Assembly: GCF_000002865.3 (NCBI RefSeq) | Contig: NW_001865042.1 | Location: 102,370 to 153,213, forward strand | Length of the DNA: 50,844 nt | Source: Monosiga brevicollis MX1 | Lineage: Eukaryota; Opisthokonta; Choanoflagellata; Craspedida; Salpingoecidae | Direction of reading: 5' to 3' | Shown: positions 1 through 50,844 of the stretch, piece by piece | How the letters are laid out: each line of letters begins with the position of its first letter | Numbering within the stretch: position 1 is the first letter of the stretch | Position numbers and translations under genes: made by a program | The notes under the pieces: generated by a model | The model's input: only the letters and a program-made list of their open reading frames with translations | The model's database searches: none | What the model was told of the DNA's origin: nothing

Positions 1-127
1 TTGTTGGACGCGGAACGGGGTGTTTTGGACGGTAATGCAGGTTGCATCCGGGGCTTGAGGAGACTGCACAAGTGTCTTTTTGTTTGCAATAGGTGTTGTT
101 CACAACATCAGACGCGGACCAGGTGAA

Positions 128-1249
128 ATGGCGCCGCGCACTCGCTCCGCGGCCGAGACCGACGTCAGTGGCAAGGGCAACAGCGCGCCGCATCGCGAGG
201 CCGACAAGGCACCAACGGCCACACGCTCAACGTCGGCTCAACTCCTTGAGCTCATCAAGCTTGGAAGACCCAAGTTTCTTTTCTACAGCCTCGCCTGTCA
301 TCTTGTTGGCGTCTTGATTGCCGCGCAGCAGGGCCGAAGCATCGACCTGGCCAGCGCCGTCGCCCTGCAAGCCACCATTTGGCTCACCCACCTCATGACG
401 CACTATGTCAACGATTACGGCGACTATGAAGCCGACATGGCCAACGAGAACGCTGGCTCCTGGACCGGAGGCAGCAAGGTTCTGCGCACCGGCACCATCC
501 AACGCGGCACCGCCCTGCTCATGGGCCTGGTTCTGCTCGTCGGCGCTACCCTCGCAGGGGCCACCTGTGTCGCCCGCTACGCCATCCTGCGTGAGCACGT
601 CTCCCTTCCCGACACCTACGATCTCGAAACTGTCCCTGCCCTCCTGGCTGAGATTCTGCGGGCCGCGCCCTGGCCCTTTGTCGCCTTTGGCCTGAGCACC
701 TTTGCCGTCGCCTTTGCTTACAGCCTGCCTCCGCTGCGCTTGTCGGCCAACGCCCTCGGCGAGATTTGCGTCAGCTACGTCCTCACCTTTGTCACCCCAG
801 TGGTGGGCTGCCTCCTCCAAGACGGCCAGATTGACCACCATTTTCTCGTCATTCTCGTGCCCATCTTCATGATGAACCTCAACCGCATGGTCATCATGAA
901 CATCCCCGATCGCGCGGGTGACGCCAAGGCACAAAAAATCACTTCCGTCGTCCTCATTGGCGAAGAAAAGGCCGTTCACCTCAACAACGGCATTTACATT
1001 TGGATTTACGCCCTTCTCCTCCACCAACTGCCCCTCACCTTTGCCGAGCGATGTGCCTACTTTGCCCCACTTCCGCTGCGCTTCTGGCAAAGCCTCCGCA
1101 TCAACAGCCCCGCCTGGTGGCACAACCGAGCCCTCACTGACTCCATCCCCTTTGTGGAGAGCCTCTACATCCTCTGCAGCGTCTCTTGCCTTTGTGTAGG
1201 CTTGGCCTACGACTTTTACTTCTCCCCCCTGTCTTCCCCTGCCCACTAG
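128..1249 (+). CDS. UbiA-family prenyltransferase, intronless
   Basis: Integral-membrane prenyltransferase of the UbiA superfamily (quinone or related prenyl transfer); 373 residues from the first true ATG. The reading frame stays open upstream of that ATG but has no other ATG. The two Asp-rich motifs that bind the Mg-diphosphate of the prenyl donor are visible: NDYGDYEAD at about residues 95-103 and DRAGD at about 261-265. They are separated by hydrophobic helices, with more helices towards the C-terminus. The stretch WTGGSKVL after the first motif is like bacterial MenA-type proteins. The substrate cannot be told from sequence; a dihydroxynaphthoate-type or UBIAD1-like acceptor are the alternatives. 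No intron is present, unlike most neighbours, so a bacterial origin is possible but unproven. The gene is convergent with the FAD monooxygenase, about 210 bp away. Confidence 0.85.
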   Translation: MAPRTRSAAETDVSGKGNSAPHREADKAPTATRSTSAQLLELIKLGRPKFLFYSLACHLVGVLIAAQQGRSIDLASAVALQATIWLTHLMTHYVNDYGDYEADMANENAGSWTGGSKVLRTGTIQRGTALLMGLVLLVGATLAGATCVARYAILREHVSLPDTYDLETVPALLAEILRAAPWPFVAFGLSTFAVAFAYSLPPLRLSANALGEICVSYVLTFVTPVVGCLLQDGQIDHHFLVILVPIFMMNLNRMVIMNIPDRAGDAKAQKITSVVLIGEEKAVHLNNGIYIWIYALLLHQLPLTFAERCAYFAPLPLRFWQSLRINSPAWWHNRALTDSIPFVESLYILCSVSCLCVGLAYDFYFSPLSSPAH

Positions 1250-1460
1250 AGTGCCGCAAGCCTCCTGCGTGCCAAAAAAAAAAAAAAAACGACAGCATCG
1301 TTATCAATTAATAATGTTTGCCATTCATACTCGCCATTGTTGCCGCTTGGCCCACTGCCCGCTCATTTGCAACCCGTGCACACACACACACAAACGCACA
1401 CTTGACGTCCAAGACGCTGAGCACATGAGAGACACAAGGGTAGCTCACTTCAACACCGGT
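1250..1460. other. Convergent spacer with poly-A run
   Basis: Short 3'-to-3' spacer between the prenyltransferase and the FAD monooxygenase. It holds a run of about 16 A residues near 1275 and a short CA tract near 1380. No gene is seen in it. Confidence 0.6.
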
Positions 1461-3001
1461 TCACGTGCGTTTGGCGGTGAGGTGTGCCTCGGCAAATGTG
1501 CGCAGATCACGCTGCGCCCAAAACAGCAATACTTTCATCACCACGATAAACACCAAGTTGAAGGGAAAAACCAAACACAGCTGCAGACCCCAGTTGAGCC
1601 ACGGCATGTTGTGCATGTACGCGTCACCGCACCACCGCGATATATACACCAACGACCACGCACGAGCCCGGGCGCCCAGGCTGGCATAGCTTCCCAGTGC
1701 CTGACGCACTGTAGCCAAGGACAAAACCGGCCGCCGCTCGCCGCTCATCGCCACGTCTGGATGGGCTTCGTGTAAGCTGCGGGCCAGCCGCACGGCGTCT
1801 TCCACTGCCAAGCATGCCCCCTGTCCAAAGTGATGCACCACTGGATGGGCGGCGTCTCCAATCAGTACCACCCGCCCCCCTCGGTGCCAGTCAAAGGGGT
1901 CGCTATCATAAATGTCCGTCTGCAGTACATTCTCATCAGGGGTGGCCTGAACGATATCCTTGAACTCTGACGACAAGTTCGTCATGCGCTCCAACACGTA
2001 TCTTTTGCCATCACGGCCAGGCATCAATGTGTTCTGCACGCCCGGCCCCCCCAGTGCAAAGCCGCCACCCCCGCGCACAAGTTCAGGTGAGAGGGTTTGA
2101 AGACGCAATCATACAAACACTGGCCGCCATTGGTGAAGCATCACTAACCGCGGGGTAGCGCACATCAAGGACCCAGAAACAGCGGTTGCGCGGCGCAAAG
2201 CCCGCCGTGAAGCTGACATCGTCGCCCGGACGATGGACAATGGTTTTGAGCATTCGGTCTCCGTGTCGGGTGGCCGAGGCTGGCGGCGTCTCGGTGATGC
2301 CCCGCCAACAAGAGAACCCGCTGTACCGAGCCTGATGCTGGGGAAGCAGTGTCCGGCGCACCACCGAGTTGGTTCCATCGGCACCAACAAGCAAAGCTCC
2401 GTGATAGGTGGCGCCGCTCTCGAGCAGCACCTCCACATCGGTGGGACCTTCGCGAAAGCCCACCACACGCGAGCCCGTCAACACCTGCACGCCTGTAGCT
2501 AGCGCAGCCCGCAGAAGGGCTTGCTGCAATTCACCGCGGTGCACGTTGTACTGGACCGAGCCATAACGCCGAACCAGAGCTGGGTCTGCATCCAGTGGGA
2601 CTTGAAACAGACAGCGATCATCAAAACTGCGCAAAGACACATTGACTTGCCGCAGGCCCAGCTCTTCAATGTTCACGCCCAGAGCCTCGAGCAGAACCAA
2701 GCTGTGGCCAATCACGCTCATGCCCGAACCAGCATCGCGCAGCTCGCGCACCTACCGGGAAACAGAGACGACGGAGAGTCGACCCAGTTAAGAAGGATTG
2801 CGTGCCACGCGCGCGCGATGGATTGCAAGCTGTTGCGCGCATTCCGCTTACCTTGTCAAGGACCAGCACCTCAAAGCCAAGGCGGTGCAGGGCAATGCCA
2901 CAGCTCAGCCCTGCAATACCCGCCCCAACAACGATAATGCGCGAGCTGCGCGAGACCTCATCCCCCCGCACAGGCGGCACCGCCCGCATCGTGGCTGCCA
3001 T
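1461..3001 (-). CDS. FAD-dependent monooxygenase, 3 exons
   Basis: Class A flavoprotein monooxygenase (FAD_binding_3 type, the family of salicylate hydroxylase and zeaxanthin epoxidase). Inferred exons are 3001-2852, 2751-2149 and 2033-1461, all phase 0, giving 441 residues. The second junction was chosen because it alone joins the frames without a stop. The Rossmann GAGIAG is at residues 26-31, the ADG motif near 174-176, and the second FAD motif IGDAAHP at about 309-315, followed by HHFGQGACLAVEDA. These are the three fingerprints of the family in order. A hydrophobic helix at about 400-423 near the C-terminus suggests membrane attachment. The substrate is unknown. The next gene upstream on this strand is AVL9, with about 500 bp between. 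Confidence 0.85.
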
Positions 3002-3506
3002 CGCCTTACAAAAAATTTATAAAAATTGCAGCCCAATGTCAAAACACTTTTACACTTTTCTTTTAAAAGTTTAAAATTTAATAAATTTCATCCCTGATGT
3101 ATTTTCTTGGCTCATGCTTGCAACGGCGTTGCACAGAAAGAGACGTTGGGCTTATGGGATCGCTGTGTAGAACAAGAATGTGCGTTGACTGTTCGGGGCA
3201 GGCGTTTGGAGATGAGGTAAATAGCACCAGTTGGATTAGATGACAGGCCAACACATCCGCAATTACTCAAAATCGGACGATCGGTTCAAATTCGGGATGC
3301 CTCGCAATGATATAAAGTCGCCGACGATTGAACTGGTAGCATGAAGTAACGTCACATGGGACCTTGATCAGATGAAGGGATGCACCGTGGAATGCAGATA
3401 ACAATGTGTTTCACAACAATTGGCTTTGTGCGGCAAAACGAACACGAGCCCGTTTGGAATAGATGTAGAGTGAAATGAATCTTGAGCATGTCGCGGGCCG
3501 AAAGTC
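3002..3506. other. Spacer, AT-rich promoter side
   Basis: 505 bp between the start of the FAD monooxygenase and the 3' end of AVL9. The 80 bp next to the monooxygenase ATG are A/T-rich (TTATAAAAATT-like around 3015 and 3060-3085), compatible with a promoter. No coding exon is seen. Confidence 0.5.
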
Positions 3507-5751
3507 TCAAGGCTCGACCATGGGTGGGGTCGACGCTGATTCGTCAAGCGCAACCTCCGCAGACGTGATAATGGGCTCGTCTCGGGCAGCCGGGCTTGAA
3601 TCACCGCCATCGGCTGCAGAAGCCCGCTGCGAGTTCCACCAATTACTCACCGAAGTCCAGGCTGTGCCAAGACCTTGCTTGCTGCTCTGAAAGGCTTTGG
3701 TCAGGGTCTATGATAAAAGAAAGAGGACGAGTTTATGACATCAGGGTGTGTATACATGTCGTCACCAGGCGAGGGTCTAGTTCACGTACTCGCGAGCTGG
3801 TTTCAACCGCCGTCTTCATCGCCTGCTGACTGCGCACACCCAGATTGGGGCCAAAGTGCATGTCCGAAAATTGGCGAGCGCGTCGCCCAATGTCCTTCAA
3901 CTGTGTTCGCAACATCAGGGTGAGTCAACCAACATGCAATGGGAAACAAAACACCCCGAGGCAGGTTGCCTGGCATAAGACGCACCTGCAGGGCGCCGCG
4001 GCAAGGGTGTTCCAGAGGACTGTCCATGTACATGCGCCGGCCCGTCTCTCGCATATGCTGCACCGTGGTTCATCAGATGGTCAGGTTGCTTCCACCACCT
4101 TGATGGTTTGCTTGGGCTTGGACCATCGTACCTTGTCTGCGGCACGGCACCATCGTGCGTAACTGTGCGTTGAGCGCATGCCCAGAAAATAAAAGGAGCC
4201 ATAGTCTAGATGGTGGCAAGCAAAAGCGATGAAAATGACGTGCAATCTTGTGGACCAGCGCAGGGCCTGTCGCATGTCCTTCCAGTTAATGTTGAACATC
4301 AAGCACGAACACGAGCCCGCACCGTTGAGGCGATCAAGAGACTCCTTGGTGGGCTGCTCACGAGCAAAGTCCACGCCAGCCAAAAAGCGCAAAATGTAGT
4401 CCGTAAACTGATGTGAACATGCGAACCTCGTGAGTATGCAGTGGCGCGATGAAAAGCATCAGGCACAGGACCACTAAAGCAGGAGCTATCTTGCACCTGA
4501 TAGCAACACCACGCCGGTGAACCGGCAAAGGTGGGTGCAGCAGCGTTTTGCGCCTCCTCGCATTGTGCAATAATGTCGTCCATAAAGCTGAAAACAAAGA
4601 AACGTTATGACGTGAAAACGGGGGTTCGCATAAGCGAGTATAGCATAAAAGAAAACGGCTTGCACGACGGACGAACCGCACATCCGGCGTGGACAAGGCA
4701 GCCTCGTCTTGTACAAACTTGTTGGCAAACCTAAAACAGATTGGCATGACCCAAAACATCAAGGCCCAAATGCACGAAAAGAGGCCGGAGTGGCATTACT
4801 TACTGGACAGAGACATTGCCCTTGTGATTGCAGAGATCCACAACTACGTCTGCCAGCTGAGAATGCTGGGTCATCATAGCGTTGGTGGTACCCATTAAAC
4901 AGGATTTGGCCTCCAAAAGAGCAGGCAGCTGCTGGATGGTTGTATAGGGATAAAGCGTATGCTGCAGCATTTGGTGACAGGCAGCCATTAGCACCATGGG
5001 TTTGGCGTCACGGCTCGTCGAGCAGAGCACGACGATTCGGTTGTTAGGGGTTGACTCACCCCGCCACTGTGGTCGGCCACAAAAACTGGCAGTAAAAGTT
5101 TGCTCGTACGCTCAGCCAAAGTCTCTGTCACATCGGGCGGCGTAGCCTAGATGTTCGCGTCGAATGGGCCAAGGCAGGGTTCCGCACAAGGTAAGAAGCT
5201 CGTCCCGAAAAGGCTCGAGTTTGCGATCTGCCGGCAGTGGTCGGAGGATTGATCAGGCACACCTGCAAATTGGGGCTCGCGGCATGAGGTTCAGCATCCA
5301 GCCACGCATCTGCCTCGGCGTCTGGGCTGCTATGAACTTGATCATCCGGCGCAGGGGTGGGGCTTGAGCGAGCGCTCAAAATCTTTCCTCCCTGGGCGTC
5401 TTCCGTGGCGGTGTGGAGGCAGGTAAGCATGCCCGGTACCAGGGCGGCGAGAGCCACAATCGTTTGACTGATGGTGGCAGCTGAAACGTCGGAGCTAGTA
5501 GAACAAATTAAAACCTGCCATGGGACCACAGCGCAGCAAACACAACCTCCAATCAGGAAGGTGGCAGGCAGCGAGAAAAGTAGACGGGGTTGATTTTTTT
5601 TTTTTTTTTTGCTGAGTGCGAGGTGAACAAGCCCACCTTTTTACCAAGCAGCAAAAGCTTGAAAATCTATACCCAATCACGTTGCGGGAGGTGAAAAAGC
5701 ATGCCCGGCGAACAAGCCAGCGTTGATCGACTTGCGACGCTTGAAAAAGGC

Positions 5752-5832
<81 letters not shown>

Positions 5833-6580
5833 GGAGGACGCGGTGGCGGAGACGGATGATGACGCCTGTAACATCCACTTCCTCAAGAACATAGTCTTGA
5901 AGGTCAAAGCTCCGGCTGTTGAAGGATCGAGTCAGGCTCTGATACTGGCTGACAAGCAACGTGTCAGCGTCCAGGGCTCGCTGCTCAAAGAGGACCTGGA
6001 GGGTGGGGGCCAGCGCACTTTCCAAGAGCTTGAAGACGGGAAAGGGTGAAAGCACCGTGAGTGCCTTCATGACGGTGTTGCGGTTATACTCTGCGTGCTC
6101 GGCGAGGCGCTCTGTCTCGATTTGCCTCGAGCAGGCGACGCCAAAGAGCCGCTGCTGTGGCTGGTCGCGATGTCCGGGCTTTAAGGCGGGTACTGTGAAA
6201 AAGGTTGTGTCCTGGTGGTGGTTGTGAAGACCGTCCGGCAACGTCAAAAAGGGCAGATGGGCCCACGCCGCAGGCAGCGCAGGATTTTCTTCCACATGAT
6301 GAGCTTGGTCATCCCGATCGCCACTGGCCCCGGGGTTCAGGCGTGGATAGACCATCTCAATGACTGGCCCCTTGGTATGATGGAAGGAAGACAGCATAAT
6401 GTACAAGGGAGCTCCGGCGCGCTCGTGGGCTTGAATGAGATCGTGCACGGAGGGCCCCGTCGAAGCCGCGGCCGGCATGACCAAGACCTCATCATCGCTT
6501 TCATCAAGGGCTTCACTGGTCACCTGCTGATCCGCTGACGCGGTCGCCTCCAGCGAAACTTCCTCAAGGCTCACATCCAT
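3507..6580 (-). CDS. AVL9: AVL9 homologue (late secretory pathway, DENN-like), 11 exons
   Basis: Homologue of AVL9, a DENN-related protein of the late secretory pathway and cell migration. Inferred exons: 6580-5831, 5514-5263, 5146-5060, 4961-4804, 4730-4677, 4587-4497, 4407-4323, 4205-4132, 4057-3986, 3900-3790, 3707-3507. Phases agree throughout and give 644 residues. Family landmarks run in order: SFHHTKGPVIE (about residue 65), LPDGLHNHHQDTTFF, the PYTTIQQL...GTTNAMM block, DVRFMDDII, LNDYGSFYF, THSYARW, HPCRGALQ, and a C-terminal TLTKAFQSSK...SNWW. The linker after exon 2 is acidic and Pro-rich; the exon 2/3 junction is the least certain. The first intron begins inside a GT microsatellite. 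Known animal and yeast AVL9 proteins have the same N- and C-terminal blocks separated by a variable linker. Confidence 0.88.
5752..5830. repeat. (CA)n microsatellite at an AVL9 5' splice site
   Basis: About 39 AC units on the + strand, (GT)n on the coding strand. The repeat directly follows the last codon of AVL9 exon 1, so the repeat itself supplies the intron's GT donor. A poly-T run near 5595-5610 lies in the same intron. Confidence 0.95.
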
Positions 6581-6723
6581 CCTGGCCAGTCTTGTTCACT
6601 TGTACCGCACCAAGACCCGCACCCCCTAACAACCTTGTGGCTTCCTCCTTCACACCTTCAGCACTCCAACCGAGGCGAGGCTCGGATATGCCGCTGCTCG
6701 CCCTCGACGATCAGCGCAGCGTC

Positions 6724-6768
<45 letters not shown>

Positions 6769-7049
6769 AATGAAATTTTTTTTTGAGAATTTTTTTTGAG
6801 AAAAAAAAAGAAAAAAAAATCACAACTTCACGGGTTTTTTTTTCTTTGTTTCTTTTTTTCCTTTTGCGCCACCAAAGACTATTGAAGGACGGGGTGGTAG
6901 ATTGTAGCATGCAGTTGCGTGCACCTGTGAATAGAAGGATCAACACAGATTGGATTGGATTGGTCATGCAGGTCAAGGTTGGGCGCGCAGCGCCAAAAGT
7001 AAGGGGTTGAGCAGGCAGTGCGCAAACTGATTCGAAGGTCTGCAAGGGT
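6581..7049. repeat. Spacer with (TG)n and A/T-rich tracts
   Basis: Between the AVL9 start and the 3' end of the 807-codon gene. A perfect (TG)n lies at 6728-6765, followed to about 6860 by alternating T-runs and A-runs. Reading frames here are repeat artefacts. The AVL9 promoter should lie in this spacer. Confidence 0.8.
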
Positions 7050-9473
7050 TTAGCGTCGACCAAAGAGCCAACTGAGAGCTTCGCGAGTGGCACTGTTGGC
7101 CTGCGCTTCCAACACGGCACCACGAAAGAGTTTCAGACCATGGAGCACCAAGTCTCGCTGGCTTGAGAGGGTTTGGTCGTTGCTGTTCAGACGGGGCAGG
7201 ACGGCACCGTTGTTCTCGTAGAACCAACAGACGAGCTGCGCCTGTTCAACGGAAAAGCCCATAGAGTCGCCGTAGAGGAGATCTTTCAGGCTGACTTGCC
7301 CCCCCGCGGTCAAAACTTGCATGGTCATGGTGAACATGGCTTGGAAAACAGCCTCGTTGTGGGCGCGGACCACGGGCGGGATGGCCTTGGGATCGTGCAA
7401 GAGCGGGTACAGATGATGTTGCACATACAAGTGCAACATCCACAGGTTGACCAAAACAGTCGGACTCACATCCAGTAGGGTGGCGTACTCGAGGAGTTGG
7501 AGGTCCAACTTTTGTCGGTGGATCAGGTTGCGAGACGTAAAGGCGGTTGCATGCGCTGCATCGCACGCCTCTTGAAGCAAAGGCAGGTCCACGTGACGGC
7601 GGCGTTTGAGGACATTTGGCAGATGCACGGGGCTGGCCACCGGCAGGTTCGAGGAGCCAGAAGAGCCACCGGTCGAAGCTGTTTGTCCCTGCGTAACGGC
7701 CACGGCTAGGGCTCGTGCCTCTTGCACGGCTGGCAGGCAGGGCCCATAGAGCGCTAGACGATCGGCAACGGCTTGAAGGCAACCACGCAGGTGATGCCGG
7801 CCCGAGGCCACGAGCGCCAGCCAAAACCAAGCCTCGCCTTGCTCAAAGGCACAACTGGAACGAGCCAAGGGCTTGGCCGGTGAGGTTGCGCCCTGGCGCG
7901 TGGATGTACGAGGAAGGGGGGCTACCAGGGGTCGGAAGCTGGCTTCAACTTCCATCTTGGCTCGGGGCGACACGCGGGGAAAGTGAAGGGCGTTGTCCGG
8001 GGTGAGGCCCCAGCGGGAGATCCTAGATTCGTGAAAGGTGGGCCAGACCTGAAGACCCAGCTCAAGCACTTGCATGTCCTGGCTGTCCAAGTCAACGTGC
8101 GGGGCAGCCGCAAAAGGGCGCTGACTGGCGAGGCTCAAAAGTCGAACCCGGTTAGCCAACAGCTTGGAAGGTGGCACGGCGAAGCGCCCATGATCCAAAA
8201 ACAAAATTTGGTTCCAAGTCACCAAGGATTGGCTGTGAGCTAGGGCGGTCCAATGTGCCAGGTCCAAGAGTGTCTCAGTCATGGGCCCAGAGCGGGCAGT
8301 GCCCGGGTCCATTTGCTCGGCTGTCCAGGCCAGAAGAACGTGGCCAATCTGACAGCTGGCGATCCGCAGTGCCGGACTCAGGGCATGGTTGTCGTCAAGC
8401 TCTCGAGCCACGAACAGAGCTTGGGCTGCCGCATGCACAAAGGTGCGCGGAGAGCCCAACAGAGCAGCAGCGAGCGCGAAATCCAGCTGTGCCTGCAGAT
8501 ACTGCGCGCGACACTCCATGGGGTGCTTGGTCAAGCTGCCAAGCAGGAGCAAGGCACGCAGCAGAAGGTTGCTCAGGGGTGCCACCTGTTCCTCGGCCCA
8601 GGAGGCCACTGAAGAGTGAGAATTAACGGAAGGGGTTCTCGACGGGCTGCTCAGGTCCAGGTGGGCGCGCCCACACAAGAGGTCTAGCAATTGCTGTTCA
8701 TCGTTGACACCGGGCGTCGAGGTTGAGCCAGAGGGGGGCGATGAGGGCGGCGAGGGCGGCGAGCTGCGGCGTGCCGCAGCGGACGCCACGGGTTGCGGGA
8801 CTGGGGCCTGATCGATAACTTGCAGCAGAAGAGCATGGGCCATGTGCGCGCCCGCATCGGCCAGGAAAATTTCATGAAGGTCAGTTTCAACCTCGTCATC
8901 CGGGTTGACATTGAGACGCATGGCTGCCGCCAGGTCGCGGTGATACTCGAGGCCCTCGGGCGTCGAGCGGGGCCCAAGATCTAAAGCCAGGGCCTTGAAC
9001 CCTTCGTGGGCGTGCTCGGCAGCGGCAGAGACCTCGCCTTGCCATTCCGCCAGCCAGGCTAGGATGGTGTGTGCACTCGCGACGCCCATGCCCGAGCCAA
9101 ACCAAGACTGGCCAGCTGCGCGCCGGCAATGGACCTGAAGGGCAGTTTGCCGATCGATATTGTCACCGACAATTTCATGCACAAGATCTTTGAGACTCAC
9201 GTCCTCATCCTGGCGCGAGGCAGCTTGTAAGAGCGGTCCAGCCTCCGGCGGTGGGTCCTTGCTCTTGCTGACCTCATCCTCAAAAGAGAGCAAGTGCAAG
9301 AGCGGTGATAGACCGGTATCTCGTCGGGAAAACACGTGCCGGCTGGTTTTCAGCATGGCCAAATCACCCGAGGAAAGCCATCGCCGCGCTGCTGGACGTC
9401 CATTTGTTTCAACCGCTGGCCTCGACCAGAGTCGAGGGCTCACCCGGCGTATCGCCGGCGCAAGTCGCGGCAT
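7050..9473 (-). CDS. Unrecognised intronless protein, 807 residues
   Basis: Single open frame from a true ATG; I do not recognise the family. The N-terminus is Arg-rich with almost no acidic residues (MPRLAPAIRRVSPRLW), as in a mitochondrial presequence. The body is rich in Ala and Leu and looks all-helical. It includes Ala-rich helices near 120-170 and 310-400, a Ser/Pro linker near 230-250, and a more complex C-terminal part (about 620-800) ending LSWLFGRR. The stretched helical middle loosely recalls the regulatory domain of fungal-type transcription factors or TPR-like solenoids, but no zinc-cluster Cys motif is present, so I assign no function. Length and uniform codon quality support a real gene. 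The lack of introns in 2.4 kb is unusual here. Confidence 0.7.
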   Translation of the reverse strand: MPRLAPAIRRVSPRLWSRPAVETNGRPAARRWLSSGDLAMLKTSRHVFSRRDTGLSPLLHLLSFEDEVSKSKDPPPEAGPLLQAASRQDEDVSLKDLVHEIVGDNIDRQTALQVHCRRAAGQSWFGSGMGVASAHTILAWLAEWQGEVSAAAEHAHEGFKALALDLGPRSTPEGLEYHRDLAAAMRLNVNPDDEVETDLHEIFLADAGAHMAHALLLQVIDQAPVPQPVASAAARRSSPPSPPSSPPSGSTSTPGVNDEQQLLDLLCGRAHLDLSSPSRTPSVNSHSSVASWAEEQVAPLSNLLLRALLLLGSLTKHPMECRAQYLQAQLDFALAAALLGSPRTFVHAAAQALFVARELDDNHALSPALRIASCQIGHVLLAWTAEQMDPGTARSGPMTETLLDLAHWTALAHSQSLVTWNQILFLDHGRFAVPPSKLLANRVRLLSLASQRPFAAAPHVDLDSQDMQVLELGLQVWPTFHESRISRWGLTPDNALHFPRVSPRAKMEVEASFRPLVAPLPRTSTRQGATSPAKPLARSSCAFEQGEAWFWLALVASGRHHLRGCLQAVADRLALYGPCLPAVQEARALAVAVTQGQTASTGGSSGSSNLPVASPVHLPNVLKRRRHVDLPLLQEACDAAHATAFTSRNLIHRQKLDLQLLEYATLLDVSPTVLVNLWMLHLYVQHHLYPLLHDPKAIPPVVRAHNEAVFQAMFTMTMQVLTAGGQVSLKDLLYGDSMGFSVEQAQLVCWFYENNGAVLPRLNSNDQTLSSQRDLVLHGLKLFRGAVLEAQANSATREALSWLFGRR

Positions 9474-9929
9474 GATGCCCCCGAGCCCCCTGTGGCGGCA
9501 AGTTCAGATTGCGAGGACACACACACACACTGGATTTAATCACCTAGCTCGGCACAGGCACCAGGGTTTGAAACCAACACAGCCTGCTTGCCCGAACACG
9601 ATCAAGTTGTGAGAGCCGACGGCCCGCCGCCTGGCTTAAACCCACAGATGGCATCAGACAACCACAGGTCCTTCCCACAAAGGTCCACAGGGAGCATTAA
9701 ACGAAACCGAAAGAGCACCTCTTCCCCTCGCATGAATCCCCTCCACGCCCCCCCTTGGCAATCAGAGACGGAAACGCCAAGACACGCAGAGGCCACGCAG
9801 AGGCAGCCAGCTGGCCGAGCACACACACACTGTCGCCCGAAAAATGAAAAAAAAAAAAAAACACGTGAACTCTCTCTCTCTCTCTCTCTCTCTCTCAAAA
9901 CTCTGTCTCTCTCTGTCTCTCTCTGTCTC

Positions 9930-9977
<48 letters not shown>

Positions 9978-10543
9978 AAACGTCTGACAATAAAATGTCA
10001 GAATGTCAGAATGTTTTGCTGTGTTCAGGTACTGGAAAGAGCGAGAAACGAATGGGTGGCAGAGGTGGAGACGCCAAGTGGTGAGAGGAAAAGAGATGTA
10101 TCTGGGTGAAGAAGGACTTGTAGAGGTGCACGCAAAGTAGCGGTTGGACAACAGTTAATATCAAGCCGGAATCAGAGATCTAACGAAGGGGTAGAGTCGA
10201 GCCCAGAGAAGATGCGAGTTGCACTCTTATTACCAGAGAAAGCAGACGCTCACATTTTTTTCATCCGCGTCAACAACAGCTCCAAGACGGCAGCCCCGAC
10301 TGACTGACTGACTGACTGACTGACTGACTGACTGACTGCGTCGGATCTGCTGCGACAACTGCCGCGACAAGAGCGCCTGGAGAGGGACAGACTTGAGGTA
10401 CTACGTGCGGCTTTTACCTGCTCAGGAGGGAGAAAGCGGTGGAGTAGTCGGCGCAACTGGCTGTCGAGGGATTGAATGCAACATCACATGGCTGTGCGTG
10501 CTCACATGAGGTGCTCGTGTTGTTGCAGGTGCAGGTTGCAAAC
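9474..10543. repeat. 1.07-kb spacer rich in simple repeats
   Basis: Between the 807-codon gene and CLPB, which point away from each other. It holds a poly-A run near 9848, an imperfect (CT)n/(CTGT)n tract from about 9870 to 9973, and about ten copies of the tetranucleotide GACT at 10298-10338. A CAG acceptor-like site at about 10527 just before the CLPB ATG could end a 5'-UTR intron. No gene is seen. Confidence 0.85.
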
Positions 10544-13543
10544 ATGTGGCGACAAACCCTCGGGCCTGCTGCTCGTCGCGGACGGCGCTTAGACTACCGC
10601 AAGCTTAATCGTGCTTCACGGCTGCTGCAGCAGACAGCCCGACAGGACTTGGTTGGGAAGGCTGTCCAGCGCCTTGCGCCAACAGCCAACGCTGCCACGT
10701 CTGCACCGGCGGCCGTTGCTGCCCTGACGCACACCAGGGACCGCCGGCGCACGCAAGACTGGTGGGGCCGCCTGGCCGGCCTGGCGCTGGCCGGGACAGC
10801 GCTTGGAGCCACTACTGCAGCATGTGCCAGTGACCAAACCCCCCACTCGAGGTCCCAGCAGGAGCTCTTTGCCGCCATTCGACGCCAGGATTCGGCCCGG
10901 GTCCAAGAGGTACCTTTTTTTTTTACCTTCTGCACGGCGGGTCGCCATGTGCAGCCATTACTCGTGTGTGCCCACCACATCCACGCGCACGAGTTTATTC
11001 TCACTCTGAACGCGTTCACGTGTGCAGCTGCTCACTAGCCACCAGGTGGATGCCGACCTGCGGCATGAGGCTGGTTGGTCAGCTCTCCATCTCGCTGTCG
11101 TCCGCGGGCAGGCCGACGTCGTGCGTGCTCTGCTGGACGCCGGTGCTGACCCCAACCAGGAGGATCGTTACGGTGCTGCGCGATTCACTCGCCACTCTGT
11201 CATTGCCCGGCAGGTAAGAACATTGTGCTCCAGCCCATGTTCAATCTCTCATCTTTCCTCACTTATCATGCCGGGGGGAACCCTCACGTTTGAGCGGGCA
11301 GCGTGAATTTTCGTCCGATTTGGATCCTTTGCAGCCGGGCCTGGGTTTGACGGCCTTGCACTATGCAGCGCTTTTTGGTCAAGCCGACATTATCAAGCTC
11401 CTGATGGACCGCGCCGCTGATCCCGGCATGCACTCGGCTGCGGGTAAGTCCATGCATTTGCCCCCTGAATGGAACGCAATCTGCTTCAGCTTGGCTTGCT
11501 TTCTAACTCTTCTGTGCTGGTCCGCAGGAGACGTGCCGCGTGACTTGGCGGCCACGCCCGCCATCGAGGCCATGCTGGACGACTATGCTCAACAATACGA
11601 GACCATCAAAGCCAAGCATCAACAGGCCCAGGCTGCCGAGGCTCGTCGCCGCCGGCAGCTCTTCCCACTGGAAGACCGCCTTCATCGCTACATTGTCGGC
11701 CAGGATGGCCCCATCATGTCCGTGGCCGCTGCTATCCGACGCAAGGAAAATGGCTGGCACAACGAAGATCATCCTCTCGTGTTCCTTTTCCTCGGTATGT
11801 TGCTGCCCAACGTGGTGGGGGCATTTTGCTGGTCCTACATCAAAACTGATCGATGAGCACTGTGCGACATTGGCTCACCCTATTTTATTTGGACCCAACT
11901 CCCCAATGCCTGTCCTATTGGCAGGTTCTTCTGGCGTCGGCAAGGTGGGGGTTTTCAGCCAGTGCTGTCAGGGCTAATATAACGTGGTTGTAGCCAATTT
12001 GCTTTTGATGGTCGGTTTGCCTGGTCTGATCGTTGGACGTGTTTGCATTCTGGGCTTGACTAGACGGAGCTGGCCAAGCGTATTGCACAGTACATTCATG
12101 ACGATGAGTCGCCCCGCGTGCCGGCCTCGTTCGAGGGCTTTGTCCGCCTCGACATGAGCGAGTTTCAAGAGAAGCACGAAGTTTCGAAGCTCATTGGTCA
12201 GACTCAAACTCCTTGGCAGCGTCCATGGCACCCATGGCGACCATCCAAACGCTCTTTGCTAACACCCTGCGCCGACTCTAGGCTCGCCCGCTGGCTACGT
12301 TGGGCACGAGGATGGTGGAGTGCTGACCAATGCGCTCAGCAAATGTAAAAACGCTGTGGTCCTCTTCGACGAAGTTGAAAAGGCGCATCCGGTAGGTGTC
12401 AAGCTCGATCGAATGCCGTTCTGTCTGTGCCGTGCCACCTATGCTTACTGACGGTGTGGGACATGCTGCAGGATGTCTTGACTGTGCTCTTGCAGGTTGG
12501 GAGTGTTTTGATTGTTCTGCCTCGATCCGTGCCCTTTCCCGTGGCATTCCAATTTTATTGTGACGGGGGATTAACATGTAAATGTGCAATAGCTGTTCGA
12601 TGAGGGCCGCATTACGGATGGTCGGGGCCAAACTGTCGAGTGTAAGGATGCTGTTTTCATCATGACCTCCAACCTGGCTAGCGACGTGATCGCACAGCAT
12701 GCCTGGGAGTTGCGGCAGGCTGTCAAGGAAACTCAAGAGGTATGAAAGACTTGTGCGCGTCGGCTGATCACCCGCTTTGACTCACCGCTTACTCGCATCG
12801 TATATCAGAGCGAAACTAGTTTTCAGCTTTCACGAGAATTCAAACAGCATGTGATCCGACCCATTCTCAAGCGACACTTTCAACGAGATGAATTCCTTGG
12901 CCGGTATGTCTGCATGGGTGGTTCAACTTTGGTGCACAGACTTTCTCTCTCTCTTTTTTTTTTTTTTTTTTTGTGGTTCGAGAGGCCCTTCACGTGCTCT
13001 GTGACTGGGGGATTTGCGCCACTTGCAGCATTGATCAGACAGTGTACTTTACGCCCTTTACCGATGCTGAGCAGCGTGATCTAATTCGCATGGAGCTCGA
13101 CAACTGGGCTGTCAAGGCAGCCGAGGTGAGTCTTGCTGTCTGAGCCCGCAGCAGGTGTGTGCTTCAAGCACGTCGTGCTCTCACAAGACGTGGCGACGGA
13201 ACTCAATGTGCTCGATAGCGGCACAATATTGAGCTGTCGTGGTCGGATGCCGTCTACTCGGTCCTGGCCAGCGAGTTTGACATTCATTTTGGTGCCCGCT
13301 CGTTGCAACACGCGATTGACCAGCTGGTCATCAACCGCATTGCCATGGTCCACGAAAAGGTGAGAATCGGTCGGTGCGCGGGTCGAGGTTGACCAAAGAG
13401 AATTTGCTCATGAGCCATTCTGGCAATCACAGGGTGAACTGCAAGCGGGCATGCGGGTTCACGTTGACGTGGACGCCAACGGCGAGATTTGCCTACAGCT
13501 GACGCCTGGCGATGCCAAGCAAGGTTCTTGGGGCATTTGGTAA
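10544..13543 (+). CDS. CLPB: CLPB/SKD3-type ankyrin-AAA+ disaggregase, 13 exons
   Basis: Homologue of animal mitochondrial CLPB (SKD3), an ATP-driven protein disaggregase of the intermembrane space. Exons: 10544-10909, 11028-11213, 11335-11443, 11528-11794, 11925-11944, 12064-12196, 12282-12391, 12472-12495, 12593-12739, 12809-12903, 13029-13125, 13219-13359, 13433-13543. All phases close, giving 601 residues. In order: a basic N-terminus ([15 protein letters not shown]), a hydrophobic segment at about 74-96 where animal CLPB is cleaved, ankyrin-like units ([34 protein letters not shown]), then one AAA+ domain. That domain has Walker A GSSGVGKT, Walker [13 protein letters not shown], the sensor-1 region IMTSN and a D2-small C-domain. 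A single AAA+ module plus ankyrins separates it from bacterial ClpB, which has two. Exons 5 and 8 are only 20 and 24 nt. Confidence 0.93.
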
Positions 13544-14377
13544 AGTCTGGTTTATGTAGTTTATAGTAATAACAATCAAGCATATCCCCGAATTTGATTT
13601 CTCGACCGATCTATTGTGCAAATTGATGGAGAAAAGAAAAGCTGCTGATGGCTCTATCATCTTTGCTTTAAAGGTTTGAGTCAAAGAGGAAGTTGGTACT
13701 TATGTCAACGACCACGGGTCCTGTTTATCACCCCCAGGTCAGGAAAAAAAAAAAAACGGCCTTCGACAAGAAAAGAGACCCAGTAGAGCATACATGTACA
13801 GCCCCCAAGCCCTCTTCAAAAAAAAAAAATCAAGAAAAAAGAGAGAGAAAACACGAAACAAATAACGAGAGACAGAAAATTTAATAAAGACACAAAGGAG
13901 AGAGAGAGAGAGAAAGAACAAAGGAGAACAAAGAGAGACTCTCTCTCGAGAGAAGACAAAAAGCATCACGTGAGTGTCATGAGTAAGGTTAGATGATTCG
14001 GTTTAAGCATTTTCTTGCTTTTTCGCAGGTTTGTGCTCTCTCTCTGCTCTCTGCTCTCTCTGCTCTCTCAGTGGCTCCGAACTTGGATCTCAATGGCAGT
14101 CAGGGCTCCGCGTGACAAGGTGTAGAGAGGTGCGGTCTCAAGGGGTCAAAGGGGTCAACGGGGGAGGGTGAATGGGGCTGAGTGTGGTTCTTCCGTCTTG
14201 GTATCAAGGGGTTTAAACCATCTATCTGTGCGGCCGCTGCCGGGCTCAACGGGGGCGAGCCCTATTTGAATGGCGACACGCCGTCTCGTGGGGTGAAGCA
14301 GCCAATGAGTCGGCTCTCCGGTTTGGCGCTTTTCCTGATTTGTGCTTTGATGCTTCGTATAGGCTGGAATCGGCATC
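13544..14377. other. 834-bp spacer with A-rich and GA-rich tracts
   Basis: Between CLPB and the SDR gene on the same strand. A-runs lie at about 13745-13756 and 13820-13830, GA-rich DNA runs to about 13945, and CT clusters lie near 14040-14070. An acceptor-like TATAG at about 14360 sits 15 bp before the SDR ATG and may end a 5'-UTR intron. No gene is seen. Confidence 0.6.
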
Positions 14378-15453
14378 ATGGCCATGGCAACACGCCGCGT
14401 TTTGGTGACGGGGGCCGGCAGTGGCATCGGCAAGGGGATTGCCGCCTACCTCTGCAACAAGTCCCCGGCCAAGCATGGTGTCATGATCACCGATCTCAAG
14501 CTGGAGACGGCCCAGGCTGCCGCCGAAGAGCTGCGTGCAGCCGGTGGCAATGTTATTGGGGCGTATGCCCTTGACGTCAGCAACAAGGATTCCATTCGCG
14601 ATCTCATGGCCCAGCTGCAAGACAACCCGCCCGACGTGCTGGTCAACAATGTACGCCCACCGTGCTGAGCTCCCTCCTGACTCCTCGTCCTTTTTTTTTT
14701 TTTATCACGTCCTCCTTGTTCTTCTTTTTGTTTTCGTTCAGTTTTGACCCGGTCCCAATGCCTGTCTGGACCATGGCCTTTTCGATGCTTCGCTCATCAA
14801 CTGCACTTGGGGGTGCCCTCCCCCGCACAGGCCGGTATCCAGCATGTGTCGCCCCTCGAAGACTTTCCCGATGACAAATGGCAACTGCTCGTCGACGTCA
14901 TGCTGGTCGGCTGTGCTTCCATGACAAAGGCCGTGTTGCCCAGCATGCGCGAGAATGGTTATGGTCGCATTGTCAACATCGGAAGCATTCACTCCCTCAT
15001 TGCCAGCAAGTACAAATCGGCCTACGTGGCCGCCAAGCACGGCCTGGTTGGCTTCTCCAAGGTCATGGCCCTTGAGACCGCTGATTGCGATATCACCATC
15101 AACACTGTGTGCCCTGCCTACGTCATGACCCCGCTGGTCGAGGCCCAGATTGAGGGCCAAGCCAAGGCCCATGGCATGACCCGCGAGCAAGTCGTTGCCG
15201 AAATCTTCGTACGTATTAGACGTGCTTTCAGGGCCCCTCTTTTCTCATGGCTACACTTGCCATTGCTTGCCTCGTGGTTTGTTTGGGGACTCATCCTCCG
15301 TTCCTTTTTGCTACACAGCTGAAACCCATGCCCAAGCAGGCCTTCATCTCTCTGGACGAGCTGGCCGGCACCACCGAGTTTTTGATGTCGGATCACGCTC
15401 GCAACATCACTGGACAGACTCTTGCTCTTGACGGCGGCTGGACTGTCCAATAA
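14378..15453 (+). CDS. Short-chain dehydrogenase, 3-hydroxybutyrate dehydrogenase-like, 3 exons
   Basis: NAD(P)-dependent classical SDR; 261 residues from exons 14378-14650, 14831-15208 and 15319-15453, all phase 0. The cofactor motif TGAGSGIG is at 11-18, NNAG at 90-93, catalytic Ser143, and Tyr156/Lys160 in YVAAK. The segment NTVCPAYVMTPLVE, the following LKPMPKQAF and the terminus ALDGGWTVQ are typical of D-3-hydroxybutyrate dehydrogenases, so ketone-body or polyhydroxybutyrate-type metabolism is likely. There is no mitochondrial presequence. A close SDR with another substrate is possible. The stop codon lies 157 bp from the end of the convergent POMGNT2-like gene. Confidence 0.88.
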
Positions 15454-15610
15454 ATTCAATTATCCGTTTGCCGTTGACGCATTGACCCGGCTCTGGCCTA
15501 ATTCCATTCCCAAACTCGTCGCCTGTCACTTGTCCAAACAAATAAACAGCACTTCGTCGAAAACAGAAAGACGAAAAGAAAAAGTGGCTCTCAATCAACA
15601 CTTTTCGTCG

Positions 15611-18600
15611 TTATTGATCAGGGCACTGGGTACCCGGTGCAAAGGGCCCTACGGTGCCAGCTCCTGAGATGGTGCGCACCCAAATGTGTCGGGCCTTGTC
15701 TGCCTCACGCCCACGCAGCTCCAGCCATAAATCTATACCAGCCCTGCGAGGTCAGAATGCGCCTTCCAATTCCAAAACACATTGGGCGTCAAGCAGCATC
15801 ATACGGCACGTAACCTTGGGATGGTGCCTCATACGAACCAGTGGTCTTGTGAACGGATTGTGTTTCTTGGATCCAGACTTCAAAGTAGAGGTCAGGAACG
15901 TACGCCGCGTTCACCGGTGCTTCAAACTCAATGCTCAAGACTGCAATGGCAATGTCTCATCCGTCAGTAAATTCAAGCCTGGCGCCAGACATACGCGCCT
16001 AGCACAACCATTTTTGACATACTTGTGTCCAGGCCCGGTGACTTGAGTCGAGCACACTCAATGTGGCGCGGTGCGCTGGGCACCACGGGTGGGAGAACTG
16101 GACCCAGCGGCAGCATGGCATTTGACGATTGTTCCGGCAGCTTAGAGTCCCAAATGTCTTGCAGCGTGTCAATGACCCACTGCCAACCACAGCACGCCAT
16201 CGTTGATGTCAGGAAAAGCTCAGTCAATCGTTGTACCACAAGTCCAGCCGAGCAGCACCCAAGAATGACTTACCGGCACATCCACATGTGTATCAGAATA
16301 GATGCGATAAAGCCAATACGGATCCGAGCAGCATGTGTGTGGCGGAACGTATGGCGTTCCCATAATCTGTTGTCGCATCATCGAAACAGTAGTGACCTTC
16401 ATGAATGAAAATGCCGTCTCCTTGGAGCTCGGTACGACAGACCTCTTTCTGACGATGGGGCGACAAGTGTCGAAGCCCACCCATGGAGGGCGAACGGTCT
16501 GGGTAGGTGAGTGTCCATGCCTCTTGCGTATTATTCCAGGCACGATAGGTTAGACCCAGACCTAGGTGGCAGATAGAGGGCATACTCAAGGAGCGGTCAG
16601 ACCCAGATGCTGAGCCACCATCCGGTTTTCATGACTCTGACACACCAAGCTGCGTTGCCAAGACTTGATAGGGCGTGTAATGGGAGGGATCCACGCCAAA
16701 AGGAAACAGCTCGATGAGCACCGCTGCAGTGTATTGACGCACGCAGGGAGAGGGATATGAGCTTGGCCAGAATGTCATCCATTAAACGACTTTTGAACTC
16801 TGCTGCCCCAAATGCTCGGCGAACTTGCCGCGCGGCGGTAGAAAAAGGCTCATAATCAATATAGAGCCATGCATTCCAATGGCGGCATGACACGAGGACA
16901 AGGCTTCAACCTACGCAACGCTCGCCACGTCAGAGACGAAGGACAGAAGGAGCTGGGGGGGGGGGGGGAAGGGGGGCGGCAAAGATCATGTAAGGTCTTG
17001 CTCACAGCGGTTTGTACCTGCTCGGTAAAGTTCATCGTTTCCATTCGAACAAGGCGCACGTTGGCGTGCAAGCGCGTTCGCAACGACTGCATGAGCTCTT
17101 TCTGCGGGGCGAGGAAGCGAATGATCCGTCAGTAATCGTCGCGCGGTTAAACCTCCAGCAGTCACCTCACCTCATTGAGTATGAAACGGTTGCGTGTGCG
17201 TGAAAATATGGCCACGGTTTTGACTCGGGCGGAAGGTAACACAGGTCCTGGATCCGACAGTCCAAGCCTAGAAGATAAGAGGGATCAGCGAGTCTCCCAG
17301 TTTGACTGGGGATGGGCATTGCTGGAACGAACGATCGAAACGAGTGGACCCGCGCACCTGTGTCGGATCAGGCGTACAAAGGCTTGAATGATTCCCGAGT
17401 CGGGAACTTTGTTCTGGAGTTTGGGCCTGTTAGTCTGATCCTGGGCAGGGCAAATGGAGGGTGATGGTCCGCAGCAAATTTCGCCACTTACGGGTAAGGG
17501 GCCTTGAGGCTGGAAGAATCCGTAGTCGTACCAAGTCGTGCGCTTGCTCAGACCCATGTGCGCACGTCTAATTGGCACCAACAAGACGAGCATAAGGCGT
17601 GTCATCACGGATAAAGCGCTGCATGTGCCTCCACAAATATGAAGAAGAATCAAACGACTCACTGAAAACAGACAAAGCGGGTTTGCGGGGACAGGTCGCG
17701 AAGATGGAGGGCCGGTCTTGTGGTCAGATGATCCAGCAGAGGTGACGTGCCAAGCACCGAAGGGAACGGATCCAATGCGACCAGCTGCACGTCCTGGCGA
17801 CCCACACCTGTTCAAGGTATGCATGATCGAGATCACGGTCAGGTCAGAATAGCTAGGTGTGCAGAGCAGAAACGCACGCGCAAATGCCCGAGTACCGCAC
17901 CCCATGTCTCGAGGAGCGTGGCAAAGAGGGGCAACATGTCGTCGTGAAGGGCGTGCATAATATTGTCGGGCTTGAAACGCCTAAAGAGAACCATTTCCCC
18001 ACGGATGAACACGTCAAATTGTCGTGCTTGCAATCGCAGCATCCGCGCCTTGGGTTGACGCACCGATAGAGCAGGGCCGGCACCGTGACAAGCTCGATAT
18101 CATCGTTGGACACGGTGCTCAAGTAATCCACTACATCCAGCAGCAAACATGTTAGACACGTCTCTAGAGAAGCAGAAGATTGCGCACGCTGTGCCGTATG
18201 AGATGCATAGTTGTACCATCCACATCCACAAAGTCCCAGTGTTGCACGTTGTGTCGCTCAACCGAGGAGAGGGAGATGAGAGGTTCGGGCCCGCTACGCC
18301 AGGTGTGCCAGGAAGATAAAGTTGCATGAGCAGCAGACTTGTGTGACTAAGCAATGGTTGATCAACTTGCACAATAGCGCACTACGAACCGCGGAGATAG
18401 CCCAATGGCCAGCGAATCTGGGCCCCGAAGAAATACAAATTGGTCCACGTTGCGATCATAGCACAGATGATCAAAGGCGCAGGAGCGGTGATCCTCATCA
18501 GCGCCTGTACAAAAGACGGAGGAGCCGCGCAGTAGCCGCTGGTGCGCGTCGGACGCGCGGGAGAAGGACTTCTCATGCCGCGACGCTGAGGTGCGGGCAA

Positions 18601-18928
18601 GGCTGACTTTGACACCACCACCATCGATGTTGTTTGGATCGACCACGTGCAAATGGCTTTCCTCCTGCGTGACTGGCAAAGATGGGGCTGGCAAAGAAGC
18701 ATGCGGCTGGCCAGCACGCCAAAGGGCCAGAATGGACAAGCTGGTCAGCAGCCCCAGAACCCAGGGCCATGCCCGCACAGACCATCCTTGGAGAAGGCGC
18801 ACCGCCCGACGCTCACCATGTCGAGAAGCGCCCGTGGTTGTATGTGGTGGGCCCAGATCGACAGCGACCATTGTCGTGGCCTCGGCGCGGGCGTCGCGAC
18901 CACGCCGAGCCGCCGGGCTCACGCTCAT
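15611..18928 (-). CDS. POMGNT2: POMGNT2-like GT61 glycosyltransferase with C-terminal FN3-like part, 16 exons
   Basis: Homologue of protein O-mannose beta-1,4-N-acetylglucosaminyltransferase 2, the ER enzyme of the dystroglycan core-M3 pathway in animals. Exons: 18928-18390, 18293-18217, 18130-18064, 17980-17901, 17807-17663, 17567-17492, 17440-17358, 17267-17171, 17101-17018, 16910-16829, 16723-16646, 16561-16443, 16366-16274, 16179-16023, 15940-15815, 15732-15611. Every phase matches; 674 residues. A cytoplasmic Arg-rich tail precedes a type II membrane anchor at about 53-70. Landmarks: RFKPDNIMHALHDDMLPLF, GLSKRTTWYDYGFFQPQGP, AIFSRTRNRFILNE, IGMHGSILIMSLFLP, ELFPFGVDPSHYTPY, CCSDPYWLYRIYSDT. 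A beta-rich end with HIWVRTISGAG aligns with the FN3 part. The N-terminal stem is longer than in the human protein. The intron after exon 10 appears to be GC-AG. Substrate in this organism is unknown. Confidence 0.88.
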
Positions 18929-19437
18929 GCCAACCCGCTTCTGCCTGTCAATAAAGGGGAGGGGGGTTGAGGTTCCCCTGCACAGATGCCTTCACCTCAT
19001 CGCCGCTCAATCTACGCAAGTAGCAGCTCAAAATTGGGGAAAAAAAAAAAAAAAAAAAAAAAAAAAATCGGTTTGTGCACAACTGCATGCATGCAAGGAT
19101 GCTTTCAAGTACGGCTCTCATGCTGTTTGGCCAGGCGTGCATGTCAATGTACTATGACATTTGTTTTTTCTGTGCATGTCTTGAGCAGAACTCTGAAAGA
19201 CCAGATCTCCCTCGTTGGACAAGGATGCACTCGCACGTATGTTATCGCCGAGGCCTGCTAATGTGGACGACGCCGCTGCACAAAGAGAAATAGCCTCCTA
19301 GGGTAGCAGGAACACGAGAACGGAAAATAATCAAACTAGCTGTAAATGAATTGACTTTAAAAAGACTATGGCTGTCCACTGGAGGGCTTCACTCGAGAGC
19401 CCGGCATACGTTGTACACATGTTGATGACGGCACTGA
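18929..19437. other. 509-bp spacer with 28-A run
   Basis: Between the start of the POMGNT2-like gene and the 3' end of the first SH2 gene. A pure A-run lies at 19040-19067. No gene is seen. Confidence 0.7.
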
Positions 19438-20862
19438 TCAAGCCACACTTTTTTCATAGATGAGGTGGTTTTGCAGAGCTGCGTAGTCTGCGACGGCTGG
19501 ACCATGCGGCAGTTGAACGGCTTCGTTGACGCCCTGATCAGCGAGATTAACATAGGCGGGCGACCTCACTGCATTGACGTAGGCCGTGCTTTGAGGGCTA
19601 TTCATAACAATTGTCTGCACCGGTGGTGGGTGCGTGTCCACCTGCGCATATGTACTATGAGCAGCTGTTCCGGGCGGAAGGCTCGGAAGCTCAAATCCAT
19701 ACACGTCAGCATCTGTTTCATCCAAAGAGTTCAAGTGTGCGTTTCCAAGTGGCGGGGAGGAAGACGGCAGATTGGTAGTGTCAGCCACAGGTAGAAGGTA
19801 TGTGTCGTCGTCCTGAAGCAAAGACGGGTTCAGTGTCATGGATGATGGGCGAAATTGGGTTTCCGTGCGGGGGCGAAACTGGGTTTCAGAGCGCGGCCGA
19901 ATTTGGGTTTCTGAGCGCGGCCGGGTTTGTGTGTCCGACCGCGGGAGAACTTGGGTTCCTGAGCGTGAGCGAGCGGGCAGGTCCCGCCCGCCTTGCATAA
20001 CGTGCCAATTTTCCTTTGATGGACGATCAAACAGGGCTGGGGGTTGCTCTGTCATCGAGCCCGTGCCCGTATTCCTTGCGCCATGATGCGTGCTGCCCGA
20101 AGTGATGACCACGGTAAGAGGGGCCAAGAGCAAGTTGAGTTCATCGCGGAAGGAAGCAAGCTCCCGGTAGTCACAGACGACGGGGTGTGTTAGGGGTGTG
20201 TTGAAGAAGGTGCCGTTACTGCTCGAGTCGCAGCGATCGAGGACCTCCTCCATGTCATTGAACAAAAACACCTGATCTGTGTTTTGGCCCTTGGCGCGGC
20301 CAACAACCCGGAATCTGCCTCTGGAATCAAAGAAGGTGAGAAAGTGGAGGATGCGCTGGCCTAGAGGCTTGCCAGAAGAGCTGCTCTCGACGACCGAGGA
20401 GATGCAAAAGACGACCTCCTGGCCCTGGGTCTGCGGTTCCTTGACTCGCAACAAAAAAGTGCCAACCTCGCTGCAGGAGAGAAGACAAGACATGGCGGGG
20501 CGGGGGATGGTGGAGGCAGGGGCGAAGTGAGACGGCACGGCTAGCAAGGGAGGTGGGTCGAACGGGACGGCAGCGAGCCGACGGCAGGATTCAAATTCAT
20601 TCCTTGCTTTGCTTCCCGCCTCGGCTCTGCTCAGCTCAACGTACGGATTGTCGCTGGTATTGGCGATGCGGTGCACCACTTCTTCGCGGCTAATAGGGCC
20701 ATGAAAATGGTCGGGCATGCCGCTGGGAAAAGCAGCACGAATGGCTCGAGCCATGCGTACCTTGGGGGAAGCTTGAGGCGCCAGACCCAGGCACATGGCA
20801 ACCACCACGACCAGGGCCACCAGCACCACGGCGCCGCCGCTCACGGCTGTCATTGCATCCAT
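19438..20862 (-). CDS. Membrane-anchored SH2 protein with tyrosine-rich tail (paralogue A)
   Basis: Two exons, 20862-20645 and 20470-19438, give 416 residues; the ORF also runs through the intron, but splicing restores a continuous SH2 domain. A short N-terminus precedes one membrane span (about 8-26, AVVLVALVVVVAMCLG). A basic juxtamembrane stretch follows, then an SH2 domain starting FHGPISREE (about 52) with the phosphotyrosine-binding Arg in GTFLLRV (about 75-81). The canonical first Trp is absent. The tail has about five 8-residue RPRSETQ-like repeats and tyrosine motifs YLLP, YGFE, YAQV, YVNA, YVNL, YAAL and YEKS; YVNx fits the pYxN pattern bound by Grb2-type SH2 domains. There is no kinase domain. 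The predicted role is a membrane docking scaffold for tyrosine kinases; this is inference. The neighbouring gene upstream is a paralogue. Confidence 0.85.
   Translation of the reverse strand: MDAMTAVSGGAVVLVALVVVVAMCLGLAPQASPKVRMARAIRAAFPSGMPDHFHGPISREEVVHRIANTSDNPYVELSRAEAGSKARNEFESCRRLAAVPFDPPPLLAVPSHFAPASTIPRPAMSCLLSCSEVGTFLLRVKEPQTQGQEVVFCISSVVESSSSGKPLGQRILHFLTFFDSRGRFRVVGRAKGQNTDQVFLFNDMEEVLDRCDSSSNGTFFNTPLTHPVVCDYRELASFRDELNLLLAPLTVVITSGSTHHGARNTGTGSMTEQPPALFDRPSKENWHVMQGGRDLPARSRSGTQVLPRSDTQTRPRSETQIRPRSETQFRPRTETQFRPSSMTLNPSLLQDDDTYLLPVADTTNLPSSSPPLGNAHLNSLDETDADVYGFELPSLPPGTAAHSTYAQVDTHPPPVQTIVMNSPQSTAYVNAVRSPAYVNLADQGVNEAVQLPHGPAVADYAALQNHLIYEKSVA
19840..19985. repeat. 24-bp coding tandem repeat in SH2 paralogue A
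   Basis: About five or six degenerate 24-bp units encoding RPRSETQ plus one variable residue (units end T, I, F, F). On the + strand each unit shows GGGTTTC/T-GAGCGCGGCCG. The repeat lies in the tail between the SH2 domain and the tyrosine motifs. It is absent from paralogue B, so it arose after the duplication or was lost there. Confidence 0.85.
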
Positions 20863-22528
20863 CCCGACGCTTCGACTCAAAGCTCGCGCAAGAAGGAGGG
20901 GGAGGGGATGCGAGTCACGGACGGGACGTGCAAGCGCACAATGGAATCGTAGTCACGGTCAAGGGCACCGGCTGCCAAAACGTCGAGCGAGGGCGAGGCA
21001 GAGCCGCAACAGTTGCTCAAAACCCAACCATGCGCACGCCACGCACGATCCGCACAGCGTGTGTGTGTGTGCGTGTGCGTGTGCATGCGAAGGGCAAGTG
21101 CCACGGTGTACGAAGAAGCGAAGCGTCGTGCCAGGGAAGCAGTGCGCAGGATGAAAATGGAGTTTGCTTCAGCGGCTCGCCAGGCGAGCGCGACCGGAAA
21201 CGTGCTCGGCCGCCAACGTGACCCCGGTCTTGACGTTTACGTATAAGATTTCTATCCTCCACGTGTGATACTCCAAAGGTCATGTAATGTAAAACCCGTC
21301 AAATAGGTGTGGTTTTTGTCGTACCTATGTGTGGCGTGGCTAGCCATGTGTAACTGTTTTATGGGGCAAAAAGTGGTTTGGCGCTGTTGCAGCTGCTCCT
21401 CACGTTCTTCTTTTGTTCTCTGTGTGTGTGTATGTGTGACCTCTCTCTCTCTTTGACTTTGACTCTCTCTTGACTCTCTCTCGCTCTCTCGCTCTCTCGC
21501 TCTGTCGCTCTGTCGCTCTGTCGCTCTCTCTCTCTCTGTCTCTGTCCCTGTTCTCGGCTGTGCTCTGTTCCCGCGGCGCGAGAGCCATTCACCGCTACCG
21601 GCATTTGTTACAGCATGCCTGGCGTCGCACCTCTTTTCTTCTCATGCCCACCACCTGCCCACTCACAACTGTTTGCAACCATGCCGATTTGAGTCCGCCA
21701 ATCCCACAACAAAGCCCACACTCAACAATCAGCCTTGCCTACCATGAACACGACACCCTCAGCCATGTGGAACATTGCTTCATGACAATTGGAAACGCCG
21801 TCGGTCCCTGCCCCAGTTCCCTGCTGCTGGCTATGCCCACAGGCCCAAGACGACGTTGATGGGTGCCTTGCACACTTTTGTCACATGTCACAAGTCCGAA
21901 AGCCCGCCCGTTGTCGGTTGGCACCAATATGGTAGACGCGCATATGCCAAAGGTGTGCAGCATCATCAACAAACAGGCAATGCGACCGCCTATGCACATC
22001 TCTCAACTCGAGCGCTCAAGTCTGGGATGGTTGCCGGCGCGGGGACTGCAACAAACAACACAGAACAACCGAACAAATTTTTTTAAATAATTATTGTCAA
22101 TTCGCTCCTCTGGGTTACCCCACCGACCCCAAGCACCTGTGCGCGCATCACAGCAGTTTTACCCTTTTTGGCTCGTTCACCCCAAAAGCTTGAGGTTCAC
22201 TCCACCCTAAATTCTTTCCCACGCGACACAAAAGCAGGGCTAGGGTTACACACACTCCAGTCCGACGACAATCACGGTCAGAAAAAACCCACCATCCACC
22301 ACGTCCATTTCTCGCACCGTAACACACAACAAAGCATCCCAGCACAGGACTCGAGCCCCGTCCTTGCTCCCGGAAAAAGTCACTTGTTCACCGCATGACG
22401 TGTTCATCGACCGCAAAGCAGTTCGGAAGACGCAAGGAAATTGCCAGACAGTTTGAGCACAAGTCAGAAAGTCAATTAAGAGTGAAATGAGCAGGTAGGT
22501 AGGTGGTCTTAAAGTCGCGGTGATGGCC
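20863..22528. other. 1.67-kb spacer between the SH2 paralogues
   Basis: Promoter side of paralogue A and 3' side of paralogue B. A GT/GC tract lies near 21060-21085 and an imperfect CT-rich tract at about 21440-21545, part of it CGCTCT/GTCGCT units. Small open frames are scattered, but none has splice-linked partners or a recognisable domain. Confidence 0.6.
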
Positions 22529-24078
22529 TCACGCACGACTATTCTGATAGGTTGCATGCTCATCCAGCGATGCGTAGCTTATTGCAAGCTGACGAGCCGT
22601 CTGGGCAGAATCATCGCGCGACATGGATAAACGGGATTGGGTGAGATAGCTGCTAAAAGCCTCGTTAACTTTTTTGGGGGGAGTAGCCCAAATCGGGTCG
22701 TCGACTTGCGCGTAGGCGCTGCTGCGAGAAACCGCGGGTTGTTCTAGATCAGCTGGCCGCCTGCTGATACTCCCAGACAGCATTGGTCTGCTTGAAGCAG
22801 CCCCAACTTGAGTAGGTGCAGCCGTGGCCTCATGCCGGTTCGCCTCTTTGCCCATGAGGTGGATAGGCACATCGACATACTCTTGGGTGCTCGGTTTGGC
22901 CTTGGCGGGCCGGCTAGCGCCAAAGACAGCGCGATGGTCCGTTACTTCCGGCATGCCATGGACCTGACTCGTGGCATGGATAGATGTATTGATATACTGA
23001 TGGGGTTTCGTTTTGGCCTTGGCGGGCCGGTTAGTGCCAAACACAGTGCGGTGGTCCGTGGCGTCTGGCATGTCTATGGCCTGGCTCGCGTCTGTCGCCT
23101 GCAGCGCGTGTGAGTTGCCCAATGGCGGGGACGACGACCTTGGCTCGGGGATTTGAAATAACGGCGTCACGTATACATCCCTGTTTGTCCTTAACGGGCC
23201 GGATGCCGGTGCCTGTAAGCTAGCACTGTCATCTGTCTCGTGGGTCTGAACGTCGATAGCGTGCCATACGGGTGCGGGCGCCAAGCTCGTCGTGGCATTC
23301 TCGGGAGCTTGCTGTGGAGACGGCTGGGAGTTGGATGTAATGACCACGGTGAGGGGGGCCAAAAGCTCGTTGAGCTCATCGCGGAAGGCAGAAAGCTCTC
23401 GATAGTCACAGGCTACGGGATGCGTGAGCGGTGTGTCAAAAAAAGAGTCGTCGTCGTTGGAGCCACACCGACTGAGTACCTCCTCCATGCTATTGAACAA
23501 AAACACTTCATCCTTGGCTTGGCCCTTGGCACGGCCAACCACTCGAAACTTGCCCTTGGCGTTGAAAAAGGCAAGAAAATGGAGGACGCGCTGGGCCAGT
23601 GGCTTGCCAGAGGCGCTGCTTTCAACAACGGAGGAAATGCAAAAGACCACCTCATGCTGGTGTTCCTGTGGCTCCTTGACACGCAACAGAAATGCACCCT
23701 CCGGGCTGCACAAGGCACGGTGTAACGAGAAGAAGAGAGGTGAGACGAGCCGCCGGTAGAGGTGATCAGTCAGCGAGCAGGCGTGGCTGCTGCCTGTTTC
23801 CTGTGGTTTGGGTGGACAACATCGTTTCCACAGATCAGCACGAGCGAATCAACAACGTACGGATCGCCGCCATATGCGGCAATGCGACTGATGGTCACGT
23901 CGCGGTTGATGGGGCCATGAAAGAAAATAGGCATGCCGTTTGGGAAGGCACGACGAATGGCGCGCGCCATGCGCTTTTTGGGTGGCACGTTCCGACCTTG
24001 ACCCAGACACATGGCGACCGCCACAACCAAGGCAACGAGCACCACGCCCCCTCCACCCAGACCCATGAGAACATCCAT
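22529..24078 (-). CDS. Membrane-anchored SH2 protein with tyrosine-rich tail (paralogue B)
   Basis: Two exons, 24078-23861 and 23705-22529; 464 residues. Exon 1 is 218 nt, the same length as in paralogue A, and the donor sequence (CC|GTACGTTG) and split proline codon are also shared. The order is the same: membrane span (GVVLVALVVAVAMCLG), basic KKRMARAIRR stretch, SH2 with FHGPINRD and GAFLLRV, the conserved FRVVGRAKGQ and FLFNSMEEVL blocks, then a divergent tail. The tail carries two copies of a roughly 39-residue unit and tyrosine motifs YVTP, YINT, YVDV, YAQV, YLTQ, YASL and YQNS. YINT is again pYxN. No catalytic domain is present. Probably a receptor-like or adaptor scaffold at the membrane. 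Confidence 0.85.
22850..23071. repeat. Two ~39-codon tandem units in SH2 paralogue B
   Basis: Coding repeat. Each unit opens MP(D/E)(A/V)TDHR(T/A)VFG, continues RPAKAK, and ends in a Tyr motif (YINTSIH in one, YVDVPIH in the other). The duplication therefore doubled a candidate phosphotyrosine site. Confidence 0.85.
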
Positions 24079-24996
24079 GGCGATCTTTACAAATCGAAGC
24101 AAGGGGTCACATGAAGAAGGGCGTCATCACCACTGGAGGCAAGACACAGCTGCATCAACGTGAGGATCCTTGGTCAGAAAAATGCCTCCTGTTCAATGTC
24201 CGTCATCCACTCATTGAGCCGCAATCCTTTCAGTCAACGTAGGTCTAACCACTTCTACACTCGGGCGACATGTGACTGTACACATGGGCGGGAGGTATGG
24301 GGTCGGGTGGAAGAGGAGAAAAGCACAATTTTGCTGCATGCCCACACTTTGAAAGCCTCTGCCAGCCGCTGATGCTCGGCAAAGCCCCTGTTGCTTAGTT
24401 GACACAAGCCGACTGCTCGCGTTGTCCCTTTGCTGTTGGTGCAAACATCTGTCCTGCTGCCATTCATACCTCCTTTTGACTACGCCATGACTCGCAAATT
24501 CTGACGCCCCCACCCCACCACGCAAGCATTTCACAAGCACATCCCCAAACCAAACGCGCAACATCGGCGGACTGAGGCGCATACTACCACCCATGACACC
24601 CCGTAGGCAGCAAAATCCTCAAATTCATTCGTGCTTCATTCGTGCTTCATTAGTGTTCTGCTCCGTCATGGAAGTTCAATGTGACCACGATCGTACACAT
24701 TCACAACTCTGGAAGCAAATGCTCGGTTCTCATCCCATCGCCCCCGCTCGGCGCCTTGATGCGAATTGCACGTCAGCTCGCAGTGAGCATTGCTTTGGCG
24801 TCTCGAACTTGTTTCCGTTCTCACCCTTCACATCACCGTCAACTCAACAGATATAAAATCCAGTAAACCCTCTACAAGTGTTTTCCACTGCCGACCAGGT
24901 CCCTCCCACACCTCACCTCACCCTCTTTCATCCCCCTCGCCCATCTGCATCATCACCACGTCGGACTCGGTTGCCTCGTGCCGTCGGTCTCCTATG

Positions 24997-25047
<51 letters not shown>

Positions 25048-25354
25048 CATTTTGATGACAATCAAATTGTCATCATTTTCGTTTTGTTTGTGTGAGTGTG
25101 TGTTTTGTGTTTTTTTTTTCGATCGACTAACTGACGCGCACACCCACACACACAGACTCGCTGACACTGGCGCGCTCACACGTTCACACTCGCACACGCA
25201 CTGACTCGCTCACTCCCTAATCGCTCAGACACAGACAGACACACAGACACAGAAACAGCCAGACACACAGACACAGACACAGCCAGACACAGACACAGAC
25301 ACACACGCACACACACACATACTGACACACACATACATCCGTGCGTTCGGCAAA
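24079..25354. repeat. 1.28-kb spacer with (TG)n and CA-rich DNA
   Basis: Divergent region between SH2 paralogue B and the beta-helix gene, so it probably holds both promoters. A (TG)n tract lies at about 24999-25047 and imperfect CA/CAGA-rich DNA at 25137-25325, ending only about 30 bp before the ATG of the + strand gene. No exon is recognised. Confidence 0.7.
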
Positions 25355-27900
25355 ATGGCAGCCAGTCAAGGTGGGGGGATTTTAGGAATGGGATGGATGA
25401 TGACGGTGGTGGTGGTGGCGCTGGTGACGATTGGAACGGTGGATGTGGCAAAGGCAGTGGACATGGGGATCGAGGGGTTTGGGCGCGCAATCCCGCAACC
25501 GCGCGACCTCGAGCACGCCAAGGAATTGCACGCTCAGGCCTTGCGACATGCCAGTGACCAGCGCCGACGCTTGGGTACCAACTCAGCTGCGTCGGCTCTG
25601 CCCATGCCCGTGGTTGGTCTCTTGCCGGGAGATGAATCGCGTCATCAGCTGCATCGACAGGCCGGCCGCCAACTCTTCAACGAAGCCCGAGCACGGGGAC
25701 GCACGTTTGGCGAGCCCGTGGTTCCGACCATCAATCCAATCACCTACGGAGCCGATCCAACCGGTATCTGCCCGGTTGTCGCTTGTTTGGCTTGCACATC
25801 CATTCCCTCATCATGGGCTTACTCTCGCTCCTGGCGCCCACAGGGCGAGATGATAGCACGGCCGCCTTCCAAGCAGCCATGAAAGATCTCTTGTCTTACA
25901 ATGCCTCGGTGCCCAAGATGGCCTCGGGCATCACCAACCTGGGTGGCATCACTATGGATCTCCAAGGTGGAGAATACCTCATCTCACAGTCCTTGGTCTT
26001 TCCCACCTTTTTCGGCAATGCGTAAGCCTCGGTACTTTGCTCGTGTTGCTTGCCTTGCGACGCATAGTCCTCCACATCGCTCCCAATTCCAGGTCGTATT
26101 CCTGATGCCAGCCTGGGCTCTACTGCCCTGTGAAAATATATTGGTCCCTGTAGCCGTATCGTTCGCGGCTCACTACGAGCCAGCCGCAGCTTCCCGTCGG
26201 ATGGCTACCTCATTCAGATTGGTCAAGACGGGTACGCCATGACCTGCGCGTGCCTCGCGCCAGCGCGCTGACGGGGCCCGATCCCGTTCACTCACGAATC
26301 TGAACCTCACGCTCTTCTTCACTGTTGGCTTGCCCTCGAGTCGCAGTTGCCAACCGGATCAACAAAAGTCTTGCAACGAGTTTATCGAGCTCTCGGAGCT
26401 GTTGCTGGACGCCTCTCAAGTATGGCCGGCCTTGACCGAGCTGAGAGCTGCGCCCTAGACCTCACACAAAGGTGTCCATTCTCACCCCTGCCCATCCACC
26501 GCGCACCGTGCACACAGGTGGCGGCAGGCTGCGTGTATATTGCCAGCACCATGGGTGCTACGCTTGGACCCTCAATTTTTTTTCATGGTTTTCTCCAAGT
26601 CGGTTGTTAGCTTCCTACTTGCCAATTTGTGTCTTCTCGACTGCTGTCTGTGCTGGCCATGCCTTCACTCCCATCGACACCTCAACTCGCGTCGCAGGCT
26701 GGCCTCCATGTGGTGGGATCACACGAAGTCATGTTGCTTGAAGCTTGGCTCAGCGAGTTGTATTGGTCTGAACCTGAGCAGCGAAAGAAAAACTCCACCT
26801 CCGTTGGCGTGTTGCTCGATGGCAATGATCACCTTCTGACCGACGTCATTGTTTTTGATTTTACCAAGGCAGGTGCAGGTGCCACGCACAACACCCTCGT
26901 CTTGCCGACAATTGCTCATTGCCCACGCACGGCCCAACCACGCTTTTCTTGCACGGCCCACCGCGTGCCATCCTCTGCTTCTATCTTGTCCTCCCTCTCT
27001 CTTCGTCTAGACGGGCGTGGTCGTAAACGGGGGTGCCAATATCTTGATTGGCGTGCACACGTGGAATGGTGGTGGAATTGGCATTCAAGTCAACTCGCAC
27101 AATACACGCCTGAGTACCTGCTATCTCGACTACAACCACCTTCTCATCAACGACCCAAGCAAAGTGATTGTGGAAGACACGTTCTTCTTGCAGGTCGGTT
27201 GTGCATTCCTATGCAACATTTAAGCTCTCCAGCCAGCCTCACAACGCCGCCATAGACTACTGCCTGGATTCAGGCCGTGCATGGTCAAGCTGAGGACACA
27301 ATCCTGCGCTACAACAGCTTCACCAACGACAACCCCGTCGCTGTTGCCATAAATGGAACCTTTACCTCGGTGTGTCTATTGCTCGGACCCGTTTGCGTCT
27401 CAAGCAGCACTCATCATCGTGGTGGTTCGACTGTGCCAATGCATGACCAATAGGTCAGCAATGTGCAAGTTGTTGACGACTTTGGCAACACCCGTCACAC
27501 CCGCGCCACACAGGCAAAGACGGTTCGACCTGCTCCATGACAAGTAGCCTTTTGCTTTTTGCCAGATTTACTGGCCACCACCTCACATGCCCGGCACCCG
27601 ATGACATGTTTCAGATTACGGGCACGCAGGCGTTGTTTGACTTTTCAGACGCCCTGTTGTTTCCATGGATTGGTCGCATTGAATACAGTGTGACCATGAA
27701 CACGCCCTCCTTTGCTCGCCATTATGCCTCCTTTTCCAATATGACTGCCCAGGTCAAGCTTCATGCACACTTCTCTATCTGGGCATCCCACATGATTGCT
27801 CGGCCTCATGAGTATTGTGCCCTACCGCGCGGGCTTGTAGGTTAATTTTGAAGAAGCGGTCAACGCCACCATCACGGCCACCGCTATTCAAGGCGAGTAA
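25355..27900 (+). CDS. Secreted right-handed beta-helix protein, pectate lyase superfamily, 11 exons
   Basis: Exons: 25355-25763, 25844-26021, 26154-26231, 26347-26419, 26518-26598, 26698-26868, 27011-27193, 27256-27369, 27454-27522, 27615-27752, 27841-27900; 517 residues with consistent phases. An N-terminal hydrophobic segment (WMMTVVVVALVTIGTV, about 14-29) should be a signal peptide or anchor. The superfamily entry motif ITYGADPTGRDDSTAAFQAA spans the exon 1/2 junction. Further blocks are GGITMDLQGGEYLIS, LLDGNDHLLTDVIVF and VVVNGGANILIGVHTWN, typical of beta-helix coils. The fold suggests polysaccharide binding or cleavage outside the cell, but no catalytic residues can be assigned. The intron after exon 6 seems to be GC-AG. 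The gene is convergent with the CHEK2-type kinase; their stops are about 125 bp apart. Confidence 0.78.
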
Positions 27901-28024
27901 GCGCACGCACCCAGACTCTGGGCTGAATTGATCAATGTGCTAGTGGCATCAACGCTTTTGACTCAGAACGCATCCCGAGTAATGTCGAGGACATAGTATG
28001 CAATTCGCGGGGCGATAATTTTAT

Positions 28025-28246
28025 TTATTGGTCCTTTGCGCGTTTGGCCGTGGGGGCCGCAGTTGCATCCCCGTTGGCTTCACCCTGAAAGCGGCGGATG
28101 GCCGATGTCTGGGTGTTGCCCACTTGCAAGCGACGCTCAATGGCCACGGTTTGCTTTTGCTTCACCTGCTCGCGGACCAGATCGTCCTAAATATCACACA
28201 AGCCCGGCTGTCAATGAGAGACGCTTCAATGCATATGCTCGAAAAA

Positions 28247-28283
<37 letters not shown>

Positions 28284-31174
28284 AGCGCAGCACAAAACAA
28301 CATCATCTCAAGTCAAACCTGAAGGAATGGATGCTGCAAAGCAGCCTCCACCGTCAGCCGCTGGGAAGGATCCAGCACCAAGAGCTTGGACACCATGTCC
28401 TTGGCTATTCATGTCCATGGCCGGTAAGTATGTCATCAAAACTTCTGGGTCAACCAAGACACAAAGATGTTACGTACCCGAGTCACTTATGTCATCCCAG
28501 TACGGCTCCAAGAATGTATATGTCCCCGCTGTTTTCGTGGCGCAGAAGCCAATGTGAGCGCCAGTACTTTTGACGATGAGTTGCAGAGATGGAAGCATCG
28601 TGCACTTACTTAAAATCTGTTCTGCCAGGCTAAGGTCAGTGCTCAGATCCTCTGAAAAGGGAGGAAAACCACACAGCCTGCGCAAAAAAGTGGTGGTTGT
28701 GAGTTCGGCATTGCTGTTTTTCAGTTGGAAAAAAGAATTGGAAACAAACGAAAAAAGGTTGGCGCGTACATGATGTAGAGAATCACTCCCAAGCTCCACA
28801 TGTCAGCGGCTTTACCGTAGCCCTGCCAGGCAACATAATTCCCGTGAGCTGGCGGCTGCCTGGAACATTTACATCGGCGTTTGCATGGGTCAGAACGTGT
28901 CAGCCACACCTCTTCCTGGCAACGGTCCGTCATTTTGAGCACTTCGGGGGCTTGGTAGCTACGTGGAGGTAGCCAACACAGATGAGAACGGGGCTGTCGA
29001 GCAATGACTTTGGAATTCATAAGCAGGTGTGGTTGTCTCTTGGGAAATGGCTGACCTGGGAGTGCCACACATGGTTTTCATAAAGGACTGTGGGCCCACA
29101 AGCTTGGCAAGTCCGAAATCCGTAATCTAGAGTGGCAGACAAATGAGACCCGCGGAAGGGTGCTCTGAAATCACTAAAGCTGGTTAGCGAGGACAGGGCC
29201 ACACGGCTGGCACCTTGATCAGAGAGTCGTCACTCTTGCTGGTGAGGAGAATGTTCTCTGGCTTGAGATCTCGGTGAGCAATGTTTTGGCTGCCAAAAGG
29301 ATACGCATGGCCAGATGCAAGTTTAGGCACAAACGAAGCGGAAAGAGAGGCCCCGTTCTGCTTTGCAGATGTGGGAACAGGACAAAACAGCAAGACGCAC
29401 TCGTGAAGATACTTGACCGCATCCAACATTTGCAGGAAGTAGAATTTGGACACGTCCTCGGAAAACTTCTCCTTGTCGACGATGCGATCAAAGAGTTCGC
29501 CACCAGACGCTCTAGTGAGGTGGAAGAAAAGATGAAAGAAAAGAGGCGTCAGGGTTGAACCTTCTAAACACACCCAGTAGGGGGGCACCAAAGCAAATGG
29601 AGTTTGCCACGTACAACTCGAGTACAATGTACAGGTGAGAAGGTGTATTCTCCACGTCGTGTACGTGGATGACGTTGGGCTGTTGGTCAGTTGATCAGGC
29701 GGAAAGAAGTGAAGCGAGATACAGGTGAGGGTTGCGAGAGCAAGGGGAATTATGGGCTTGTGGCCAGACAGTTAGAAGAGCATACATGGTTGATTTTGAG
29801 AAGGATATCAACCTCGGCCATGACTTGTGCATCCGAAACTCCAATGGACGAGCCCTACACATCGCAGCAGAATTGAGAGCCAAAAATTCAAGTCTATTGC
29901 ACTGCGAGGTAGGCAAAATGACCTAAAACAGGGCGGCGGGCTTACCACGGTGGAGGTGAACTTGCGCTTGGAAATGATTTTGACGGCGTACTTGCGACCG
30001 GTGCGCTTGTCGATGGCAAGATGTACTTCGCCACAGGCACCGGTGCCCAGAGGTTTTGTAAGGTTGTACCGGTCCTCGATGGCCGGATGCGATGACTGCA
30101 TGCTTGACTGGCCCATGTGAAACACGTAGCGCGGCGCTGCGTTGTCGCGAGCAAAGACCGAACCAGTCAAGAGTCGGGGGCGGAAATAACAGAGATAGGA
30201 CACCCAAACACGGACACGGACACGGACACGGACACGGACACGGACACGGACACGGACACGGACACGGACACGGACACGGACACGGACACGGGTACGGGCA
30301 CGGGCACGGACGCAGACGCAGACTTTGACGCAGACGCAGACTTTGACGCAGACGCAGACACGGACACGGACACGGACACGGACAATATCTGGTTTTCTTG
30401 CCCTGAGTCAGCTCGATGAGGGCGTTGTGGCGAAGGACGACATGATTGCCTTTGCCCACGCGCTGATTGTCAACAAAAGTGCCATTGCTGCTGGTATCCG
30501 TGAGCTTGACTACAACTCGTCCTCATCGTACTGCGAATAGGCTTCCTTGGGTCGCTCCTGTACAAGAGAACACGGCCATGTGGGAACAAGTCAAAGAAAA
30601 AAAAAAAGAAAAAAAAAAGGAGAGACAAACAGAAAAGAAATCAAGTCATCAAGTCCACTCGAGGGGGGGGGGCAGAGAGGATCGGGATCTAGGTGAGAGA
30701 CCTACGCGGCGGATGGTGCAATGCCGATTACTAATGGCAGGGTCAGTAAACTTGATGGTGCAGGTGGCATGGCGACCAAAGGAGTACTCGTCCTCCACAA
30801 GCTCTAAGGGGTGGAGGGGGTGGAGGGGGAGAGGGCAGGTAAGAAAAAAGGTCGACGCGGCCAAGAAGAGAGAGAGAGAGAGGGAGAGAGAAGGGGCAGT
30901 GTCAGATCACGGAGGTGCGGCGAGGCTACCGATGAGATCAAAACCCGGACGATCTGGCAGCAGTTTGCCCCAAGCCGTGTTGACGGGTTCTTCGTCTTCA
31001 CTGAGTCCCAGCTAGAAAAAAGAAAAAAGGGTCGAGACAATAAAGTGTTGACGGTGAGCACTGCTCCGACGAGCGAGGGGGCGGCTGCCAAACATTGCGG
31101 GAGAGAATGGGCACACACGTTGTCGTCATCGACCACAAAGTCTGAGGCAGCGTCGGGTCGAGGTTACCCGCCAT
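28025..31174 (-). CDS. CHEK2: CHEK2-type checkpoint kinase (FHA + Ser/Thr kinase), about 16 exons, apparent frameshift
   Basis: DNA-damage checkpoint kinase of the CHK2/Rad53 family. Exons after the uncertain first: 31011-30930, 30803-30706, 30557-30384, 30136-29946, 29854-29786, 29679-29615, 29511-29401, 29289-29214, 29126-29056, 28958-28910, 28822-28770, 28677-28610, 28528-28478, 28404-28319, 28186-28025. FHA: EYSFGRHATCT, ISNRHCTIRR, LTDTSSNGTFVDNQRVGKGN. Kinase: Gly-loop LGTGACGEV, VAIK-type Lys in YAVKIISKRKF, HRDLKPEN, DFG in ITDFGLAK, activation loop MKTMCGTPSYQAPE, GVILYIMLCGFPPFSE. The basic tail AKRAKDQ may be a nuclear signal. The exon 30557-30384 has an in-frame TAG at 30512-30510 and is one base short of the length needed to join its neighbours. 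The start at 31174 is tentative. No SQ/TQ cluster is seen. AATAAA overlaps the stop. Confidence 0.88.
28248..28282. repeat. Poly-A run in the last CHEK2 intron
   Basis: About 35 A residues on the + strand (T on the coding strand) in the intron before the final CHEK2 exon. It is followed, towards that exon, by a normal acceptor. Confidence 0.95.
30205..30385. repeat. (ACGGAC)n hexanucleotide minisatellite in a CHEK2 intron
   Basis: About 180 bp of ACGGAC units with GCAGAC and GGGTAC variants. On the coding strand the repeat reads (GTCCGT)n. It starts exactly where the FHA exon ends, so its first GT is the most likely donor. The long Asp-Thr, His-Gly and Ser-Val frames across it are artefacts. 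Confidence 0.9.
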
Positions 31175-31358
31175 GGTGAATTTCGAGTGATGGACCTCTC
31201 CCGGAGGCTTGCGCGCAAGAGACCCACGAACGATCCAAACGCCGCACTAGCTTGTGCGAGTGCCAACCCAGCCTTTGCCTCGGAAAACTGANNNNNNNNN
31301 NNNNNNNNNNNNNNNNNNNNNNNNNNNNNNNNNNNNNNNNNTTTTGCGCTCGGAATAG
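31175..31358. promoter_or_regulatory. Divergent CHEK2/CHTF18 start region with assembly gap
   Basis: Less than 200 bp separates the candidate CHEK2 ATG (31174, -) from the first certain CHTF18 exon (31359, +). A + strand ATG at 31190 opens a 33-codon frame (MDLSRRLARKRP...) that could be CHTF18 exon 1. It ends at a TGA just before the gap, so a donor is needed earlier or the gap edge is wrong. Both promoters must lie within or overlap these short 5' regions. Confidence 0.55.
31292..31341. other. Assembly gap (50 N)
   Basis: Exactly 50 unknown bases, probably a placeholder of arbitrary size. It lies in the 5' part of the CHTF18 gene, immediately before its first certain exon. Confidence 1.
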
Positions 31359-32082
31359 CTCCGCCCTACGTCGCACCACTCTCCTCTCACAAAGCGTCAT
31401 CAGCTCCGCCAAGAACTACAACAAGAGGCGTTTGCCGTTGCTCGTGCAGGTCCGCGGCACCACGCCACTCGCATCACATTTGCATCTCCCTTCTTTGGCG
31501 CCAGCACGTCTTACCATTCCTTGTTCACGTCTGCCGTAGAACACGAACGCCTTGCAGCCTCTCACGCCCGCCACCAACGCCTGCTTCAAGGCCAAGACCT
31601 GGATGACATTGAGGAGCCCCAGGCGGATACCTCAGCATCGCCGGTCGAGGTTAACCTTTGGACCGACGAATTCAGCCCCCGGCACTACATCGGTACGCCT
31701 GCCCGCAACCACCAGACGCTTGCTCTCAGAGTCGGCAGCTTGACAAGGCAAGCTCAACACCGAGCGGGCCTGTCTGATCTTTGCACTTCCAGATTTGATC
31801 TCGGATGAGGAGACGAACACCTCACTTCTCCGGTGGCTCCGATCGTGGGATCCGGTGCGCTCTTTGACTTGCCAGCGCTTCTCGGTCTCTTCTCTCTATT
31901 CACCGCCGAGCCTTGTTCTCATGCTCACATTGCTGATCTAAACCTCGTGCTCGGCGTGAACCTTTGACAGGTGGTGTTTGGTACACCCGCACCTAAACCA
32001 AAGGTAAGCGTGCTTTTTACGAACAACGCATACAGTGACCTAAGACCAATTGTCGTGGGTTTGCTTCGCACCTCCTCACTTC

Positions 32083-32135
<53 letters not shown>

Positions 32136-35100
32136 AATCGCGTGCCACTTTCCTCCAACTTCTAGCAACCCAGTACGCAAAACTCCTTCGGCTCCCAGCG
32201 ACCAGACAACTTTGGCTCCAAGGTCCATCAATACCAGCTTTTGCATCATCATTAACCTTCTCCTATTGCTTTTGAGGTGTTCTGTCCTGCTATTTATGCC
32301 TTTTTTGGCGCTCACATAACTTGATTCTTGCAAACTAGGTGGTTCTCCTGGCTGGTCCGCCTGGTGTCGGCAAGGTGAGTCTTCTTGATTTGAGCTGAGG
32401 TGGTTTATATGACCAGGCGATGAACGAATTCCTGAACAAAAACAGCCTCAAGCATTACATCGTCCACTGACCTTCATCTGAACCTTGACCATCCCATGAT
32501 CTCCTTTTCTAGACCACATTAGCGCATGTGGTTGCACGCCATGCCGGCTACAGTAGCGTGGAAATCAACGCCAGCGATGACCGCTCACCGGCGGCCCTCA
32601 AGGAACGTGTCATCAATGCCACCCAGATGCAAGAAGTCATTGGACGAGATCGTCGGCCCAACTGCCTTGTGCTTGATGAGATTGACGGCGCCTCCAAGGG
32701 TGCCATCAATGCCCTTATCAAAATTGTCCAGGCCACCGGTAGGCGCACATGCTCTCATCTGGGCTTGCTTCATTCCGTGGCTTGGCCGTCCAGATGTTGC
32801 CTTGCGCACCAGTGTTCCTCATTGCTTGTCATGACTAAATGTGCATGCGCAGGAAAAGGCGGGGGCAAGCGCAAGGGCGCTCTGCCAGCTCTACGCCGAC
32901 CAATCATTTGCATTTGCAATGACCTGCAGGCCCCGGCTTTGCGCCCGCTCCGGCAGATTGCCCTGCAAATCAACTTTGCTCCTATCGAGAACAATGCTCT
33001 CATTGGCCGCCTGCTCACAATATGTGAGCGAAAGGGTGTTCGAGTTGGTGCGTTACTTTTTCTCAGGCGCTCACTATGTTTTGCCGCCGTCAAACACCCT
33101 GTTTGGGCCTGCCAGGCCCCTCCATGCCAGCAAACTCCTCACCCCAAGCGTGGCTTGTTTGGATTGTTTGGATTTGTCAGAGCGCAACGCCGTGACACAC
33201 CTGGTCGAAGCGACCGAGGGAGACGTTCGCTCTTGCATCACCACCCTGCAGTTTCTCTCACGGAGGATTGCCACGGATGCCACCGGGCGCATTACCTTGC
33301 AATCCGTGCGCGGGGCGGCCGTGGGCCGAAAAGACAAGGTTTGTCATTGATCATGAAGTGGTTCATTTGCCCGCTCCGTGCTCATGGCAGTAACTGCTTG
33401 GCTGCCCGATGCTCAAGGTTATGGATGTCAAATCCGTGTGGACCAAGCTGTTCAACCGCAGCCGCCGTCGAGCTCTGCGAACCGGTGCGTGGATCGAGAA
33501 GGCCAGGAACGTATGCACAGACCTCATCGACTCATCTGCACTTGGCCTGCTTCATCTGCAGCATCTGCCCCGGCTGTGCCAGACTCGATGGAGCTGCGTC
33601 CGCTGATCGAGGGCAACGGTGAATATGAAAAGCTGATTGACGGTGCCTTTGAAAACTACCTTCTGGTCAAGGGCCAACTTGCCTTCGACCCAAACTTCAA
33701 CAAGGTACGCATGGGATTGAGAGTGATGTACTCGGTGCACCACCCAGCTTACTCACTGTGTGCCAATCACTTTTAATTCTTGCTCGGCGCTTGGGGTATA
33801 GGCATCAGCAGTGCTAGACTGGCTTGTGGTTCACAGTGAACTGCAGCTACACTTGGCTCGTGAGCAAGACTATAGCCTCTTGCGCTACAGCTCTTACCCA
33901 TTGCTCGCTTTCCATTACCACTATGCCACTCACGGTAAAGGCTCTTGAGCACCAAAGCAACGCGCCACACTTTCGGCTGGTGCAACAGGCTCGGTGCCAA
34001 GCTTGACTTGTGTTCTTTCGTGTGCTGCCATGTTTTCCATGCAGATGTGCACCACGTCAAGTGGCCGCGTACACCGTGGGAGTTTGCCCAGCAATGCAAA
34101 AACAACCAAGCCGTACTAGCAGCGGTGCTGGAGGTGGGTGTTGTGCTTGACTCCCCCCTTGGGCACGCGGGCGTCGGGATTTGCTTATACATCGATCTAA
34201 TTGATGTGTCTGTGTCTGTGTCTGGGTACGCGGGACATCTCTAGGACGGCCAAAGCATGTTGAAGCGATATTACTCGCGCCGCGAGTTGAGCACCACCTT
34301 GCTTCATCCGCTCAACGCGCTCATTCAACCCCCTGTGCGCCCCGTCACTGCTGCCTTGCTAAGGTCTGTTGTACTTCACCTGGTCTCCAATCTCCTCTAA
34401 ATGAGAAGGCACTGCACGAGGAAATTGCTCATCTCGTGCTGTTTTTGGTACATTCCCTTAGTGCTGCGGAAAAGGTGGCGATTGCTCGCATTGTGAATGT
34501 TATGCTCGACTATAATCTCACGTACAAGCAGATGAAGACCCAGAAGGTGAGCTGCCCGTGGCTATGATTCAACTAGAACGTCCACGAACCTCATCAGCAC
34601 ATGCCACACACCTTCTGCTGCAGGGCAAGTACGTCTACGAACTTGAGCCAGCCATTGACCAAGTGGCCATCTTCAACGAGCCCTCCAAGTTTGCTGGAGG
34701 CATTGTACAGTTTCAAAATCACGACGAGCCCATGCCCATGCAACAAGAATCGTCGGTGGCGTATGCTGTCAAACAGGTTAGTACCTCATGAGCCTGCGCC
34801 TCCCCTTCGCACTGAAGCCCATACCGTCTGCTTACGCCTGTGCATGGGTGTGGCCAGCTTATTGCTCAAGAACTTAGCAAGGAGCGCATTCGTCGCGGCT
34901 CGGACATTTTGGGCCGACCTCTTAGCCAACCCGCTCCATCCTCGCGCATCAACAAAGGTGAGCTCACATGTTAGCATGACAGACGACTTTTGATTTCAGA
35001 TCATGTTCCCGCGCTCGTTCTAATGTGCCAACTCTCACATATACGCTGCATGGTTGCTCATTTTAGTTGGAGCCAGTCCAGCCAAATCAAGCAAACAGGA

Positions 35101-35773
35101 CGATGCGCGCATCAATCGCAAGGATCATTCGGTGGGCCTTTTTTTTGCGGGAAGCAGTCGTGAGAGAATGGGGTTAACCGTCTGCCCATTCCTTGTTCAG
35201 ATTGACTCATCTTGACAATGTTATCTGAATTGCGTTGCCACCATGCTTTTCCTATCTATAGAAGCATTCACATAGCGAAGAAGAAAAACGTGCTTTTATG
35301 CAAGCGCGCATGGGCTTGGCTCAAGACACCAACATTAAAGTCAAGGTTCGATACCACGCGCTTTGATTCTTCAAAAATAGGAGCTTTTCCCAGCCAGCTC
35401 ACATCACATGGTTTGGTATTGCACGTTGGCCTACCCAATCTTAGGACCGACTGATGGTGAAACGTGACTTTTTCGGTCGCCCTTTGCCAAGCTCACAACC
35501 TACTCAAAGCCAAGAAGTGGCCAAACCGCACTCCGACGGCCGCCAGCCGCAATTTACCCGTCGCCGCACGAAGCAACCCCCTGTTCGCTACAAGTGGGTC
35601 TTGCCTGACATCAAGTATTGTGGCCTGTTTTAACATGCCACTTCCTACCCATCCCGTTCTCATTTTTTTTTCTTGACTCGGTTTCCTTGACCTGCTCCTT
35701 TTTGACATGCAGATTCCATGAAGGCTGCAGCAATGCAGTGCGCCGCATCCCAACCTTAGCCGACTTTGTATGA
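31359..35773 (+). CDS. CHTF18: CTF18 clamp-loader homologue (RFC-like), 5' end incomplete, 20 exons seen
   Basis: Large subunit of the alternative CTF18-RFC complex, which loads PCNA and supports cohesion and the S-phase checkpoint. Exons: 31359-31692, 31793-31854, 31971-32003, 32166-32222, 32339-32374, 32513-32738, 32853-33047, 33181-33338, 33418-33484, 33562-33704, 33802-33934, 34045-34133, 34245-34363, 34462-34546, 34624-34776, 34858-34957, 35067-35131, 35262-35345, 35445-35593, 35713-35773. They total 782 residues with all phases closed. Landmarks: FSPRHYI, RWLRSWDPVVFG, Walker A AGPPGVGKT across an intron, EINASDDRSP, Walker B LVLDEIDG, ICICNDLQAPALRPLRQ, DVRSCITTLQFL, YNLTYKQ, KQLIAQELSKERIRR, DFFGRPLP, and the CTF18-specific end RYKFHEGCSNAVRRIPTLADFV. 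That conserved end marks it as CTF18, not RFC1. The N-terminus is lost at the gap. Confidence 0.92.
32085..32134. repeat. 50-nt poly-T run in a CHTF18 intron
   Basis: Uninterrupted T-run about 30 bp before the acceptor of the exon at 32166, acting as an extreme polypyrimidine tract. Confidence 0.95.
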
Positions 35774-36099
35774 TTTGAAGCAGTGATAATTCAGCATGTC
35801 TTCTTCTCTTGTGTGGCGTCCTTACAATGCCGCGTCCGCGCCCATGTCACCTCGCATCCCAATCAATCTCTTCGGCTATTCAACGCCATCCATCGAGTCT
35901 TTCCAAATTTTGACAGATCCAACAATCAAGGCGGACAACCATCATTATAGTATCACAATCCATGTAGTTGTCGATTTCAAACAAGAATAAGATGTATCCT
36001 GTCAATGGACATGTTAAGATATTAATAATGTAGTTCCACACTATCCGCTGGCCAGCGCTCGTCGCCACCGCCACACACTTTGAAACGTTCGCACAAACG
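35774..36099. other. Convergent CHTF18/pecanex spacer
   Basis: 326 bp between two stop codons. The pecanex-proximal half is A/T-rich (about 35930-36035), as expected for 3' ends. No gene is seen. Confidence 0.6.
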
Positions 36100-39000
36100 T
36101 CAGGAGGCAGCCATGACTTGACTGAAGACTGGATACCCCAGAGGCGGCTCGGCGCTTTGCAAAGTCAAATTACGCAAGAGGCTACGATGTGCTTGAATGC
36201 TGTAACGTTCCTCGTCATCATTGGTCAAAAAGAGAAGCTCAAGGGCCATGTTAGCCCACTGCCCGCGAACAGCTTCAGCATTGAGGCGGACGGCTCGGAC
36301 ACGAACGTGACCAGACGTCACAAGGTGACTTTGTACCACCTGCTCTTCAATCGCGAGTGCAAAAAGTTGTTGCTTTCGTTCACGGATGGCTCGATACCAT
36401 AGGGCATCCTCACTGCGGCCCAGGTGTACATCTCTGTCCAAAGCACGTAAATCTGCGGCCAATTCCTCAAGATCCTGCACCGTCTCGTCACCCACTACAG
36501 CCAGATCCAGAGCCAGTTTGATTGCCAGCCGACTTGCTCGCACCACGAGCTGCTTCACTTTGCTTGGTAATTTGGCCCGGTTTACACTGTGCGGCAAGGC
36601 GCCGTTGTACAAACCCACCAGACCTTGTGGCGTCAACGGCTACAAGTGCACAATTCGATGGAGGTGAGAGGCCGAAACGGAGGAAGCAACGGGAATGCGG
36701 CCACGTGCGCTCTTGCCTAACCCACCGTTTCAGAAAATGTCAATTGTAGCACGTGCTCTGTTACTGTAACCACAGTCTCGTGCCAGCTCGATGCCTCGGC
36801 CTGCTGCAAATCATCAAATGAGGCGTTGATCAAGGATTCACAAAAGCCCAAGGTTGGAAGCCAACACCTTGTTTCACACAATCGCACGTACCAAACTTGA
36901 AGAAAGGTCAGTAGCCTGGTTATCACTCGAGAGCCGCAGCCACCTGTCGAAGCAATTTTCGACAAACAAAATAGATCATATGAGACTGCCACGGCAATTT
37001 CGGACCAGTCGATGGAAAAAAAAAAAAAAAAAAAAAAAAAAAACGCACTCGCGTAAACGGTCAGGAGCACCGGTTGTGTGTGCTGCAAAGAGATTGACCG
37101 AGGTGGCCAAGCTGCGTCGTTCCTCGGGTTCCAGTGTTTCGCGAAGCAGACAATGCGACAGGGCATAGCAAAAGCATTCTTGAAACAAGACGGCGTACGC
37201 CGGCGAGTCGACAATGCCCGTAAGCTGGTTGCGCGTGTCCGCATACGTGCGCAATGGGGAGGCCCACACGGGGGAAAAGCTGTCGTCGGCATACTAGGTC
37301 ATGTTGAGAGGCAGATGCGTTGTCGAGTACAAGCGTGAGGGACGGGATTGTTCACATTTTTGGTAGACTGAGACGGCTTACCTTCCACATGCCCAGCCCG
37401 CGCTTTTTTTCTGGCAAGACGTAATCCAAGACCTCCTCCAAATGAGTCGCTTCGGTCGTGTGGCATGATGTTTCTGTCAGTTCCAAACCTGTCGACAAAC
37501 GCCGGCAGAGTGGCCGAAAGAAAATGATATTGTTGCAAATGCGCTGTCCAGGCGCCCGCCTCTCAAACAAGGACGTAAATGATGGCTCGGCGGATCTGTG
37601 GGCGACACCATACCTTGAACAAGGAAGACGGCATGAAAAAGGCCAGCCTCGAGGAGGTGCACCATCATCATACGGTTCTCGAAGCGTAGCAAAAGCACTT
37701 CGCCCATGCGACAATGACCGAGAGCACCTCTTCGGTATGCCTGTCACCCCACAGAAAGTTTTGGAAGAAACAGCTTAATCAGTAATGTCGGAACGATTCG
37801 GAGGGAGGGTGAGGGAGAACTACCAGCCCAGTCCCGCATATATTGACAAGCTCCTACCGTGATGAGCGCATCGGCGACTGTTGAACAGATTTCGCTATAG
37901 TACACGGCTTCCTGGGCATCACTCTGCCCACCCACGTGCTGCCAGAAACGACGAGATCGAGGACTGGCGAGTACGAAGAATGGAAGTCCAAAAAGGGGCA
38001 TGACCGAGGCATCCAAAAGAGCAGCAAGACCGGCAAGGCCAAGGTTGAGCGGCAACGCAATCACGTTCCAAGCAATAAGCACCGGGGACTGGCGCAGTCG
38101 CATGGGTTTGATGCGCCAGTGCGTGACGGTTGTGACGGCCATGAAGCGGACCAGATCCACAAATTTGAGCACTCGGTCCAAAAGAAGAGACACCAGCAGG
38201 AGCTGAACCGGGTAGGCGAGCGCCACCAAGGGACCCCACGCCGCATAACGATCTACAAAAAGCACAATAATGACCTGTGGATGTGATGTAACAAAGCAGT
38301 CACTCATGAGCTGATCGGCACCACCCTTAAAAATTAACAGCAAGAGCAAGGCCATTCCGTAGGACAGCAGATTCAAGCCATACCGTCCAAAGCTCGTGCA
38401 GGGGTCGAGATAGAGCACCTCTGCGGGCGATTGGGAAACAATGAATCAAAATCAAAACACAAGAAGAGTAGGCGAAGCACAGACCATGACAGCCGAACGG
38501 TCACGCTTAAAGCACAAGCTACGCACTGTTGGCCGCGCAGGAGACCGAGTGCCACCCAAAATTGATCTGGAACGCGTCGCCCGTCGCGGGAAAATATGCT
38601 CAAGGTGCTCAAAGCAAGCAAAGCAGCAGTTATGCGCTGTTGTTCAGTACCACCAGCACGGACAGGTAAGATACAGACGACGAGGAAATTTTGGTGTCTT
38701 GACGCGAGCCTGTGAAAACCAAAAGATACTTACCAGCAACTGGAACAATCGACCAAGCCATGGCATGCGCTCTAAACGAGACGATGTGCCCGTCAGAAAC
38801 ACGATCAAAACCATGAGTGGGAGCAGCTACGTCAAGGGGTACACGTGTGTGTGCTCTGTGCTGGACAAGAGGCCTACCTTTGTATATGGGGTTGGCAAGC
38901 CAACCCAAGACGAGCGGCTGTTGTGCGGCAGCTAGAAGGCTGGCAAGGACGCAGACGACAAGACCGACAAGAGCAAAAGCTAGCCGAAGGTTGTCCCACG

Positions 39001-40841
39001 CTGCAGAGGACTGGGCCAGGTCGGCATGAGCCAAACTAATGGCAAGAGCCAAAGCCACGAGCCACACGACGACACGCCCCAGCAAGAAAGCAGGCGCTGC
39101 AAGGGGAGCTGAAGCTGGTGCGTGCGCCTGCTCGTCGCCAAAAGGTATGGCAGTGTCGCCACTGGAAGGTTTGACGCGCTGGTGTTGAGGCCGGATGGCG
39201 TGCAGGCATGCGCGCCACATGCGTGCATCAATGGCGAGGGCCAGAGCTGGGAAGATGGACCAAGTCAGGGCATCGGCAACATTGGGCCCACTCTCATTGG
39301 CACCCATGATGGCAAACCCAACGAGGGCACTGCTGACACCCGCGAGCACGCGCCAGAGAGACCGAGATGCCGACACATGCGAAGCGCCACCCAGAGCATA
39401 GACGTCGACCTGTTCGAGACACCACAAGCCCAAGTCTGAGGCCAAGGGAAAGATGCCCCACCACCAGATGAGCGGCAGGACAATAAAGAGAACGAGCACG
39501 CCAAACGCCGCATCGCTAGCCCACTGAGCACTGGCATCCACCGCAGCCAAGGCAATAAGGGTCACGGCGAGGATTGAAGCATGCAGGGCGCGTGATGTGA
39601 TGTCAATATTGAGGAGCCCTTGCGTTGGCCGCGTCTGGTTGCACGCGGGAACGTCTCCCACCAGCAGGCCCAAATGAGCCAATCCAACAACGAGCCCACA
39701 GAGGAAGCAGACGACTACACGATTCAGCACCATGCTGGCAAGCCACGTTGGCAGGTAAGCACGACGCGGCAACGCAGGTCTCTGAAAATGCTGAGGCGGA
39801 GAAGATACGCAGGCGAAGGCGGTGGTGTGCCGACCCCACGAGGGAAGAGCAGGCCACACCTGAATACAAAGTCCAGCCGGCTCGGAGCCAGAGCTGCCAC
39901 ACCCAACGCATGCAAGATGGCCATGGCCAGGGAGCGCAATGCCAGGTTGGGCCAGCTGGCATGAGGCATGACGTAGAGCCAAGAAACGAGCCCACAGCCC
40001 TCGGCCTCGCAATCATCCTCTTCATGATTGGGCTGACTGCACATCAGACGACATCACTCGGTCAATGAGATCAAAGTCGGAAAAAAAAGCAAAAGCACAA
40101 CAAGACTCCAAGCAAAATTCCAGCCCGCCTCGCAGGGAAGAGTCAAATGGACGAAACAGTGTGAACATACAAATCATCGGGACGCAGGTGGTGGCTCTCG
40201 CGGCTCGAGTGGATGACGGCATATGTTGCCACCAAGAACAGGCCTGCAAGAAGTCCTGCAGTTGGAGCTGCCGCGGTCATGGGAAAGGAGCCACCTTCGT
40301 AGAACCCGATGACGGCACCTGGACGCGATAAGGAACCCCATGGGGAGAGAGGAGAAGGCAGGGATGTAAGGGAAGCGAGTGTGGCAGGGCGACCAAGTTT
40401 GGCCAGGACAAGCAAGCACGTGCAACACTTTGAGCCCGGACGCACCGCTCAGCACCAGCGGGATCAGGTACAGAAGCAGCTAAGGGAGGACGGGCGTAAG
40501 ACCAGCATGCGCAAAAGCAGCGCAGAGAGGACAAGTTGCTCCAGGGACGAAACAAACCTGAATGAGATGCAAACTCGCCGGAGCCCGGGCAAGCATGCGC
40601 CAGCCGCCGCAAAGGCTCGAGGCCAGCTGCCGCCGTACAAAGGCATATTTGTACTCGTTGATGAGTGGAGCCCCAGCAATGCTGCGACAAGCCGGAGGAG
40701 AGAAAGGGATATGAGCAGGATGATCCAGCCGCTTCCGACAGCTCAGCAAAGAAGGCCGGCAGACACCCCAACAGCAGCAACTCACGAGTGCTCGGCCACG
40801 ATTCGCCGCTCCAGCTGGTCGAGGATATCGAGATTCGGCAT
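36100..40841 (-). CDS. PCNX4: Pecanex homologue (multi-pass membrane protein), about 15 exons
   Basis: Pecanex-family polytopic membrane protein of about 1,090 residues. Exons: 40841-40786, 40681-40558, 40479-40446, 40318-40171, 40036-39868, 39781-38878, 38771-38734, about 38636-38550 (end unresolved), about 38420-37858, 37740-37614, 37488-37382, 37293-37049, 36943-36892, 36803-36726, 36639-36100. A short soluble N-terminus (MPNLDILDQLERR) is followed by many membrane spans, most in the 301-codon exon. Pecanex signatures: CLEQVDVYALGG, RMPWLGRLFQLL, PLFGLPFFVLASPRSRRFW, the SCHTTEATHLEEVL block, and the strongly conserved C-terminal LFLTNDDEERYSIQAHRSLL followed by PPLGYPVF. Moderate length and the missing Ser-rich N-terminal arm of PCNX1-3 favour the PCNX4 type; the paralogue call is from memory. 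In animals pecanex acts in ER/secretory-pathway homeostasis and Notch signalling. Confidence 0.85.
37018..37043. repeat. 26-nt poly-A run in a pecanex intron
   Basis: Lies 6 bp inside the intron that follows the exon 37293-37049, leaving the donor as GTGCGT followed by T-runs on the coding strand. Confidence 0.9.
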
Positions 40842-41754
40842 CGTGCACGCTCACTCTCATGCACGCAGCGCTCCAAGGAAACGACCAAGCGCGCCTGTGC
40901 GAGCGAGCAGGCTCGTGTGCGCTGCAAGAACAATGAACCTGGAACTCGACCAAGCGCAGGATCCACACCCAAAGGTGGCGAATGCTGCTGTCATTCACCA
41001 GTCGTTTGATCGACGTTGGCAAAGCCAAGCTAGCGCACACACACGTGACCGCCGTCGCCTGCTATCGCGCCGCCGCTTCACACCATCTGTCTTCCCTTTC
41101 AAAAAAGTTAAAAATTGTGTGTGGGTGTGTGATGTGGTGCGTTGGTGGGTATACCATCAATCGCCTTCATGTGTGACCCCGACAAAGCCGTGGCATAGGC
41201 TTTACCTGCGCTCATGTGTGACGATTTGTTTGTACGTGTGTGACTGAGTGCCTTCACGTGTGTGACGCTGGGGGCGTGTTGTTCAATTGTGCTGACAAAT
41301 AGACTTCGTCGCCAAAGGAAAGGTGTTGTTAACATGTGTTGTGAGTTTCGGGGCTAGAGCGGACAACCGGACGAGATGAGAGAGAAGAAGCGGCATGTCG
41401 CAGGCCCCACAGATCTCACAGGGCACAGAGAAGCAGGTGGTGTTGTGGGCGCGGACACGGTCCAGCTTGCACGCACGACCTGGGGAATGGCTGGGAGACA
41501 TCATGGTGCAAGACGCTGGCGGTTGCAAAAGGAACTGACAATTTGCTTCGTGGTGGCACCAAAGAATTGGTGCCGCGTCCAAACCATTTCGAGCAAGCAA
41601 GCAGGCATCTTGTCGCCAGATCCGGTTCGTCTTTGAACGTTGTCGCGGCAGCCAGTTGACGTCTTCTTGCAATCGTTTTGGCAGTCTGGCACACGCGTGC
41701 TTGTCGCTGACCAAGGATTATTCCCGTTTTCGCACACGCTCGCTCGCAGGGATC
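40842..41754. promoter_or_regulatory. 913-bp divergent region, pecanex and FERM-SH3 genes
   Basis: The only space for both promoters. GT-rich patches occur near 41118-41135 and 41215-41275. A CGCTCGCAG acceptor-like site 5 bp before the FERM gene ATG could end a 5'-UTR intron. Small frames here show no recognisable domain. Confidence 0.45.
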
Positions 41755-44123
41755 ATGCTGCAGTCATTCCTTGGATTAAAAGGTGCCCCCGAGTTGGTGG
41801 CAGTCACCTTGGCTCTACCTGACGGTGCCGCCGTCACCGTCGAGGTGCGTGCCCCTCTGTGTGCGCAAGCCCATCACTTCGACATCTGCCGATCCCCCGC
41901 TGATCTTGTCATGCTACGGCAGGTCTCGAAGAATGCAACCATCAGTGATGTCCTTCCGTTGCTGGATCGGGAGGTCCAACTTCCAGAGCGTCTCTTTTTT
42001 GGTCTCCTGGCCCCCAAGGATACGGTGCGTGGTCTTCCACCTCCAACCCTGCTTGGCGGCCTTTTTGGCATCCATTATTCACACGCATATTGGCATCGGG
42101 CAGGAGAAGCATTTCCTTGACCCCAATGACAGTCTGCGCAAGGTCCTGGGCCAACCGGTTGCTGAAGTAGAGGTATCAAGTTTGCTGTGGCCCGCCTCGG
42201 CAATTAGATGCCGTCTCACCTGACTGCGGCCCCCCGTCCCATCCTATTTATTCATCAACATGTTTGCTTTTGCACAGACCACAACAGGACGTCTGGGTCG
42301 AAAGCATTGGCGCTTGCAGTTGCAGCTGCGCTATCATCCTCCAGCTGTGGTCATGCGCGAATGGTCACCCATGGGCAAGACCTGGCTGCTGCACTCCTTG
42401 CTTGCAGAGCTCCTCGCGGCTCGACTCCAAGTGATGCAGGACGTCGCCGTCTCGCTGGGCGCTCTGGCTGCTCAAGTTCTAGCAGGTGACTACGAGGAGA
42501 GTCGACATGCTGATGCCCAGTATCTTCGTTCCATGCGTGTGCAGCCCGATCAAGACGAGCGCCTTACTCGGTATGCACGGTGCAGCTCCACCCTGGGCCC
42601 TCCAAATCACTTTTTTTTTGCATCTTGGCGCAGCTGAACGTCTCATGCCCCCGTTGTTTGACCCTTGATGTGCTTCTTCTCTCTAGCGCCATTCAGCATC
42701 GCCACGCAAGCCATAGTGGCATGATCACCTCAGCCAACGCGCTGGATGAGTTTCTCAACCTGTGCTGCGAACAAGAACTTTACGGAGTCGGTCGTCTGTT
42801 TGAAACGGCCCCCACCCCTGACCGCGAGGTACCACCAACACCGTCCTTTTACCTTGCTCTTGAGGTTGCTTGATTCAGTTTTTGTGGTTGTTGTTTTGTC
42901 GGTTTTTTTTTTTTTTTTTTTTTTTTTGGGGGGGGGGGGGGTGGTGTTTTTGTTTTTTGTTTTTTGTTTTATTTTTTGAGAGCTGCCTGCTTGGCTCACA
43001 GATACGCCCTGGTTCATCTTATCAGATTCAGCAAGTCGGGTGCTCGGCGCGTGGTGTGCATGTCTATGCACATGATCAGCGCGTCGTCATATATGGCTGG
43101 TCCCGCATTCAGCGCATGCACTACCGCAGTAAAAACTTTGAAATCACTCTCAAGACGCCCCCGTCTGAGTTTGAACCAACCGACTTTTTCTTTGCCACGT
43201 CAGCCCTCTGCAAGGCTGTGTGGTCGCACTGCGTTGAGCGCCACGCTTTTTACCGCATACGCAACACCTCGCTGCGAGGTGACGTTCAAGGCGTTCCCAT
43301 TGGCGCCACCATGTTTGAAGCTTCGCGGATTGCGCGCCGCAACTCAAAGATGCTGGAACAAGCCTCGCTCGACGAAGCCCGTCGCCGGTCCTCCAATTGG
43401 ACGAGTTCAACCGGCTCCTTTGAATCGCACGTTTCACTTGATTCCCTGATCCGAGGGGCCGAGGGCGAAGCCATTCGCCGTGCCAGCGCGGCCCCTTCGA
43501 AGAATGTGGCCCGAACGCCCAGTTTTGCCGTGGCCATTGTGGCCTTTGAACCGCAGGGTGACCGAGTGCGTGCTGTCATCTGCGTTGCTCATGCATGCGG
43601 CTACCCCTCCGTCCTGCCTGCCACGATGGCCTGTCTGACCTTGTTTTGTCTTGCTTTTTGTCGTGGCATCGTGGCATAGGACCTTGCCTTTCGACCAGGC
43701 CAGGTTGTCCGACTGACCAAGACTGACGAGCATGATTGGTGGTGGGGTGCCATCGGTCCACAGTCCGGACGCTTCCCTAGTCGCTGTGTGACTAGGCTTG
43801 ACCAAGATTTGTCTCGCCTTGTACGTCAGGCTGACTGACCAGAGAGAGCTCGCCCGATCTTGCCTTTTTCCATACGCACTCACCCAGCTCTGCATTTGAC
43901 GCACCGTGCATAGGTCAAGGCCAAGCGAGATCATCAGGGAGAGATGAGTTTTCCCGCCGGGGCCATCCTGTCACTGGAGGAGACCTCACGTGACGTCCCG
44001 GCAGGCATGCTGTTTGGACGTTTTGGAAGTCGCACGGGCCTGTTCCCGCAGGACGTGGTTGCCAGCCTCGCACCAACGACCAAACCATTATCTCAACCGC
44101 TGACCCAGCAAGTTATCATTTAG
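41755..44123 (+). CDS. FERM domain protein with two C-terminal SH3 domains, 8 exons
   Basis: Exons: 41755-41844, 41923-42024, 42104-42172, 42278-42570, 42687-42828, 43002-43565 (possibly from 43026), 43680-43787, 43914-44123; 525 residues. The N-terminal half reads as FERM lobes. F1 is ubiquitin-like (VAVTLALPDGAAVTVE, FLDPNDSLRKVLGQP). F2 is helical (LRYHPPAVVMREW, GDYEESRHADAQYL, ASHSGMITSANALDEFL). F3 is PH/PTB-like (SARGVHVYAHDQRVVIYGW, SRIQRM, FFFATSALCKAVWSHCVE). A Ser-rich linker follows. SH3-1 is AIVAFEPQGDR/DLAFRPGQVV with DWWWGAI and FPSR; SH3-2 is about 50 residues, GAILSLEE...GRFGSRTGLFPQDVV. SH3-2 lacks the usual double Trp, so ligand binding may differ. Predicted to link membrane lipids or receptor tails to proline-rich partners. 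Confidence 0.82.
42903..42941. repeat. T25-G14 homopolymer pair in a FERM gene intron
   Basis: A run of about 25 T followed at once by about 14 G, inside the intron before the F3-lobe exon. Run lengths may be inexact in the assembly. Confidence 0.9.
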
Positions 44124-44521
44124 GCTTGCTTTCATTTCATGTGTTGTCCTGGAGCTTATCACCGCGCGCTACATCCAAGTGCATGCATCATATCAACAGA
44201 AAGTAGGCGGTCGTTCCCCGGTGTGTCTAAATTGGTATTATGTAATGTGATTTGAGAAAACAAACAGATGCTAGCGTTCTATTTCAAACCAACCAACATC
44301 CGCATTCTGCAGTTCAAAGCCACCACCAGGAGGAAAAGAAAGGAGGAGAAAAAGAAAAACGAAAAGCAACCCAGGTACACGACAACAGGTTCATACATCT
44401 AAAAACCCATTGCAATGGCGGCCACGCTCAGCCAGCTCGCCATGACAAAAGCACACACGCATATCAACACACAAACATACACTTTAATGAACTCAAATCC
44501 TGAAAAAGCTAAGGCCGGGGA
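44124..44521. other. 398-bp convergent spacer
   Basis: Between the stop of the FERM gene and the stop of the Thr-rich membrane protein. A-rich around 44320-44370. No gene is seen. Confidence 0.6.
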
Positions 44522-45736
44522 TCACTGGACCGTATCGTAGCCACTACGCTTGTGTGAGGAGCCATAACGCAAGTAGGCGAAAAAGCCAAGGAGAACAACG
44601 AAAAGACCACCCATGACACCGCCTGCTACGGCCCCAGCGTAGCGTTTGGAGCTGTGCTTGTTCGAGGCGGGAACGCACTCTGGCACTTGTGAATGGGGCA
44701 CAAACTGTAGAGTACCACCCTGTGGTGGATGCTCGCAGGACGAGGCCGTCCCGGTGATGTGCTCAGTGCAATTTTGACATGCCCCGCCCACCAGTTGACA
44801 GTGGCGCTTCAAGACATAGGTGCCAGCTGTACCAATGTAGCTCAACTGGTATGCAGAGCCATCAGAGGATTTTCTGCACGTGTCATCGGGTGAGCCGAGA
44901 TTGGTGATGTTGCTGTTGGATGCCGAGCTGCAGGTGTTGGAGGTTGGGAAATTGACCGCGAACACGCTTGAGAGGTCGGATTGTGTCTGATTGGTAGCGG
45001 GCGAGGCACAGATCTGACTGGAGTTGGTGAAGAGGAAAGAAAGCTGCTCGCCCGTGCTGATAGGGATGCAGGTTTTGTAGTTGACGTTGCTCTCGTCCAG
45101 GTCGCAATTGTTGCAATGATGATCAACGCAGTAGAAGCGAGCGATGACCAGTCTTTGGTGGGCGGGGTCCAAAGCCAGCTGATAGTAATGGCCAGTCGCG
45201 CTGAGTCGGCACGAGGTGTTGGTTTCCGCCACACTAGCCACGATCGCGGCTTGATCCAGCCCCACGCCAATGCTACAATCACGACTTGGAAAGATGTGCA
45301 CGTAAGCCTGTCGACGAGCAGGGTCTGGCTTTGGTGTTGGTGCCACCGTCGTCGTCGTTGTCACATCCGGGGTTGTCGTCGTCACATTCGGGCTTGTCGT
45401 CGTCACATTGTTGTGCGCTGTGGTGGTCGTCGTTGCCTCTGAGGTTGTCGTCGTTGCCTCTGAGGTTGTCGTTTGGCCCGTCGAGGTAGCCGTTGTACCA
45501 TTCTCGTGCCCTGTGGTCGTGGTCGTCGCCACTGTCGTCGTCGTGTTCGGTTCAACCGTGCTGATCGTCACCGTGGCGGTGGTTGACGTTGACACGTTTG
45601 AAGAAGCCGCCACGGCCGCCCCCGTGGGCTCGATCTTTCCAACCGCTAACCCAGCAGCCGAAGCAAGCACACCATACAGCATGAGCGCCACCCATATCCA
45701 ACGAGTCGACCATCTCGTCCTGCTTGCCACTGCCAT
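44522..45736 (-). CDS. Type I membrane protein with mucin-like Thr-rich region, intronless
   Basis: 404 residues from the first true ATG, which sits directly before a basic-then-hydrophobic signal peptide (RWSTRWIWVALMLYGVLASAAG). A Thr-rich stretch (about 40-130) with TTTT/TSEATT units should be heavily O-glycosylated. It is followed by two similar Cys-containing segments (about 145-260 and 265-350), each with CXXC-like pairs such as HCNNC and ACQNC and many N-X-S/T sites. One membrane span (GAVAGGVMGGLFVVLLGFFAYL) precedes a short tail ending YDTVQ, a candidate phosphotyrosine or PDZ-type terminus. I do not recognise the Cys-rich modules. The two may be copies of one domain. A cell-surface or coat protein is the plain reading. 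Confidence 0.8.
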   Translation of the reverse strand: MAVASRTRWSTRWIWVALMLYGVLASAAGLAVGKIEPTGAAVAASSNVSTSTTATVTISTVEPNTTTTVATTTTTGHENGTTATSTGQTTTSEATTTTSEATTTTTAHNNVTTTSPNVTTTTPDVTTTTTVAPTPKPDPARRQAYVHIFPSRDCSIGVGLDQAAIVASVAETNTSCRLSATGHYYQLALDPAHQRLVIARFYCVDHHCNNCDLDESNVNYKTCIPISTGEQLSFLFTNSSQICASPATNQTQSDLSSVFAVNFPTSNTCSSASNSNITNLGSPDDTCRKSSDGSAYQLSYIGTAGTYVLKRHCQLVGGACQNCTEHITGTASSCEHPPQGGTLQFVPHSQVPECVPASNKHSSKRYAGAVAGGVMGGLFVVLLGFFAYLRYGSSHKRSGYDTVQ

Positions 45737-46546
45737 CGTGCCGGTGTTCAATGTGATTCGAGCGTGCCGCGTATTGCAAATTGGCTGGCCTTGCAGAGAG
45801 CTGCTCAAAAATGACTGCAACCTGAAGAGATTTGTCCAGAAGGGAAGCTGAAGTCAGAGATGCTTTTAAAGTCGTAGCTTTTTCCTTAGTAAAACTGTAG
45901 GCTGAAGCAGAGATGTGAACGAGACATCCCTTTCCATCAGAGACACCTTTAAACCCATGGTTGTCGGTCAGAGATCTTGCAGGAGAACCTCTTCTTCAAA
46001 TACCACAACAACACGACACGAATGTCAGATGAAATAATTGGTTATCGTCACTGTTTTACTTCACCGCCCTCCTGGCGACGACAGGACCAGCTCGGCGCAG
46101 TCAGCGCAGCTCGGCCCTTATCGGCTCAGCTCGGCTCGGATCGGATTGTTTGGGCTTTGAAATCAGCCCAATCTCGGCAAGCTGTTGAACCAGCAACGCA
46201 TCGACCACGTATGTACTACACACATAAATTTTCCTGCCTTTTTTTTTATTTGCATGATCGGAATGATGATGCTGAGGTTTGTTGCTCACCGCCGACGCCG
46301 CATGGATGGGTAGCTGCACGCAATATGCCCAAGCGGTAGGAGACGTTCACCAGCATTACAGGCTAGAGCTGGATGATTGGAGCCCCTTCAGCAAGAGAAG
46401 CATCCCTCATCAAGCCTGACCCGGTCATTATTTATGACGTGATTCTCCCCATCACGGCCATGGCTTCTTCCCTGCGAGACCGGTCTGTGCCATGTCGCTG
46501 CTCGATTGCATGAAAATTACGGCACGCTTCCTTGGGCCTTACGGAT
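45737..46546. other. 810-bp divergent spacer
   Basis: Promoter region shared by the Thr-rich protein and the coiled-coil gene. Repeated CAGAGAT-like words occur at about 45855-45975 and GCTCGGC/CAGCTCGG words at 46088-46145. No gene is seen. Confidence 0.45.
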
Positions 46547-47945
46547 ATGCATCCCTCTAGCTGTGCACTTGCGCTGGACAATATTGGTCAGGAACTGGCA
46601 ACGCTGCAGCGCGAAAATGGCGAGCTCGACCATCGACTCAGGGAACTCGAAGATGCCCTTCAAACCTTGCCCGTCTCTGCTCTCTTAGATCCCAAAGAGG
46701 TACGACTTGAGCCTGTGTGCGTGTGTGTGCGTGCGTGTGTGTTTTTTATGGTTTTTTTTTTTATTTTTTCTCGCTTTCCAGTCGTTGTTGCTAAACTCAA
46801 GCCGTAACGCTGATGCACACCTCAATGCGTCTGGGCCTCCAACCGTTTGCTGCTGATATTTGGCGTGCAGGTGTATGCGTTGACCAAAGAAGAGCTAGTA
46901 CAGGCTCACTTGCGCCTGCGCCAGCGCCGGCGACTCGAAGAGCTGGCCAACGCCGAACTGCAGACGCGACTCACCCACGCCCAAAACATGCTCATCGAGC
47001 AGAACGAGGCAGAGAAGCGCCTGCTCGAGCTGCAGCATGCCCACCTGGCCCAGCAACAGTTCCAGGCATCCGTCTTGACAAGCATTGAAGAAGGGAGCAT
47101 CTACAAGCAAGCTTGTCGCATGCAGGAAAAGGCAATTGAGAGCCTTGAAACCCTGTTAGATCGCCTTCGTGCGGTAAGTGCCGTCATTTTGGTCTCTTTG
47201 TCCCACCGGGCACCAGGTCGAGTTGTGTCTTGTTGTGGGTGATTCTTGTTTCGCATTCAATTTTGCATGTTGGTGGTGTTGGTTTCCTTGACCTTTTGAA
47301 CGTCTGATGGCACGACATACAACGTAGGATATGGCCTTGCGACTGCAATCTGATGTTCCAAGTCCGCTCTTTGAGCGTCTCGAAGAAGAGTTGGCCAAAG
47401 TGGAGCGCGTTGTGCGAGTAACCGCACCAGCAACAGGGTCTTCACCTAGTTCAGCTGAATCAAAGCTCAAGCTCAACGCACAGGAAGAGCTGCAGGGCCG
47501 TACCCAAGAGATGCATCGACTGCAGCAGGAACACCGTGCCCTCCAACAATCCTTACAAGTGCTCTATGAGCAGGCGGACAGCGGCCAGGACCCTGCAGAA
47601 CAAGTGCTCCGGTTGCAGTCCGAGGTAGCCGCTCTCGAGTCTGAGCTTACGGCAATGGCCCAACAATTTGCAGACGAGGAGCTGGAACTCGAGATTCAGT
47701 TGATGGAGGCCCAACTTGAAAGTGAGGCCTCGGCCATCGACATATCATCTCTCCCCACGACTGAGGCCCACGCCCATCTAGCGCTGGGAGCGGCCGCCCC
47801 TTGGCTGGAGCAACCTGCGCCTCGAAAACCCTCCCTTTCAAAACCAGGTATGACTGCTGTGTGCATATTCAAGGCCCGGACTCCGTCAAAAAGAGGCGTA
47901 AAAACCATGAGCATCAATCGGCGCTATGTCATTGCCCAAGCCTGA
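46547..47945 (+). CDS. Coiled-coil protein, 3 exons, 3' end uncertain
   Basis: Exons 46547-46699, 46871-47173 and 47328-47945, phase 0, about 357 residues. Almost the whole protein is heptad-like and rich in Leu, Glu and Gln: LDNIGQELATLQRENGELDH, then LRLRQRRRLEELANAELQTR, and a long C-terminal coil around EMHRLQQEHRALQQSLQVLY. The family is not recognised; centrosomal or trafficking tethers look like this, but so do many others. The last exon may end at a GGTATGA donor at 47847 and splice to sequence after about 47872, where a KKRRK basic patch is open to about 48180. The stop at 47945 is the simpler reading. Confidence 0.65.
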
Positions 47946-48458
47946 ATCTTTGGCGCTCACCTGCCTCACTAAAACCCATGGCATTATTGTCTGCGCTCCA
48001 TAGTGTCACCCCGTCACGAGCGCACGGGTGCCGCTCGTCGGCCCACCTCGGGCGTTCGCCTTCAACCCTTATAGACGAGTGGCACAAGCAGCTCGCTACA
48101 TTCATTCCATTCACCTGCCAGGCCAAGCCGAGGTGCTTGAGTCATTCACGACTTGCAATGCATTTCCATCTTACACCGTAACCTGTCTCCGAGTCCCACC
48201 TCCCATAGAGACTTGCTCTTCTTGACATGCATCTGAAGAAATATTATCATAATCGGATATGATCCAGCGCGACGTCATGATTCTTTGGTCCTTCAAACAC
48301 TCTCTAACTCTCTCTCTCTCAAACTCTTTCTCTCTCAACTAACTCCTCTCTCTCCCAAACTTTCTCTTTCTCTCTCTTTCTCACTCTCAAACTCGCTTAC
48401 ATTCTCTCTCTCAAAAACCTCTCTCTCAAACTTTCTCTCTCAAACTCTCTCTCTCTCA

Positions 48459-48495
<37 letters not shown>

Positions 48496-49127
48496 TCATT
48501 TCATTTCGTTGTGTGCCTGGTTGTGCCCTGCTACATTTGCAAAAGGACGGGGACGGCTCTTTTGCGCCGACTGGCCGATTAGCCCGCCACTGAGCGTAGC
48601 TGGCTAAACTGGAACGATTTGACCTTGGATGGCAGGTTGGAGAGTATATCCAAGCAAGCCTTTTGCACTGGTGCCAAGAGGTGCAGCTTGCTCGTGGTGT
48701 TGTTTCGTTGTTTTCAACGCGCTGGAACGAACCCAACTCTTCGTGTGAGGGCGTGATCTTCGAGCACACGTCCACAGCCCCCGTGCTGGTGCCCGTGCTT
48801 GTGCCTCTGACGAGGTCTTGATGCCTTCTATGCAAGCCTCGACTTGTTTGTTTGTTGGACTAGCACCCGCTTAGTCTTGCCCGTTGCCCTCTTTCCCTCT
48901 CCTCGATAACTCCCTTCTTTCACGCATGTGTGCTGCCCTCTTCTTCTTCTTGTCGCCCAATGTTGTAGCTGACACATCCTGGCACATCCTATTCGACGCA
49001 TCATGTCGTGAACCGACCCGTGCCTTTCCACGCCCTGGCCTCTGTCTAAACGCAACACCAAAGATTTTTTTCAACGTTTTTTTTGGCTGGCGTGTCTGCT
49101 GACGATCCCATAACATTACTCGTCGAG
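47946..49127. repeat. 1.18-kb spacer with CT-rich satellite
   Basis: An imperfect (CT)n array with AAACT interruptions (CTCTCTCAAACT units) lies at about 48300-48492. Apart from a possible extra exon of the upstream coiled-coil gene before about 48180, I see no coding signal. Confidence 0.75.
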
Positions 49128-50448
49128 ATGCCGAAGATGTCCGAGCTCATCTTATTTTACATCACGTTTGCCACTTGCTGGGCCCTTGGTTCGTGCGCTG
49201 GCCGTCTTCGTCGTCCTCTCCATCAAAAACATGACTAGGTCAGCTGAGACTTGCCAAACTGACTTCACCCTGCTCACCTCCTGCGATAGGCGCCAACGCG
49301 CCTTTCACGTCCACACCTCAGACGAGCCCAGACACTGCAGCATCCACACAGTCTACGAGCACGACCTCAAGCTCCACGCATGTTGCTCCCACCAGCTCTA
49401 CAAGAATCATCACCGCCCCTGCCAACATTCGCGAAGCCTACCGCGTTCTTGACAACAGTGCAATTAACATGCGTGGTTCCTCCTACTACGTCAACTACAA
49501 TACTGTCTCGGTACGAGTACCCTACGTATCTCATGCCTGCCATCAAGGCCAAGCCAAAAGATACCCAAAACCCCTTTCTCCCGTCAACCAAAAACATTCA
49601 TGACAGACATCAACTGCGCCTCACTCGTCAGTACGGCCATGGTGGCGCCTGTGCGCTCTGCTGTAGGGCACCGTGGATGAATGCATGACGTCCTGCTTTG
49701 AGGACGACACATGCCTCTCTTTTGACTATGACAATTCAGATGGCGTCGGATGGATGCACCGGTTTGTGACCGCAAAGTTCAGTAAAACCTCATCTTTCTG
49801 GCACCTGGGCCAAGCCCTTCTGCCTCACATGCATGCGTTGCCTTCCTGTTAGAGTGCTCGCTCGTTGTGCCAGTGGGGCGGGCGCCTCGTTTCTGAATGG
49901 AACAAGCGATTCCACGCAGTTTTTTGAAAAACTTCCCGCATATTGGACAGGTATAGCTTTTGGCTTGCCGCACACCCCACACTCGCCATGCAAGTCGTGT
50001 TTGTTGAAACCATTGCCACAATGTTTGCCATGTCCAACCCGTCACTCCTGGACCTTCTCCCCGTCTTTGACAGATACGAATGCTTCGCAATGCGTTTTGC
50101 CGTCGGGAGGCTCTGCGGTCACAACCTCGACCTCCTCCTTGTCCGGCGCCGTCATTGTTCTGCTTACTCTTTTAGGCGCACTTTTAGGCTCCCTGTTGAT
50201 TGCTGTTGTCTTGATTTTCGGTGCCGAAACGTGGCGCTCGCACCTTCGACGTCAAGCTCAGCAAGAGCGTCGCGCTCAACGGTAAGCATGCCTGCTGTTG
50301 GCCGCATGCTTGTAAGCCCAGACTTGTCGTCATATTCATGGCTGCTGTATTTAGGGCGCTTCAAGCAGGCGTGCTGCCGGCTGAACGCCGTCACAGGGCT
50401 GCAGATCCTGCTGCGGTTGCACAAGTGCAGATGCAACCGTTGGCGTGA
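49128..50448 (+). CDS. Type I membrane protein with possible PAN/apple-like Cys module, 6 exons
   Basis: Exons: 49128-49188, 49290-49510, 49667-49761, 49853-49950, 50074-50281, 50355-50448; 258 residues with all phases consistent. Splicing the first two exons creates a clean signal peptide (MPKMSELILFYITFATCWAL, cleaved near GA). Next comes a Ser/Thr-rich stalk, then about 90 residues with GTVDECMTSCFEDDTCLSFD, which resembles the Cys spacing of PAN/apple domains (EC...C....C..F.Y). A second Ser/Thr stretch leads to one membrane span (GAVIVLLTLLGALLGSLLIA, about 170-195) and a 55-residue cytoplasmic tail rich in Arg, Gln and Ala. The domain name is tentative; surface display is well supported. 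Confidence 0.75.
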
Positions 50449-50844
50449 TGATCCCAGGGCTCACCTCATGGACTGTTTTCCCCAATCAATATCACCTTGC
50501 TCAGGCAGACGCTCTGAAGCATTTTCAAATGTGGTGGCCCATCACGCCATGGGCATTAAATTTTCCTCTCACCTGCCTTTTAACCTTTCTCCTTCTCGAG
50601 AGTGCCCGCTTTCATGATAATAATTATTGTTACTCTTTTCATCTGCCCGGGGTTCATTGCTGCGCCTCATTTCCGGCCATGGTCCCACTGACGCTTTTAT
50701 CTTCTCCTTCAAAGTCGATACCAACTCCGCTTGATGAGTTTCACTCATGTTTGCATGTGACCCATGGAGCATGTGACCGGCGCCACAATCCCAACCAGGA
50801 AGATCGAATTACTTGTCTTGAGTTTTAAAGGGAGCATGGTAGGA
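50449..50844. other. Downstream flank to the window end
   Basis: 396 bp after the last stop codon; A/T-rich around 50600-50640 as in a 3' region. No gene is seen. Confidence 0.5.

Follow-up and report, generated by a model that had tools for sequence, protein, structure and literature searches.

Transmembrane adaptors of the LAT/NTAL/PAG type are built from a minimal ectodomain, one membrane span with a cysteine near its inner end, and a long tail carrying YxN and YxxΦ motifs; we know of none that has an SH2 domain of its own. HSH2D and SH2D2A (TSAd), in which an SH2 domain is followed by a tyrosine tail, are cytosolic adaptors with no membrane span. Choanoflagellates are known to place a span beside an SH2 domain: in the portions of the two sources available to us, M. 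brevicollis gene model 11339 is given as a cadherin-type TM-SH2 protein (PMC3082566), and a Choanoeca perplexa protein as combining a Protocadherin domain, a span and an intracellular SH2 domain (PMC6040629). Here we describe a pair of M. brevicollis genes whose predicted products bring together, on one chain, a membrane span, a basic stretch, an SH2-like domain and a long tail bearing tyrosines.

Structure, age and genomic setting of the gene pair

Both genes lie on the minus strand of the window, by which we mean the whole 50,844-nucleotide stretch of DNA that was analysed (C53:102370-153213 in the genome). They encode predicted proteins of 416 aa (gene 1) and 464 aa (gene 2), with one intron apiece. 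Exon 1 of gene 2 (218 nt; 23861..24078) holds the start, the membrane span, the basic stretch and the beginning of the SH2 sequence; it is followed by a 155-nt intron (23706..23860; GT..AG, phase 2) and by exon 2 (22529..23705), which carries the remainder of the SH2 sequence and the tail, including the stop. Gene 1 comprises an exon 1 of 218 nt (20645..20862), an intron of 174 nt (20471..20644; GT..AG, phase 2) and an exon 2 (19438..20470) that again encodes the SH2 remainder and the tail, including the stop. An earlier, sequence-only reading had placed the pair exactly, from the upstream gene's ATG (24078) to the end of the downstream gene's stop codon (19438), and its report of a 218-nt first exon and matching donors in both genes is confirmed, the donors being identical (CC|GTACGTTG, twice).

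As it stands in the DNA, the gene structure is open and spliceable, and the two exons of each gene are presumably joined by splicing. The acceptors (CTGCAG and GTGCAG) are our pick among several frame-keeping AG sites, chosen since they join the SH2 sequence at equivalent points in both genes; the exons of the paralogs align without gaps on either side of the intron. The intron of gene 1 has no in-frame stop, and its retention would add 58 residues inside the SH2 sequence. Similarity between the two introns is weak at most (alignment score of 91.5, with a mean of 64.2 and a maximum of 96 in 200 shuffles), and over the 300 bases upstream and downstream of both genes the similarity of the paralogs is within the range of 100 shuffles. 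In the 400 bases downstream of the genes, none of four poly-A signal hexamers is present.

The duplication is old, because dS by the Nei-Gojobori method is 1.21 over residues 1-197, a value close to saturation; on the same ground we reject the recent tandem duplication that had been suggested for the pair. The corresponding dN/dS is 0.17, and it is likewise 0.17 over the SH2 sequence (residues 48-172; dS 1.36) and 0.13 over the SH2 part of exon 2. Residues 173-197 have a dS of 0.72, calculated over 25 codons only. At the level of sequence comparison, these ratios show that both paralogs have been maintained under purifying selection.

Searches of the genome (39.5 Mb in 57 contigs) with the SH2 part of gene 1 exon 2, with gene 2 exon 1 and with gene 2 exon 2 recovered the two genes themselves and no further copy. 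The Pfam SH2 profile gave 114 six-frame matches in the genome with all 142 candidates scored, none of them inside the window. A plain six-frame domain search thus passes over both genes, and choanoflagellate phosphotyrosine inventories made in this way are probably incomplete. We surveyed 28 SH2 loci, a part of the 114 from which no genome-wide frequency of spans follows: none had a hydrophobic stretch (mean of at least 2.2 over 19 residues) upstream of the SH2 sequence in the same open frame, and 17 had one within 2 kb upstream in one frame or another, many of these in simple repeats. Cadherin matches number at least 150 (150 of 288 candidates scored). For the kinase family that includes the tyrosine kinases there are at least 169 (135 of 686 candidates scored), and this family also matches in 9 of 14 prokaryote controls. 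Together, these domain counts are in keeping with a choanoflagellate. At three places (C47, C26 and C35) an SH2 match and a kinase-domain match adjoin on one strand, and we count these neighbours in favour of the adaptor reading presented below.

Membrane span and SH2-like domain

Each protein is predicted to begin with a membrane span at about residues 9-28 (20779..20838 in gene 1; 23995..24054 in gene 2), where the Kyte-Doolittle maximum over 19 residues is 2.92 and 2.56, respectively; past residue 60 the value never rises above 1.27. Net charge is -1 over residues 1-9 and then +4 (gene 1) or +7 (gene 2) over residues 27-47. Under the positive-inside rule the positive flank of a span lies on the cytosolic side, so this charge bias suggests that the SH2 sequence faces the cytosol and that the proteins are oriented with the N-terminus out and the C-terminus in. 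Span and SH2 sequence are about 24 residues apart, and a cysteine near the inner end of the span, C24, is kept in both paralogs and is a candidate palmitoylation site.

The SH2-like domain occupies residues 48-172 in both proteins and is split by the intron in both genes (20173..20721 in gene 1; 23408..23937 in gene 2). Gene 1 matches Pfam SH2 with 14.6 bits (E 0.035; cut-off 21 bits) and gene 2 is unmatched by that profile. An HMM of 18 SH2 domains from the same genome gives each gene about 10 bits, the alignment covering the FHGPI-R...FLLRV part. In a profile comparison by hhalign, the pair matches these 18 native domains with a Prob of 95.9, an E of 5.5e-9 and a score of 47.5, whereas the scores of 300 column shuffles average 11.0 and peak at 20.7, none being as good; each gene alone also matches (E 2.1e-8 for gene 1 and 7.2e-7 for gene 2). 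The aligned region covers residues 52-131, with the last helix outside it. When PDB sequences were compared with the two-sequence profile, only PTK6 (0.22) and HSH2D (0.67) came up at E<=10, both aligned in their SH2 sequence and neither significant alone. These comparisons support the presence of an SH2-like domain, albeit a divergent one.

The sequence-only reading had described a membrane span followed by a basic stretch, an SH2 domain that keeps the FLLR arginine, and no kinase. Hydropathy and charge agree with the first of these and the profile comparison upholds the second, the arginine being kept in both genes; a Pfam kinase match is absent from both, as had been said.

R59, R81 and H115 of both paralogs align to an Arg, an Arg and a His of the native SH2 domains, which we take to be the alpha-A Arg, the FLLR Arg and the beta-D His. 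In place of the first Trp of the SH2 sequence the pair has His or Phe. Two positions past the FLLR Arg it has a Lys, where 21 of 25 native domains (our count) have Ser and one has Lys. An insertion of 11 residues precedes the His-bearing strand. The domain probably binds phosphotyrosine, and its affinity may be weak or altered given the Trp and Ser replacements. AlphaFold models made from three and two alignment rows are of low confidence (mean pLDDT of 38.2 and 48.3). The first of them shows a helix, then a second one within the unspliced intron, and after it five strands and a final helix, an order in keeping with SH2; SH2 was not among the matches listed in a PDB fold search with this low-confidence model, a result that we regard as uninformative. 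The case for the domain thus comes from sequence and not from structural models. When 25 native SH2 domains were ranked by similarity, the same one (L015) stood at the top for both genes with different runners-up, and we draw no kinship from the ranking.

Tyrosine-bearing tails

After residue 197 the proteins continue as tails with seven tyrosines each (gene 1, residues 198-416, 19441..20097; gene 2, residues 198-464, 22532..23332). Strictly defined motifs, that is YxxΦ (Φ = L, I, M, V or F) or YxN, are found at four of the seven in gene 1 (Y347, Y370, Y379 and Y402) and at five of the seven in gene 2 (Y310, Y349, Y404, Y450 and Y459). The six or seven motifs per tail reported earlier were therefore an overcount. 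Over both tails together the motifs are in excess of chance: 9 of the 14 tyrosines are in a motif, a number reached by 1 of 5000 shuffles, in a statistic whose sites are not independent because some are homologous between the tails. Taken alone, the motif count of gene 2 is reached by 15 of 5000 shuffles and that of gene 1 by 294 of 5000, the latter not clearly above chance. Outside these counts, just past the SH2 sequence, both genes also have a YxxΦ motif at Y174 (YREL).

The tails have diverged partly through internal duplication, as indicated by a 24-nt tandem repeat in gene 1 (19847..19966; 8-residue, RPRSETQ-like; repeat family D6) and by a doubled unit in gene 2 (22860..23088; repeat family D7) with a spacing of 117 nt and one tyrosine per copy (YINT, YVDV). 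The best local alignment of the two tails scores 70, which 2 of 1000 shuffles reach. The best chain consists of three collinear islands: one around Y297 of gene 1 (19735..19806) and Y251 of gene 2 (23108-23179), a second around Y347 (YAQVD; 19636..19674) and Y404 (22700-22738), and a C-terminal third with Y402 (YAAL) and Y411 of gene 1 (19441..19485) and Y450 (YASL) and Y459 of gene 2 (22532-22576). Four tyrosines are thereby aligned (Y297/Y251, Y347/Y404, Y402/Y450 and Y411/Y459), a pairing found in 0 of 500 shuffles; the chain score itself is weakly above chance, being reached by 17 of 500. The weight of these candidate islands lies in their coincidence with tyrosine and not in the chain score.

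A proposed phosphotyrosine adaptor, its rivals and known systems

We propose, with a probability of roughly 0.6, that each gene encodes a cytosol-facing, LAT-like single-pass phosphotyrosine adaptor with its own SH2 domain and a tail that is phosphorylated to recruit SH2 proteins. The proposal takes up features that can be read in the DNA itself, namely the gene structure, the span, the charge bias, the SH2 homology with its pocket Arg, Arg and His, the purifying selection and the tyrosine-bearing islands of the tails. Such an adaptor would cross the membrane once, N-terminus out and C-terminus in, with practically no ectodomain and with both the SH2 domain and the basic segment next to the membrane on the cytosolic face. 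The SH2 domain would dock on a phosphotyrosine of a receptor or partner in the same membrane, tyrosine kinases would phosphorylate tail tyrosines (YAQV, YVNL/YVNA/YINT, YAAL/YASL), and the phosphorylated tail would then recruit other SH2 proteins. Overall, the protein would work as a LAT-type transmembrane adaptor with an added SH2 domain.

The anatomy also makes it possible for the SH2 domain to assemble with its own tail in cis or in trans. In a self-assembling scaffold, which we put forward only tentatively and think unlikely, a kinase would phosphorylate one tail and the SH2 domain of either paralog would bind it in trans, giving membrane clusters that need no multivalent cytosolic adaptor. 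If true, this would be a pre-animal equivalent, in minimal form, of the LAT-Grb2-SOS condensate. Each predicted chain is fixed to the membrane and carries a reader as well as candidate docking sites, which makes the pair a compact test case for the possible working of phosphotyrosine scaffolds outside animals.

Several other explanations concern the N-terminal part of the proteins and the domain that follows. At C30 (2002 aa), C34 (1678 aa) and C55 (1667 aa), cadherin and SH2 matches lie about 2.5 kb apart on one strand in open frames of equal length. The C30 frame, the only one of the three that we read and a case outside the 28-locus survey, is a single open frame without a stop, with a span (3.41), then a basic stretch, and the SH2 sequence 46 residues on from the span. 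The two genes could likewise be the 3' part of larger receptors, with missed upstream exons encoding an ectodomain like that of the cadherin-TM-SH2 proteins found elsewhere in this genome. We consider this quite improbable, since the paralogs resemble each other from the ATG onward and both reading frames are closed ahead of it by stop codons (31 and 16 codons upstream), which argues for the absence of a missed ectodomain exon. Upstream of the ATG, ten 12-base blocks each match at 2-5 of 12 bases, whereas downstream 8-10 of 12 match in four of five blocks and 5 of 12 in the remaining one; provided that this ATG is the start, the ectodomain amounts to about 8 residues ahead of the span. Pfam gave no match over the cut-off for three longer ORFs of the minus strand that overlap the upstream stretches, or for the 30 codons before the gene 1 ATG, a scope that leaves room for a short upstream exon. 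A cadherin match was found neither in the two genes, nor in these four upstream stretches given to Pfam, nor, with 150 of 288 candidates scored, on contig C53. The hydrophobic stretch might instead be a cleaved signal peptide, given its start at about residue 9 and the small residues that come after it, in which case the SH2 domain and tail would be secreted or luminal. It is, however, not preceded by positive charge, and the +4 or +7 behind it is what one expects of an anchor whose C-terminus lies inside; the domain downstream is moreover of a typically intracellular kind, and we regard cleavage as very unlikely indeed.

The SH2-like domain could also have ceased to bind phosphotyrosine and now serve in a structural role or in interactions that need no phosphorylation. 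Its divergent sequence, its low Pfam score and the Lys in place of Ser might speak for this. Yet the three pocket residues are kept in both paralogs at a dS of ~1.2, and the same Lys is found in one of the native domains, so that such a loss of binding seems to us rather improbable. For the tail, the main rival reading is clathrin sorting. For single-pass proteins, a YxxΦ motif in the cytosolic tail is the classic tyrosine sorting signal, and YAQV and YAAL/YASL occur in two of the three islands that the paralogs share. The motifs might then be mainly unphosphorylated signals for clathrin adaptors, and the proteins trafficking cargo or cargo adaptors in which the SH2 domain couples kinase activity to endocytosis. 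We find this doubtful as the principal use of the tail, as the YxN sites without a hydrophobic +3 residue (YVNA, YINT, YQNS) are not of the YxxΦ form and the SH2 domain on the same chain points to phosphotyrosine use. Sorting and the phosphotyrosine-adaptor reading can also both be true together.

Turning to the described systems, the pair shares with the choanoflagellate cadherin- and protocadherin-TM-SH2 proteins, so far as the accessible parts of the sources go, a membrane span of its own and an SH2 domain, and with the C30 frame also a basic stretch between the two (46 residues there, about 24 in the pair). Those proteins have a cadherin-type ectodomain, whereas the pair almost entirely lacks one and ends in a long tyrosine tail. 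The sequence-only reading had set an SH2 domain fixed to the membrane apart from most animal SH2 proteins, which are cytosolic; the anatomy and the idea of a membrane-fixed adaptor find support in the sequence, but TM-SH2 proteins already occur in choanoflagellates, as the available parts of PMC3082566 and PMC6040629 indicate, and in this genome. The architecture of the pair is without description in the parts available to us of PMC3507883, PMC3082566, PMC6040629, PMC4265756 and PMC4054682, which is weak evidence of absence. A span beside an SH2 domain in choanoflagellates was thus already known, and what is new here is the predicted TM-SH2 arrangement without an ectodomain and with a docking tail.

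HSH2D and SH2D2A have an SH2 domain and a tyrosine tail as the pair does, and the pair adds the membrane span. Similarity to HSH2D, the sole match in one search (E 0.12) and one of the two in the PDB profile search, is too weak for kinship. With LAT, NTAL and PAG the pair shares the minimal ectodomain, the single span, the cysteine at its inner end (here C24) and the YxN/YxxΦ tail. Those adaptors are not known to have a folded domain in their cytosolic part, which is where the pair has its SH2-like domain, and Pfam indicates no homology to them; we therefore liken the pair to them by analogy and do not file it among them. It is a coherent, maintained and uncommon arrangement, and in a choanoflagellate, a single-celled relative of animals, it would resemble the membrane adaptors of immune cells with a reader built in.

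Cadherin and SH2 matches elsewhere in the genome

At three places in the genome, cadherin and SH2 matches from the six-frame domain search fall in open frames of equal length (150 of 288 cadherin candidates scored): contigs C30 (285886-288597), C34 (62786-65515) and C55 (2085275-2088007). Reading of the C30 sequence placed a membrane span ahead of the SH2 match, with 46 residues between them in a single open frame. The frames on C34 and C55 (1678 and 1667 aa) carry SH2 matches of identical score and, judged by these lengths and scores, look like copies of one another.

Tail motifs of membrane-protein-like frames in the window

Within the gene 1 tail, a 24-nt repeat (window 19847-19966) encodes RPRSETQ-like octapeptides, and four of the five copies read from the translated sequence fit RxRxxS/T, a basophilic kinase pattern. 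Elsewhere in the window, a translated minus-strand open frame (44522-45853), for which the Pfam search returned no match, was read by eye as opening like a signal sequence and containing a region rich in Thr and a segment resembling a membrane span; its tail is short and terminates in GYDTVQ, a YxxΦ-type motif.

Domain arrangements resembling known proteins

In L023 (3300-5200, minus strand), an SH2 locus from the same genome, the sequence upstream of the SH2 domain, read by eye, resembles the end of a myosin motor together with an IQ motif. Neighbouring open frames at window 29184-30522 (minus strand) carry Pfam FHA and protein kinase matches separated by simple repeats, an order that is that of a CHK2-type kinase. 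In another SH2 locus, L018, SH3-like sequence (read by eye) precedes SH2 within the open frame and a kinase match lies downstream on the same strand (169 kinase matches in the genome, 135 of 686 candidates scored); this arrangement resembles that of a Src-type kinase.
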